Assembly (NCBI RefSeq): GCF_011174705.1
Contig: NZ_JAANIJ010000001.1
Span: 1,240,001-1,304,000 of the forward strand
Origin: Tessaracoccus coleopterorum
Lineage (GTDB): Bacteria > Actinomycetota > Actinomycetes > Propionibacteriales > Propionibacteriaceae
Direction: 5' to 3'
DNA: 64,000 bases
Shown: positions 1 to 64,000 of the stretch, in pieces
Position numbering within the stretch: position 1 is the first letter of the stretch
Layout: the number at the start of each line of letters is the position of its first letter
Program-made: the position numbers and the translations under genes
The notes under the pieces: generated by a model
Told to the model about the DNA's origin: nothing
The model's input: the letters and a program-made list of their open reading frames with translations, nothing else
Database searches by the model: none

Positions 1-466
1 CGATGACGGCGCCACCGTCCCATGCCGCGAGCCCGCCCAGTTCGGAGGGCCACACCGGCTCCGGGAGCGCGGCCAGCGGGAACCAGGCCGTCTCGACCCG
101 CCTCCTGCGCTCCGCGTCCGTCAGGTCGGCGTCGACGGCGTCGAAGCGGGCGGTGCGGAACAGGTAGAACGTCTCGGCCTGGATCAGGATCCGGTCGGAG
201 TAGCCGTGCGTGACGACCCGCCTTGCGACGGGCCCGACGAGGTCACCCCGGTCGATCTCGAGGCCGGTCTCCTCCCGCACCTCGCGGACCGCTGCATCCC
301 GGAGGGCCTCCCCGGCGTCAACTCCCCCGCCGGGCACCTGCCAGAACCGCGAGCCCGGCAGCCCGGGGTCGGTGTCGCCCTGCAGCAGCACCTCGTCGTC
401 GGCGACGACGATGACGCGGGCCCCCTGCCTGCGACGGACGGGTCGCTCAGGCGGGATGCCGGACAT
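1..466 (-). CDS. NUDIX hydrolase (3' end beyond window)
   Basis: Hydrolase of nucleoside-diphosphate-linked substrates; the exact substrate cannot be told. The frame is open from an ATG at 466 to the left edge (about 155 codons), so the C-terminus is missing. The NUDIX box is complete: GGGVDAGEALRDAAVREVRE continuing EETGLE, fitting GX5EX7REUXEEXGU, about residues 53-76. It is preceded by the usual FWQVPGGG strand. The start overlaps the end of cutC by 20 bases on the same strand, so the two are probably co-translated. This is one of the few frames here without a shift. Family call is firm; substrate is unknown. Confidence 0.9.
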   Translation of the reverse strand, partial: MSGIPPERPVRRRQGARVIVVADDEVLLQGDTDPGLPGSRFWQVPGGGVDAGEALRDAAVREVREETGLEIDRGDLVGPVARRVVTHGYSDRILIQAETFYLFRTARFDAVDADLTDAERRRRVETAWFPLAALPEPVWPSELGGLAAWDGGAVI

Positions 467-1160
467 GTGAGACCTCGTCCTCGATCAGGTCGCGCCAGGA
501 GGCCACCAGGTCGGCGTCGACGTACGCCTTGAACGACCTGCCCGGGCGTGCGGGCGAGCCGATGTGGAACGCACGCACCCCGGCCCGCACCAGCCACGGC
601 ACGTGCTCGGCGGCGAGCCCACCGCCGGCCATGATCAGCCGGGCGACGCCCTGGTCGGCCTTCGCACGGGCCACGAGATCGTCGAGCCCCTGCTCCACCC
701 CGCGTACCGACCCGGCGGTCAGCACCTGGGTGAGGCCCGGCAGCGTCAGCACGTCACCCCAGGCGCGGTTCACGTCGAGGCAGTGGTCGATGGCCCGGTG
801 GAACGTCCACGGGAAGTCGCCCTGGCCGACCAGTTCGCCCATCACCTCGAGGTCGACGCGGTTGGCCCCGTTCAGGTAGCCGAGGACGACGCCGTCGGCG
901 CCGGCGTCCCGGTAGGCGCTGATGAGGCCCTTGAGGCGGGTGGCCTCGCCGCCGTCGGTACCGAACCCTGCGCGGAGCCGCACCATCGGGCGCACCTGGA
1001 TCGATGTGGCGCGTCGGACCTTCTCGACGACGCGCGGTTCAGGGGAGAGCCCGTCGTCATCCATGGTGCCCACCAGTTCGATCCGGTCGGCGCCGCCGGC
1101 CTCGGCGCGCTCGGCATCGGCGGCGTGGAGCGCGATCACCTCAAGCAGACTCATGGCCAC
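447..1160 (-). CDS. cutC: Copper homeostasis protein CutC family
   Basis: Cytoplasmic TIM-barrel protein of the CutC family, named for copper tolerance in E. coli, although its biochemical role is unsettled. The frame is intact, 237 residues, close to the usual 240-250. Visible family marks are the N-terminal EAGGADRIELVG strand-loop, VRPMVRLRAG, DGVVLGYLN, the FHRAIDHC motif and LTAGS followed by a Gly-rich IMAGGG stretch. MAMSLLEVIA is used as start; the second Met two codons on is equally possible. The NUDIX gene begins inside its last codons. No copper-responsive operator was recognised upstream. Confidence 0.9.
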   Translation of the reverse strand: MAMSLLEVIALHAADAERAEAGGADRIELVGTMDDDGLSPEPRVVEKVRRATSIQVRPMVRLRAGFGTDGGEATRLKGLISAYRDAGADGVVLGYLNGANRVDLEVMGELVGQGDFPWTFHRAIDHCLDVNRAWGDVLTLPGLTQVLTAGSVRGVEQGLDDLVARAKADQGVARLIMAGGGLAAEHVPWLVRAGVRAFHIGSPARPGRSFKAYVDADLVASWRDLIEDEVSHVRHPA

Positions 1161-1251
1161 ATTGTGCCGGGTTGCGGGCGGTGGCGGTCGGCGACCCGCG
1201 CGAATCGACGCTCCGGGTCGGCATGCGGCGGGGCCGCCGCTAGTGTTGCCC

Positions 1252-1774
1252 GGTGCCCGAACCCATGCTTCGTCCCCGACCCCCGACGACGCCGGGGCCT
1301 GGTTCGACTTCCTCGTGGAACAGCAGGCCCTGACCTACCGGGCATCGTGCCCGCCGACTTCGCCGACCTCCAGCGGAGACACCGGGACGGGTGGGTGGCC
1401 GGGTTGGCCGCGAAGTTCTCCTCCCCGGCACCGCTGCGCGGCTCGTGGCCGTCGCGGACGGCGAACTGGTGGGCCTCGCGTCGATCGTCGACGGCCCGCC
1501 GACTGGGAGATCGGGGCCGGGTTCGTGCCCGCCCGGCCGGGCGCGAGCTGAGCAGGCTGTACGTTGCGCCGTCGTTCCAGGGGACGGGGCTCGCCGCCAG
1601 CCTGTTCGAGGCGATCGACGACGGGAGCGACCTGTATCTCTGGCTGATCGACGGCAACGAGCGCGGGCGGCGCTTCTACCTGCGCCGGGGTTCGTCGATC
1701 TGGACGAGTCGTTCGAGGCCGGCGAGAGCTGGGGCCACGTGGCGATGCACCGGATGGCCCGGCTCCGAGGTTGA
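1252..1774 (+). CDS. GNAT-family N-acetyltransferase (frameshifted)
   Basis: Small acetyl-CoA-dependent acetyltransferase of unknown substrate. The protein is readable only by stepping between frames about five times in 520 bases: DDAGAWFDFLVEQQALTYRG, then IVPADFADLQRRHRDGW, then ARLVAVADGELVGLASIV, then ADWEIGAGFVPA, then RELSRLYVAPSFQGTGLAA, then RRFYLRRGFVDLDE and WGHVAMHRMARL. The acetyl-CoA loop is the QGTGLA segment near 1580, and the WLIDGNERARRFYLRRGF motif is typical of the C-terminal half. Each break lies beside a short C or G run. The GTG at 1252 is my best start but itself needs one frame correction. Reading-frame damage looks like sequence error. Confidence 0.7.
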
Positions 1775-1780
1775 TGGGAA

Positions 1781-1810
1781 GGGTCCGCCCGGCCTGAGCC
1801 GGGCGGACCC
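1781..1810. terminator. Bidirectional hairpin terminator
   Basis: Perfect 13-bp stem (GGGTCCGCCCGGC with its complement) and a CTGA loop. It lies between the convergent ends of the GNAT gene (stop 1774) and the amylopullulanase (stop 1816), so it can serve both strands. There is no clear U-run, as is common in actinomycetes. Confidence 0.8.
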
Positions 1811-1815
1811 TGGGT

Positions 1816-4800
1816 TCAGCTGAACAACACGATGTTGTTGAACACCCACTTCCCTCGGATCCACCGGAACGTGGCCCTGCCATCCACCCTCACCTCGGTG
1901 AGGACGTCCGCGCGCAGGTAGCTGCGGCAGCCGTTACGCCCGGTGGCCGGGGTGTCGCACTCCGTTCGCCACTGGCGCCCGGACGCGTCGGTCCAGGCCC
2001 CGGCGTGGCCGAGGGGTTCCTCGTCCAGGCCGACCGCGGCGACGGGAGGTAGGTGAGGTTGTTGAACACCCAGGCGTTGCGCTTCACGAATCTGCCGTGC
2101 TCCTGGGTGATGGTCGTCGCCCAGATGTAGGTGCGGCAGCGCTCCGTGATCGAGTAGGGCTCGCAGGAGGTCTGCCACCAGCGCCCGTTGTAGTGATGGG
2201 TGCCCGGCGTGGTGTAGACGCTGAAGGGCGGCTTCGGCGTCGGCGACGCGGTCGGCTTGGGCGTCGGCGACGCGGTCGGCGTCGGCGACGCGGTCGGCGT
2301 CGGCGACGCGGTCGGCGTGGGCGTGGGGGTCGGGGTGGGATCGACCCCGCCCGCTTCTGCACGAAGACCACCGCGGAGCGGGCAGGCACCGTGACGGCGC
2401 CCGTTGCCCGGTCCCAGGCGGCCGTGGCGAGGACCGGGTCGTCGTGCACGCCGTCGGTGAGCACCGGCGACAGCGCCAGATCGAGCCCGGCCATGCCGTC
2501 GACGGCCTGGGTGACCGGCTCGGGCGACGCGTTCAGCGCCACCAGCAGGCCGTCGGAATCCCGGTCGACCTTCGTGCCCACCGTGTCGTCAACCCGCATC
2601 AGGATCAGGCCGGCGGTCTGCTCCGCCCCCGCATTCGGGAACGACACCTTCTGCCCGATGGCCTCCGCCGATCCGAGCGTCAGCAGCGGGTGCGCCGAGC
2701 GGAGCCGCAGCAGCTCGAGCGCCCGGTCGCGGGATTCGGCGATGTCGGCCGCCGTCGGCTTGTTGGCCGCGTCCGTCAGGAACGGCGTCATGGCCGGCCA
2801 CTTCGACGAGTTGTCCGCCGCGGGCGGGAGCCCGACGCCGAAGTTGTTGCCCTGCAGCGACCAGTCGAGCGTGTTGAAGTGGTCGCCCGAGTTGTACGAG
2901 TTGCGGTCCATCGACTTCGAGCGCAGCAGGTCGGTGCCCGCGTGCCAGAACGACGGCGACTGGCCGAGCGTCACCGTGGCGAGCGACAGCGTGTTCATCC
3001 GGATCCGGTCGGCCATCGACGTGTCGGCGGGCAGCTTCCAGACGCCGAGGTCGAACAGCGTCTCGTTGTCGTGCGCGTCGACGTAGTTGACCGACTCGTC
3101 GGGCTCGCTGGCGTAGCCGGCGGGCTGGCCGTTGTAGTCGATCTCGCTGCCCTTCTGGACCTTGCCCTCCGCCGTCTCGAACGCGTAGTCGGCGAGGTTG
3201 CCCGCCATGCCGATGCGGATCAGGTCCTGCCGGTGCCTGAGATCTGCCAGCTGTTCGGCCGGCGTCGCCGTCGACACGCCGTTGGGGTCGAGGTAGAGGC
3301 CCGTGCCGAAGCCCTGGAACTCCGACTTGTTCTCGTCGAAGGGTCCTCCGCCGTGGACGGCGTCGCGGAGCCGGTCGTTGAAGGCGCCGATGTGGGTGCC
3401 GCCGAGCTGGCCCTGCGTGGCCTGCGTGAAGCGGGCGTTTCCAGCCACCTCGCCGAAGTCCCAGCCCTCGCCGTACAGGTAGATCGACCTGCCGTCGACA
3501 CCGTCGTCCGCGAGGGTCAGCCCGTCGAGCGCGGCACGCACGGCCCGCATGTTGGCGACGCTGTGGTGGCCCATCAGGTCGAAGCGGAAGCCGTCGACGT
3601 GGTAGTCGGCGGCCCAGGTGACCACGGAATCGACCATCAACTGCTCGGCCATCGCGTGTTCGGTTGCGATGTTCTGGCAGCAGGTCGACGTCTCGACGGC
3701 GCCCTTGAGGTTGAGGCGGTGGTAGTAGCCGGGGACGACCTTGTCGAGCACGGACGTGTCGCCCTGCCCGGAGGCTGAGGTGTGGTTGAACACCTGGTCG
3801 AGGACGACCTGGTAGCCGAGCCTGTGCAGCCCGCCGACCATCTCACGGAAGGCACCGGTGCGGGCTCCCCCGAACTGGTTGGCGTCGGTGGCGTACGAGC
3901 CCTCCGGCGTCGAGAAGTGGAACGGGTCGTAGCCCCAGTTGAAGCCGTCCTCGTCGGCGACCGCCATCACGGCGGCCTGCTGCTCCTCGGAGGCCGGGCC
4001 CGCTTCGGGCACCGTCGCGACGGCCTGGTCGGCCCGGCTCTCCTCGATGGTGGCGATGTCGAAGCTCGGCAGCAGGTGGATGGTGTTCATGCCCGCCTCG
4101 GCCAGCTCGGCCAACGCCCCGACGCCGTCGGTGCCCTCCAGCGCGAACGCCTCGTAGGTGCCGCGGAGCGCAGCCGGCACCGTCTCATCGGAGATGGAGA
4201 AGTCGCGGATGTGGAGTTCGTAGATCGCGCGGTCGACGAACTGCGCGATCTTCGGGGCCACGCTCTCCCTCCAGATCCTGGGCGCCCAGCGCGGGTCGTC
4301 GAGGTCGACCAGCACCGAGTGCGTCGAGTTGAGCGTCAACCCTTCGAGTACGGGTCGGTGACCACGTTGTGCGTCACGGCGTCGAGCGACGGCACGAACA
4401 CCGCGACATCGAACCGGTAGGCGCGGTCGACCCAGTCGGCCTCGCCGGTGACCGACCAGACGCCGTCGGCGTCGCGGGTCATGGCCACCCGCGTCGGTTC
4501 CCGGTGCCGAACAGGTCGTCGGAGAGGAGCAGGTCGACGGTGGTGGCTGTGGGGGCCCACAGCCGCAGCGTCGGGACTCCCGCCGCGTAGGTGGCGCCCA
4601 ACGCGGCGGTGCGGGCGCCCTCGGCGTAGAGGGCGTCGAGCACGCCGGGGAGCTGGACCCCGGTGAAGGCCTGCGCGAGGCCGTCGGAGCCGCGCTGCAC
4701 GATCGCGAGGTCGCCCTTGAGCGCCTCACGGATGGCCGCGTCGGCGGCGGTGAGCCGGAGCGCCGCGAAGCCGGTGAGGTGGCGTCGGCCCTCCACCTGG

Positions 4801-7800
4801 GCGTCGGTGAGGCCGGCCGGGTCGCGGTTGAGGTCGCCGAGCTTGACCGCGGCGGCGCCTCCCCGCCCACGACGGCCCCTCCTCGAGGGCAAGGCCGCCG
4901 TCCGGGTCGCTCCAGAGCTCCCAGGTGGTGTCGTCGCCGTCGGTGATCAGCGCGGAAGGCCACGCGACGGTGGTGGCGTCGACCCAGTGGCCGAGGAACT
5001 CACCGGTGCCCGCGAGCGGAGGATCCTCCACGACGATCTCCAGGGTGTGGTCGGACAGGGTGTAACGGAACGTGACCAGCTTGCCCGCCGCGACGGTGAA
5101 GCCGTAGTTCGACCCGCCGGGCACGCCGCCGACGCCGTAGTTCTCGTCCCACGAGCGGCCGTGGGCGACCTTCACCTCGTAGGCGCCGGCCGGGATGGCC
5201 GACGACGACCAGGTGAGGACCCCGTCGCCGTCGGCGTCGAACATCAGGGTGCGCAGGCAGTCGGGCTGCCAGTCGCCCGGGCAGCCGACGGCCGCCTGGA
5301 ACGAGCCGGCCAGCGTGACGACCGGCCCCTGTGCGGTGTTGAAGAACGCGTGGCTGACCGGGTCGTAGTAGAACGTCACTGCACCAGGGCGACGAGCGTG
5401 TAGGCGACGTTGTCGCCGTTCGGGACGCCGCCCGAGCCGTAGTTCACATCCCACGAGCCGCCGACGGCCACCTTGTACTCGAAACTGCCGGCGGGCAGGT
5501 CGAAGGTGCCGATGTAGAGGCCCGAGGCCTCGTCGAGGTGAGCAGGGCGTCGGCGCAGTCGGGCTGCCAGTCGCCGGGGCAGCCCATCGCCGCGTTGTGG
5601 CTGCCGGGCACCGTGACCATGGTGCCGGGATCGACGACCGGGCCCTCCGGTGCGGCGGCGCCGAGGTCGGTGCCGACGACGGCCGTGGTGGAGGCGGCGA
5701 CCGCCGAGCCGGAGGCGTCGACGGAGACGGCGCGGACCTCGACCACGGTGCCCGCGGGCAGGTCGCCGAGGTCGGCGAACACGCGGGCGCGTCGGTGGTG
5801 GCGGTGCCCAGCGGGGTGTAGTCGGCATCGCCGAGGGCGCGGTAGGCGAACGAGGTCTCGGCCCAGCGGTGGTCGGCGACGTCGGCGGTGACGGGAATCA
5901 GCCCGTTCTCCGGGGCGCCGGTGACCACCGTGATCGCCTGCGCGGCGCCGGCGTCCGCGACGGGGCGCCCGCCTTGTAGGCCACGGCACCGAGAGCGGGG
6001 ATGGTGAGCAGGACGGTGCCGTCGGCGTCGGCGGTGACCGGGGCGGTCGCTCCGTAGAGCGGCGCGTAGGAGGCGCCCGGCGTCAGGGTCGTGATCTCGA
6101 CGCTCGTCGCCTCGGTCGCATTGTTGAGCGCCACCAGGTGCTCGACCTTCTCTTCGCGGTCTACCCGCGCCAGGGCGTAGACGGCGCCGTCGGAGTGGAG
6201 CTCGATCTGGGCCCGGTGGCGAGCGCAGGGTGAGCCGAGCGGAGCGCGCCGAGCTCGGCGATGGTGGTGTAGAGCTCACCATCGGTGCCGAAGTGGTCGC
6301 CGGTGCCGTAGGCGGAGCCGTCGAGGAGGGTGTTGTCGAGGTAGCTCGGCACCTCAGAGGCGAACATCGACTCGCGGGCGTCCTTGTCGTTCCGGTCTCC
6401 GATGAAGCCCTGCTCGTCTCCGTAGTAGACGACGGGCTGGCCGCGGGTGAGGAACATCAGCTCATGGGCGAGCGTGCTGCGCTCGAGCTTGCGGTCCGCG
6501 GTGTCGAGCAGGTAGCCGATGCGGCCCATGTCGTGGTTGCCGAGGAAGGTCGGAAGTGATGCGGCCGAGCTGTGGTCGGTGGTGTAGCGGTCGTCGTCGG
6601 CGAACAGCGCCGAGAGGCCCTTCGCGGTGAAGCCCTTGGCGTAGTTCAGGGCGGAGGCCTGGTAGGCGAAGTCGAGCACGGAGTTCATGTCGGTGTCGCG
6701 GACGTAGGGCGAGAGCAACTTCGCGTCGGCGTCGTAGACCTCGCCGAACATGAAGAAGTCGGGTTGGAGGCGGCGGTGTGGTCACTGATGCGGCGGGTGA
6801 ACTCCTGCCAGAAGGTGAAGTCGACGTGCTTGGCGGTGTCGATGCGGAAGCCGTCGATGCCGAGATCGGCCCATGCCTCGTAGATGTCGCTCATGCCGTC
6901 GACCACGATCTGGTTCTCGGTCATCAGGTCGTCGAGGTCGGCGAAGTCCATCGTGGTGGCGGCCTCACCGGCCGGCCAACCAGGGTCGAAGCCGCGGTTG
7001 TGGTAGAGCGTGACGTCGTTGAGCCATTCCGGATACCTGGCGTCCTCCATGCCCGGGGGACCTCCGGGTCGTACGGGAATGACGTGTCGTCGGGTTCAGC
7101 AGCGGCATGGCCCGGTTGCCCGCCGCGTAGTCGGAGGGTCGAACGGGTTGCCGTCGACGTCGACGTACGGGCTGGTCGCCTTGGTGACGTAGGGCGGGTT
7201 GGTGCCCTCGTGTCCGGCGTAGTAGATGACGTCTGCGGTGTGGTTGGCGATGATGTCGAAGTAGACCTTGATGCCGCGCTCGTGGGCGGCGTCGATGAGG
7301 TCGCCGAGCTCGGCGTTGGTGCCGAGATGCGGGTCGATCCGGGTGAAGTCGGTCACCCAGTACCCGTGGTAGCCGGCCGAAGCTTCCGTCCCGGCGCCCT
7401 GGACGGGCCGGTTGACGAACGACGGGGTGAGCCAGATGGCGGTGGTGCCGAGGCCCTCGATGTAGTCGAGCCGGTCGTGCAGGCCCTGGATGTCGCCGCC
7501 GTTGAAGAAGCCCTTGTCGGTGGGGTCGAAGCCGGTGACGAGCCGGTCGGTGCCGTCGCAGTCGACGGGGAGCACGCCGTCGGCCCCGGCGTGGCCGGTT
7601 GCGATGCAGGAGTCGTTGGCGGTCGATCCGTTGTCGAAGCGGTCGGTCATCACGAAGTAGAAGTTGTTGCCCGCGCCTTCATCGGCGAACGGCGCCGCGA
7701 CGAGCGCGTCGTCGGCTGCCTCGTAGCCGCCCGGGAGGTCGGCGGCCGCGACGGAGACCTTGTTGGTGGCGTCGTCGAAGCTGAAGGTGAGCTTCCGGGT

Positions 7801-8127
7801 GCACCGAGTTTCAGCGGCCAGTTCCCTCGGCCGGGCCGTAGGCCTCATCCCAGGAGCGGTTGATCGCGATCTTGAACTCGTGGTCACCGGCAGGCACGGT
7901 GAAGTCGGCGGTCCAGGTGCCGTCGCCGTCCGGGTCGCCGAGCGCGGTGGCGTCGCAGTCCGGCTGCCAGTCGCCGGCGCAGCCGAGCTCGTCCTGGAGG
8001 TCGCCCACCAGCGTGACCGCGGTGGTGGCGGCGGACGCGCTCGGGTGGGGACGGCGGCCGTGACGACCGCGCTGGAGGCTATCAGGGCCGTCATGGCCAA
8101 ACCCGAGGTGAAGCGGGACATGCGCAT
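1816..8127 (-). CDS. Secreted multidomain amylopullulanase (frameshifted)
   Basis: Extracellular starch, glycogen and pullulan degrader of about 2,100 residues combining two GH13 catalytic domains. In order: signal peptide (MRMSRFTSGLAMTALIAS, 8127-8045); X25-like starch-binding module (8035-7810); alpha-amylase domain (7740-6170) with nucleophile Asp in GFRIDTAKH near 6840, acid/base Glu in FGEVYD near 6742 and FLGNHD near 6540; beta domain; Fn3-like segment; two more X25-like modules (5650-5390, 5335-5040); pullulanase N-domain and catalytic domain (4600-2730) with GFRFDLMGHH near 3578, YGEGWDFGE near 3460 and DAHDNET near 3075; a pullulanase-type C-domain; Thr-Pro linker; a paired Cys/WVFNN repeat to the stop. 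About ten frame corrections are needed. Continuity across 5390 (VAPGAVTFYYDP after adding one C) argues for one gene, not two. Confidence 0.88.
2239..2316 (-). repeat. 18-bp tandem repeat encoding Ser-Pro-Thr linker
   Basis: Four copies of GTCGGCGACGCGGTCGGC start at 2239, 2263, 2281 and 2299; the first two are separated by 6 bp. On the coding strand they give ASPTPT-type units that join the pullulanase C-domain to the terminal wall-binding-like repeats. Confidence 0.85.
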
Positions 8128-8230
8128 TGCGTGACTCCTTCGTCATCTGTGCCCGGACGTCACCGACGATAAGCGGGATCAGCGACGAAACTGTCGCGTT
8201 CGCGAACCCGCAACGCCGACCGGGCACCGT

Positions 8231-8276
8231 TTTGAACGTGCAACTGGGGAAACTCTGGCATTTGAACGTGCAACTG
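8231..8276. promoter_or_regulatory. Two direct-repeat operator-like sites upstream of amylopullulanase
   Basis: The 16-mer TTTGAACGTGCAACTG occurs exactly twice, at 8231-8246 and 8261-8276, a 30-bp period (about three helical turns). Within it TTGAACGTGCAA is a near-palindrome (TTGnACGTnCAA with its central ACGT), the usual shape of a LacI-family operator. The sites lie 104 and 134 bp upstream of the amylopullulanase start. Cooperative repression by a maltose/starch-responsive LacI regulator is inference; no such regulator is adjacent. Confidence 0.55.
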
Positions 8277-8299
8277 CGCAAGGGTTTTTCGGTTCTTCC

Positions 8300-8353
8300 T
8301 ACCTGAGTGTGGGGAGAGCGTGAATCCGACGCTCAGGTACGAAGAGTCGGATT
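8300..8353. terminator. Overlapping inverted repeats after the Wadjet operon
   Basis: Two hairpins share bases. TACCTGAGTGT (8300-8310) pairs with ACGCTCAGGTA (8329-8339), and AATCCGAC (8323-8330) pairs with GTCGGATT (8346-8353). They lie 27 bases past the jetD stop and on the minus strand are followed by an A/T-richer stretch, so a terminator for the Wadjet operon is most likely. Mutual exclusivity would also suit an attenuator. Confidence 0.45.
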
Positions 8354-8379
8354 TTGCGTTGGTCAGCCCATCGAAGGGC

Positions 8380-9493
8380 CTAGCCGAGGGCCGACACGAC
8401 GGCCGCGGCCACCACCTCCCGCGGGATCCGTTCCTGTTCGAGGCGCAGGTCGTCTCGTCGCAGCAGCGCGAGCGCCGCGAGTTCTTCGAGGTTGAGGTGG
8501 CCGATCTCGCCGCGGTAGGGACGCGGCTCCGTCACGGCGAACCCCTGGCCGCAGCCAGCGTCGCCTCGTCCATCAGGACGGAGCGGGTCTGAGGCAGGAC
8601 CTCACGCACCCGGCCGAGGATCTGGAAGCCGTAGGTGTCTAGGTCGCCCCAGTAGGAGACCTCGGCGTCGCGGATCCAGCCCACCTCGGCCAACGATGGC
8701 GCCGCGAACCCATGCCGTGCACCGCGACGGTGTCCTTGAGCTGCGGCAGGGTGGCCACCGAGGTGAGGTTCTCTGAGATCAGCACGTGGTGCGGGCGCCA
8801 GGCCAGGTCATGCAACCCGCGAGCGGAACCGAGAAAGGGGTGACGGCGGGCCACGCCGCCTCGTCGAGGCTGCGCACCCGGAACGAGACGCCTTGCCGCA
8901 CCAGGCCGGTGCCGGCGCCCGTCAGCGCGGCTGCGAGGGGCTCGACCAGCGCGCGGTGGCGCTCGAACCATTTGGTGTCGACCCCGGCACGGGCAGCTCC
9001 CGCTCCCACAGCCCGACCGGGGTGCGCGGCCAGCCAGCCGAGGACCGCCGCCAGCCGGTCGAGGTCGTCGTGTTCGCAGCGGGTGAGCGGCCTCGCGACC
9101 GCCGCCCAGGCGGCGGCGAGATCGGCCTCGGGCCAGGCCCGTTGCAGCAGGTCGACGGCCTCCAGCGCCAGCCGCCACTGCCGTGCCTGTCCCGCCAGCT
9201 CGGCGACAGCCGACGGCGTGGCCGTCACCCGGGCGGGAGGAGCTGCCGCCCAAGCGAGGCCCATCGGCGCTCGACCCATTCGACGGCGATCCCGGGCCGT
9301 TCCTCGAGCCGCCGCCAGGCCGAGGCCCAGGCGGCGACGGTGTCGGGGCGGCCAGGGCCGCCGCCTGTGTCGGGGGTTGCAGCGGCCAGGAGAGAGGGTC
9401 CTCGGCGCCGGCGGATGCCGCGGCCAACCAGCCGGGAAGCCGCCGGGGCCACTGCCGCCCGGCGAACGCCCGGAACTCATCCACCGTCCTCAC
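8380..9493 (-). CDS. jetD: Wadjet nuclease subunit JetD (frameshifted)
   Basis: Toprim-type nuclease of the Wadjet anti-plasmid complex, which cleaves circular DNA after the SMC motor has extruded it. The N-terminal DUF3322-like part (VDEFRAFAGRQWPRRLPGWL) is followed by a DUF2220 part with VDTKWFERHRALVEPL and, after one frame correction, LHDLAWRPHHVLISENLTSV, then VSYWGDLDTYGFQILGRVRE. The DLD acid pair of that last motif is the topoisomerase-VI-like metal site and is intact. It ends RIPREVVAAAVVSALG at a TAG at 8380. The GTG start at 9493 overlaps the jetC TGA (GTGA). At least four frame corrections are needed, all in G/C runs. Confidence 0.85.
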
Positions 9494-12400
9494 AGCAGCG
9501 AGTCCTGCTCCGCCTCGGCCTCGGCGTGAGCGGCTGGCCGCTCAAGGTCGTAGTGGAGTTCCTGCAGCGTCGAGCCGCGGCCGGGCTGGTTGGTGACCAT
9601 GACGACGCCGCCCACGTAGTCGTCGATCGTCTGCAGCATCTTCATGGGGTTGCGAGCAGCAACTGGAACCCGAAGGTGCGGAACACCTCGAGGCCGGCCT
9701 GCGTGAAGGTGTGGTCGGCCTTGTCGAAGGCCTCGTCGATGACCACCAGCGCGTAGGTCGGCGCGGTGTGCCCTCGGGGCGAGTTGGAAGCGCAGTGCCG
9801 CGGCGAGGCAGAACGTCACGAGCTTCTGCCGCTCGCCGCCGGAGCGCCCGCCCGAGCCGGTGTAGACGTCGACCTGGACGCCGTCGTCGTCGATCACCCG
9901 GCCTGGAACGTCACGTGCTGGCGGGTGTCGAGGCACTGTTCGCGCCAGGTCCTGTCCCCGGCTCGGCGGAGCCCAGCCGGTCGAGGAGCGCCTCCATGCG
10001 GGCGAAGCGTTCCTCCGCGGCGCGCCGTCCGGCCTGGGCGTCGGTGCCGCCGAGGTCGAGGAGGGAGCCCTCGGTGATCTGGTTGAGGGTGCGGCGGAAC
10101 TCCTCCACGGCGGGAAGCGAGCGGTCGAGGACCTTGATCTGCAGCATTCCGTCGCGACTGAACCGCGTCAGCAGGAGGGAGCGGTTGACGTCGTCGACCC
10201 GGCTGCGGATCTCGGAGCGGGCGCCGCGGATCTGCGAGGCGAGGCTGCTGATGTTGTTGCGGGCCTGGCTGTTGAGCAGGTCGAAGAAGCGGTCCTCGAA
10301 GTCGGGGAGCCGGTCGGCCTCCAGCTCTCCCAGCCGGGTGAGGAACTCGGGCAGATACTCGCGCGCGCTGTCCCAGTCGGCCGCAGCGGCGGCCCAGCCG
10401 GCCCGGAAGCGGTCCATGAGCCGCACGGCCTGCTTCTCGGCGCGGGCCAGCGCCTGCGCGAGCTCCGTGTCGCGCCGGTGGAGCCGGTCGCGCAGCCGGG
10501 CATCGAGGTCGCCCTCGGCGAGCCCGGCCGCCTCCCGCGCGAGCTCGGCAGCCACGTCGTCAGGGATGACGGCGGCCTGTGCCAGGTAGCCGACGAGGCC
10601 TCGGCCTCCTTCTCGAGCCGGGCTACGCCGTCCGCGTGGCGCTGCTGTTCGACGTTCAGGTCGCGGAGCTGCGCGTCGGCCGCGACCTTTGCGGCCTCGG
10701 CCCGTCGCAGCGCGGCCTCCATCGCGGCGAGGTCGACGTTGCGCTCCCGCAGCTGTTCGAGGCGCCGCTCCACCCCGGCGATGCGCTGGTCATGGGCGGC
10801 CACGTCGATCTGCTCCCACGTGAAGCGGGCGAGGTCGCGCAGGGCGTCGGCGCGGGTCTTCACCTCGGCCCGTTCGTCGTCCCAGCGGGTCAGCTCCGCG
10901 TCGATCTCGGCGACCTTCGCTTCCGCCTCCGCGATGCGGGCCTCGAGGTCGGCCTCCTTCGCCCTCGTGGAGAAGCCGAGCACCCAGCGCGAACGGTCGT
11001 CGACGCGGCTGCGGTCATCCTTCTCGTGCAGCCCCTGCGAGTGCCGGACCTGGCCGTTGACGGTGACGGCCCGCTCCCGGTCGCGAAGGCCTGCGACGTC
11101 GGCGACACAGGCGTACATGAACCGGTGCTGGAGCCGCTGCGCCAGCCAGCCGGTGTACTCGCCGTCGGCGAGTTCCAGCTTGCCGGGGAGCTGCTCCGCC
11201 TCGAACTGCGGCACTCCCAGGCGGTCCGGCTCGACGAACTCGTAGACGAGCCGCGTGAAGAGGTGCTCGCGGTCGATGTATTCGGAGGCGGCCCGCTGGT
11301 GCCGGGCCGGGATGATGAGCGTCCTGGCGAAGTTGCCGAGCACGCGCTCGATGGCGCCGGTCCAGCGGGCCTCGTCGGCGCGGACCTGGAGCAGCTCACC
11401 CACGAAGGGGAGCCGGTTGGCCGGCACCTGCAGCACGGCCGCGAGGTCCTCGCGGACCTGCAGGAGCCGCGCGTCCAGGTTGGAGCGGTGGCGGCGCAGC
11501 GCCGTCAGGTCGGCCTGCAGGCCCTTCAGCGTTCTTCGCGCATCGCCCAGCTCCGGCAGCAGCCGCCCTGCGCGGCGTCAAACGCCTCCTGCCGGGACAC
11601 CAGCTCTTCGCGGGCTCCCGCCAGCTCCTCCTCGAAGCGGCCGACGTCGTCGGCGGTGGCGGGAGGGACGAGCGTCAGCCTGCCTGCCGCGCTGGCGAAG
11701 GTGTCGCGGTCGCCACGGGCCCGGTCACGGTCGGCGAGGTGGGCCCGCCGGAGGTCCTCGAGCACCGTGAGGTCGCCGCCGCCGGAGTTGTCCACCGCCT
11801 GCTGGCAGCGACGGCGTTCGACCTCGGCGGCCTCCGCCGCGTTCGCGGCCGCGCCGACCTCGGCCTCCAGCCTCGCCGTGACCGGGCGTCGGTTCTCCAG
11901 CTCGGCCGAGACGGCGGCGAGGCGGCGGGCCCGCAGCCAGGAGTCGAGGTGTTCCACCTGCTGTGCCACGACGTCGCGCCGCGCGTCGAGGGAGTCCAGC
12001 TCGGCGGCCAGCGGCCGCAGGGGACGAGGGCCTCGACCTGGTTGCGCGCATCGACGACCGAGCTGTGGGCCGATCGAAGCTCGCCGAACTGCTCGATCAT
12101 GACCTCCGCCAGGTCGAAGGTCGCGGGCACGTCGAGCATGAAGTCGCGGAACAGCGAGTCGAGATTCGTGAGGTTCTTGGCCGACTGGGTCTTGTGCAGC
12201 AGCACCTGAGCCTGCTCCGACCCGATGCCGAGCAGCCGCCGGAAACGCTCGGCGAACGAGCCGTACCGGTCGGCCGGGTAGGCGTTCCAGTCGGGAACGC
12301 GGCCTTGAGCTGCCGCGACTCGATGCCGTTGGCCACGTAGCCCTGCAGCGAGAGGAGGTCCACCTCGCCGGGCGCGACGGCGAACAGCGACTTCAGGTCC

Positions 12401-12805
12401 TCGCGCTGCGTCGAGCTGCCGCTGATGTGGAAGAGCCGGAGCAGGGTGGTGGCGGCGCCTGCCTCGTCGACGAAGGTGAGCGCGATGCCGCTCCACGTCG
12501 GGCCCTTGCGCAGGAAGGCGGCCCCGACCTCGCCGGTCTCCTCGTCGGCCTCGCGCTTGTGTGCGCCGCGCACGTAGGTGACGAGGTTGCGGTCGTGGTC
12601 ACGGGTGTCGGTTCCCTGGGCGGCGGCGTTGAAGCGCAGCTTGCCCGGTGCCACGAGCACGGCGGCCATGGCGTCGAGCACGGACGACTTGCCTGCGCCG
12701 GACGGCCCGTCAGGAGAAGGCCCTTCCACGGGACGGCGAAGCTCCAGGCACCGTTGAAGGTGCCCAGTTCACGAGCTGGACGCGGGAGAGTCGACGCTGG
12801 ATCAT
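9490..12805 (-). CDS. jetC: Wadjet SMC-like ATPase JetC (frameshifted)
   Basis: MukB/SbcC-like motor of the Wadjet complex, about 1,105 residues, which loads on and extrudes small circular DNA. It starts MIQRRLSRVQLVNW at 12805. Walker A is GPSGAGKSSVLDAMAAV near 12690. A long coiled coil rich in E, A, R and L covers roughly 11,970-10,200 with a hinge-like globular part (FARTLIIPARHQRAASEYI, 11,300) between its arms. The C-terminal head has the signature SGGERQKLVTFCLAAAL near 9830 and, after a shift, the Walker B strand ALVVIDEAFDKAD near 9740, then MLQTIDDYVGGVVMVTNQ. Start overlaps jetB (ATGA) and end overlaps jetD (GTGA). Several frameshifts; all motifs survive. Confidence 0.88.
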
Positions 12806-13433
12806 TGCGCGGCCATCCGTTCCAGGTCGGCGGTCAGGGCGGCGACCTCGTCGGCCCCGAACACCAGCCGCAGCACCGGCGAGATCTCCCACCGGTCCTC
12901 CACCTCGGCCCGAAGCAGGATCGAGTTGTCGGTCATCTTGGCGATGGAGCGGCCGACCTTCGCCTCCTGCGCCTTCTTGTCTGTGCTGTCGTTCTGCAGG
13001 AAGCCCGCAGGTGGTCCTCGATCTCGTCGCGGCCCACGAAGACGCGGGCGCCACTTCCCTGGCCGGCCAGCAGCAGCCGCCGCAGGTACAGGACGAGGAC
13101 GGTGTCGAGGAGGTGAGCGGCTGGCGACGCACGACCTTCGGGCGTCGTCGAGGGCGAGGTTGCGCACGAAGGCGACACCCGCGTCGCGGTCGATGACGAG
13201 CTGGAGGTAGAGGTCGGCGAGGCGGGAGCGGACGACGCTCTCGCTCCGCTCGAGCGCCGCCCACAGCTTGGCGTGTTCCTCGGCCCGCACATAGGGGCCG
13301 TTGAGCAGCTTGAGGAGGAGCCGTCGCGTGGCGGGATCCAGTTCGCCCGGATCCTCGGGAGCCTCGACCTGCTCGGCGTCATCGAAGTCTTCGAGTTCGC
13401 CGTCGGCCCGGCGGGGGCGCTGCTCAGGCTCAT
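12802..13433 (-). CDS. jetB: Wadjet KITE subunit JetB, DUF4194 (frameshifted)
   Basis: MukE-like winged-helix (KITE) subunit that dimerises on JetA. About 210 residues starting MSLSSAPAGP. After an acidic lead (EDFDDAEQVEAPEDPGELD) come the DUF4194 hallmarks LLLKLLNGPYVRAEEHAKLW, LADLYLQLVIDRDAGVAFVR, TVLVLYLRRLLLAGQG, IAKMTDNSILLRAEVEDRWE and SPVLRLVFGADEV. The span is 632 bases, one more than a codon multiple allows, in line with the visible frame breaks near 13,140 and 13,010. ATG overlaps the jetA TGA; its own TGA overlaps the jetC ATG. Confidence 0.87.
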
Positions 13434-14878
13434 GGGAGTCTCCAGTGCAGAGGGACGTCGGTGAAAACATAGCGGGGCGCGCTGACGGTTCGGGGAACCC
13501 CTGCGAGGAGACCCACGTCCATTCCTCACGCCCGGGCGCCTCGGTGGCGTTGTCCTCGGCGAGCACGAGCAGGCCGATCACGGAGGCGAGGCCCTGGGTC
13601 GCCGGGTGCGCGGCCAGCACGTCGGCCACGGTCGCGCCCGGTGTGCGATCGACGGTGTCGGCGATCTGGCGCTCGAGCTCGGGGAAGTCGATCTCGGTCA
13701 ACCGGACGAGCAGCCGCAGGTGCTCGAGGTCCAGCTCGGGCACCTCGTTGGCCACGACCTCGTCGACGGTGCGCAGGTCGGCCGGGTTGTGGAGGGCCCA
13801 GGAGCCGACCGATGAGATCCGAAGCGACGTCAGGTCGAGGTCGCGGCCAAGCGGGGTGGTCGGCGAGTGCTTCCTGAGCGCGGCGAGGGCCGCCTGGTCG
13901 GCGCGGGTCAGCGCCTCCGCCAGGCGCTTGTGCTCGCGGTACTCCTGCGTCTCGACGAAGCGGCGGAGGCTCCGCGAGAACTCGGTGAGGCTGCGGCGCA
14001 CCTGGTTGCTCTCGCGCTGCAGCAGCGTGAGGTAGCGGCGCAGGAACACGGCGTCGGCGGCCGGCATTGTGCCGGCGAACCCGCGCCCGAGCAGGGCCTC
14101 GACGGCACCGTCGAAGCGGTCGGCGAGGACGCTGTCCAGCAGCAGCTCGTGGAAGGCGTTGAACGTGCGGCCGGCCTCGCTGGTCTCGATGAGGTCGACC
14201 CCGGCGAAGACGCCCTCGAGGACCCGCCGCGGGAGCCGTCGTGGTTGATGATCTGTTCGCGCAGCTCGCCGTTCAGCGACTCGAGGTCGTCGGCCACCTT
14301 CGCGAAGTCGCCGGGCACCTCGCCGGCCAGCCGCAGGATCTCGGTGAGCCGCTCGCGGGCGATGCGGTCGTCAAGGGGCTGGTACTGGCCGGCCTCGATG
14401 CGCTCGATCTCCCGGTCGATCCGGTCGCGCTCCTCGCGTAGCCCTGGATGCGTGTGGTGGCGTCGGGGTCGGACTCCCTGGCGAGGGAGTCGAGCAGGCC
14501 GGCCACGTTGCTCAGCCGTGAGGACGTCACGGCGGAGCGGGACTCCTGCGCGTCGCCGACGAAGCGCACCACGTCGGCGGCGCTGCGAGACAGCTCGACG
14601 GTCTCCTCGCGGGCCGCGGCGCCGGGCCGGCGCACCAGATAGCCGCCGGAGATCCAGTCGGCCACATACTCCTGCGCCGTGCGCGGGAGCGCAAAGCCGG
14701 CGTCACGCAGCTCGTCGAGATCCTCGCCGACCTGTTCGAGGAACTCGGCGTAGCCGACGACACGCGTCGCCTCGAAGCGATATGAGAGGACGGCGACGAC
14801 GACAGGCAGCAGGTCGGCGCGCAGCAGCCGGAAGGGGCCCTCGACGGCCCGCTGCGCGGTGATGGCCCGCGCCGCCAC
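13430..14878 (-). CDS. jetA: Wadjet kleisin subunit JetA, DUF3375 (frameshifted)
   Basis: MukF-like kleisin that bridges the JetC heads. The reconstructed length is about 482 residues, the DUF3375 norm. N-terminal marks are PFRLLRADLLPVVVAVLSYR and GFALPRTAQEYVADWISGGY; the middle has a DPDATTRI-type arginine/acid helix; the C-terminal half has RRFVETQEYREHKRLAEALT and ends, after one added base, YVFTDVPLHWRLP. The GTG at 14878 is chosen because it sits 4 bases past the GNAT stop and is in frame with the first conserved helix. The same frame reads back into the GNAT gene, which would wrongly suggest a fusion. Visible breaks lie near 14,430, 14,230 and 13,475. Confidence 0.87.
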
Positions 14879-14882
14879 CCCG

Positions 14883-15375
14883 TCATCCCAGTTCAGCGCC
14901 TTCCGGGCGCCCAGGCGCCGCAGCGCGTCCCCGTCGAGGCGGCGGGTGCTCCAGCCGTCCATGCTGTGCGAGCCGATCGACTCGTAGAAGGCGATGGCGG
15001 GCGCGTTCCAGTCGAGCACCGTCCACTCGAGGCGGCGGTAGCCGCGCTCCACGCAGATCTCTGCGAGGGTCTTCAGCAGGGCGAAGCCGGTGCCCTTGCC
15101 GCGGTGTTCGGGCGAGATGTAGAGGTCGTCGAGGTGGATGCCGTGGCGCCCTCCCAGGTGGAGTAGGTGAGGAACCACAGCGCCAGGCCGATGACCCGGC
15201 CCTCATGCTCCGCGACGTGGCAGAAGACGGCGGGCTGGGCGCCGAACAGGTGGGCCTCGAGCGCCTCGACGGTGTTGACCACCGCGTCGGGCTCGCGCTC
15301 GTAGGTGGCAAGTTCCCGGATCAGGTCGAGGATGCTCTGACAGTCCTCACGGCGGGCTTCTCTGATCAGGGTCAT
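14883..15375 (-). CDS. GNAT acetyltransferase, polyamine-acetyltransferase-like (frameshifted)
   Basis: About 164 residues resembling the spermidine/spermine N1-acetyltransferase-type GNATs. It starts MTLIREARREDCQSILDLIR at 15375; the acetyl-CoA loop is ISPEHRGKGTGFALLKTLAE, followed by RRLEWTVLDWNAPAIAFYES and the substrate-side WSTRRLDGDALRRL. One break near 15,150 and one near 14,912 move the end to the TGA at 14883. It is the first gene of the Wadjet transcript, only 4 bases before jetA. Whether it has any part in defence is unknown; such neighbours may be passengers. Confidence 0.75.
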
Positions 15376-15462
15376 GGGGACGAGGCTACCGCCCGGCTGG
15401 GCGGGGACGCTGCTGGGCGCTCTCCGGGGACATGGTGACGGCGTGGACACGTCCCGTGAACA

Positions 15463-15489
15463 TGTACAGGAAACGCCGTTTCGTGTACG
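15463..15489. promoter_or_regulatory. 27-bp dyad between Wadjet operon and fic
   Basis: TGTACAGGAAACG, a central C, then CGTTTCGTGTACG: 13-bp arms with two mismatches, perfect over the inner GAAACG/CGTTTC. It sits 30 bp before the fic start and 88 bp before the GNAT-jetABCD start, in the shared divergent promoter. It has the size and shape of a dimeric repressor operator. The C-terminal winged helix of the Fic protein is one candidate binder. Confidence 0.5.
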
Positions 15490-15518
15490 TATCGGCACAA
15501 GATGGTCACCCTCGGAAC

Positions 15519-16613
15519 ATGTCCTTCGAGGCCATGCTCCCTACCAGGAGTTGCCGCCCTCCCGCCACGGGCGGACATCGAGACGCCCGCGGTATTCAGG
15601 GCCGCACTCGATGCGAGCCGTCAGCTCGCTTCCCTCGACATGGCCTGTCAGCGGATGCCCGATCCATCCCTTCTGATCAACATCACACCGCTGATCGAGG
15701 CGCAGGCGTCCAGCCACATCGAGAACATCGTCACCACCAACGACGAGCTGTTCCGCGCGGCCAGCGGCGCCTTTGACGAGCTGACGCCAGCCGCGAAGGA
15801 GGCTCTGCGCTACCGCGAGGCTCTCTGGGCCGGGTTCGCGTCCGTCACGCAGCGTCCCCTCACAGTTCAGACGGCGCGCACCGTATGCAGCACCCTGCAC
15901 GGAGCGGAGATGCCGATCCGCAACCGACCGGGCACGTTCATCGGCAATCCCGTCACGGGACACCGGGCCTACGCCCGCCCGAGGGCGAGGCACTCATCCT
16001 GGAGAAGCTGGGGCAATGGGAGCGATTCATCCATGAACACGAGCCACTGGACGCCCTCGTGGCGATGGCTCTCCAGCACTACCAGTTCGAGGCGATCCAC
16101 CCGTTCTTCGACGGGAACGGTCGCACCGGACGCATCCTCAACCTGCTGGTTCTGCGGCAGCACGGCCTCCTGACGAGGCCGGTGCTGTATCTCTCCGGCT
16201 ACCTGGTCCGGCACAGGGACGACTATTACCGGTTGCTCCGCGCAGTCACCGCGGACGGGGCGTGGGAGGAATGGGTCATCTTCATGGCCCGGGCCGTTGA
16301 GGAGTCGGCCAGGTCCGCGCTTCAGCTGGTGACCACGGTCATCGGCCAGCGCGATCGGATCGAGGCCTCGATCCGCGAGTCCCACCCGACGTTCCATGCG
16401 GCCGAGCTGGCGCGCATCCTGACCCGGCAGCCATACGCCCGCATCGAAGACGTCGTGGCCGCGGGGCTCGCGCAGCGCCAGACGGCCTCACGCTGGCTGA
16501 CCGCGCTGGCCGACGACGGGCTCATTGACCGGCAGAAGGTCGGGCGCAACGTCGTGTTCATCAACTCCGAACTCCTGGCTGCGCTCTTCGACACCGACCT
16601 GGTCGGCCGCTGA
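15519..16613 (+). CDS. fic: Fic-family protein with C-terminal winged helix (frameshifted)
   Basis: Predicted AMP-transferring (or related nucleotidyl-transferring) enzyme acting on proteins. Start at 15519 (MSFEAMLP); adding a C twice gives YQELPPLPPRADIETPAVFR. The active-site loop is HPFFDGNGRTGR near 16,100, fully matching HPFx(D/E)GNGRxxR. The N-terminal SSHIEN (near 15,712) fits the (S/T)xxxE(G/N) inhibitory helix of class II Fic proteins, so the enzyme is probably self-inhibited. The last 70 residues (ARIEDVVAAGLAQRQTASRW, LADDGLIDRQKVGRNVVFIN) form a winged helix. A third break lies near 15,977. Target unknown. It is divergent from the Wadjet operon. Confidence 0.88.
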
Positions 16614-16623
16614 GAACGCGAAA

Positions 16624-16652
16624 GGAGGGCGGCCCTTGCGGGACCGCCCTCC
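16624..16652. terminator. Hairpin between convergent fic and groL
   Basis: GGAGGGCGG (16624-16632) pairs with CCGCCCTCC (16644-16652), and an inner CCC/GGG extends the stem around a TTGC loop. It sits 10 bases after the fic stop and 27 bases from the groL stop, so it may act on both strands. Confidence 0.75.
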
Positions 16653-16679
16653 CCTCAGACGTTGCGCGTCAGGTGCGGA

Positions 16680-18339
<1,660 letters not shown>

Positions 18340-18415
18340 TCAACCCGGTTAACGTTCTTGGTCATTGGACCGCCGATGCCCGCGACGGACGGCCTGAGCC
18401 TCATCCACGATCCGG

Positions 18416-18440
18416 TAGCACTCACTGGTAGAGAGTGCTA
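18416..18440. promoter_or_regulatory. CIRCE element 1 (HrcA operator)
   Basis: TAGCACTC, nine bases, GAGTGCTA: the canonical inverted repeat bound by the heat-shock repressor HrcA. It lies about 107 bp upstream of the groL start. Confidence 0.92.
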
Positions 18441-18449
18441 AGTCCATTA

Positions 18450-18476
18450 TTAGCACTCGACCCAAGAGAGTGCAAA
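18450..18476. promoter_or_regulatory. CIRCE element 2 (HrcA operator)
   Basis: TTAGCACTC, nine bases, GAGTGCAAA: a second CIRCE copy with two mismatches at the outer end of the right arm. It starts 34 bp from the first copy, so two HrcA dimers could bind the groL promoter. Confidence 0.88.
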
Positions 18477-18533
18477 GAATCCGCGACACGACACGGCGTC
18501 GCCCGGGTGGAACGCCGCCGCTTCGTGGGTCGG

Positions 18534-19331
18534 TCAGACGACGGCCTTGGGCCACGCTCCACCGGGGACGGCCTGGTTGGCCGCGTTCGACATGGTGTTC
18601 ATCGACGAGATCATCGACGCCATGGCGTTGATCCACACCATCACGTAGCTGATGATGGCCGCGATGAGGCCGACGATCTGGGCCGCGCCCAGGGCGGTGC
18701 CGACGGGGACGGCCGCCATCTCGAGGACGGAGATGATCACGCCGACGGCGGCGGTGATGTACTGCGTCACGAAGTTGACGGTGGTCTCGACGCCCTTGGC
18801 TCCCATCTCATGGACGGCCTCGCCGAACTTCCTGGCACCGTCGGCCACCCGGGCCGCGGCGTCCTGCTGAGCGGTCAGCGAGGAGAAGAACGAGGATGAG
18901 GCCTCACCGCTCCACGAGCCGGCCGACCTGAGCCGGCCCAACTCGTACTGGAGGGCGAAGGCCTCGCACTTCGGGACGAGCTGGTCGACGATCGACTTGC
19001 CGGCCGAGCGCACCTCCCAGGGTGCCAGCACGTGCTTGAACACCTCGAGGGTGCCCTGGATGCCGCGGTTGATGACGTTGACGGTCGATTGGATGATCCG
19101 GCAGGCCCGCTCGACGAAGCTCTTCGCGAACTTGCCGAGGCCGGGCACCCAGCAGAACCAGTCGAGGATGCCGCTGAGCGCCTTCAGGAAGCGCCGGGCG
19201 ACGTCGAGTACCTGGTTGACGACCTGGCTGATCCTCTCGACCGTCTTCTTGACCCGGTCGACGATGTCGAGGATCCACTGGACGTCGAGGGTGAAGGCGC
19301 AACCACCGGTTGCGAGGGCTGGTGAGGTCAC
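18534..19331 (-). CDS. WXG-motif membrane-associated protein of ESX-like cassette
   Basis: 265 residues, intact frame, GTG start with AGGGGAG six bases upstream. Residues 20-100 form amphipathic helices. The WSG at 140-142 (RLRSAGSWSGEASSSFF) is the helix-turn-helix bend of WXG100-type proteins. Residues 190-245 hold two hydrophobic segments (YITAAVGVIISVLEMAAVPV, then LIAAIISYVMVWINAM), so it is likely membrane-inserting. Neighbours upstream are a type VII substrate-like protein (10 bases away) and a YbaB-like protein. I do not recognise a named family. It could be a membrane-active effector, a pore former or an accessory factor; function is not claimed. Confidence 0.7.
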   Translation of the reverse strand: MTSPALATGGCAFTLDVQWILDIVDRVKKTVERISQVVNQVLDVARRFLKALSGILDWFCWVPGLGKFAKSFVERACRIIQSTVNVINRGIQGTLEVFKHVLAPWEVRSAGKSIVDQLVPKCEAFALQYELGRLRSAGSWSGEASSSFFSSLTAQQDAAARVADGARKFGEAVHEMGAKGVETTVNFVTQYITAAVGVIISVLEMAAVPVGTALGAAQIVGLIAAIISYVMVWINAMASMISSMNTMSNAANQAVPGGAWPKAVV

Positions 19332-19341
19332 TGCACTCCCC

Positions 19342-20924
19342 TTACTTGTTGATCTGGCCGGAGAGGTGGACGCCGCTGGCCTCCGCCTCCTCGTAGCGCT
19401 TGGCGGTGTCGGTCAGGGCGTCGCTGACGGCCTGGAGTTCGGCCGCCGCGCCCTCGTAGAGGGAGGCGAACTGCTGGCAGGCCCCCGGTAGGCGCCCGCG
19501 ACGGGGAGCCACAGCCCCAGTGCTGTACCAGGCCCGACACGGACTCCCAGCAGCCCGAGAGCTCGTCGGCCGAGGGGATCAGGTTCGCCACGTATCTGGC
19601 GTCATCGCGCAGGTCGGAGAGGTCGACGATGAAGTCGGTGCCGCCCGCACCACCCGGGTTGCCGGAGCTCGGGTTCCCGCCACTGGGACTTCCGCCGCCC
19701 GGGTTCCCGCCACTGGGACTTCCGCCGCCCGGGTTGCCGCCGCCCGGTTCAACCGTCGGGTTGCCGCCGTCCGGGTTGCCGGTGGGAACGTCATTTCCCG
19801 GCCCGTTCGTCCCGGTACCGGGAGGCACATCGGTGGGATCCTTCGGCCGGCGTTGCCGAGCGCCTCGACCGCGTCGGGGATGCCGTCGTTGTCGGAGTCG
19901 GTGTCCCGGTAGTCGGGATGCCGTCTCCGTCGGTGTCGACGGGGTTCCAGACCAGGCCGTCGCCGTCACGGACACCGGGTCGCCGGTCCCCACACCCGGC
20001 GCGCCGACAACGGTTCCCGGGACGTTGCCCGGGCCACCGGAGGCCTGCGGCCCCCGGGCACGAACGTGTCCGGCAGCACCGGGCCACCCGGGCCATCGGG
20101 TCGTTGATCGTGGTGTCGCCCATCGGCACGCGGCCCGACCCGAGGTCGGTACCGCCGACCGGGGACCCTCCCCCATAGGGGCCCTCCGCCAGGGAGCCTC
20201 CACCCACGGGCGATCCTCCGCCGAGATCGCCCCCGCCGCCCGCTCCGCTGCCGGAACCACCGGTATCGCCACCACCCGAGGGAGCCCTGAGCCGGCACCG
20301 CCGTCGGCATCCTGCGGGGTGTCCGCACCCGGCTCAGCGGCACCGGATTCGCCGCCGCCACCGCCGGAGCCGGCGCCCGACCCAGCGCCGCTGCCCATCT
20401 GCTCGTACTCGGAGGGCAGGTCAACGTCGACCGTCCCGTCCGCGTTGATCGTCATCGTCTGGCCGTTGGCCTGCTCGACGGTGACGGTCCCGTCATCGTT
20501 GAGGGTGACGGTCGTGCCCTCGGCCGTCTCGAAGGATCCGCCCGCGGCGAGCGTCGACACGTCGCTTGAGTCGTTGTCCATGAAGTCGGCGTCGACGGTG
20601 ACCTTCCCGTCGGCACCGAGGGAGATCTCGACGCCGTCGGACGTCGAGATGACGGTCGCCTCGGCAGAGGTGTCGATCACGGTGCCGTCGGGTGCGACGG
20701 CCACAGCCTCGTCGGAGACGGTCACGTCCGAGGTGATCTCGATCGCATCGTCCGGGACGGCGGTGACGGCCTCACCCGTGACGTAGCCGCTCTGCGGTTC
20801 CTGCGCGGCGCCGGCGTCGCCCGGGCGGCCTGCGCCGTCGGGCTCTGCCCGCCACGCATGGCCCGATGTGTTCGCCCTGCGTGGGCCACTCGAACGCGCC
20901 CCGTGCGATTGTTGTCTCTGACAT
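19342..20924 (-). CDS. Repeat-rich protein with C-terminal WXG100-like type VII secretion domain (frameshifted)
   Basis: About 525 residues, starting MSETTIARGAFEWPTQGE behind a strong AGGAGGGGAG. After an early frame break come Asp/Gly/Val repeats (DGTVIDT, DGKVTVD, DGTVTV, DGTVDVD), a Gly-Ser linker, calcium-binding thrombospondin-type-3 repeats (DTDGDGIPDYRD, DSDNDGIPDAVE) and a GGNPGGGSPS linker. The last about 100 residues look like an ESX substrate: helix DDARYVANLIPSADELSGCW, turn near WG, second helix with ACQQFASLYEGAAAELQAVS, and RYEEAE, a YxxxE secretion signal. It is probably exported by a type VII system encoded elsewhere. About five frame corrections; composition is unlike the rest of the window. 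Confidence 0.65.
19671..19730. repeat. Exact 30-bp tandem duplication in Gly-Asn-Pro linker
   Basis: The 30-base block at 19671-19700 is repeated exactly at 19701-19730. It encodes GGSPSGGNPG-type units in the linker before the WXG100-like domain, a likely length-variable region. Confidence 0.85.
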
Positions 20925-20935
20925 GGCTCCCCTCC

Positions 20936-21604
20936 TCAGCCTGCGTGGTTCAGCTGGTCGATGATCTGGTCGAAGCACTCGCTGATGACGATCCCCGACC
21001 TGCCCTCGACCCAGTTGCGGTGGATTCCGAGATCGACCACCGAGCCCTGGTTCACGGTGAGGGTGACCATCGAGTTCTGCGAGCGGAACCGGACGCCCTC
21101 GACCTCGGTCAGGCCGAGCTGGGCGGCCTCCTCCAGCGACACGGGCTCCGCGACCTCCTGCAGTCGCTCGCCCAGGCGCTGCAGCGCGTCGTCGAGCTGG
21201 TCGAAGAGGTTCGGCAGGTTGTCGATCCTGGCCTGCAGGTCGGTATCGGTACCGGGCGTCTCCAGCACGGCCTCGGCGCGACGCGTCATCTCGTCGCGCC
21301 TGGCCGCAACCTCCGCGTCGGTGGGTTCCGGCCCGTCCGCCTCGAGACCGGACGCGCTCAACTGCGCCTCGGCGATGGTCGTCAGGATCGTCGTCTCGAG
21401 CGCTCCGGCCTCCACCTTGTCCGACCAGCGGGGCTCGACGGCGACCTTCGCCAGCCGTCCGTCCGCCGCGATCGTCACGGCCACCTGCGCCTCGGAGTCG
21501 CGGACGGTCACATCCTCCCCTCTCGGCTGCATGCGCAGCATGACGCGCACCAGCTCGTTGAGCTGTGCCTCCATCGCCTGTGGGCTGGTGGTGATGTCGT
21601 CCAT
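20936..21604 (-). CDS. YbaB/EbfC-like protein of ESX-like cassette
   Basis: 222 residues, intact frame, ATG at 21604 preceded by GGAAAGGG. The N-terminal 110 residues have the YbaB plan: helix MEAQLNELVRVMLRM, strand pair DSEAQVAVTIAADGRLAKVA, then DKVEAGALETTILTTIAEAQ. YbaB-like proteins are recurrent, poorly understood members of ESX loci. The C-terminal half (VEGVRFRSQNSMVTLTVNQG, HRNWVEGRSGIVISECFDQI) is not a family I recognise. First gene of the three-gene unit; the next start follows after 11 bases that hold its ribosome-binding site. Confidence 0.72.
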   Translation of the reverse strand: MDDITTSPQAMEAQLNELVRVMLRMQPRGEDVTVRDSEAQVAVTIAADGRLAKVAVEPRWSDKVEAGALETTILTTIAEAQLSASGLEADGPEPTDAEVAARRDEMTRRAEAVLETPGTDTDLQARIDNLPNLFDQLDDALQRLGERLQEVAEPVSLEEAAQLGLTEVEGVRFRSQNSMVTLTVNQGSVVDLGIHRNWVEGRSGIVISECFDQIIDQLNHAG

Positions 21605-21704
21605 TCGGGCCCTTTCCGTTCTCGCGTCGCCCCAACTCTTTCAGCGGATAGGGTCAGGAGCCGTAGGTACCCGCGCTCAAACACACTGAAGTGGAGGCTC
21701 CCCC

Positions 21705-22154
21705 ATGGCACTGCTGCGCACGCTCCGCGAGGTGGCCAATGTCGTGAATCTCTCCACGCCGCTCGGGCTCGTCCTGGCCCGCGTAGGAGGGGGAAGGATC
21801 CGGCGTCTGCGGGGCCTCTGGATCGCGGACGGCCTACGGATGCCGTTCCCGAACGCGAGCGCCATGACCGTCGGGTGCGTGGTGCTGCTGCCCGGCCGGA
21901 CGCTGGAAGAGGCAGAGGCGCGGATCCCGGGCTGATCGCGCACGAGGACGAGCACGCGTGGCAGTGGTCGGCCTGTCTGGGCCTCCCCTTCATCCCGCTG
22001 TACTTCGCGGCGGCGGGATGGTCGATGCTGCGCTGCGGGACAGGGCCTCGGCCAACCCGTTCGAGCGGCAGGCGGGCTCGCGCGCGGCGGCTACTCCGAG
22101 AATCCGCGGCAGCCGCTGCGGCGGACCATCGCGCGGATGTTCAGCGCGAGGTGA
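21705..22154 (+). CDS. Small membrane protein with HE-x-x-H-like motif (frameshifted)
   Basis: About 150 residues starting MALLRTLREVANVVNLSTPL. After one correction near 21,933 the frame gives LIAHEDEHAWQWSACLGLPF, a His-Glu-Asp-Glu-His pattern like zinc-site motifs of small actinobacterial metallopeptidase-like proteins, followed by a hydrophobic segment PFIPLYFAAAGWSML. A second correction near 22,030 gives DRASANPFERQAG and ends RRTIARMFSAR. The basic C-terminus and motif order are seen; peptidase activity is inference. It lies divergent from the ESX-like cassette and convergent with the DUF3263 gene (3 bases apart). Confidence 0.55.
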
Positions 22155-22157
22155 GGA

Positions 22158-22432
22158 TCAGGAGTGCAGGCGTCGCGCGGATCGGGCCGCCTGGCGCTGG
22201 GTGCGCATCCTGCGTAGCCGCTTGACGAGCAGGGCTTGTAAGCGAGTGCCTCAGGCGTGTCGATGAGCTGATTGAGGTGCTGGTAGTACCTGGCGGAGGA
22301 GAGCGAGAAGTGCTCCATGATCGCCTGCTCCTTCGGAACCGCGGCCGTGAACCAGTTGTCCTCGAAGTCGAGGATGGCTGCGTCGCGCTCGGCCAGAACG
22401 ACCGATTCGGAAAGGGATGCTGCCTCAGACAT
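22158..22432 (-). CDS. DUF3263 family protein (one frameshift)
   Basis: About 91 residues, a family found only in actinomycetes and of unknown function. Marks are VVLAERDAAILDFEDNWF, VPKEQAIMEHFSLSSARYYQ and LNQLIDTPEALAYKP. Adding one C near 22,232 restores LLVKRLRRMRTQRQAARSAR ending at 22158. The central part resembles a helix-turn-helix, so DNA binding is often suspected. ATG at 22432 chosen over the one three codons upstream because MSEAASLS is the usual beginning. Confidence 0.85.
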
Positions 22433-22570
22433 GCAACCCATGGTAAATGGTAATCACACCAGTGTCATTAGGTCGGCTCTGCGCGCCCTCCGTACCGGAC
22501 GGACCCCGTCACCGGACGCGGGTAGAGTTGTCCTGACCAGCTTCCACCGTCAATGAGGATTGATTCGAGC

Positions 22571-23738
22571 ATGCGCCGACTGACCGGCTACGTCCAGCAC
22601 TTCCCCTGGGGAGTACCGAGGCGATCCCGACCCTGCTGGGCCGGGAGCCGGACGGTAGGCCATGGGCCGAGTACTGGCTCGGCACCCACGCGAACGGCCC
22701 GACGGGTCTCGACGACGGGACCAGCCTCGAGGAGTTCATCCGGGAGCACCCCGAGACCCTCGGCGACACGTCGCGCGCCGAGTTCGGCTCGCGTCTGCCC
22801 TTCCTCCTGAAGGTCCTCTCCGCTGCCGGCCCTCAGCCTGCAGGCACACCCGACGCGCGAACAGGCGGAGGTCGGATACGCCCGCGAGTCGCTGCTCGGC
22901 ATCCCGCCGAGTGACCCCACCCGCTCCTTCAAGGACGACTGGCCCAAACCCGAGGCGATCGTCGCGCTCACCCGGTTCGAGGGCTGCTAGGTTTCCGCGA
23001 CCCCACAAGACCGCCGGGTTGTTCGAGGGTCTGGGTGTCGCGGACGAGTTGGCCTCCGTTATCGGGCCGCTCCGCGACCGGCGCGCCGAGCCGGCCCTGC
23101 AGGAGGTCTTCCTCGACGTCTTGTCCATCAACCGACGCAGGCACCTGGTCGACCTCGTCGTCTCGGCGGCCGTCGAGCGGCTCGATGCCCCGGCGGGCTG
23201 GGCGAGTTCGCCCGCACCGCCGTCGAGTTGGATGAGCACTTCCCGGCGATCCGGGCATCCTCGCCGCCCTGCTGCTGAACCGCTTCACTCTCGAGCCCGG
23301 CGAGGCCGTCACGCTCGGGCAGGCGTGATGCATGCCTACCTGCGCGGCACCGGTGTCGAGGTGATGGCCAACTCCGACAACGTGATGCGTGGCGGGCTCA
23401 CCACGAAGCACATCGACGTGGATGCGCTGCTCCAGGTGGTGAGCTTCGAGTCGGGAGACCCACAGGTGCTGTTGCCGGAGGGCAGCGACGGGGTCTACAT
23501 CTTCCCCACCCGTTACCGGGAGTTCGAGCTGTGGCTGATCTCCCCCACCAACTGCGATCCGCTCCATCTGCCCCGCACCGACAGCGGCCGGATCGCGCTC
23601 GTCACGTCGGGCGAGTTCCGGCTGCACGGCAGCAACGAGGAGTACCTGACCAAGGGCAGCGCCGTCTACATCTGCGCGGGAGAGCACGTGAGCCTCACCG
23701 GGCAGGGGCAGCTGTTCGTGGCGGTCTCGGGAACCTGA
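22571..23738 (+). CDS. manA: Mannose-6-phosphate isomerase, type I (frameshifted)
   Basis: Interconverts fructose-6-phosphate and mannose-6-phosphate, supplying mannose for cell-envelope glycans. Zinc enzyme of about 390 residues. Start MRRLTGYVQHFPWG; EYWLGTHANGPTGLDDG; zinc-site LSLQAHPTREQAE near 22,840; LGVADELASVIGPLRDRRAE in the middle; and the hallmark MHAYLRGTGVEVMANSDNVM with GLTTKHIDV near 23,380. The C-terminus is clean to 23738. At least four frame corrections are needed (near 22,615, 22,830, 22,990, 23,200-23,330). Confidence 0.9.
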
Positions 23739-23786
23739 CGGGCCCACTGGCGTCTGACGCCGGTCGTTGGCACAATGGGCCAGCAC

Positions 23787-23862
23787 GCCTCCTTAGCTCA
23801 GCGGCCAGAGCGCTCGCCTTGTAAGCGAGTGGTCGAGGGTTCGACTCCCTCAGGAGGCTCCA
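23787..23862 (+). tRNA. tRNA-Thr (anticodon TGT)
   Basis: Complete cloverleaf: acceptor GCCTCCT pairs with AGGAGGC, anticodon stem CTCGC/GCGAG with loop CTTGTAA (anticodon at 23820-23822, reading ACA), T-arm with GGTTCGACTCC, and an encoded CCA at 23860-23862. Confidence 0.96.
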
Positions 23863-24088
23863 CTCTGTCGGCACGCCATCGTGCGACACCAACTCCGTCA
23901 TCCCTCCCGTTCTGCGGCACCTGCCAGAACCGACCCCGGCCGTAGAAACTCAGGCGACGAGAAACCTTCTGGCGCCCGCGACCGACAGGCTGATGTGGGC
24001 CGGACGGCGGGTGTCCGCGGCCCGGTGGCCGACCGCGTCACCGCCTCCCGGCGCGCAACGACCTTGTCCAGCACGCAACAATGGCTGC

Positions 24089-24687
24089 ATGACCGAACCG
24101 AGCAAGTGGGCCCGCATCATCGAGGCCGACCCCGACCATTCCCGCCGCTACATCGAGCGGTTCAAGATGATGGAGGCGGCCGGCCACGATCTGTACGGCG
24201 AGGCCCGGGCCGTCGACGCGATGGCCCCCCGCAACGCCAGGATCCTGGATGCGGGATGCGGCCCCGGCCGCCTGGGCGGTCGGCTGCACGCACTCGGCCA
24301 CCGCGTGGTGGGCGTCGACGTCGACCCAACGCTGATCGCCGCCGCCGAGGAGGACCACCCCGGGCCGCTGTGGCTCGTCGGCGACCTGGCCGACCTCGAC
24401 CTCCCTCCAGGGGAATCACCGACGGCTTCGACGTCATCGTCTGCGCGGGCAACGTGATGGGTTTCCTCGCACCCTCGACGCGCGTTGAGGTGCTGCGCCG
24501 CTTCAAGGCCCACCTGGCCCCCGAAGGCCGCGCCATCATCGGTTTCGGAGCGGGACGCGGCTACGAGTTCGGCGAGTTCTTCTCCGACGCCGACAAGGCG
24601 GGCCTCGAGTTGGACCTGCCGCTGTCGACCTGGGACCTGCGTCCCTTCGCCGCCGACTCCACGTTCCTGGTGGCCATCCTCGGCTGA
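24089..24687 (+). CDS. Class I SAM-dependent methyltransferase (one frameshift)
   Basis: About 200 residues. SAM-binding motif I is ILDAGCGPGRLGGRLHALGH, followed by the acidic strand VVGVDVDPTLI and, after one correction near 24,416, GFDVIVCAGNVMGFLAPSTR and the post-motif strand GRAIIGFGAG. It ends LRPFAADSTFLVAILG. The N-terminal helix (WARIIEADPDHSRRYIERFK) is common in small actinobacterial methyltransferases. Substrate unknown. It stands alone between the tRNA and a convergent VOC gene. Confidence 0.82.
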
Positions 24688-24818
24688 CCGGCAGGGCTTC
24701 CCTCGGTGCCCGACGTCCCGCTCAGTGGCCACTTTCTCCAACAGGACCAACCAGAATCGGCCACTGGCCCATTTTTCCGGGAGGGCCCGGGCGGGCCCAC
24801 CGGCCCGGTCGGGTCGGG

Positions 24819-25223
24819 TCAGCCCTGCTCGATGCGCAGGAAGTTGCCTGCCGGGTCGCGCAGCGCACCGTCGCGGACGCCCCAGAACTGGTCGGTCGGC
24901 TCCTGCACCACGCTCACCCCGGGCACCGAGGCGAGCTTGGCGAACAGGGCGTCCAGGTCGTCGCTGCGCAGGTGCATCGGGCTGATGACGCCCTTGGCGA
25001 TCAGCCCGGCGAGCGCCTGCGCGTCCGCCTCGGAGCGACCCGGTTCGGGCTGGGACAGCACGATCTTGAGGTCCGGCTGCGCGTCGCTGGAGAGCGTGAT
25101 CCAGCGGTACCCCTCGTTCGCGACGTCCTGCGTGATCTCGAGGCCGAGCGCGTCGCGGTAGAACACCAGCGCGGCCTCAGGGTCGTCGACGGTGATGTGT
25201 ACGGTGCTCACTGAAACGGCCAT
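24819..25223 (-). CDS. VOC superfamily (glyoxalase/bleomycin-resistance-like) protein
   Basis: 134 residues, intact. N-terminal STVHITVDDPEAALVFYRDA LGL and C-terminal FWGVRDGALRDPAGNFLRIE define the paired beta-alpha-beta modules; the terminal Glu of NFLRIE is the typical metal-ligand position. It lies downstream of an AraC-type regulator on the same strand, a pairing often seen in actinomycetes. Substrate cannot be told; it could be a dioxygenase, a lyase or a drug-binding protein. Confidence 0.85.
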   Translation of the reverse strand: MAVSVSTVHITVDDPEAALVFYRDALGLEITQDVANEGYRWITLSSDAQPDLKIVLSQPEPGRSEADAQALAGLIAKGVISPMHLRSDDLDALFAKLASVPGVSVVQEPTDQFWGVRDGALRDPAGNFLRIEQG

Positions 25224-25306
25224 GTCGGCTCCTTCCCGAAGGTGGCCCCGATGGCCACACAGACGAGGCTAATCCGGGCGACACCGCCGCGCTTCTCGAA
25301 TCCTGC

Positions 25307-25714
25307 TCAATTCCGCGGGTAGCTGCGGCGGGGTCGCGCCACCACCATCAACTGGCACGGCGACAGTTCTGTGGCGTCTCCGGGATGGCGTTCCCGGTAG
25401 TCGCTGGGGCTGCAGCCCACAAGGGCAGCGAAGCTGGCCGAGAACGACCCGAGCGACGAGCAGCCGACGGCGATGCTGACGTCGGTCACCGACATCGCGG
25501 TGGCAACCAGGAGCGCCTTCGCCCGCTCGATGCGCCTCGTCATCAGGTACGCGTGGGGCGTCTCGTCGTAGGCCGCGCGGAAACGGCGACTGAAGTGCGA
25601 CGGCGACATCATCGCGGTGCGGGCGAGGTCGGCCACGGTCAGAGGCTGGGCGTACTCGCGGTCCATCCGGTCGCGCGCCAGACGCAACGCCCTCAGCTCC
25701 GCGAGGTCGGGCAT
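25307..25714 (-). CDS. AraC-family DNA-binding regulator, DNA-binding domain only
   Basis: 135 residues made almost entirely of the two AraC helix-turn-helices: LTVADLARTAMMSPSHFSRR then MSVTDVSIAVGCSSLGSFSA, with the linker helix RIERAKALLVATA. There is no effector domain, so it may be constitutive or respond through a partner. ATG overlaps the stop of the DedA gene (TGATG), so it is translationally coupled; the VOC gene follows 83 bases on and is the probable target. Confidence 0.88.
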   Translation of the reverse strand: MPDLAELRALRLARDRMDREYAQPLTVADLARTAMMSPSHFSRRFRAAYDETPHAYLMTRRIERAKALLVATAMSVTDVSIAVGCSSLGSFSASFAALVGCSPSDYRERHPGDATELSPCQLMVVARPRRSYPRN

Positions 25715-26607
25715 CAGTCCCGCCCGGCCCCGGCCCTGCGGGCCTCCGCATCCCTGGCCTTGCGCACCCCGGCCAGATACGTGCTGACGAACACGACCAC
25801 CAGCAGGGCGATGGCCACGTATCCGGCGATCTTCGCGTACCAGTTCAGCACGGCCACCGCGGCATCACCCAACTGCCAACCGAGGATGAAATACCCGGTC
25901 AGCCAGAGCGTCGAGGCGATGTAGTCGTAGATGAGGAACCGCTTCAGGCTCATGCCGGTGGCGCCGGCGAGCACGAAGACGACCTGCATGAGCGGCAGCG
26001 GCATCGGGATGTAGGCGATCAGGAAGCCGATGGGCCCGAGCTTCTCGGCCCACCGCTCGGCCCTCGCGTAGTTCCTGGCCGCGCGCTTCGACTGCCCGGC
26101 CCAGATCTCGATCATGCCGCGACCCCAGAGCTTGCCCGCCCACCAGTAGATCCAGTCGAACTTGAGGCTGAGGATCGACGCCACGATGAGGACGATCGGC
26201 CAGTGGGGCATGGCACCGGTGGAGGCGATCGCGCCACTGGCCGCGACGGCGGTGCGGCCGCCTGTGATCATGGCCAGCCAGTCGGGAGCGACCCGAGCAG
26301 CCATGCCCGCGTCGGGATCAGGATGAGGCTGAAGACGGCGATGACTCCGAACCAGGCGAGACAGGCGTAGTCGGCGCGGCCCGGCTTCTTCTTCCAGGGC
26401 ATCCCGTCGGCCTCCCACCAGGCCTCCTCCGCCTCGCCGTCCGCGCCTGCCGCACCGACCGGTCCTGCGGGGCGGACTGGGGCTCACCTGCCTCACCCAT
26501 CGGTCCTGCGGGGGCGGGCTGGGGCTCGGCGTCAGCCAGGGGCGCCCCGCCTCCGCTTCGACGACGTGGTCGTCGAAGGCCGGGGCGTCGTCTCGTTCAT
26601 CGGTCAC
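25714..26607 (-). CDS. DedA/VTT-domain membrane protein with long acidic N-terminus (frameshifted)
   Basis: About 298 residues. The N-terminal 90 residues are cytosolic, acidic and Pro-rich (DERDDAPAFDDHVVEAEAG, then EEAWWEADGMPW). The membrane part has a first helix ACLAWFGVIAVFSLILIPTR, then the VTT core ASILSLKFDWIYWWAGKLWG, the conserved GPIGFLIAYIPMPLPLMQVV loop and a last helix AIALLVVVFVSTYLAG. DedA proteins are linked to lipid flipping and membrane homeostasis. GTG start at 26607. Frame breaks lie near 26,500 and 26,300. The C-terminus overlaps the AraC gene. Confidence 0.82.
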   Translation of the reverse strand: MTDERDDAPAFDDHVVEAEAGRPWLTPSPSPPPQDRWVRQVSPSPPRRTGRCGRRGRRGGGGLVGGRRDALEEEAGPRRLRLSRLVRSHRRLQPHPDPDAGMAARVAPDWLAMITGGRTAVAASGAIASTGAMPHWPIVLIVASILSLKFDWIYWWAGKLWGRGMIEIWAGQSKRAARNYARAERWAEKLGPIGFLIAYIPMPLPLMQVVFVLAGATGMSLKRFLIYDYIASTLWLTGYFILGWQLGDAAVAVLNWYAKIAGYVAIALLVVVFVSTYLAGVRKARDAEARRAGAGRD

Positions 26608-27000
26608 GCGTGAATGCTACGTCACCGGCCACCGTGCCCGACCGGGCCGCCCGCCGCCAGGCTACCCGCACCACCGTCCAGCCCACGCGGGGTGTCAACC
26701 CACCGAAGATCGCAGTTTGATAACAAACGCCGACCCGATGGCCAGGTGTTGGTCACAGCCGGGAAGGAAAGGCATTGAACCTTGTCAACGTCGGATCATC
26801 GCCGTGTTGACCGACCTCCTGCGCGCCGGGCATCCCCACCGGAGCCCCGGACGGACGGCCCCCGCTGCCCCGACGGGGGACACCCTGCCGGCCCCAGGCC
26901 GGAACATGGGTGTAGAGTCCGAAATCAGGAACACCTAAACATAGGTTCCTATCCACTACGGATCGTCGGGCACGTACCTGCCCGTGGAAAGGAATGTGGC
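26608..27000. other. 393-base intergenic region with two inverted repeats
   Basis: Divergent promoter region between the DedA gene and the sugar ATPase gene. Two symmetric sites are visible: GTTTGATAACAAAC (26715-26728), perfect arms GTTTG/CAAAC around ATAA, and AGGAAC (26927-26932) with GTTCCT (26945-26950), the latter 50 bp before the ATPase start. The first could be a repressor operator; no known consensus fits clearly. No convincing gene was seen here. Confidence 0.45.
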
Positions 27001-28089
<1,089 letters not shown>

Positions 28090-28107
28090 TCGCAGCTCGT
28101 TCATAGA

Positions 28108-28143
28108 GGAAGAGGGGCCCGGTTCCGACCGGGCCCCTCTTCC
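28108..28143 (+). terminator. Intrinsic terminator after ugpC
   Basis: Perfect 16-bp stem (GGAAGAGGGGCCCGGT and its complement) around a TCCG tetraloop, 18 bases after the ugpC stop, followed by TTG. Confidence 0.92.
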
Positions 28144-28257
28144 TTGTCGCGTTCGGATCGCGCCCGGGTTTCGCTCACAGCACCTGTCCGGCGCCGGACA
28201 CCGTGCCCATGGCGTCGGGCTTGGTTCCGTATGCTCGAACCTGAGGAAGGGAAGTAG

Positions 28258-29425
28258 ATGGCTGAACTCGGAAGATGGACCCGCGGCATGCGCACCGGGC
28301 TCGGGACCGATCCCTCACAGGGGCGGTCGTCCCGCCGATCTACCTGAGCACCAACTACACGTTCGAGGCCATCGGCGAGCCTCGCGCCTACGACTACTCC
28401 CGCTCCGGCAACCCCACCAGGGACCTGCTCAATGACGCTGTCGCCGCGCTCGAGGGTGGCGTGGGCGCGACCGCGGTGGCGACGGGTCTGGCCGCCATCA
28501 CCCTGGTGGCCGAGGCGTTCGTCCCGGCCGGTGCCCGGGTCATCGTCCAGCACGACGCCTACGGCGGCACCTGGCGGCTGTTCACGTTCCTCGCGGAGCA
28601 GGGCAGGTTGGCCGTCGACTTCGTCGACTTCAATGACGGCGCCGCCATGGCCGCCGCCATGGCCACATCCCCCGCCCTCGTCTGGATCGAGACCCCGTCC
28701 AACCCGCTGCTGCGGATCACCGACATCCGGGCCACCGCCGATGCCGCACACGCCGTCGGAGCCCTCGTGGCCGTCGACAACACATTCCTCTCGCCGCTCT
28801 ACCAGCGGCCTCTCGAGCACGGCGCCGACGTCGTCATCCACTCGACCACGAAGTTCATCAACGGGCACTCAGACGTCGTGGGCGGCATCGCGGTGGCGGC
28901 CGACGAGGCGATCCATGAACGGCTCCGGTTGTGGGCCAATGCCTTGGGCCTCACGGGCAGCGCGTTCGACGCCTACCTGACGCTTCGTGGGCTCCGCTCC
29001 CTCGACGCGCGGATGCGCGTCCACACCGACAACACCGAGGTCCTGGTCGACCTGCTCGATGGCCACCGGTCGGTGGCGAACCTCTACTACCCAGGCCTGC
29101 CCGGCCATCCCGGCCACGACGTCGCCAAGCGGCAGCAGACCGGCATGGGGTCGCTCCTCGGGCTGGAGCTCCATGGAGGCAGGGCGGCCGCGGAGGCCTT
29201 CCTCGACGGGCTGCAGATCTTCCACCTGGCCGAGTCGCTCGGGGTGTCGAGTCGCTCATCTGCCACCCTGCGTCGATGACGCACGCGGGTATGACGGAGG
29301 AGGCCCGCGCGACCGCCGGGATCGGAGACGGGCTGCTCAGGATCAGCGTCGGCGTCGAGTCGGCGGAGGATCTGGTGGCCGTCGTCGCCGAGGCCCTCGA
29401 CCGGGCACAGAGGGCCGCGGGGTAG
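28258..29425 (+). CDS. metB: Cystathionine gamma-synthase / trans-sulfuration PLP enzyme (frameshifted)
   Basis: PLP enzyme joining an activated homoserine to cysteine in methionine synthesis. About 390 residues. Substrate loop YLSTNYTFEAIGEPRAYDYS and RSGNPTRDLLNDAVAALEGG; Schiff-base lysine in HSTTKFINGHSDVVGG near 28,850; and C-terminal ESLICHPASMTHAGMTEEAR with RISVGVESAEDLV. Breaks lie near 28,290-28,315 and 29,243. The call cannot fully exclude cystathionine gamma-lyase or O-acetylhomoserine sulfhydrylase, but EPRAYDYSRSGNPTR is closest to MetB. Confidence 0.85.
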
Positions 29426-29427
29426 CC

Positions 29428-29833
29428 GTGCTCGCGCTCGCGCTCGCGCTCGACCTGGCATCGGCCGGGCTCGAGTGGACCCCTTCCGAGGGGACCGGTT
29501 CGCCATCCGCCGCGCGGAGATGGTCGACGAGGTATTCCACCTGGCCGACATGGTCATCGAGACGAGGCGCCTGGAGACCGGAACGATCTTCGCCTTCAAC
29601 GGCACCACCGAGTGGGCGCTCGACTCGATCCCGCAGGCAGCGACCGTGTGGCTGCCGTCGGAGGCCCAGCTACGCGCGCTCCTCGGGAGCGGTTCGCCTC
29701 CCTCACCCTCGCCGGGAACGACTTCGTCGTGACGCTCTCCGACGGCACCACCCACCGGGCCCACGACGCGGAGGACGCCTACGCGAGCGCACTGCTGACG
29801 ACGCTCCCGCACTCCCCTGGCGGCGCACAGTAG
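29428..29833 (+). CDS. Conserved actinobacterial protein paired with DUF4032 gene (frameshifted)
   Basis: About 135 residues, GTG start two bases after metB. Visible conserved stretches are GLEWTPSEGDRFAIRRAEM, VDEVFHLADMVIETRRLETG, FNGTTEWALDSIPQAATVWL and DAEDAYASALLTTL. No known fold recognised. Similar short proteins are sometimes labelled CpaE-like, which I think is unfounded. Two frame corrections (near 29,490 and 29,688). It always seems to sit before a DUF4032 gene, as here (4 bases), suggesting linked function. Confidence 0.6.
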
Positions 29834-29837
29834 GGTA

Positions 29838-31238
29838 GTGGGCGTGCCCAGATTCCTCGCCGCCAAGCCCGATGCCGATCTGATCAGGCTCCCCTGGCAG
29901 CTCGCGCTGGCCGACTGGCCCACCTATCATCTGGTCGCGCTTCCGCGCGGCATCTCGCGTCACGTCGTGCGGTTCATCCAGGTCGGCGACGACATCCTCG
30001 CGGCCAAGGAGATCCTCGAGGAGGTCGCGGTTCAGGAGTACCGGTTGCTCACCGAGCTGCGGCGCCTCGGCGTCCCGGGGGTCGAGCCGGTGGGCGTTGT
30101 GACGGGGCGGGTCACCAGCGACGGCGAACCCCTCGATCCCGTGCTGCTCACCAGGCACCTGCCCTTCTCCCTTCCCTACCGGTCGCTGTTCTATCCCGGC
30201 GTCAAGCACGAGACCGTCGGTCGCCTGCTCGACGCGATGGTGGTGCTGTTCGCCCGCCTCCACCTGACGGGCTTCTACTGGGGCGACGTGTCCCTGTCGA
30301 ACATCCTCTTCCGGCGTGACGCGGGCGAGTTCGCCGCCTACCTGGTCGATGCCGAGACGGGGGAGATCCACGACCAGCTCACCGAAGGTCAGCGTCGCCA
30401 CGACCTGCAGATCGCGCGCACCAACCTGTTCGGGGAGTTCCTCGACCTCGAGGCGGGCGGCATCCTCGACCCGTCCCTCGATCCCGAATGGCTCGTCAAC
30501 ACCATTGAGGAGCGCTACCACCAACTCTGGGCCGAGCTGACCGGCGTCGAGGAGTTCGACGGCTCCGAGATGTATCGGCTCGAGGGCCGCGTGCGACGCC
30601 TCAACGCGCTCGGCTTCGACGTCGCGGAGATCGACGTCGACGCCTCCCCGGACGGGCGCACGATCCGGATGCGGCCCAAGGTCGTCGACGCAGGCCACCA
30701 CACCCGCCGCCTGATGCGACTCACCGGCCTGGACGCCGAGGAGCACCAGGCTCGACGGCTGCTCAACGACATGGACACGTTCCGGGCCAAGAAGGCCCAC
30801 ACGCCCCCGAATCGGTGGCGGCCCACAAGTGGCTGGTCGAGGTGTTCGAGCCCGCCGTCAACCGGATCCCGTCCGACCTACGGGCAAGCGTGACGCGGCC
30901 CAGTTCTTCCACGAGGTGCTCGACTACCGCTGGTACCAGTCGCAGCGCGAGGGCCGCGAGGTGCCGACGGCGGAGGCAGCCAGCGGCTACATCCACGAGA
31001 TCCTCTCGACGCTGCCCGACGAGCAGATGGGCAACCTGCAGCCGGTGGGCGGCGAACTGGTGGACAAGTTCGACCCTCGAAGGGCTTCGTCGACGCCGAG
31101 GAGAACGACAAGCCGTACGACCCGTGGGAGGACGGCGCGAACGACCCCGACATCCCCGTGGTGGCGGGCCTCGACATCGCGGCGCTCAGGGCGAAGGCCG
31201 CAGCCAAGGAGGCAGCGAAGAAGGCAAAGGGCGGCTAG
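29838..31238 (+). CDS. DUF4032 protein with LPS-kinase-like fold (frameshifted)
   Basis: About 467 residues. The N-terminal 220 residues look like a small-molecule or lipopolysaccharide-type kinase: HLTGFYWGDVSLSNILFRRD carries the GDxxxxN catalytic-loop pattern and AAYLVDAETGE the metal-binding Asp. The second half (MYRLEGRVRRLNALGFDVAE, HHTRRLMRLTGLDAEEHQAR, FHEVLDYRWYQSQREGREVP) is the DUF4032 region. Breaks lie near 30,812, 30,880 and 31,075. The tail is Ala/Lys-rich. GTG at 29838 used; GTG at 29844 (VPRFLAAKP) is equally good. Substrate unknown. Convergent with glxK, 6 bases apart. Confidence 0.72.
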
Positions 31239-31244
31239 GCCGCC

Positions 31245-32336
31245 TCACGCCTCGACGCGGGCCGCCATCCCGGCCGCCGCGACCGCCAAATAGTGGCGGG
31301 GCTCGGCCATGGCCTCGTGCGGGGAGCCGGCCAGGCCGCTGAGCGACCGCACGTCGACGAAGGCGCCGACGTCGGCGTCGCCCCCGATCCGTCCAGCCAC
31401 CAGGCCTACGGGAACGCCCGCGTCCCGGGCCAGGTCGGCGACGTACCCCGGCACTTTGCCCGCCGCGGACTGGGCATCGAAGCTCCCCTCCCCCGTGACA
31501 ACGTAGTCGGCGCCGCGGACGGCGTCGACCAGTCCGATCATTCGCGCCACCTCCGCCGCCCGGGCACCAGCTGCGCACCCCAGGCGAGCAGCGCGAACCC
31601 GCTGCCCCCGCCGCACCCGCACCCGGGGTCTCCGGGTCGGCGGGCAGCAGGGACGCGGCGTGGGCGAGGCATCGGTCGGCGAAGGGACGTCTTCGGGCCG
31701 GATTCCCTTCTGGGGCCCGAACACCGCAGCCGCCCCGACGGCCCGAGCAGCGGGTTGGTCACGTCGCTGAGCACGACAGCGCCTCCGGCGGGTGGCGGCA
31801 GCAGGTCGGTCAGGTCCGCCACGACGATCGAGGCGAGACCCCGGAGGCCGGGCGCGGCCTCCGATCCGTCGTGGTCGCTGAACCGGCCCCCGAGCGCGCG
31901 CAGGAGTCCGACGCCGCAGTCCGTCGAGGCGGACGAGCCGATCCCGAGCACCAGACGCTGCACGCCGTGCGCGAGGGCGGCCGCGATGGCCTGGCCGAAT
32001 CCAGTGGTGTCGGCGTCGAAGGGCAGCCTCCGCTCCCGAGCAGTTCGATGCCCGACGTCGAGGCCAGCTCGACGACACCGGTGCCGTCGGGCAGCAGCAG
32101 CCACCACGCGGCCACCTCTGTGTCGGCCGGCCCCGTCACGAACACCGGCATCCGACGGGAGCCGGGCACGGCCACCTCGAACGCGGCGAGGGTCCCTCCC
32201 CTCCGTCGGCCATGGGCCGCAGGATCACGTCGTCGTCGGGTCGAACGGTGCGCCAGGCGTGTGAGATGGTCTCAGCCGCCTCGGCGGCACCGATCGACCC
32301 CTTGAAGCTGTCGACCGCAACGACGACGGTGCTCAT
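31245..32336 (-). CDS. glxK: Glycerate kinase (frameshifted)
   Basis: Phosphorylates glycerate to phosphoglycerate (GlxK/GarK family). Starts MSTVVVAVDSFKGSIGAAEA; then DDDVILRPMADGGEG; central QRLVLGIGSSASTDCGVGLL and ALGGRFSDHDG; GGAVVLSDVTNPLLGPSGAA with FGPQKG; C-terminal GADYVVTGEGSFDAQSAAGK and VPVGLVAGRIG. At least four breaks (near 32,190, 32,040, 31,745, 31,590). The ATG overlaps the LacI stop (ATGA). As last gene of the LacI operon it suggests that the pathway ends in glycerate feeding glycolysis. Confidence 0.88.
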
Positions 32337-33344
32337 GCCAGTCGCGGGGTCGAGTCACGAACCTGGACACGGACGGCCAGGGCCGCAGGGTCCGGTTCCC
32401 AGTCCCGGTCCACCGCCGCGCGCAGCGCCTGTTCACCGATCGCCTGCAGCGGCACGCTCACGGAAGTGAGATTGGGGGTCACGTCGAGACTCGCGGGGAC
32501 ATCGTCGAAGCCGGCGACCGCGATGTCCGTTCCGACGGTGCGGCCCGCCCCCGCAGCGCCGCGAGGGCGCCGAGGGCCACGACGTCGGTCACCCCGAACA
32601 CGAAGGTGCCGGGTTCGATGCCGTCCGCAAGGGCGGCCGTCATCGCGCGGTACCCGGCGTCGCGGGTCAGGCCGTCCCGATAGCAGCGCGAAGCGTCCCC
32701 GCCGAAGCCGGCACGGAATCCGGCAACGCGTTCGTCGCTGGTTACGACGCCCTCCGAGGCGGCAAGGACGACGGCTGTGAGGTAGCCGAGATCGGTCATC
32801 GCCCGGCCCAGCGCCTCGGCCCCACCCCGGTTGTCCACCTTCACGGAGCGCAACGAGGGCGCGCCCCCGCCGATCGCGACGGCGCGTCCACCGGCCGCCT
32901 CGAGGAGCCGCAGCTCGGTGTCCAGTTCGGAGGGGTCCCCGTCGCTCGAGCGGGATGCGGCGAGGATCATGCCCCTCGGCCGTTGTCCGCGCAGCTCACG
33001 CACCACCCGAATCTCGCGGACGGGGTCGCGGTCGGTCATGGCGATGGTGACCATCAGGCCCTGCTCCTCGGCAGCGTGCGCCACGCCCACGGCGATCTCG
33101 CCGAAGTAGGGGTCGGCGATGTCGGCCACCAGCAGCGCGACGGTGGCCGAGGTGCCCTTCGCGGTGGCCTGGGCCGACCGATTGGCGGTGTAGCCGAGCT
33201 CGGCCGCGGCGGCCTGCACCTTCACGCGGTACGAGTCGGCGACCGCGCGGGTGGAGCCGTTGAGCACCCTTGAGGCGGTTGCGAGGGACACATCGGCCAG
33301 CCTGGCGACATCGTGCAGGGTGGCGTTCCGGGCGGTGGAGTCAC
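32333..33344 (-). CDS. LacI-family transcriptional repressor (frameshifted)
   Basis: About 337 residues. HTH: ATLHDVARLADVSLATASRV LNGS at the N-terminus, hinge AAAELGYTANRSAQ, periplasmic-binding-like core ATVALLVADIADPYFGEIAV and MILAASRSSDGDPS, then FGVTDVVALGALAALRGRAG. After one correction near 32,545 it ends AVRVQVRDSTPRLA. The GTG at 33344 overlaps the isomerase stop (GTGA) and needs one added base to enter the HTH frame. It probably represses its own operon through the two sites at 36635 and 36691; the inducer is likely a pathway sugar or acid. Confidence 0.87.
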
Positions 33345-34220
33345 AGGGATGAGTCTACGGTTGCAAGGAACGGCTGCACGCTCGACGCGAAGCTCTCCGC
33401 GGTCCGGCGGACAACCTCCTCGAACGGGGCCGCCCAGATGTCGGCGTTGAAGATCTCCACCTCGATGTCGCGGTCGTACCCGGTTGCCTCGACGGCACGG
33501 GTGAACGACCCGAAGTCGATGACGCCGTCACCGGGATAGTGCCGCGACAGCAGCACGTCGGCCGGGAGCGGCGTCGCCCAGTCGCACACCTGGTAGGTGG
33601 CGAGGCGTCCCTCGCGGCCCGCGCGCGCGATCTGTGCGAACGCGTCCGGGTCCCACCAGATGTGGAACGTGTCGACGGTGACGCCCACCACCCGGGCGCG
33701 AAGTCGGCCGCGAGGTCGAGCGCGTACCCGAGCGTGGGCACGACGCACCGGTCGGACGCGAACATGGGGTGCAGCGGCTCGATCGCGAGCGTGACGCCTG
33801 CCGCCTCGGCGGCGGGGCGAGCTCGTCCAGGGCCGCGCGCACGCCGTCGCGGGCCGCGCCGAGGTCGCGTGAACCGTCCGGCAGGCCTCCCGCGACGAGC
33901 ACCAGCACCGCCTCGGAGCCGTCGGCGCCGGCCGCGGCGAGCGTCGCGGTCTCCTCGATGGCGCGGCGGTTGTCGTCCAGGGCGGCGCGCCGCTCGGGCG
34001 ACTCCGGGAGAGTGAAGAAGCCGCCACGGCAGTAGGTCGACATCCGCAGGCCCGAGTCCGCCAGCATCTCTGCGGCCGTCGCGAGGCCCACGTCGGCCAC
34101 CGGCTCACGCCACAGCCCGATCGACCCGACACCCGCCGCCGACGTGACCCTCAGCGCGGTGCCGAGGTCGGCGTGCTTGATGGTGGCCTGGTTGATCGAC
34201 AACCTGCCTGACGCGCTCAT
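33341..34220 (-). CDS. Sugar phosphate isomerase/epimerase, TIM-barrel (frameshifted)
   Basis: Xylose-isomerase-like TIM barrel, about 293 residues. Starts MSASGRLSINQATIKHADLG. Barrel strands and metal-type residues: STYCRGGFFTL, VLVLVAGGLPDGSRDL, VTLAIEPLHPMFA (Glu), VTVDTFHIWWDPDAFAQIAR (Asp, His), YQVCDWATPLPADVLLSRHY and IEVEIFNADIWAA (Glu). Two breaks near 33,815 and 33,700. ATG overlaps the DUF993 stop; its end overlaps the LacI start. Probably isomerises or epimerises an intermediate made by the upstream oxidoreductase; specificity unknown. Confidence 0.83.
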
Positions 34221-35427
34221 GAGGCCACCCCGTTCACGGCGAGGAGCGCGTGCCAGCGCTCGGCGGCGAGTTCGGGTCGCTCCAGCGCGTTGGCGGCGTT
34301 GGCCAACTCCACGATCCGGGAGAGGTGCGGAAGGCTGCGGGTGGCGTGCAGGCCCCCACCATCTGGAAGGCGGCCTGATGGCCGTTGAGCCAGGAGAGGA
34401 ACGCGACGCCCGTCTTGTAGTAGAAGGTCGGCGCGGCGAACACCTGCCTGCTGAGCTCCTCGGTGGGGCCCAACAGCTCGAGGTAGCGGGCGGGGTCGCC
34501 CGCATCCAGGGCCTGGATCGCGGCCGAGGCCACGGGAGCGACCGCCGCGAAGGCACCGAGGAGCGCGTCGGAGTGCTGCCGCTCCGAGGCCGGGTCACGG
34601 TCCGGCTGGGTGGCTGCGGGACGTCGCTGCCTCCGATGAGGCCGACGTAGTTGAAGTCGTCCCGGTGTACATCCGCACCGAACGGGGAAGCCGTTGCCTG
34701 ACGGCGACCTCGGACTCGGCGTTGAGCAGGCTCATCTTGACGCCGGAGACCCGGTCGACGTCGGCCTCGATGATGTCGAGGAGCACCTCGGCGGCCGTGC
34801 CCCACCGGTCGGCCGGGTCGCCTGTGAAGTAGCCGGCCAGCTGCGGGTCGAATGCGGTGCCGAGCCAGTGCAGGATCACGGGCGCCGAGGCGCTCTGCAG
34901 CACCTGGCCGTAGACGCGGCGGTAGTCGTCGGCGCCGGTGGCCGCGCGGGCGAGGTGACGGCTGGCCATCAGCACCGGCACAGCGCCCTGCTCCTCGCAG
35001 AAGTGCAGCTGGCTGCGGTAGGCGTCGACGATCTGGGCCAGGGTGAGGCTCTCGTCTTCGACGTGGTCGGTGTTGACTCCGACGACGACCGATCCGCCCT
35101 CCTCCCGTGCGGTCTGGGCAGACCGCGCGATCAGCTCGCGGGTCGCGGCTGCGTCGAGCCCATGTTGCGCTGCGCGGTGTCCATGGCGTCTGCGACGCCC
35201 AGGCCCCAGGAGTAGACGTGCCTGCGGAAGGCGAGGGTGGCGTCCCAGTCGATCTCGGCCGGGCGCCCGGGCGTGTTGTCGGCCCAGGCGACCGGCACCA
35301 CGTGCGCGGCGGCGTACGCGGTGCGGGTGCGGAGCGGCCCGGTGGGCCGGGCGATGGCGGGTGGATCCAGGAGGTCGACGCGCCGGGTGGATCCGGCCGC
35401 GTCGAGCAGGGTGACGGTGGAGCTCAT
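34217..35427 (-). CDS. DUF993 family protein, aldolase-like (frameshifted)
   Basis: About 404 residues, DUF993, related to the dihydrodipicolinate-synthase-type lyases. Starts MSSTVTLLDAAGSTRRVDLL; visible stretches PVAWADNTPGRPAEIDWDAT, SWGLGVADAMDTAQRNMGLD, VVVGVNTDHVEDESLTLAQI, APVILHWLGTAFDPQLAGYF, VSGVKMSLLNAESEVAVRQR (a Lys in the Schiff-base strand position) and DFNYVGLIGGSDV. The C-terminus covers HHLSR-type helices and ends LLAVNGVAS. Breaks near 35,155, 34,665, 34,620 and 34,350. Retro-aldol cleavage of a keto-sugar acid is inference from fold and operon. Confidence 0.8.
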
Positions 35428-35432
35428 GCGGA

Positions 35433-36603
35433 TCAGCCCAGCGTCAGCTCGTCGAGGGTCACCTTGCGGCCGTCGCGGGCCGAGGCGAGCCCGGCCTCCG
35501 CGAGCTGGACGCCGCGCGCACCGGCGAGCAGGTCGAACGGGTAGTCGGTGCCCTGCACGTAGGAGGCGAGGAACTCCTCCCACTGCTGCCGGAAGCCGTT
35601 GAGGAACAGGTCGTTGGTCGGCACCTGCGCCCAGTCGTCGGCGTAGTCGTGCCCGTCGGCCAGGTCCGGGTTCCACACCGGCTTCGGCGTCTGGTTGCGG
35701 CCCTGCAGCTTGGCGCCGAACAGGCCGACCACCGCCGAGCCGTGCGTGCCGTCGACGTGGAACTCCACTAGCTCGTCGCGGTTGACGCGGGTGGTCCAGC
35801 TCGAGTTGATCTGGGCGACGACCCGCCCTCGAGCTCGAACACGCCGTAGGCCGCGTCCTCGGCCGTGGCCGCGTACTCCTCGCCCTTCTCGTCCCAGCGC
35901 CGCGGGATGTGGATCGACGCCTGCGCGTAGACGGAACGCACGGGCCGAACAGGTTCTCGAGCAGGTAGTTCCAGTGCGGGAACATGTCGACGATGATGCC
36001 GCCGCCGTCCTCGGCGCGGTAGTTCCAGCTGGGGCGCTGGGCGGGCTGCCAGTCGCCCTCGAACACCCAGTAGCCGAACTCGCCGCGAACCGAGAGGATC
36101 CGGCCGAAGAAGCCGGAGTCGATCAGGCGGCGCAGCTTCTGGAGGCCCGGAAGGTACAGCTTGTCGTGCACGACGCCGGTCTTCACGCCGGCCTCACGGG
36201 CCAGTTGCGCGAGCTCGAGGGCCTCCTCCACCGACTCGGCGGTGGGCTTCTCGGTGTAGATGGTCTTTCCCGCGGCGATCGCCTTGCGGAGCGCGGCCGC
36301 CCGCGCCTTCGTCACCAGGAAGTCGGCGTAGATCTCCCACTGCGGGTCGGCGAGGGCCGCGTCCAGGTCGGTGGTGTAGTCGACGATGCCGTGCCGCTCG
36401 GCGATCTCGGCGAGCTTCGCCTCGCTGCGTCCCACCAGGAGCGGCCGCACGGTCACCTTGGTGCCGTCAGGGAGCTCGACGCCACCCGCCTCCCGGATCG
36501 CGAGGATCGAGCGGACCAGATGCTGCCGGTACCCCATCCGGCCCGAGACACCATTCATGATGATGCCGATCTCGCGGATGCCTGCCGAAGTCGTGGATGT
36601 CAC
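35433..36603 (-). CDS. Gfo/Idh/MocA-family NAD(P)-dependent oxidoreductase (frameshifted)
   Basis: About 390 residues, first gene of the LacI operon, GTG start behind AAGGAGA. Rossmann part REIGIIMNGVSGRMGYRQHL is unusual in having a serine-glycine loop in place of GxGxxG. The EKP motif is KTIYTEKPTAESVEEALELA near 36,250. Sugar-binding half: HDKLYLPGLQKLRRLIDSGF, WNYRAEDGGGIIVDMFPHWN and HGSAVVGLFGAKLQGRNQT. Two breaks near 35,940 and 35,830. It probably oxidises a sugar or inositol-type hydroxyl to a ketone. Substrate unknown. Confidence 0.85.
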
Positions 36604-36634
36604 GCCTGAATCTCCTTGTAGTGTTTCTCACCAT

Positions 36635-36704
36635 TGGGTAAACGCTTTCCCATATCGTGACACAGACACCCGGGTTCGGCAAGAGAACACGGGAAGCGTT
36701 TACC
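36635..36704. promoter_or_regulatory. Two LacI-type operators upstream of the Gfo/Idh operon
   Basis: Site A, TGGGTAAACGCTTTCCCA (36635-36652), is an imperfect palindrome (14 of 18 positions symmetric) with a central CG. Site B, GGGAAGCGTTTACC (36691-36704), is the same sequence in reverse orientation less one A. Both lie within 100 bp of the first operon gene, and site A is 32 bp from its start. The operon encodes its own LacI protein, the natural binder. Confidence 0.75.
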
Positions 36705-36722
36705 GGAGATACCGGTGGAGGA

Positions 36723-37436
36723 TCAGCAGCCCTCGGGCCCGCAGGCCTCCCCTGGCCGCCCTCGACGGTGATCAGGCTCGGGGCCTGCTCCGAAAGCACG
36801 GTGCCGAGCACGTCGAGAAACACCTCGGAGGGCTGGGCACCGGAAACCCCGTAGCGGGAGTCGACGACGAAGAACGGGACGCCGCGGATGCCGAGCCGGG
36901 CCGCCAAGGCGATGTCATCCTCGACCGCGCGGTCGAGCTCCTCGGAGTCGAGCGCGTCCCGCGCGGCATCCGCGTCGAGCCCCGCGGCGGTCGCCAGCGC
37001 GACCAGGGTGTCGGCGTCACCGATGTGACCACCCGCTCGAAGTGCGAGGAGAACAGCCCTCCTCCAGGGCATCGGCGCGATCGCCACCGTCGGCCGCGTC
37101 CGCAAGCTTCGCAGCCTGGAGGACGCGGTGCGCGCGGCGGGAGTTGGCCACCACCAGCGCGTCGAAGTCGTAGTCGAGCCCCTCGTCCGCGGCCACCTGC
37201 TTCACCTGGGAGACCATCTGCTCCACCGCGGCGCGGGCATCCCTTGGTCTCCGCCAGGTAGCCGATCTCGTCGCGGTCGCTGCGCTCGGGGAGCGTCGGG
37301 TCGAGCTGGAAACTCCGCCAGGTGACGCGCACCTGATCGCGCTGCGGGAACCCGGCGAGCGCCTTCTCGAAGCGGCGCTTCCCGATGTAGCACCAGGGCA
37401 GGCGACGTCGGACCAGATCTGGATGTCAATGCTCAC
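36723..37436 (-). CDS. DsbA-family thiol oxidoreductase, FrnE-like (frameshifted)
   Basis: Cytoplasmic thioredoxin-fold protein, about 238 residues, no signal peptide. GTG start gives MSIDIQIWSDVACPWCYIGK; one C must be added inside the CPWC motif (near 37,398). Then RVTWRSFQLDPTLPERSDRD, DYDFDALVVANSRRAHRVLQ, GLDADAARDALDSEELDRAV, the cis-Pro region LGIRGVPFFVVDSRYGVSGA, and the tail EACGPEGC at 36723. FrnE-like proteins act in polyketide oxidation or thiol stress. Breaks near 37,238, 37,060, 37,020 and 36,748. Confidence 0.85.
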
Positions 37437-37510
37437 GCATGTAATTGAACCATGAACTACCAAACGGGGCCCCGACCGCGGCGACCCACCGCCGCTGCTA
37501 GGCTCCACAG

Positions 37511-37595
37511 CGTTCAGGGCTAGAACCGGGTGTGATCCCGGGCTGACCCGCAACCGTATCCACCTAGGCGTGGGAGCCGGACCGACCCCTGAGCG
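37511..37595 (+). ncRNA. Cobalamin riboswitch (short actinobacterial form)
   Basis: Closing stem CGTTCAGGG (37511-37519) with CCCTGAGCG (37587-37595), one G-U pair. The core GGGTGTGATCCCGGG and CTGACCCGCAACCGT match the conserved GGTGnnAnTCCgnngCtGnCCCGCaACtGT region. A small arm CCAC...GTGG is followed by the B12 box, GGAGCCGGACCGACC. It lies 88 bases before the large leucine-rich-repeat gene. Consensus judged by eye; a covariance-model search would settle it. Confidence 0.85.
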
Positions 37596-37607
37596 ATACA
37601 GATGCTG

Positions 37608-37675
37608 CCCGCGCGGAATCGGGAAGCGCGGGGACCTCCATGCGCCGACCTTCGCGGGCCTGATCCGCAAGGAGG
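37608..37675 (+). promoter_or_regulatory. Likely expression platform of the cobalamin riboswitch
   Basis: Directly after the aptamer, CCCGCGC (37608-37614) pairs with GCGCGGG (37626-37632). ACCTCC (37634-37639) can pair with the GGAGG ribosome-binding site (37671-37675) eight bases before the ATG at 37683. Control by hiding the ribosome-binding site when cobalamin is bound is inferred. Confidence 0.5.
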
Positions 37676-37682
37676 CCGCCGA

Positions 37683-40600
37683 ATGGCGCCATTCAGAGGA
37701 CTGGTCGCGGGACTGCTCGCCAGTCTATTCCTCATCCACGCCCCGTCGCGCAGGCCGACGGCCCGACCTTGGCCACCGCCATGCCGGACGCGGCGCTGCG
37801 CGCGTGCGTCACCGACAAGCTCGGGCTGCCCGCCTCAGCGGAGCCGACCCCGCCCAGCTCGCGACGGTGACCGACCTGTCGTGCACGGGCGCGGCATCGC
37901 CGACGCCACCGGCGTCGCATCGCTGCCCAACCTCACCAAGCTCTTCCTCGGCAACAACAACCTGACGACCGTCGCGCCGCTCGCGGCGGCCGGGAAGCTC
38001 CTCACCCTGGGGCTGGCCGACAACTCACTGACCGACATCTCCCCGTTGGCCGCGCTCAGGGAACTCGGCAACCTCGACGTCGCGGGAAACCGGCTGAGCG
38101 ACGTGTCGGTGCTCGGCTCCTTCCCGAAGGCACCCTCTCGGGCACCCGGCACGGGCAACGGGTGGCCGGCCACCCCGCCACCGCGGGAGAGGCCACGCTC
38201 GCGCCAACGCTCGTCGGGCGCGCCGGTGGCACCTTCACCGCCACCCCTCCGGCGGGCGTCACCATCACCGGAGGGCGGGTGACCTACGACACCGCAGGCA
38301 CCTACACCTGGGCCTTCCGCGACCAGGACGACTTCTACTACAACGGCTCGGTGACCGTCGAGGTGACCGCGGCCCAGGCCACGCTCCTCCGGACGCGGCG
38401 CTCAAGGGGTGCGTCAACTCGCGGCTCGGACGGGCCTCCGACGCGGAGCCGAGCGCCGACGATCTGGCCGGGCTGACCGGCACCCTGACCTGCAACGGCA
38501 AGGGTGTCCGCGACCTCACCGGCATCGGGCGCCTCACCGGGCTCACCACCTTGACGCTCAACAGCAACGAGATCGGCAACGTCGCCCCGTTGGCGGGCCA
38601 CCCGAGCCTGGTGACCGTCAATCTCAAGGACAACGCGATCAGCGACCTCTCGGGCCTCGCTTCGCTCCCACGCCTGAAGACGCTCGACCTGACGCTCAAT
38701 GACGTCATCTCGCTCGCCACGATCGGCCGCAACTCGACCCTGTACACCCTGCGGGTGGGGCAGACGGCATCCTCCGGGCACGCCAGGCTCACGTCGCTGG
38801 CGGGGATCGAGCGGCTCACCGGGCTGGGCGTGCTCAACATCAACCACACGGCCGTCACGACCCTGGCCCGCTCGCCGGTCACCCGCACTGACGACCCTCG
38901 ACGCCGAGAATGCGCGGCTCACCGACATCGGGGCACTGGGCAGCGTGGCGACCCTGAACAGGGTGCGCATCTCCGGCAACCACCTCCATGACCTGTCCGC
39001 ATTGGCCACCGTGCCGACCGGCAACATCACGGCCACCGGTCAGGTGCTCACGGCACCGACCGCCCAGGCGACGGTGGCCACCGACGCCCGCGGGTCACCG
39101 ACCGGGACAGGGCGGCCCACTTCGCGACGCCTCCGGCCGGGATCACGCTGACCGACACGACGGTCACCTTCGCGGAGCCGGGCTCCTACACCTGGACCTT
39201 CGAGGTCAGGGCCAACACATGGGAGGCGGCCTACTTCTCGGGCACCTTCACCCAGCAGGTCACCGAGGCCCCCACCCCATCGTCGGGGTCGACATCCCCG
39301 ACGCGGGGTTCCGGGGCTGCCTCGCCGACGCCGTCGGCGTCGGGGACGGGGACCCGATCACGGCCGCCCAGCTGGCCGCCCTCACCGAGGTCAGCTGCGT
39401 CGCCAGGTCCATCACGGATCTCACGGGGCCGAACACCTCACCGGCGCCACCAACCTGATCCTGAGCAGCAACCGGATCGCCGACCTGGAGCCGCTCTCGG
39501 GCCTGTCGGGCCTGGAGCGGCTGCTCCTCCCCGGCAACTCGATCGCCGATGTGGCGCCGTTGGCCGGCCTCAGCAGGCTCGCCGTGCTCTCGCTCAGCCA
39601 GAATCCGGTGGCCTCCATCGCCGCCCTCTCCCGTTGACCGGCCTGACCGACCTCGAGGTCACCCAGCGGGCGCGCCACGACCACGCCGACCTGACAAGCC
39701 TCTCCGGGGTGGAGACCATGACGGGGCTCCAACGGCTCGTGGTCAACAACTCGTCGCTGAGCGATCTGACGCCCGTCGCCGGCCTCACGAACCTCACGCG
39801 GCTCTACGTCTCAGGCAACGCGATCAGCGACCTCACCCGCTCGCGGGACTGACGCGGCTGACCCACCTGGGCCTCGGCTCCAACGAGGTCGAATCCGTCG
39901 CCCCGCTGCGCGCACTCACCGCGCTCGAGTCGCTCGATCTCGCGACGAACCGGATCGCCGATCTTTCCCCCTCGGAGGGATGCCGAGCCAGGCCTACATG
40001 GGCCTGAAGGCGCGCTGGCAGGCGGCGACGGTGGCGGAGGTGCCCGCGGGGATGAGCGTCGCGGTCCCCGCGTCCTCGACCACGACGGGTCCCCGTCGCG
40101 GTGCAGCCGCCGGCCGGGGTCACCGTCGACGGCGCGCTGGTCAGCTACCCCGCGCCCGGCAGCTACCCGTGGACATTCTCGGCCCGCACCGACCTGGGGG
40201 AACACTTCTCAGGCACCGTGACCCAGCTGGTCGGCGAGCCGGTGGCCGACCCGGCGAACATCCCCGACCCGGCGCTGCGCGCCTGCGTCGCGGACGCGGC
40301 CGGGTTGGCACCGGGCGCGGTCCCGACCACGGCGCAGGCCGCGGAGGTCACGTCCCTGACCTGCCGTGACGCGGGGATCTCCGACCTGACCGGGCTGGAT
40401 CTGCTGACCGACGCGACCGCCCTCGATCTGGCCGGGAACCCGTTGCCGGGCCTCGGGCAGATCGCGTCCCTGACCGGCCTGGAGCGGCTCGACCTGAGCC
40501 GCACCGGCCTCTCCAGCCTCGCGGGCCTCGGGGCGCTGTCGGCTCTCGAGACCCTCCGGGTCGACGGAAACGCATTGACCAGCCTCGTGGGGGCTCCCAC

Positions 40601-41419
40601 CGGGCTGGGCACGCTGAGCGCGCTCGACCAGACCGCCGCGTTGCCGGACACCGCCGGCGACCTCGTCGTGCCCGTGCCGAGGCTGACCGGGCGCGGCGGC
40701 GTCACGTTCGCCGCCGTCTCCCCGACGCGGCGGAGCCCGCCGAGGGCGGTGTCGTCTTCCCGTTGGCGGGCCGGTACCGGTGGGTCTTCGCTTCCGACGA
40801 CGCCACGTTCACCGGGGTGCTCACGCAGCGGGTGACCAGCGACCGGGTCGACGAGGGCGTCAACGAACCAGCTGCGGCCTGCGTCGCCGCGGGCAACGTC
40901 TGGGTCACCGTCGAGCGGGACACCGGGCTGCGTGACGGAGGCTGTGCCACGCAGTTCCGCACGGGCCTCGAGGCGCTCGCGAGCGCCGGGTTCACCGCGA
41001 CCACGAGCGGGTCGCTCCTGACGGCCATCGACGGGTACCCCGGGCGGGCTCCGGTGACCACTACTGGTCCTACTGGCACGCCGAGCCGACCGGCGACCCG
41101 GTCGGGTACCCGTGGACCTACGCCGACCGCGGCCCGGCCGGACACGCGCCCCGCGCGGGCAGTGTCGAGGGCTGGCGCTACGTGGAGTGGGTTCCCGGCA
41201 CGGATGCCCGGCACCGAGCTGGTCGCTCTCCGCGTCCCTGACACCCACCCCGGCTCCTTCCCCGACGCCGACCCCGTCGCCGACGCCGACCCCGTCGGTG
41301 ACCCCGGCCCCATCGGCGGCACCCAGCCCGACGGCCTCGCGGGGGCCGTCAGTCACCCCGGCCCCACCGCACCCGCATCGGGCCCGGCACGTCCGGGCCT
41401 CCCGTCCACCGGATGGTGA
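37683..41419 (+). CDS. Secreted multi-block leucine-rich-repeat surface protein under B12 control (frameshifted)
   Basis: About 1,245 residues. Signal peptide MAPFRGLVAGLLASLFLIHA. Four similar blocks follow, each with a Cys-pair cap (PDAALRACVTD, then LATVTDLSC), internalin-type leucine-rich repeats (LTKLFLGNNNLTTVAPLAAA) and an Ig-like strand ending in a GTYTWAF-type motif (38,310; 39,190; 40,170; 40,780). After the last block comes CVAAGNVWVTVERDTGLRDG, then DHYWSYWHAEPTGDP and GSVEGWRYVEWVPG, a Trp-rich EGW module, a Pro/Thr stalk (PTPAPSPTPTPSPTPTP) and a terminus PGLPSTGW. The EGW module and riboswitch suggest a cobalamin-capture role; that is inference. LPSTG lacks a following membrane helix. 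About fifteen frame corrections. Confidence 0.78.
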
Positions 41420-41437
41420 GCGGCCGGGGTTGAACGA

Positions 41438-41467
41438 ACGGGCGGGCACCTCCGGGTGCCCGCCCGT
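41438..41467 (+). terminator. Intrinsic terminator after the LRR gene
   Basis: Perfect 13-bp stem (ACGGGCGGGCACC and its complement) with a TCCG loop, 18 bases past the stop of the leucine-rich-repeat gene. Confidence 0.9.
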
Positions 41468-41564
41468 TGCGTCCACGGATAGCCACCCTCGTCGAGGCGC
41501 GATCGCCCGCCCCGAGATCCGTGCCGGGCACCACCGGCGAATGCCGCACTGCCATATTTCGGCC

Positions 41565-42235
41565 ATGACCACGGCAGACACCGCAATCATCGCCCCGAGA
41601 CCACCCCGGCGGAGAGGCCACGCGCCTCGACGCGTCGGGAGCGACTCGTCGTGTTCCTGGCCTCGGGGTCGTCGCCCTTATCGCGGCGGGTTGGTTCGTG
41701 CTGGCGCAGGGCACCCTGAGGAGCGTCCACGTCATGCAGGACGCGCAGCCGGTGGTCTGCTCCGGCGCCGAGGTGACGCGGCTCGAGAGTGCGCTGCCCG
41801 GTGACGAACCGATTTCGGATCCGGTGCAACTGCCGACGGTTCACATCACAGAGGGCATGGAGTGCAGGCTGCGTCTCTTCGTCGCCAACGACAGCGCGAT
41901 GACGGTCGACCTCAACGGGATCTACCTGCCCTCATGGGTGAGAGCGCGTTGCGGTTCTCGGTGCAGTTCGCCAACCCCAACCCGGGGCCCGTCCAGATCG
42001 ACGAGGCCGACGTGGATGCGGTGGCCTACCTGGACTCGGTCACCGTTGCCCCGGGACAGAGGACGTTGGTCGAGGTCCTGTTCACCTACGAGGGCGGGGC
42101 CATGCTCGACGAGTGCGCCTCCATGACGATCGGAAGCCCGGCAGCGCTGGTCTCTGCGCTCGGGGCCGACGCCGCCGTGGACGGGGACTGCCCATCACGT
42201 ACTTCATGGGCGACCCGGCCGCCTGCGGGGAGTGA
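41565..42235 (+). CDS. Single-pass membrane protein of unknown function (frameshifted)
   Basis: About 223 residues. Starts MTTADTAIIAPE; one membrane helix VVFLASGVVALIAAGWFVLA near residues 30-50, then an extracytoplasmic part with three Cys (PVVCSGAEV, TEGMECRLRLFVANDSAMTV, LDECASMTIGS) and a beta-rich look (ALRFSVQFANPNPGPVQIDE, VAPGQRTLVEVLFTYEG). Ends ITYFMGDPAACGE. Breaks near 41,602, 41,638, 41,938 and 42,188. It follows the terminator of the LRR gene, so it is probably a separate unit. No family recognised. Confidence 0.6.
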
Positions 42236-42276
42236 GCCGGGCCGCCATCTGCGCGTCGCACCCGCCGGGTGCCAGA

Positions 42277-43783
42277 ATGCCCAGCGTGCGCTACATCCTG
42301 TTTCCCGGCCGCCACCACCTGATCACGGCCTTCCAGATCGCCCACCTCGGCTCGCTTGTCGAGGCCAACCCTGGCGCGGAGGTGGTCTGGGCGATCACCA
42401 GCGCCGATCACGGCGGCACCCAGCGCAACCCGATCGCGGGTGAGCGTCGCCTCGGCCTCATCGAGTCCGTCGCGGCTGCCACCGACCTGCCCTCGCTGAC
42501 CTTCCTGATCGGCAACCGGCGCCCGAAGCCCGACTTCGCCCACTTCGTCATCGAGGAGATCCGCACCCAGACGGGCGGCGACGTCGCGCTGCGTCCGGGC
42601 AACACCCTGGTCGCCTGCTCCACACCCGCCGTCAGCGCCGGCTACGAGGCCCTCGGCTACCGCGTCGACCCGGTGGAGCTCGGCACCGACGAGGCCCGAC
42701 CCTGGCAGGTGGTCGAGGAGATCATCGCCGCCGGGGACGACTGGACCAGCCGGGTCGGCGGGGTCATGCATCCGGCGGCCCTCAACTACTACCGGCGCTA
42801 CGGGCTCGCGGCGGCCGTCCAGTCGATCTACGCCGACCCCTGATCGACTCCGACGACGGCGACATCACCGTCACGCGCGACTACGCAACCTACCGGGCGG
42901 CGTTCGAGGACAACGCCTGGCGCAAGGTCTCCGAGTTCGCGGGCGCGGTGCGCCCAGGCAGGATCGTCGACGTCGGCTGCGCCACCGGGCAGACCATCAA
43001 GCTGCTGAGCGGGAAGCCGGAACTCTTCGAGTCGGACTTCTTCGGGTCGAGGTGGCAAGACCCTCTACGAGATCTGCGAGCAGCGCAGGAGCAACGGCGA
43101 GTTCGGCGACGCCAACGTGTTCTTCCATCAACGCAACGTGATGCAGACCAGGCTCTTCGAGGCCGACTCTCTCGACACGGTGATCTCGATGGCGCTGACG
43201 CACGAGATCGAGTCGTACCTCGGCCGCGACGAACTGCTCGAGTTCTGCAGGCGCGTGTTCACGATGCTCAGGCCGGGCGGGGTGTGGATCAACTACGACG
43301 TCGTCGGCCCCGACGGCAGGGAAGAGCCCGTGCTCGCCGACCTGACGAGCGACGACGGCGCCGCGGACGGTGACCTGGCCGGGCTGTCGACCAGGGCCCG
43401 CTTCGAGCGGTTCGCCGTCGACTTCCGGCGCGAGGAGGGCGACGGCATCACCTACCAGGAGGTGCGGCGCGACGGGAGGAACCTCGTGAAGCTCACCCGC
43501 GGGCGCTGTACGAGTTCCTCGCGAAGAAGGACTACCTCGACTCCTGGTACTCGGAGGCGCACGAGGCGTTCTGCTTCTTCACCCCGACGAGTGGGTGGCG
43601 CTGCTGGAGGCCAACGGCTTCGTGATGACCCGCGACACCCGTCCCATCCGAAACCCGTGGCTGATCGAGAACCGGTTCGGCCCGGCCGCCCGCGTCTACA
43701 CCGAGGACGCCGAGGGCGGCCTCGTCGCCGACGAATGGTCGTGGACCAACGTGCTCCTCGTCGCGGAGAAGCCGGCACCCTGA
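42277..43783 (+). CDS. Nucleotidyltransferase-like / SAM-methyltransferase fusion (frameshifted)
   Basis: About 502 residues. The N-terminal 185 residues start MPSVRYILFPGRHHLITAFQ with a HxGH-like GRHH at the phosphate loop, then VVWAITSADHGGTQRNPIAG and TFLIGNRRPKPDFAHFV, a nucleotidyltransferase-type Rossmann fold. A stop at 42841 disappears if one C is added (ADPLIDSDDG), leading straight into a methyltransferase with motif I RIVDVGCATGQTIKLLSG, then DSLDTVISMALTHEI and MLRPGGVWINYDVVG. Other breaks near 43,050, 43,505 and 43,585. Two abutting genes remain possible. The substrate is unknown. Confidence 0.68.
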
Positions 43784-43849
43784 GCCCGGGGACCCGGGTC
43801 GTTCCCACGGCGGTCCGCCCGGGGGCCGGTCACGGTAAACTTCCTCACC

Positions 43850-45276
43850 GTGAAGCTCTATGACACCGCAACGCGCTCCGTGCGCGACTTCGTGCCCCTC
43901 CGGGACGACGAGGTGTCGATCTACCACTGCGGCCTGACGGTGCAGGCCTCCCGCACCTCGGCCACATCCGCAAGGAGGTCGTCTTCGACGTCCTGCGGCG
44001 GTGGCTCGAGCACAACGGCCACACCGTGAAGGTCGTCGCCAACGTCACCGACATCGACGACAAGATCCTCCAGAAGTCGGCGGAGAACGGGGAGGACTGG
44101 TTCGCGCTGGCCTACCGCTTCGAGCGCGAACTGCACGACGCCTACGCGTCCCTCGGCTGCATCCCGCCAACCTACGAGCCCGCGCGACGGGCCACGTGCC
44201 CGAGATGCTTGAGCTGACGGAGGCCCTGATCGCGGCCGGCCACGCCTACGTCGCCCCGACGGCTCCGGCGACGTCTACTTCGACGTGATGAGCTGGCCCC
44301 GCTACGGCGAGCTGAGCGGGATGAAGGTCGACGAGATGGAGCCCGCGGCCGACGCCGACCCGCGCGGCAAGCGCGACCCACGCGACTTCGCCCTCTGGAA
44401 GGGCCACAAAGCCGGCGAGCCGGAGACGGCGTCCTGGCCGTCCCGTGGGCCGTGGCCGCCCGGCTGGCATCTCGAGTGCTCCGCGATGGCGGGCAAGTAC
44501 CTCGGCGACACCTTCGACATCCACGGCGGTGGGATCGACCTGCGCTTCCCGCACCACGAGAACGAGCTCGCGCAGTCGGCGGCCGCGGGCCGCGGCTTCG
44601 CGCGGTACTGGATGCACAACGCCTGGGTCACCATGGCGGGCGAGAAGATGAGCAAGTCGCTCGGCAACACGGCGCTCGTCTCCGAGGTGACGAGGGCCTA
44701 CAACCCGCGCGCCGTGCGCTTCTTCCTGCTGAGCCCCACTACCGCTCGACCATCGAGTTCTCCCCGCCGACGAGGACACCCGCGGCTCGCTCGCCGAGGC
44801 GGAGAAGGCGATCACCCGGATCGACACGTTCGTCCGCCGCGCGGCGGAGCTCGTCGGCGGCACCCCGGGCGACACGGCCGCGGCCGACAACCCGAGGTAC
44901 CGGGCCTTCGCCGCGGCGATGGACGACGACCTCGGCACCCCGGCCGCCGTCGCGGCCCTGTTCGAGGCCATCCGCACCGGCAACCAGGCCATCACCGCCG
45001 CCGACGGCGACGCCGTCCGGAGCGAACTCCTGGCCGTCGACGCGATGCTGACGGTGCTCGGCATCCACCCCTCCGCCCCGAATGGGCCACCGGCGCTGTG
45101 GGCGATGACCTGACCTCCGTCGTCGACGGCCTCGTCGCGGCCCTGCTCGAGCAGCGGGCCGCCGCGCGCGCAGCCAAGGACTGGGCCGCGGCCGACACCA
45201 TCCGAGACACCCTGGCCGCCACCGGCCTCAAGATCACCGACACCCCAACGGGGCCACCTGGAGCCTGGAGAACTGA
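43850..45276 (+). CDS. cysS: Cysteinyl-tRNA synthetase (frameshifted)
   Basis: Charges tRNA-Cys. GTG start, [24 protein letters not shown] motif as [20 protein letters not shown] near 43,960 after one correction; zinc/substrate part [61 protein letters not shown] loop [18 protein letters not shown] near 44,650; C-terminal helices [20 protein letters not shown], ending WSLEN. About 475 residues. Breaks near 43,955, 44,190, 44,262, 44,738, 44,768, 45,080 and 45,248. The rlmB start follows one base after the stop. Confidence 0.93.
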
Positions 45277-45277
45277 T

Positions 45278-46226
45278 ATGGCCGGCAACTCATCGCGTCG
45301 CGGAGCAACAAGCAAGGGCAAGGGGAAGGCGGCCGGTTCCGGCGGCCGGATCCGCAAGTCGCTCGAGGGCCGCGGCCCCACCCCAAGGCGGAGGACCGCG
45401 TCTACCACAAGGCCACCGTGCCAAGAAGGCCGCGGAGCGGCAGGGGCAGCCGCGCAAGCAGGCACACCGTAGCCCGGCCGGCGCCGACTGGGTGGTGGGC
45501 CGCAACCCCGTCTTCGAGGCGATGACGGCGGGACTGCCCGCCAAGCAGGCCTACATCGCCGAGGGCGCCGAGCGCGACGACCGGCTGCGTGACATCCTGA
45601 AGTACGCCGCCGAGCACAGCATCCCGCTGCTGCAGGTGACCCGGGCAGAGCTGGACCGCGTCACCGGTGGGCTCGTGCACCAGGGCGTCGCGATGCAGCT
45701 GCCCGCCTTCGACTACGCCGACCCGGAGGACGTACTGGCTGACGCGTTGGAGGCCGACGGCATCGTCGTGGCCCTCGACGGCGTCACCGACCCCGCAACC
45801 TGGGCGCGATCATCCGATCCGCGGGCGCCTTCGGGGCCACCGGCATCGTCATCCCGTCGCGGCGCTCCGCCTCCATGACTGCGGCCGCATGGAAGACCTC
45901 TGCCGGGGCCGCCGCCGGCTCCCATCGCGATGGCCACCAACCTCAACCGGGTGCTGGAGAAGGCGTCGAAGATGGGCTTCACCATCGTCGGGCTCGCGGG
46001 CGAGGGCGACGTGCCCGTCACCGGCACGCCGGGCGCCGACGGACCGCTGCTGATCGTGGTGGGCTCCGAGGACGAGGGCCTCTCCCGGCTCGTGCGCGAC
46101 AACTGCGACTCGCTCATCTCGATCCCGATCGCCAGTGCGGTCGAGTCGCTCAACGCCTCGGTCGCCGCCGCGATCGCGCTGTACGAGGTGTCGCAGCAGC
46201 GCTCCGCCGCCCGCGGCCAGGCGTAG
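45278..46226 (+). CDS. rlmB: 23S rRNA 2'-O-ribose methyltransferase RlmB (SpoU family, frameshifted)
   Basis: Modifies 23S rRNA (Gm2251 in E. coli). About 317 residues. A basic, disordered N-terminal extension ([20 protein letters not shown]) precedes the substrate-binding domain [20 protein letters not shown] and the knotted SPOUT domain: [55 protein letters not shown] and [20 protein letters not shown]. Breaks near 45,385, 45,420, 45,798 and 45,915. Co-transcribed with cysS, the usual actinobacterial pair. Confidence 0.92.
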
Positions 46227-46229
46227 CGC

Positions 46230-46553
46230 TCAGTCGCCCCGCGGGGTGAACTTCAGCGTGTATCGCGCCTGTTCCGGCGCGCCCGTGAACTCGACGGGCA
46301 CGTCGGGGTGGTCGGGGACCTGGCGACCGCGGTAGATCATCGTCTGCATCGCTATGTATCGGCAGGACGACCGTCGGTGGCCAGATGGCCAGGTAGGCGC
46401 AACCGGTGGGGCGGGTGTAGATCGTGGGCCGTCAGGTCCGATCCGCGGATCGCCGTCGATCTGACGCGGACCACCACGTCGGTGGCCTCCTCGATCCGGG
46501 TCCGGTAACTCCACCAGCCTGACCTTGCCTCGCGCCTGCCAGTGCCAGCCCAT
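46230..46553 (-). pseudogene. Remnant sharing its 3' end with the lipoprotein gene at 52118-53284
   Basis: The last 35 residues (PDHPDVPVEFTGAPEQARYT then LKFTPRGD) match the C-terminus of the 52118-53284 lipoprotein almost residue for residue, and the two DNA stretches (46230-46338 and 52118-52226) are clearly alike. Upstream of about 46340 the similarity stops. The rest (for example EEATDVVVRVRSTAIRGSDL in one frame, TGCAYLAIWPPTVVLPIHSD in another) is not readable as one protein. Either a decayed paralogue or a recombination scar. Confidence 0.5.
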
Positions 46554-46589
46554 ATCACGGGCTCCCTCCTCACTACGACCGGTGCGGGT

Positions 46590-48837
46590 TCACGCCTGCC
46601 TCCCGTCAGCACGTGTCGCTCCCGCCGTGCGGGCACCGCCGTGGCTGGCCCCAAACCGGTCCCACACCCGGTGCGTCGCGAGAAGCCTCGCCAACTGCGA
46701 CACCGCCTCCCCAACCTCCGCCACCACGACGCCGGGAGCTCCTTCAGACACTCCCGCCGCCGCGAGGACCGCGACCGCGTCGGGCACCACGGCGATCGCC
46801 TTGCAATGCCGGAACATCTCCGCCACCAGCTTCACCATCCTCGGATCCACCGGCTCACCGGCCGTGGAATGGCCCGCCTTGGCGTCCAAGGTGGGCACCG
46901 CGTCGGGGCCGCGACCGGTGCCACCAGCGCAAGGGCGGCGTCGAACTCGATGGAGGCCGCCGTCAGGTATGCCCGGTCCACCACCAGGTCGCCCAGCTTG
47001 CCGCCGGATGGGGCGGTGATGAACGCAGCCATACCCAGCACCTGCACCGCCTCCTTCGCGGCGAAAGCGACATCGGGTGGGGTGTCGGCGTCGACGATGA
47101 CCGCGATCTTGCGGCCGGTCACCGGCCACTTACCGCGCAACTGCGACACGGCAGGGCTGGGCTCGACCGCGGCCGGGGCACAGTCGGCTCCGGGCCGGAA
47201 GGCCGAGGCCGCGGGCCACGTCGGCACACAGGTCGGCGTCGATGTTGGCCAGGCACTGGAGTTGACGTAGCCGGACGGACTCCTCGAAGCATTTGCCCAA
47301 TTCGAAGGTATAGGCCAAGGTCAGGTGCTGGCGCTCCACCTCCGTCAGGGACCGCACGAAGAGCGTGACCTGGCTGAAGTGATCGCCGAAACCGGCCGAC
47401 AGCTCGCGTACCTTGTCCCCGGCCACCGGCGTCGGGATGTCGATGAACGCGCCGGAGGCATCGTCGGCCTGGGAAGGGTTCCCGCAGTCGAGGGAGTTGG
47501 GTCGGTACGGCGCGACCCCGCCGTGGACCGCGTCCTGGTGAAAGCCGTCGCGGAACATGTCGTTGACCGGGCAGTGGGCCCGGTTGATCGGCAGCTGGCT
47601 GAAGTTGGGTCCGCCGAGCCGTGTGATCTGGGTGTCGATGTAGGAGAACAGGCGGACCTGGAGCAGCGGGTCGTTCGTCACGTCGATGCCCGGAACGAGG
47701 TTGCCGGGGTTGAACATCACCTGCTCGGTCTCGGCGAAGAAGTTCATCGGTCGCCGGTTCAGGGTCATGGTGCCGATGATCTCCACGGGGCACAGCTCCT
47801 CGGGGATCAGCTTGGTCGGGTCAAGCAGGTCGATGCCCTGAAATGTCTCGTCGGCGGTGTCGGGCATCACCTGGAGACCGAGGTCGAAGGACGGGAAGGC
47901 GCCCGCGTCGATGGCATCGTAGAGGTCGCGACGGTGGAAGTCCGGGTCGTTGCCCGCCGTCATCTGCGTCTCCTCCCATACCTGTGAGTGGACACCCTGG
48001 CGCGGCTTCCAGTGCAACTTCACCAGGCATGTCTCCCCAGCGGTGTTCATCAGCCTGAAGGTGTGGACGCCGAATCCCTCCATCATCCGGTAGGACAGCG
48101 GGAGGCCGCGGTCGGACATGCTCCATGCCACGTGAGCCTGCGCCTCCGTGTGCAGGGACACGAAGTCCCAGAACGTGTCGTGCGCACTCTGGGCCTGTGG
48201 GATCTCGCGGTCCGGCTCGGGCTTGACGGCGTGAACGATGTCGGGGAACTTGATGCCCTCCTGGATGAAGAACACCGGCATGTTGTTGCTCACCAGGTCG
48301 TAGTTGCCCTCTGAGGTGTAGAACTTGGTCGCAAAGCCGCGGGTGTCGCGGACCGTGTCCGACGAGCCACGGAATCCGGCCACCGTCGAGAACCTCACGA
48401 AGACGGGAGTCTCCACGCCCCTCTTCAAGAACTCGGCCCTGCAGATCTTCGACGCCCGGCCGTTGGCCACGAACACCCCATGGGCCCCGTGCCACGGGCG
48501 TGCACCACGCGCTCCGGGATGCGCTCATGGTCAAAGTGGGTGATCTTCTCGCGCAGGTGATGATCCTGCAACAGCACCGGCCCGCGTGGGCCTGCCTTCA
48601 ATGCATGGTCAGTGGTGCGGAGGCGGGCACCCTGCGAGGTGGTGAGGTACTCCCCTGCTGGGCCACCGACTCGGGCGGCGCGCCCGTGGGGACGCCGGTG
48701 GGCGTCACTGTCGCGGGGCCCTGCTGTGATGGTTTCGGTGGGGGCGGGGCGACGGGGGCGGTCGGCTCCTCCGCGGGAGGCGAATCCACGCCGGGCCCGC
48801 TGGGAGGGGTGGGGGTCTTCTTCTCTGCTGGCGACAT
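46590..48837 (-). CDS. katE: Large-subunit catalase HPII with C-terminal DJ-1/GATase-like domain (frameshifted)
   Basis: Haem catalase breaking down hydrogen peroxide; about 750 residues, the HPII size. An N-terminal Pro/Thr-rich extension ([19 protein letters not shown]) is followed by the core: [16 protein letters not shown] with the distal His; [39 protein letters not shown]; axial Tyr in [18 protein letters not shown] near 47,620. From about 47,150 the C-terminal domain reads [20 protein letters not shown] and [20 protein letters not shown]. Breaks near 48,640, 48,490, 47,175 and 46,910. Linked by position to the envelope-stress genes upstream on the same strand. Confidence 0.93.
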
Positions 48838-48903
48838 TGCATTGCTCCTCGGGTGGTCCGGCCACCCGGCCAGGCGGCCAGGCGACGTAGATACTTCTTC
48901 AGG

Positions 48904-48934
48904 AGCCTCCCGGCTTTTTCGGGCTCAGGAGGCT
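48904..48934 (-). terminator. Hairpin between DUF3618 gene and katE
   Basis: AGCCTCC (48904-48910) pairs with GGAGGCT (48928-48934); an inner CCGGC...TCGGG part flanks T5. It lies in the 184-base gap after the DUF3618 stop, so katE may have its own promoter. Confidence 0.5.
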
Positions 48935-49021
48935 GTCACCCGATGGGGCCGGGATGGGCCGCCATGGGGCTCGACCGCGACACGGGGGCCGGCCATCGGC
49001 CATTCGGGCGGCCCCGACCGG

Positions 49022-49675
49022 TCAGGCGGTGGGGAGCTGGTGCGCTTCGGTTTTGGTCTCGTGGGCCTTGACCTGGCTATCGGTCTTGACGGTCTCGGCC
49101 GAGGCCTTGGTCTGCCGGGCCACCTCTTCGGTGGCGCTCTGCGCGTCGGCCTTGATGGTCTGGCCGGCATCCTGTGCCGCCTCCAAGATGTTCTCCGCGG
49201 CTTCCTCGGCGAGCGGCTGCAGGTTCTCCTTCGCCTCCGTCGCCATCGCCTTGAGCTCCTCGATCGCCGGCTCAGCGGCATCCCTGAACTGCGCGGCCCG
49301 TTCCTTCTCCATCTCCGAGGGTGGGATCAGCCCACCGATGAGCGCCCCGATGCCTGCGGCGATCAGCCCTGCGGCGATCGGGTTGCCCCGCGTCGACGCC
49401 TTCAACTGGCGGGGCGCGTCGGCCACCGCGTCGCGGGCATCGGCCACAGCGACACCTGCCTTGTCCCCCACTGCGCCCATGGCACCCTGATCGTAGGGGT
49501 CGGTGTCGGAGCCGAAGATGCGCTCCTTGATGCTGTGGACGCCGTCCTTGACCTGATCCACCTGCTCGCGGACCAGGTTGCTCGGCTTGGCGCTGTCGCC
49601 GAAGGCGTTGACGTTCTCGCTCAGTTCAGCGCGGGTCCGCTCGATCTCACGACGGATCTCATCCGGATTGCTCAT
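49022..49675 (-). CDS. DUF3618-containing membrane protein
   Basis: 217 residues, intact. The N-terminal DUF3618 helix MSNPDEIRREIERTRAELSE is unmistakable. A short hydrophobic Gly/Ala segment (NPIAAGLIAAGIGALIGGLI) follows at residues 98-117. The rest is a charged amphipathic helix with Lys/Glu/Ala repeats like LEA or apolipoprotein-type proteins (ENILEAAQDAGQTIKADAQS). Translationally coupled to the holin-like gene upstream (TGATG). Family role is unknown; envelope-stress function is suggested by neighbours only. Confidence 0.85.
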   Translation of the reverse strand: MSNPDEIRREIERTRAELSENVNAFGDSAKPSNLVREQVDQVKDGVHSIKERIFGSDTDPYDQGAMGAVGDKAGVAVADARDAVADAPRQLKASTRGNPIAAGLIAAGIGALIGGLIPPSEMEKERAAQFRDAAEPAIEELKAMATEAKENLQPLAEEAAENILEAAQDAGQTIKADAQSATEEVARQTKASAETVKTDSQVKAHETKTEAHQLPTA

Positions 49676-50235
49676 CAGTTCTTCTCCTCATTGCCGGTGG
49701 CGGCGTTCGGGATCTTCTTCACGGTCTCAGCGGTCCTGGGCAGGCCCGCATCTTGGCTAACTCCCTCTTCCCCACCATCGCCAGGATGGCGGCGACCGCG
49801 AACCAGATCACTGCCACGGTCACGCCCTCCACCCCAGGGACGGGTCCTCGGCCGAGCCCAACAGGACGGCCAGCCCCCACCAGAGGGCCAGGGTGAGTGC
49901 GATCAGGCCCAGTAAGGCGGTGATGCCGGCACCGACAAACATGCCGGCACCCTTCCCAGCCTTCGACGCCGACTGCCTGGCCTCGACCTTCGCGAGCTCG
50001 ACCTCCTGCCGGATCAGGGTGGTGGCGTTGTCGATCAGGTCCGAGGCGATGTCGCCCAACGAGCGCTCCTCAGCCCGGTAACGGGCATAGCTCGCTTCCT
50101 TCTCGACCTCTCCCGGGTCGGTCCCTGGCGGGATGGCCGTGTCCGGATAGCCGGCGGCGAAGCGGTCGCCGGCGGTGCGGGCCGATCCGTACGGGTCGGG
50201 GCCGTGGGGATCGGATCGGTTTGAGGGGAGGTCAT
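49675..50235 (-). CDS. Phage-holin-family-like (DUF1469 type) membrane protein (frameshifted)
   Basis: About 187 residues. Start MTSPQTDPIP; one C added near 50,205 gives HGPDPYGSARTAGDRFAAGY. Then the family helix RSLGDIASDLIDNATTLIRQ and EVELAKVEARQSASKAGKGA, a hairpin of two membrane helices (FVGAGITALLGLIALTLALW; VAVIWFAVAAILAMVGKREL) and a basic tail ending NEEKN. Despite the family label these are chromosomal membrane proteins, not lysis holins. Overlaps both neighbours (ATGA and TGATG). Further breaks near 49,837 and 49,755. Confidence 0.8.
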
Positions 50236-51085
50236 CGGAGGCCCTCCCGCCACGGGTCGCCACCCTCGACGGGGAGATCCTCGTACCGGGGCTCGGGCTC
50301 GGCGAACGTCCGGTTGGACATTCGAGACTCGCGACGCGGAGCAGCACCTTGCGTGGACGCGACGTATGGATCGGCAAACTGCGACGCGGGCGGGGTGACC
50401 GGCATCCCGGCCACGGGACGGTACCCGGCCGCGGGCTGCGCCAGCCGCTCCTCGTCCGCCTTCGCGCCCTGAAGCCCGCGCACGATGCGCGCACCGATGA
50501 AGCCCACGCCGGCTGAGATGGCCAGGAACTGCCAGGGGTTGCGTGCGGCGTAGCGGCGCACCGACTCCAGGACCTCGTCGGGCCGCCGGCTCTCCAACCA
50601 GGCGGCCGCCTCGTCGCTGAACCGCTGCGCCTTGTCCATGTATCTGCCGAGCATGCCGTCCTGGTCCGCCTCGGACATGGACCTGAGCTCTCCGCTCAAC
50701 GAGCGGGCCAACTCGGCGACCATCTGCTGCCCGGTCCCGGCCTGGGCCCGCAACTCGCACATCGACTCGTCGAGCAGCCGCTTGCCCTGAACCTTCGCCT
50801 CGTCGACGACCGTGGCTGCCTCCTGCTTGGCGGTCTCGACGACGTGGCCGCCCGCATCCTTGGCAGTGTCGGCGACCTCCTTCGCTTCGTCCTTGGCCGT
50901 GGCCGTGACATCCTTAGCCCGATCACCGGTGCGAGCGGCGACCCCTTGACCTGGGCGGTTGCCGAGGGGCCGGCGGAATCGCCGCCCCAATCCGTTCCAC
51001 CTGACTGACCAGGCGTGGTGACCGGCACCACAGTCGCGCCGGACTCGCTCAGCCCACCCGTGGGTGTCTCATTCGGATACGCCAT
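50232..51085 (-). CDS. Helical membrane-anchored stress-type protein (one or two frameshifts)
   Basis: About 284 residues. Low-complexity start MAYPNETPTGGLSESGATVV; after a break near 50,945 a long Ala/Lys/Glu helix (GDRAKDVTATAKDEAKEVAD, TAKQEAATVVDEAKVQGKRL), then SGELRSMSEADQDGMLGRYM, WLESRRPDEVLESVRRYAAR and one membrane helix PWQFLAISAGVGFIGARIV. The C-terminal tail (EPEPRYEDLPVEGGDPWREG) ends by overlapping the holin-like ATG. First gene of a three-gene unit. Function unknown; the three-gene set recurs in actinomycetes. Confidence 0.72.
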
Positions 51086-51461
51086 GGTGATCCTCCATTT
51101 ACGTTTTCGGTTGTGCGAGAGCTTGTGCGCTCCTGTAACACACTCCTTACCCACAATCAAGGTTCCGAAACCTGATTGCAGCGCTCCTGGTCTGTTGCCG
51201 GGTCGGGGTTGAAACGGATGGGTTCGCCGTCGGGTCGATCTTTAGGTCCCACTGCACAGGGTCGTGGGGCACCTCGAGGGCCTACTGCTCCGCCGGGGGA
51301 GAGTGCCTGAAGCCACCGGCCTCGAGTAGGCGGCGGGCCTGTAGGTTGTCCCGGACAACTGGGCGAAGGCGGGGTTCATGCCATGACCACGCCCACCGCG
51401 TTTGAGATCAGCACACCGAAGATCGGCACACCCTCGCGCAGTGCGGAGCCCATTTCCGGCA
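51086..51461. other. 376-base intergenic stretch with a possible gene remnant
   Basis: Lies between the CsbD terminator and the three-gene membrane unit. On the minus strand 51290-51380 a short frame reads QVRDNLQARRLLEAGGFRHS after one correction and then stops; nothing upstream extends it. I recognise no family. The 51086-51160 part is A/T-richer and probably holds the promoter of the membrane-protein unit. Confidence 0.3.
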
Positions 51462-51496
51462 ATGCGGGCCGGCCACCCGGAGTGGCCGGCCCGCAT
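51462..51496. terminator. Strong hairpin terminator after csbD-like gene
   Basis: Perfect 15-bp stem (ATGCGGGCCGGCCAC and its complement) with loop CCGGA, 36 bases past the CsbD stop. Confidence 0.88.
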
Positions 51497-51531
51497 CGTG
51501 GTGCGAAGTGGCAGAGAGGCCACCCGGGGCT

Positions 51532-51702
51532 CTACTTGAAGACGTCCTTGATCTTCTCGCCAGCCTGCTTGACATCGGCCTTGGCCTGGTCGGCGCGTCC
51601 TTCAGCCTCGAGGCGCTCATTGTCGGTCGCCTTACCGACGCCCTCCTTGAGCTTCCCGGCCGCTTCCTGAGCTGCATTGCCGATCTTGTCGTCGATTCCC
51701 AT
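51532..51702 (-). CDS. CsbD-family stress protein
   Basis: 56 residues: MGIDDKIGNAAQEAAGKLKE, then GVGKATDNERLEAEGRADQA and a Lys-rich tail AGEKIKDVFK. This is the standard CsbD plan, a small hydrophilic helical protein induced by general stress. ATG at 51702 follows GAGGAGGAATC; a longer frame reading in from 51951 is an artefact. Its own terminator follows. It fits the catalase and membrane-stress neighbours. Confidence 0.92.
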   Translation of the reverse strand: MGIDDKIGNAAQEAAGKLKEGVGKATDNERLEAEGRADQAKADVKQAGEKIKDVFK

Positions 51703-51844
51703 GATTCCTCCTCGTTGTGGGTTGGTAACCGGTACATACCCACCTTCCGGCCGGCCAAACATGATCGCAACGGTTGGGTGTCGATGATCGATCTCGTCGT
51801 AGCGTTCGTCCCTCCGCAGCGGGACACGCTCCATCCCAGGCGTC

Positions 51845-52090
51845 TCAGGGAGTTCGGGGCGGCCCGGCCGTGACACACTCCGCCGACGCGTCATTGAGCA
51901 AGTCAAGCGGGCGCGTGACTCGCGCACTGATCGCTTGGGCCAGCTCCTCATCGGTGGACCAGCGAGGATTCGCGCTTGAGAGCTCGAGCTGGCCCTGAGT
52001 GCCTCGGGAGGGCTATCGGCAGAGAGTTCCCACTGCCGCCTGGCTCAGCCCGCCGCGTTCTCGAACCTGAGTGATGAGGGCCCGGCTCTA
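51845..52090 (-). pseudogene. Degraded XRE-type helix-turn-helix gene
   Basis: A start-less frame reads ALITQVRERGGLSQAAVG (XRE helices 1-2), meets a stop at about 52,035, and resumes as GQLELSSANPRWSTDEELAQ then AISARVTRPLDLLND, like helices 3-5 of such regulators. The turn between is not readable. Either a broken regulator or antitoxin, or a chance likeness. Confidence 0.35.
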
Positions 52091-52117
52091 CCGGGAGAGG
52101 CCATCGCTTCGCGCCGC

Positions 52118-53284
52118 TCAGTACTCCCGCGGGGTGAATCTCAGGGTGTACTGCGCCTGCTCGGGCACGCCCGTGAACTCGACGGGCACGTCGGGGTGGT
52201 CGGAGAACCTGGCGACCGCGGTGCCCACGGGGTTGCAGACGAACCTGGCCTCCGCGGACGCGCCAGGAACGATCCAGGTGACGTCGAGTTCACCGCTGCC
52301 CCGCTGGATCGACTCGGTGGTGATGGTCTTCGGCAGGTGCGCCTGGATGGGCGCCTGCATGCCTCGGTGTAGATGAAGGAGCGTGGCACGTCCAGCTCGA
52401 TGACGACGGTCGGGTCACTCGGCACGAACTCGACGCGCGCCCGCATCGACACCCGCAGCCACTGCATCCCCTCCGGCGCCCAACCGCCCTCCGGGTTCCA
52501 CGGCACCAGCCCATAGCCCGCGCCCGGGTCGAGGCCCAGCCGGAAGCGCGACGACAACTGCTGCCCGTTGACCGGCGCCGTCGTCAGGTCGCGGTCCAGC
52601 ACCTGCTGGCCTCCGACCACCTCAATGCCGACGCGTTCCCGGAAGCCGCGGGTGGCGTGCCATGCGTCCCCGACCAGGGGCGCGCCGGTGCGCAGATCGA
52701 CCGTCACCTTCTTCGCCTCGTCGGTGACGCTCAACGCGACCGCGGATCCGCTGCGCACGGCGAACACGAACAGCGCCCAGGCACGGTCATACGTGCCACG
52801 CTCGGTGCTGAACAGGCCGAACGGGGCCTTGACGGGGTAGACGACACCCTCCCCACCTCGATCTCGATGCGTGCCGATGAGGCGTCGGTCTCGCCGAAGG
52901 TCGGGGTGCCCGCCTGCAGGGTGAAGGCCACCAGCTCGTACCCGTCGGGAGCCCTGATGCCGGTCCGTTCACGCACCTGGGCCGCGGTGACGGCGCCGAG
53001 CGCGTCGCCGACGAACCGCCGGTCGAGGCGGGCATCGAAGTGGGGCGTGGAGATCCGCTGGGGCGCGGGCACACCCTCCGACAGGGTCCGCGCACCGGAG
53101 TCGGGCGACTGGGCGAAGTAGTCGGCCCGCACCTCGACCGCACCATCGCCGACCGCCGACTCGGAGGGCCCAACGGCCCCTCCTCCCACGTGATCGGCGT
53201 GAACGTGCAACCGCTCAACCCGGTGACGGCGAGCAGCGCGAGCGCGGAACGTCTGGTCAGAGGCACGGGGTCAGGGTAGTTCAT
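52118..53284 (-). CDS. Putative lipoprotein of unknown function (frameshifted)
   Basis: About 390 residues. N-terminus has twin arginines and a lipobox: LTRRSALALLAVTGLSGC, so export by Tat and lipidation are likely. Then VEVRADYFAQSPDSGARTLS, RIRAPDGYELVAFTLQAGTP-type strands, KVTVDLRTGAPLVGDAWHAT, WNPEGGWAPEGMQWLRVSMR and TEARFVC-like strands, ending PEQAQYTLRFTPREY. The whole looks beta-rich, perhaps two Ig-like domains. No family recognised. Breaks near 53,180, 52,850 and 52,365. A truncated copy of its 3' end lies at 46230. Confidence 0.62.
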
Positions 53285-53367
53285 GAGGTGCCCATCTCAC
53301 GCCGTGGAGGCGGGCCGACCGGGGCCGCGGGTTAAGCTGAGACCACCCGTCCTAACTGAGGAGAACT

Positions 53368-54804
53368 GTGAGCGAACTCGAGTCGATCTCGTCGGCGTAC
53401 CGGAGCCTGTTCAACCTGATCGAGTCCGTTGAACCCCGCATCGCCGCCGCCACCCGCCAGGAACTCACCGATCAGCGCAACTCCCTGAAGCTGATCGCGT
53501 CGGAGAACTACGCGAGCCTTCCCGTCCTTGCGACGATGGGCACCTGGATGAGCGACAAGTACGCCGAGGGCACGGTCGGTCACCGCTTCTACGCCGGTTG
53601 CCAGAACGTCGACACCGTCGAGTCCGTCGCCGCAGAGCACGCCCGCGAGCTGTTCGGCGCCGAGTACGCCTACGTGCAGCCCCACTCCGGCATCGACGCC
53701 AACCTCACCGCCTACTGGGCCATTCTCGCGCACAAGATCGAGTCGCCCGCCCTGGCCGACTTCGGCGCGAAGGGCGTCGCCGAGCTCTCCGAGGCCGACT
53801 GGGAGACGCTGCGTCGCCGCTTCGGTGAGCAGCGCCTGCTCGGCATGTCACTCGACGCCGGCGGCCACCTGACGCACGGCTTCCGCCCGAACGTTTCCGG
53901 CAAGATGTTCCACCAGCGCTCCTACGGCACCGACCCGAGACCCAACTCCTCGACTACGACGCGCTCGCCGCCCAGGCCCGCGAGTTCAGGCCGCTCATCA
54001 TCGTCGCCGGCTACTCCGCCTACCCCCGCCGCGTGAACTTCGCCAAGATGCGCGAGATCGCCGACGAGGTGGGCGCGGTGCTGATGGTCGACATGGCCCA
54101 CTTCGCCGGGCTCGTCGCGGGCAAGGTGTTCACCGGTGACGAGGATCCGGTGCCCTTCGCCGACGTGGTCACGACCACCACGCACAAGTCGCTCCGCGGC
54201 CCCGCGGAGGCATGATCCTGTCGACCGGCGAGTACGCCCCGTCGATCGACCGCGGCTGCCCGCTCGTGCTCGGCGGCCCGCTCGCCCATGTGATGGCAGC
54301 GAAGGCCGTCGCGCTGGCCGAGGCCCGCACCGAGGCCTTCCGCACGTACGCGCAGAACGTGGCCGACAACGCGAAGGCCCTGGCAGAGGGGCTGCTGACG
54401 CGCGACGCGCAGCTGGTCACCGGCGGCACGGACAACCACATCGTGCTGCTCGACGTCCGCAACTTCGGGCTCACCGGCCGCCAGGCGGAGGCCGCGCTGC
54501 TGGACTCCGGCATCGTCACCAACCGCAACGCCGTGCCGAACGACCCGAACGGCGCCTGGTACACCACCGGCGTCCGCCTCGGCACCCCGGCACTGACGTC
54601 GCGCGGCTTCACCACCTCCGACATGGACGCGGTCGCCGACATGATCGTCTCGGTGCTGAAGTCGACGACGCCGACCACCACGTCCGCCGGCGCGCCGAGC
54701 AAGGCGAAGTTCGACCTCGGCTCGGATGCGCGCGACGCCTCGCTCTCCGAGGCGCAGCGCCTGCTCGACCTGCACCCGCTGTACCCGGGCTCGAGCTCGA
54801 CTGA
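53368..54804 (+). CDS. glyA: Serine hydroxymethyltransferase (frameshifted)
   Basis: PLP enzyme making glycine and methylene-tetrahydrofolate from serine. GTG start behind [28 protein letters not shown]. Visible motifs [72 protein letters not shown] and the PLP lysine [14 protein letters not shown] near 54,190 (one correction). About 478 residues; the long insert [20 protein letters not shown] marks the longer actinobacterial form. Breaks near 53,938, 54,210 and 54,790. No riboswitch was found in the 83-base leader. Confidence 0.93.
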
Positions 54805-54814
54805 CCCCGCGCAG

Positions 54815-54867
54815 GCGACACGCAGAGGGAGGGCGACCCGTCGGGTCGCCCTCCCTCTGCGTGTCGC
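54815..54867. terminator. 25-bp perfect hairpin between glyA and a convergent gene
   Basis: 54815-54839 and 54843-54867 are exact reverse complements (GCGACACGCAGAGGG continuing AGGGCGACCC), loop of three bases. It lies 10 bases after glyA and 17 bases from the stop of the convergent gene, so it can terminate both. Unusually long and perfect. Confidence 0.92.
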
Positions 54868-54883
54868 TACCGCGGCATCCCGG

Positions 54884-55626
54884 TCAGGGCATCTCGGCGG
54901 CCACACCCTCAACGATCTTCCCGGCATCCTCCACGCTGACCCTCCCGTGGAGGTGAACATGACCAGCCCGAAGTCCTGAGTGGTCAGGACGCACAGCGTC
55001 TCCTGCAGGACGTCGCCGCATCCGCCGCGTCCACCCGCAACAGAGGCCTCCAAGCCGAAGGACTCCACGGATTCGTCCGCCCCATCGCCAGCGGCGTGAC
55101 CATCTGGCTGCCGCGAACGTAGCTCAGCACGAACCCGGTCTCCTGGAGGGTGAACTCACCGATGCTGGCGGGCAGGTCGTCGGCGGTGAGCACGGGCATG
55201 TCGGCGAAGTCTGTCGGCAGGTCGTCACCGGGATCCGATGTCGGCTCGGTCCCGGTCGAACCCGGCTCGGTCGCGGGCTGCGTCGGGTCGGGCGGAGCGA
55301 CGTTGGGGATGCTGCTCTCGGGGAGCCCGACCTTCGGGCTGAGGTCGCGGGTCATCACGAAGACGCCGACCCGATGAGGCCGATCACCAGGAGCCCGCCG
55401 ATGATGATCCACGGCAGTTTGCTGGACCTCGGTGGCTGCGGCGGCTGCTGCCCGTACCCCTGCGGCGGCTGCCCGTACCCCTGTGGCGGCTGCTGCCCGT
55501 ACCCTGCGGCGGCTGCTGCCCGTAGCCCTGCGGCGGCTGCTGGCCGTAGCCCTGCGGGTATCCGCCCGGCTGTGCCTGCTGCGGGTACCCGCCCGGAGGG
55601 TTACCGCTCCAGTTGTCGTTGCTCAT
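54884..55626 (-). CDS. Single-pass membrane protein with GYGQQPPQ repeats (frameshifted)
   Basis: About 250 residues. [13 protein letters not shown] start, then a cytosolic Gly-Tyr-Gln-Pro repeat, one membrane helix [19 protein letters not shown], a Pro/Thr/Asp linker ([20 protein letters not shown]) and an extracellular domain [20 protein letters not shown] with [20 protein letters not shown] (a Cys pair) and [12 protein letters not shown]. Ends VEGVAAEMP. Such domain order is common in actinobacterial sensors of unknown ligand. Breaks near 55,500, 55,372, 55,080 and 54,945. Confidence 0.68.
55436..55570 (-). repeat. Imperfect 24-bp repeats encoding GYGQQPPQ
   Basis: About five units of CTGCGGCGGCTGCTGCCCGT type, varying in one or two codons and containing several single-base length differences, which shift the reading frame. 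A likely slippage or assembly trouble spot. Confidence 0.75.
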
Positions 55627-55719
55627 CTGCTGCTCCTCACGTCTGCCACCACAGGGTAAGGGTGGGGGTGCCAGGAGAGCGGTGGACGCCTGCGCCAGCG
55701 CGCGGGTCATGACCGAAAG

Positions 55720-57383
55720 TCAACGCAGGGTGAGCCGCCCTGCAGCGTGGTGATCAGCTGGGCCAGGGAAGAGGGCAGGTCCCGGAGATGCCAGGTGGCC
55801 GGAGCGTGGTACCAGTCGAGCGCATCCGGGTCGGGGCATCGGGGTCGGCGTCACCGGCCACGAGGGCGTCGAGCCAGCGGTCCCGGCTGCCCAACACGAC
55901 GGTGTAGCCCAGCACCTTCGACGCCTCCGCAAGTTCGCTGCCCTTCGGGAGCTCGTCGGTCGGCTGGACCGCGAGCACCGCGGCGAGGGCCTGCAGCCCG
56001 CCCAGCACGGCGGAGCCCGCCGCAGTGCGGCGCGGCATCCGTTCGGCCACCCACACCAGCCCGGCGCCGAGCGCGAGGAGCACCAGCGCGACCAGCCCGA
56101 GGTTGGTGAACATGACGAGCAGCACGGCCGCGACGAAGGCCGACGCGAGTGCACCGTAGCCCCTGAGGCGCCAGGACGAACGGGTCGAGTCGGGGCGCGA
56201 CTCGAACCAGCCACGCGCCACGACCTCGTCGTACAGCGCGTCCTGCACCCGTCCGACGCCCGCTGCGAGGGCGGCCGGCAGCTCCGAGACGAGCGGCCGG
56301 GTGCCCTCGGGCGCAACGACGTCGAGCAGTTCCCGCTCGTATGTGGCCAGCGCGTCAACGTCCTCCCGCCGCTCCAGGCTCCAGTCCATGAGGCCGTGGT
56401 GCTCACGCGGCAGTTCGGTGATCCGCAGGTGGCCCGGACTGCGAGGTCGAGCAGCGTCGCGGTCACATCCAGCGGATCGACCCGTTCATCGGCCACCGTG
56501 CCGACCAGGCCTGGCCGGATCGCGTCGCGCGCCTCGAAGACGCTCTCCCCGTCACCCGTCGGTCGGAACCCGGCCACCGGGGTGGGGCCGGCGCCGCTCT
56601 CGAGATCCTGCCCGGTGCGGCGGTGCAACAGGTACAGCAGCAGCCCACCGAGAGCGGCGGCCAGCAGCGCCCAGCCGAGAGTCGGCAGCGATACCTCGAA
56701 GGCACGGTCGAGGCTCCACCGGTGCTGGAGCAGGGCGTCGGGCACCACGTCAGCCACGTCGTAACCAACGGTGACGACCACTTCATCGGCGGCGTTGCGT
56801 GGACCGTCCTGGAAGACGGGATCGGGCGAGTCGAACGTACCGCCGGAGATGGCGCCGCACTTGCCGACGCTGGCGGCGGGCCCGGCGACGCAGTCCATCA
56901 GTTCGGGCCCGGGGCCGGTGACCCGTACCTCCACGCGCTCGACGCCCACGGACAGCCCATGGAGGGCAGGCCACGTCGTGACCGCGAGGTCGCCGTCCTG
57001 GCCCTGCTGCTCCGAGGTAGCTCCCACGACGCGGTAGCTGCTCTCCAGCACACCCGCGCCGGCGACGTCCGCCGTCAGCACGAGGGCATCGCCACGCTGG
57101 ACGAACCCGTCGACGGTCGCGCCGTCGAGCGTGGTGACGGCGCCGGTGACGGTGAAGCGGTGGTAGGAGGAGTCGTCGACGTCCCAGGTCAGCGGCAGGA
57201 TCCTGGTGACCTCGCCGGGGCAGCGGAGAACCCGAGTCGTTCCGTCACGAGCAGCGAGCCGTCAGCGTTCACCTCGATGGCCACGTCCAGGGTGTCGGCC
57301 GCTGTGTCGGCGCTCGCGGTGGGCGCACCCACCACCAGCAGGGCGGCGGCCACCAGTGCCGTCCACCGAAGTCGTCGCCTCAT
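55720..57383 (-). CDS. DUF2207 membrane protein (frameshifted)
   Basis: About 555 residues. Signal peptide MRRRLRWTALVAAALLVVGA; N-terminal DUF2207 beta domain (DVAIEVNADGSLLVTERLGF, then ILPLTWDVDDSSYHRFTVTG and DEVVVTVGYDVADVVPDALL). Membrane helix TLGWALLAAALGGLLLYLL near 56,650, cytosolic RVDPLDVTATLLDLAVR and YERELLDVVAPEG segment, two further helices ASAFVAAVLLVMFTNLG and LVALVLLALGAGLVWVAERM, then the DUF2207 tail ASKVLGYTVVLGSRDRWLDA. Function unknown. Breaks near 57,215, 56,440, 55,830 and 55,738. Confidence 0.82.
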
Positions 57384-57400
57384 GGATCCTCCTCGGGTGC

Positions 57401-57875
57401 TCAGCGTAACGGTGGGTGGATCAACGCGACGGCGATGGCCGCCACGCCCTCACCCCGGCCGGTGAGACCGAGCCCGTCGGTCGTCGTCGCGCTGATGCTC
57501 ACCGGCGCCCGAGCGCCTCGCTCAGCACCCGCTGGCACTCCTCGCGGCGGGGTGCGAGTTTCGGCCGGTTGCCGATCACCTGCACCGACACATTACCGAC
57601 GGTGAAGCACGCGTCACGGAGTCGGCGCACCGTCTCGCGGACGAACGCCACCCGCTCGCGCCCGCCCATTCGGGTTCGGCGGTGCCGAAGTTGGAGCCGA
57701 GGTCGCCGAGGCCCGCCGCCGAGAGCAGCGCGTCACAGACGGCATGGGCCGCGACGTCGCCGTCGGAGTGTCCGGCGAGGCCCGCCGGCTCGTCCGGGAA
57801 GTGCACCCCGGCCAGCCACATGGGCACGCCGGGCTTCAACTGGTGGACGTCGGTTCCGATGCCGACCTGCATCAT
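57401..57875 (-). CDS. ispF: 2-C-methyl-D-erythritol 2,4-cyclodiphosphate synthase (frameshifted)
   Basis: Fifth step of the MEP isoprenoid pathway. About 158 residues: [20 protein letters not shown] with the metal ligands Asp and His, [35 protein letters not shown], then after a break [40 protein letters not shown] and [23 protein letters not shown] at 57875 overlaps the ispD TGA (ATGA). Breaks near 57,662 and 57,508. Confidence 0.93.
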
Positions 57876-58562
57876 CTGTTCCTCTCCGCGAGCAGCGCCG
57901 ACGCGAGGATCAGGTCGACGGGCTCTGTGATCTTGAGTGCGTCCCGGTGGCCCGGCACGAGGGTGACATGGAGTCCGGCCAGTTCACAGACGGCGGCGTC
58001 GTCGGTGACCTCAATCCCTTCGCGGGCCGCCAGTTCGTGGGCGTCGCGCAGCGCACCGAGCCGCGCGCCCTGCGGGTCTGGACCGCCCGCAGCACGGAGC
58101 GGTCGACCACCGAGGAATCGTCGCCGTGAAGCGCCCGGATGGAGTCGACCACCGGCACCACAGGGATGACGGCGGCGGCGCCGTCCACCAGGGCACGGGC
58201 CACCGAGGCGACGACCCCGGGTGGGACGAGGGCGCGGGCGGCGTCATGGATCAGCACGACGGCGTCGTCCGGGGCCGTCAGCGCCGCAAGGCCGAGCCGG
58301 ACGGAGTCCTGACGCGTTGCGCCACCGACGGCGAGGACGGCGCCGGTGCCCGCGAGGGCGGCCTCGAACCCGGCGCGGTGCTCCTCCGGGATCGTCACGA
58401 CGACCTCGCCGACACCCCTGCACGGAGCGCATCGACGGCGCGACGAACGAGCGCCACGCCGTCGAGTTCAACGAGGGCTTTCGGCACCGCAGCGCCGAGC
58501 CGGGAACCAGAACCGGCCGCCACCACAACGGTGACGACCGGCACTAGGTTGTTGTTGCTCAT
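57872..58562 (-). CDS. ispD: 2-C-methyl-D-erythritol 4-phosphate cytidylyltransferase (frameshifted)
   Basis: Third step of the MEP pathway. About 230 residues: [20 protein letters not shown] (CTP loop), [74 protein letters not shown] and, after a break near 58,072, [20 protein letters not shown] with [17 protein letters not shown]. Nine bases upstream ends carD on the same strand, so carD-ispD-ispF is one unit, as in other actinomycetes. Confidence 0.93.
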
Positions 58563-58571
58563 GTGAGGAGT

Positions 58572-59057
58572 CTAGGAGGCGAGCACCTCATCCAGCATGA
58601 CCTCCGCCTTCTCCTCCTCCACCTGCTCGGCGAGCGCGAGCTCGGCGACCAGAATGGAGCGGGCCTTGGCGAGCATCCGCTTCTCACCCGCGGAGAGTCC
58701 CTTGTCACGGTCGCGACGCCACAGGTCGCGAACCACCTCGGAGACCTTGATCACGTTGCCGGAGTGCAGCTTCTCCATGTTGGCCTTGAACCGGCGCGAC
58801 CAGTTGGCGGGCTCCTCCGTGTGCTCGGCGCGCAGCACCGAGAACACCTTCTCAAGCCCGTCTGCGTCGACCACGTCGCGCACGCCCACGAGATCCAGGT
58901 TGCACGCTGGTACCTTGATCACCAGATCGTTCTGCCCGATAACTCGAAGCACGAGGAAGAGCTTGTCTTCCCCCTTGATGGTCCGGTTCTCGATGTCTTC
59001 GATGACAGCAGTCCCATGATTGGGGTAAACCACCGTCTCACCGATCGAAAAAGTCAT
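58572..59057 (-). CDS. carD: CarD-family RNA polymerase-binding transcription regulator
   Basis: 161 residues, intact. The N-terminal RNA-polymerase-interaction domain reads [20 protein letters not shown] and [20 protein letters not shown]; the helical DNA-binding C-terminus has [20 protein letters not shown] (the Trp that wedges open promoters) and [20 protein letters not shown]. CarD stabilises open complexes at rRNA and housekeeping promoters and is essential in mycobacteria. ATG at 59057 follows AGGGTCGCTTAGT. A longer frame from 59252 has no family support. Confidence 0.95.
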
Positions 59058-59212
59058 ACTAAGCGACCCTTTCAAAGTCAATTCTAGCAGGCGTGTACGA
59101 TCCCGCCCAGACCTCACGTTCCGGGCGTCGATCCCGCCGGTGGAACGAATCGATGCAACCCCTGGCCGAGTCTGGTTAGGATGTGGTGCACCCACGCGCC
59201 CTCGGAGGACAA

Positions 59213-59703
59213 ATGAGTAAGCCCATGCGCCGCCTCGCGGCCGTCGTCGCAACCGTTGCGCTGACCGTCGCGCTCAGCGCCTGCACCCAGGGTCACTGGG
59301 TCTACGAGGCTCCCCGGCGGCCGGCACCCAGGCCGACGACGGCGGCATCAAGCTGCGCAACTTCCTCGTCGTCTCCGACGCAGAGGGTGAGGCCATCCTG
59401 CTCGGCGGCATCGCGTCACGCGACGAGTCGACCGAGGTGACGGGAATCGAGATCGCCGCGCAGGGCAGCGACGGCGAGTTCGGCCAGCCGCAGGCGGTCT
59501 CCTTCTCCGAGGAGATCTTCAAGGGTCGCACCATCTATCTGGACGGCACCACCACCGCCTTCTCCGACCCCGGCCTCGAGCTGGGTCGCCTCGCCAACGT
59601 CACGGTGAGCTTCTCCACGGGACAAAACGTCAGGCTCGATGTGCCCGTGATGTCGTCGGAGCATCCTGACTTCGCCAAGGCCTGGACGACCGCCCGGGGC
59701 TGA
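59213..59703 (+). CDS. Small lipoprotein of unknown function (one frameshift)
   Basis: About 164 residues behind GGAGGACAA. Signal and lipobox: [19 protein letters not shown]. After one correction near 59,310: [77 protein letters not shown] and [16 protein letters not shown] copper-chaperone-like or DUF461-type beta-sandwich is possible from the strand pattern but not shown. Convergent with regX3 (10 bases apart). Confidence 0.72.
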
Positions 59704-59713
59704 CTCCCGCGGA

Positions 59714-60389
59714 TCAGCCCTCGAACTTGTATCCCAGACCCGGACGGTGACCAACCGTTCGGGTTTGCCGGATCCTTCTCCACCTTCGCCCTGAGTCGCT
59801 TGATGTGGACGTCGAGCGTCTTGGTGTCGCCGACGTAGTTGCTGCCCCAGATCCGGTCGATCAGCTGGCCGCGGGTCATCACGCGGCCGGCATTGCGGAG
59901 CAGCAGCTCCAGCAGTTCGAACTCGCGCAGCGCGAGGCGCACGTCCTCGCCGTCGACGTTGACCTGGTGCCGCTCGACATCCAGCCTCACACCTGAGACC
60001 TCGATGACGTCGGGCAGCAGCACCTGGTCCTGCCCGCGCCTCAACACGGCCCGGATCCTGGCCACCAGCTCGCGGTGGCTGAACGGCTTGGTGACGTAGT
60101 CGTCCGCGCCGAGCTCGAGACCGACCACCTTGTCAACCTCCGAGTCTCGCGCCGTCACCATCACGATGGCGACGTTGCCGCGGGCCCGGAGTTGGCGGCA
60201 CACCTCGACGCCCGGCATCCCGGGCATCATCAGGTCGAGGAGCACCAGGTCGGCACCCTGCTTGTCATAGAGCGAGAGGCCCTCCAGTCCGTCGGCGGCG
60301 GTGAGCACCTCGAAACCCTCCTTGGCGAGCATGAAGCTCGTGGCGTCGCGGTACGACTCCTCGTCCTCGATGATCAGGATCCGGGTCAT
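59714..60389 (-). CDS. regX3: Response regulator RegX3 (one frameshift)
   Basis: OmpR-type regulator of phosphate starvation genes. Receiver: [20 protein letters not shown], phospho-acceptor in [40 protein letters not shown] and the K of [13 protein letters not shown]. Winged helix: [40 protein letters not shown], then one base added near 59,753 gives [15 protein letters not shown]. About 226 residues. ATG overlaps the senX3 TGA. Confidence 0.95.
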
Positions 60390-61551
60390 TCGGCCTCTCC
60401 TTCGGGTTCCTCTTCGGGCGTGGGGCCCAGGTACATGGGATGCAGAGGGTGAAGGTCGATCCCTGGCCGGGCCTCGACCAGACTCGCACCGTACCGCCGT
60501 GCGCCGCTGCGATGTGGCGCACGATGGAAAGCCCGAGGCCGGTGCCGCCACTGGCGCGCGAGCGGCCGTAGTCGACGCGGTAGAAGCGTTCGAAGATCCG
60601 CTCCTGGTCCTCGAGCTTGATGCCGATGCCGTTGTCGGAGACCTTGATCTCCACCTGCTGATCGCCGTCCTTCTCGGTGGCCGCGACCGACACGGTGACC
60701 CGCGCCCGCTCCCCGAGTAGTTGATGGCGTTCTGCAGGAGGTTGGTGACCGCGTCGGTGAGCTGCCACCGGTCCCCAGCACCAACGCGTCCGACGTGCGC
60801 GCAACGATCAGACTGACCTCACGCTGTGTGGCCCGTTCCCGCGACCGGGCGACGGCCTCGGTGACGATGTCGTTGACGTCGACGACCTGGCTGGCCAGCA
60901 TCGGGTCCTCCGACTGGAGCCGCGACAGGTCGATGATCTGGTTGATCAACTCGGCGAGGCGCGCCGTCTCGATCTGCAGCTTCGTGGCGAACCGCTGCAC
61001 TGCCTCCGGATCGTCGCTGGCCACCTCGACCGCCTCGGAGAGGACGCTGATGGCGCCGATCGGGGTCTTCAGCTCGTGGGAGATGTTGGCGACGAAGTCG
61101 CGGCGCACCGCCTCGATCCGACGCTTGGAGGATTCGTCCTCGGCGAGCACCAGCACGCGTTCGTCGTCGAATGGTGCGATGCGCACCTCCAACTCGAGCG
61201 CCTGGGTGCCGGGCACCGCCTCCCGGGCGAGCGGCCCCAGGTACGGCGTCGAGGTGGCCCGCGCGTCGCGCACCTTTTCGAGCAGTTCGGAGAAACCGAC
61301 GCGGTTGCCGCGGGCCAGGCTGAGTTGGCTCGCCTGCTCGTTCGCGATGAGGATCTCGTCGTCGGGGCCCACCATCACGACACCCGAGGGGACGAGGGCC
61401 AGGACGTCCCGCAACTCACGCGAGACGAGGTCGGCCGCCCGCTGGGCCTCGAGCTGACGCCACCCCTCCCTGCCCCGGTAGATCAGGTACCAGAAGAGGC
61501 AGCCGGCGAGCGCCACGCCGGCCCCGATCAAACCGGCGAGGGCTGGGTGCA
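60386..61551 (-). CDS. senX3: Sensor histidine kinase SenX3 (frameshifted)
   Basis: Partner of RegX3. About 389 residues: one membrane helix [20 protein letters not shown], a PAS-like domain ([20 protein letters not shown]), phospho-His in [20 protein letters not shown] near 61,080, and the ATPase region with [19 protein letters not shown] (after corrections near 60,770-60,715), [20 protein letters not shown] and [12 protein letters not shown]. Only one N-terminal helix is seen; signal input may come through PhoU and the phosphate transporter. Ends [10 protein letters not shown]. Confidence 0.95.
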
Positions 61552-61623
61552 TGCCGCCATCATAGGTCGACCCGGCGGGCGCACGCCACCTCGCTGCCGC
61601 GTCGGGACGACCCGGCGCCAAGG

Positions 61624-61652
61624 CTTCACCGCTCGTTAACCAGCGGTTCATG
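61624..61652. promoter_or_regulatory. PHO-box-like triple direct repeat between senX3 and phoU
   Basis: CTTCACC (61624), GTTAACC (61635) and GTTCATG (61646) are spaced at exactly 11 bp with 4-base gaps, the layout of PhoP/RegX3 PHO boxes (GTTCACC repeats). It lies between the divergent senX3 (start 61551) and phoU (start 61739), suggesting autoregulation by RegX3. Confidence 0.72.
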
Positions 61653-61738
61653 TCGCGGCAACGCCACCGTAGGGAGGCGCCCTAGGGTCGTGCTGTCCGG
61701 CTTTGGCTAGACTTCAACCGAAGCACTAAGGAGCAACG

Positions 61739-62403
61739 ATGCGTACCAGCTACCACGAGGAACTCGACTCCATCCTCGACAGCCTCGTCCACATGGCCGA
61801 GCTCGTCGAGGTGGCGATCCGTGACGGCGCCGAATCGCTGCTGACCGCCGATCTCGGCCGCGCAGAGTCCGTCATCACCAACGATGCCGAGCTCGACCAG
61901 ATGCATGAGGAGATGGAGTACAAGTGCCTCTCTCTGCTCGCCCTGCAGGCCCCGTGGCCGGCGAGCTGCGCACCATCGTGTCCGCGATCCGGGTCGTCTT
62001 CGAACTCGCCCGGATGGGTGACCTCGCCGCGCACGTGGCGAAGATCGCACGCCTGCGCTACCCGGCCCACGCGGTACCCACCGAGTTCGAGGACAGCTTC
62101 CGCGAGATGGCCGACATCGCCATCGAGATCATCGACCAGGCCCGGGTGTCCCTGCAGGAGCGCGACGCGAAGGGCGCGGAGCGGCTCACCGAGATCGATT
62201 CCCGCATGGACGACCTGCGCCGGGACCAGTTCACGAGGATGCTCGCCGACGACTCGACCATCTCGGTCGAGGGTGCCGTCGACGTGGCGCTGCTCGGTCG
62301 CTACTTCGAGCGCTTCGCCGACCACGCCGTCGCCGTCGGACGCCGGGTCATCTACATCATCACCGGCACTGTGCCCGAGGGTGAGGACTGGCCCAACGCC
62401 TGA
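61739..62403 (+). CDS. phoU: Phosphate signalling protein PhoU (one frameshift)
   Basis: Links the phosphate transporter to the SenX3-RegX3 pair, keeping signalling off when phosphate is plentiful. About 221 residues of PhoU three-helix bundles: MRTSYHEELDSILDSLVHMA, DAELDQMHEEMEYKCLSLLA, after one base near 61,952 VAGELRTIVSAIRVVFELAR, MGDLAAHVAKIARLR, then LLGRYFERFADHAVAVGRRV with the metal-type E..D pattern. Divergent from senX3. Confidence 0.95.
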
Positions 62404-62494
62404 CAAGCCGCAACACGCTGGGCCCTGAGCGACCGGGATGGGCCCGGGGTAGAGTATGCAGCGCATGATCACCCACTCCTGATGGGATTTTTCT

Positions 62495-63463
62495 GTGTCT
62501 CCTGTGCGTCCCCGTCGTTCCATTGCCGCCTTCGCGATGTCGGCGCTGGCCGTCACCGCGTGCGCCCCGGTCGGTGTGGCCACCGGGCCGGCGCCCGGAT
62601 CCGGAACGCCCACCACGGTCGCGACGTCGCCGGCGCCCTCCGCAGCGGCCACGCAGTCCGCCACCCCGACCCCGACGCCCACACCCGTCGTCAGCCCGAC
62701 GCCCACGTCCTCGCCTTCCGCGACACCGTCGGGCGGCTACACGGGCGATCCCGATGCCCTGGTGCCGGACGCAACCACATCGGCTCCGCCGAGGCCTACA
62801 CCTACCCGTCGCTCCTGGTGCAGCAGTGGCTGGAGGGCGAGGTGAAGCCGACGGAGAAGATCGTCTTCCTCACCTTTGACGACGGGCCCAACCCCACCAC
62901 GACGCCCACCATCCTGAAGGCGCTGAAGGCCGCAGGGTGCACGCCACCTTCTACGTGATCGGCTCCAACGTCGGCGACCAGCCCGAGCTGCTCAGGCAGG
63001 AACTCGCCGAGGGGCACGCGATCAACCTCCACAGTTGGTCGCACAACTACAAGTCGCTCTACCCGGGCCGCAGCGCGAATGCCGCGAACATCGAGAGCGA
63101 GTACCTGCGCACCATCGAGGCCGTCCAGGGGATCCTCGGTAAGGACTTCAACACCGAGGGCTGGCGCTACCCCGGCGGCCACATGTCGTGGAAGTCGATG
63201 GCGGCCGCCGACGCCGCACTAGCGGAGCAGGGTGTGCACTGGGTCGACTGGAATGCCGACACACGCGACAGCGCCCGAAGAAGTCAAGGCCCACGACTGT
63301 CGACCAGATGGTGCAGAACGCCACCGAACCCATCCGCAACGGCTTCCACGTCGCCGTCATCCTGGCCCACGACACACCCGACAAGAAGCTGACCGCGCAG
63401 TCGGTGCCCGCGATCATCCAGGCTTACAAGGACGCCGGCTACTCCTTCGGGGTCATCTCCTGA
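62495..63463 (+). CDS. Polysaccharide deacetylase lipoprotein, NodB-like (frameshifted)
   Basis: Extracellular carbohydrate esterase family 4 enzyme, about 325 residues. GTG start; signal and lipobox AAFAMSALAVTAC; a Thr-Pro stalk (ATPTPTPTPVVSPTPTSSPS); then the NodB domain: KIVFLTFDDGPNPTTTPTIL with the catalytic Asp-Asp near 62,875, ATFYVIGSNVGDQ, INLHSWSHNYKSLYPG with the metal His pair near 63,040, WRYPGGHMSWKSM, WVDWNADTRDSA, and GFHVAVILAHDTPDKKLTAQ. Likely substrates are peptidoglycan or a surface glycan. Breaks near 62,780, 62,935 and 63,280. Confidence 0.9.
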
Positions 63464-63582
63464 CAGACGGGTCGCGACCGACGGGTCCTCCAGCTCCCGC
63501 GCCCGGGGCTGGGCCGTCTCGGTCAGGGCCGAAAGCACCGCCCGATAGCCGGGCCCGCGGCCGGTTTCGGTAGGCTGATCCC

Positions 63583-64000
63583 ATGACCTCGAAGTTGATC
63601 CTGCTCCGCCACGGCGAGAGCGAGTGGAACGCCAAGAACCTGTTCACCGGCTGGGTGGACGTCGACATCAACGAGAAGGGTGTCGAGGAGGGAAGAAGGC
63701 GGCCAAGCTGCTGCTCGCCGAGGGCCTGCTCCCCGACGTGCTGCACACCTCACTGCTGCGTCGCGCCATCCACACCGCCAACCTCGCCCTCGACGGCTGC
63801 GACCGTCACTGGATCCCGGTGAAGCGCAACTGGCGCCTCAACGAGCGCCACTACGGCAAGCTCCAGGGCCTGAACAAGACCGAGATCCGCGACCAGTTCG
63901 GCGAAGAGCAGTTCATGCAGTGGCGCCGCAGCTACGACGTGCCGCCGCCGCCCATCGAGGTCGACAACGAGTTCTCGCAGTACAACGACGCCCGCTACGC
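63583..64000 (+). CDS. gpmA: 2,3-bisphosphoglycerate-dependent phosphoglycerate mutase (3' end beyond window)
   Basis: Glycolytic 3- to 2-phosphoglycerate mutase. About 139 of some 245 residues are present. Phospho-His motif [20 protein letters not shown]; one G added near 63,691 gives [20 protein letters not shown] and [20 protein letters not shown]; then [20 protein letters not shown] with the catalytic Glu. The frame runs off the right edge. Proximity to senX3-regX3 is also seen in mycobacteria. Confidence 0.95.

Follow-up and report, generated by a model that had tools for sequence, protein, structure and literature searches.

The window, a 64,000-nucleotide stretch of the Tessaracoccus coleopterorum genome, holds on its plus strand a cobalamin riboswitch-like leader (37502..37603) and, behind it, the gene for a leucine-rich-repeat (LRR) surface protein (37683..41419). 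The translation opens with a stretch that looks by eye like a signal peptide, MAPFRGLVAGLLASLFLIHA... (37683..37770), and passes through four LRR/Ig-like blocks with approximate borders (37780..40850), a transcobalamin-beta-like (SLBB) domain split over two frames (40880..41220) and a Pro/Thr/Ser-rich linker (41221..41398) to a C-terminal LPSTGW and stop (41399..41419), a sorting motif without a membrane segment. A terminator-like hairpin directly follows the stop (41438..41468; fold of 41425-41480, z -4.89).

Intact counterparts share this layout. L077, a locus from a Propionibacteriaceae metagenome-assembled genome, has the same arrangement, namely a riboswitch at 2651-2750, a start at 2830 and 1,384 residues to 6984 (L077:2830-6984), and the full-length relatives P0002 and P0004 also combine LRR/Ig blocks with a similar end domain. 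The initial annotation had described a signal-peptide protein of four LRR/Ig-like blocks, and both elements hold up: the start is signal-peptide-like, the four blocks emerge on comparison with L077, and Pfam LRR families match 6 of 8 stop-free pieces scanned (E up to 1), with LRR_4 as low as 3.8e-13. That description overlooked the C-terminal domain, whose two parts are recognizable from their identity to the L077 domain (61% for window 40880-41107, 49% for 41038-41190). The gene is also not covered by a single open frame in this assembly. By eye, the frame changes about 17 times; tblastn against the L077 protein returned overlapping repeat matches and no clean frameshift count. We took these changes as sequencing indels, given an assembly completeness score of 60.93%. 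Several genes across the window look cut by single-base indels. Separately, Tessaracoccus surface proteins that are not otherwise related share a C-terminal module with motifs like NGRRW-TTCEPYS-RCRT-FNNLTY (L055, L059, L060, L073 and L144; P0014, P0020 and P0023).

The cobalamin riboswitch ahead of the gene

Just 5' of the riboswitch lies a putative -10-like box, TAGGCT (37499..37504); a similar TAGnnT occupies the same position in relatives such as L055 and L065. The closing stem P1, located by folding, pairs CGTTCAGGG (37511..37519) with CCCTGAGCG (37587..37595) and encloses a core hairpin, CCGGG/CCCGG (37526..37541, aligned to the lineage model R1 described below), which covaries in relatives; the core CTGACCCGCAACCGT (37543..37557), with many invariant columns in our alignment A4; loop L5, CCCGC, within that core (37547-37551), whose complement covaries; and the B12-box-like AGCCGGA (37575..37581), conserved in A4. 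Closing stem, core and B12 box, the parts named in the initial annotation, are all present, and the element does precede the gene, the end of P1 being 87 bases from the ATG at 37683 rather than the 88 it had given. Downstream, comparison with L077 places a P13-like hairpin, CCCG-CGCGGAAT-CGGG (37608..37623), with a loop that could kiss L5 and that is the same in L077 and similar in L073, L089 and L144; the best-scoring hairpin of this region in the window is a longer alternative that overlaps 37608..37623. A candidate anti-Shine-Dalgarno sequence, CCTCC (37635..37639), complements by eye the GGAGG (37671-37675) of the Shine-Dalgarno sequence AAGGAGG (37669..37675).

The general Rfam model RF00174 scores the element at 22.6 bits (E 9e-4 in a 501-base scan), under its cut-off of 31.5, so the scan of the whole window at Rfam cut-offs lacked RF00174 and returned tRNA and msiK RNA alone, the latter at 26940-26996 with 57.0 bits. 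The same model gives 22-41 bits on the short elements of relatives. Because of this sub-threshold score, we built our own lineage model, R1, a covariance model trained on 43 riboswitch cores taken from relatives, with the window left out; alignment A4 comprises 43 of 50 motif matches, the other 7 having been left out by choice. R1 finds the element at 56.0 bits (E 1.1e-16 in 64 kb), while the next best match in the window reaches 10.7 bits, ruling out a chance match as the origin of the signal. The annotated riboswitch therefore falls short by RF00174 and stands by the lineage model.

Covariation points the same way. Across 44 sequences, P1 arms in their own pairing had a mean helix score of 16.15 versus 12.90 when swapped, and 0 of 5,000 permutations reached the own value; an earlier run with a faulty filter (30/44 rows, window dropped) had 10 of 300 reaching it. 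The inner core helices also covary in relatives. For the L5-L13 contact, 57 elements gave a small effect, with a mean of 3.60 complementary bases against 3.36 when permuted (0 of 2,000 permutations), and the window's own match comprises four complementary bases. Compared with shuffles, the leader showed no excess stability (z 0.10). On these sequence comparisons, 37502-37603 is a short cobalamin riboswitch of the RF00174/RF01689 clan.

A transcobalamin-like end domain behind B12 riboswitches

We modelled the end domain from two relatives, P0058 and L077; the window's own copy is split between frames. Both models show a beta-grasp fold nearest to the C-terminal beta domain of transcobalamin and intrinsic factor. 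Foldseek TM-scores were moderate (0.46-0.54 by query length, ranks 1-18), and the top structure by Z, 3u7z, was level with haptocorrin and transcobalamin. In the L077 model, a helix at 42-48 is followed by short strands at 53-55 and 59-62, the beta-hairpin insert after the helix that marks the transcobalamin-like clade. Two conserved glycines between strands 2 and 3 are also expected of that clade; G42, invariant in alignment A5, and G64, near-invariant there, are candidate counterparts by alignment. A search of PDB sequences with the domain profile gave no transcobalamin match, so the link to transcobalamin rests on the fold. The relative P0024 likewise retrieved no transcobalamin from PDB sequences, its best match being the squalene-cyclase-type 8paj for the toroid (E 3.8e-5). 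PF14478 and PF01122 match relatives weakly, under cut-off; NF040672 (the SCO2322 family) matches the domain in L055, L058, L061, L069 and L073, at best with 30.6 bits against a cut-off of 85, and in the open-access literature on the SCO2322 locus and its neighbours we found nothing related. Identity to the human transcobalamin beta domain (5no0, 5np4) is 22%. Unlike the human protein, neither the window protein nor L077 has an alpha/alpha toroid, its place being taken by LRR; with no toroid and beta domain in one chain, we did not file the window protein as a transcobalamin. Nothing favoured a phage origin: phage records held no match to the L077 domain. In aggregate, these models predict that the window's end domain folds like the B12-binding half of human transcobalamin.

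The domain keeps company with cobalamin riboswitches well beyond this gene. A single peptide pattern derived from the domain alignment, searched against genome contigs, retrieved 32 loci whose hosts range from Propionibacteriaceae to Salinispora and Micromonospora; in 30 of these, an R1 match lies at most 3.4 kb upstream, on the same strand. A first, hand-entered set, which included the window and its own genome and allowed distances up to 4.3 kb, had 23 of 25 gene instances linked. R1 was trained on many loci inside both counts, whose elements had been found by a motif script; among loci that R1 had not seen, a riboswitch is present in 5 of 6 (6 of 7 genes), L143 being left uncounted as the same protein as L081, so that six of seven loci remained. 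With Rfam cut-offs alone, 8 of 13 loci scanned have an upstream same-strand B12 riboswitch, the misses being L077, L079, L080, L081 and L083. Loci with no upstream riboswitch are L062 and L070 (25-instance set), L083 and L101 (32 loci; in L101 it lies downstream) and L145 (unseen set). The rows are not independent, since L061 and L080 are one record and Salinispora contributes six of the 32 loci. As a measure of background, genomes G000-G024 hold 1 to 12 RF00174 elements each (E up to 0.1). In six Salinispora loci (L095, L096, L098, L102, L103 and L106), the domain gene is preceded by a pair of riboswitches spaced about 820 bases.

Several architectures stand behind the riboswitch: the domain alone, the domain with a toroid (L058, L142) and LRR with the domain (window, L055, L077, L140, L144). 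Because beta domains without LRR occur behind the same riboswitches (L056, L061, L064, L141, L146), the constant part is the beta domain, and LRR as the constant B12-linked part is ruled out. Two relatives illustrate the range. L140:3548-8092 (minus strand) encodes 1,514 residues with LRR blocks, by eye three beta-like domains in a row, an LPKTGV end and a riboswitch upstream, and L142:2568-4646 (minus strand), also behind a riboswitch, fuses the beta domain to what by eye is an alpha/alpha toroid, in the order opposite to human transcobalamin. The window's own genome has three domain loci with a riboswitch before each, and also holds a toroid gene, ECF genes and cob genes, some of the latter behind a riboswitch. 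ECF-type transporter genes lie within some loci (over the Pfam cut-off in own-genome L075, below it in L069); by eye, we saw none next to the window gene. In L059, L060, L067 and L069, genes that by eye are MoxR-, DUF58- and VWA-like adjoin the beta-domain genes.

The C-terminal LPxTGx tail

The protein ends in LPSTGW and a stop, leaving one residue between motif and stop. A hydrophobic segment and charged tail are absent after LPSTG, the highest mean hydropathy of a 19-residue stretch being 0.0 across all frames of the 120 bases downstream, and we therefore did not file the protein as an ordinary sortase substrate. The DNA pattern P-G-L-P-x-T-G-x-stop has 125 matches at the DNA level, part of them checked for frame, in 25 of 31 genus genomes, versus 2 for the reversed pattern; the instances include window 41399-41419 and G000:C1:1962912-1962938. 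Of 17 tails that fit this pattern or a somewhat relaxed one, 14 lack any hydrophobic frame (mean hydropathy >= 1.6) over the following 120 bases, and three (L003, L016, L114) have a hydrophobic stretch of 1.7-2.0 in some downstream frame that by eye is the start of the next gene. All 25 genomes searched contain a sortase-family gene, and the window's own genome has two. As far as the available portion of its report describes, DsA1 of Cutibacterium acnes likewise carries an LPXTG without membrane segment and charged tail, although at position 411 of 432 (PMC5527093) rather than one residue from the stop. By analogy, DsA1 is a near precedent for LPxTG tails that lack a membrane segment; use of the window tail by a sortase is our proposal.

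Probable corrinoid capture at the cell wall

A riboswitch match together with an end domain whose predicted fold resembles the B12-binding half of transcobalamin makes the protein likely to be a surface B12 trap that would be off when B12 is plentiful. We consider it probable that this LRR/Ig protein and its riboswitch form a B12-repressed device that would capture corrinoids at the cell wall, be it cobalamin or another, with the LRR part probably a mount and not the B12 binder. The cell-surface capture system proposed in the initial annotation gains support from the modelled fold of the relatives' end domains and from the riboswitch linkage in all three locus sets. Under low intracellular B12, the aptamer would be empty, the Shine-Dalgarno sequence free and the protein made; with B12 bound, P1 and the L5-L13 kissing contact would form and translation would be blocked, possibly by the candidate anti-Shine-Dalgarno sequence pairing with GGAGG. 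The exported protein may be held at the wall through LPSTG by one of the two sortase-family enzymes, the LRR/Ig blocks serving as a long stalk. A corrinoid bound by the beta domain would then be handed to an ECF-type transporter, for example the one that this genome encodes downstream of a different B12 riboswitch; the separately encoded alpha/alpha-toroid protein may assist in the handover.

Several observations weigh against this trap. Full transcobalamin needs its alpha domain, absent here, for sub-picomolar affinity; on its own, the human beta domain does bind cyanocobalamin, less tightly than intact transcobalamin, and it associates with the alpha domain only in the presence of B12 (PMC5599065). 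The host has cob genes, whereas PMC1796856 describes B12 synthesis as usually absent from bacteria that carry such domains. RF00174 is sub-threshold, the leader is no stabler than shuffles, the anti-Shine-Dalgarno sequence was placed by eye and LPSTG has no membrane segment behind it; TM-scores are moderate, sequence profiles retrieve no transcobalamin, and we saw no ECF gene adjoining the window gene. A more specific version, which we put forward tentatively and regard as rather doubtful, is that the bare beta domain on its LRR stalk recruits the toroid protein upon B12 binding, giving a closed two-part carrier that delivers to the ECF transporter, with the stalk fixed by a sortase through the six-residue LPxTGx tail without a membrane anchor, which would be a new, genus-wide form of sorting signal.

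The protein could instead be mainly a B12-regulated adhesin, with LRR blocks attaching to a surface or to a second cell and a beta domain that only senses or anchors. Most of the protein is indeed LRR, and in L055 that part is internalin-like: NCBIfam NF033189 matches it with E 2.8e-44, a score far below the cut-off. Yet it is the beta domain that stays constant, since LRR-less versions stand behind the same riboswitches, and L140 sets, by eye, three beta-like domains on one LRR mount; an adhesin thus seems unlikely to us. We give similarly small credence to a beta-grasp domain that binds some riboswitch-linked ligand other than cobalamin, such as cobinamide, a lower-ligand base, cobalt or a corrinoid-carrying protein. 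Likeness of fold does not establish function, PMC1796856 predicts a variety of ligands for SLBB domains, and the depositors of 3u7z named theirs a putative metal-binding protein; the closest solved structures besides 3u7z are nonetheless B12 carriers, and the switch is of the cobalamin family. Moreover, cobinamide occupies the cobalamin site of human transcobalamin beta (PMC5599065), so that a different corrinoid as ligand would amount to a variant of the capture reading. Less credible still is a decayed pseudogene in this strain with a relic riboswitch: the frame is indeed broken, but in this incomplete assembly the genome's own cob and ECF loci also fall into short frames (by eye), as sequencing indels predict, the pieces retain identity to the L077 domain, and tail and terminator-like hairpin are in place.

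Corrinoid capture by the window protein would join a kind of system already predicted. Burroughs et al. (2007, PMC1796856) foresaw B12 scavenging by bacterial transcobalamin-like SLBB proteins, which, in the sections available, belong to the same fold family, are exported, in some cases carry a Gram-positive anchor motif, have Ig or toroid partners and lie in CbiO/CbiQ-like operons. Their hosts, as listed there, are low-GC Gram-positives, planctomycetes and euryarchaea rather than Actinobacteria, and the main text does not contain the words riboswitch, leucine or LPXTG, whereas here we find an LRR mount, riboswitch control and a host with cob genes. The initial annotation knew of no description of such a system for this kind of cell; the general concept already stands in that paper, and what is new is the LRR-mounted, riboswitch-controlled actinobacterial form, which we did not find described in the open-access literature. 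There, cobalamin riboswitch combined with leucine-rich repeat led to flavobacteria work only. BtuG of Bacteroides is likewise a surface B12 capture protein from riboswitch-controlled loci, but it is a Gram-negative lipoprotein with other partners, and the likeness is by description only, from part of the report (PMC6143338).

A parallel in design may be sought in haem capture. NEAT-LRR proteins such as Bacillus IlsA place a nutrient-binding domain on an LRR mount under nutrient control, with haem and iron control instead of B12; NCBIfam NF033190 matches the LRR part of L055 (best stretch 201-300), far below its cut-off. To our knowledge, surface capture of scarce B12 by thick-walled bacteria is less understood than the BtuB/BtuG systems of Gram-negatives. 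The LPxTGx tail, if it is truly a sorting signal, would widen the definition of such signals. A domain of the human B12-carrier type tied to B12 riboswitches across Actinobacteria offers a ready set of proteins to test, and bears on the origin of animal transcobalamin and on the question whether bacteria carrying genes to make B12 compete for it as well.
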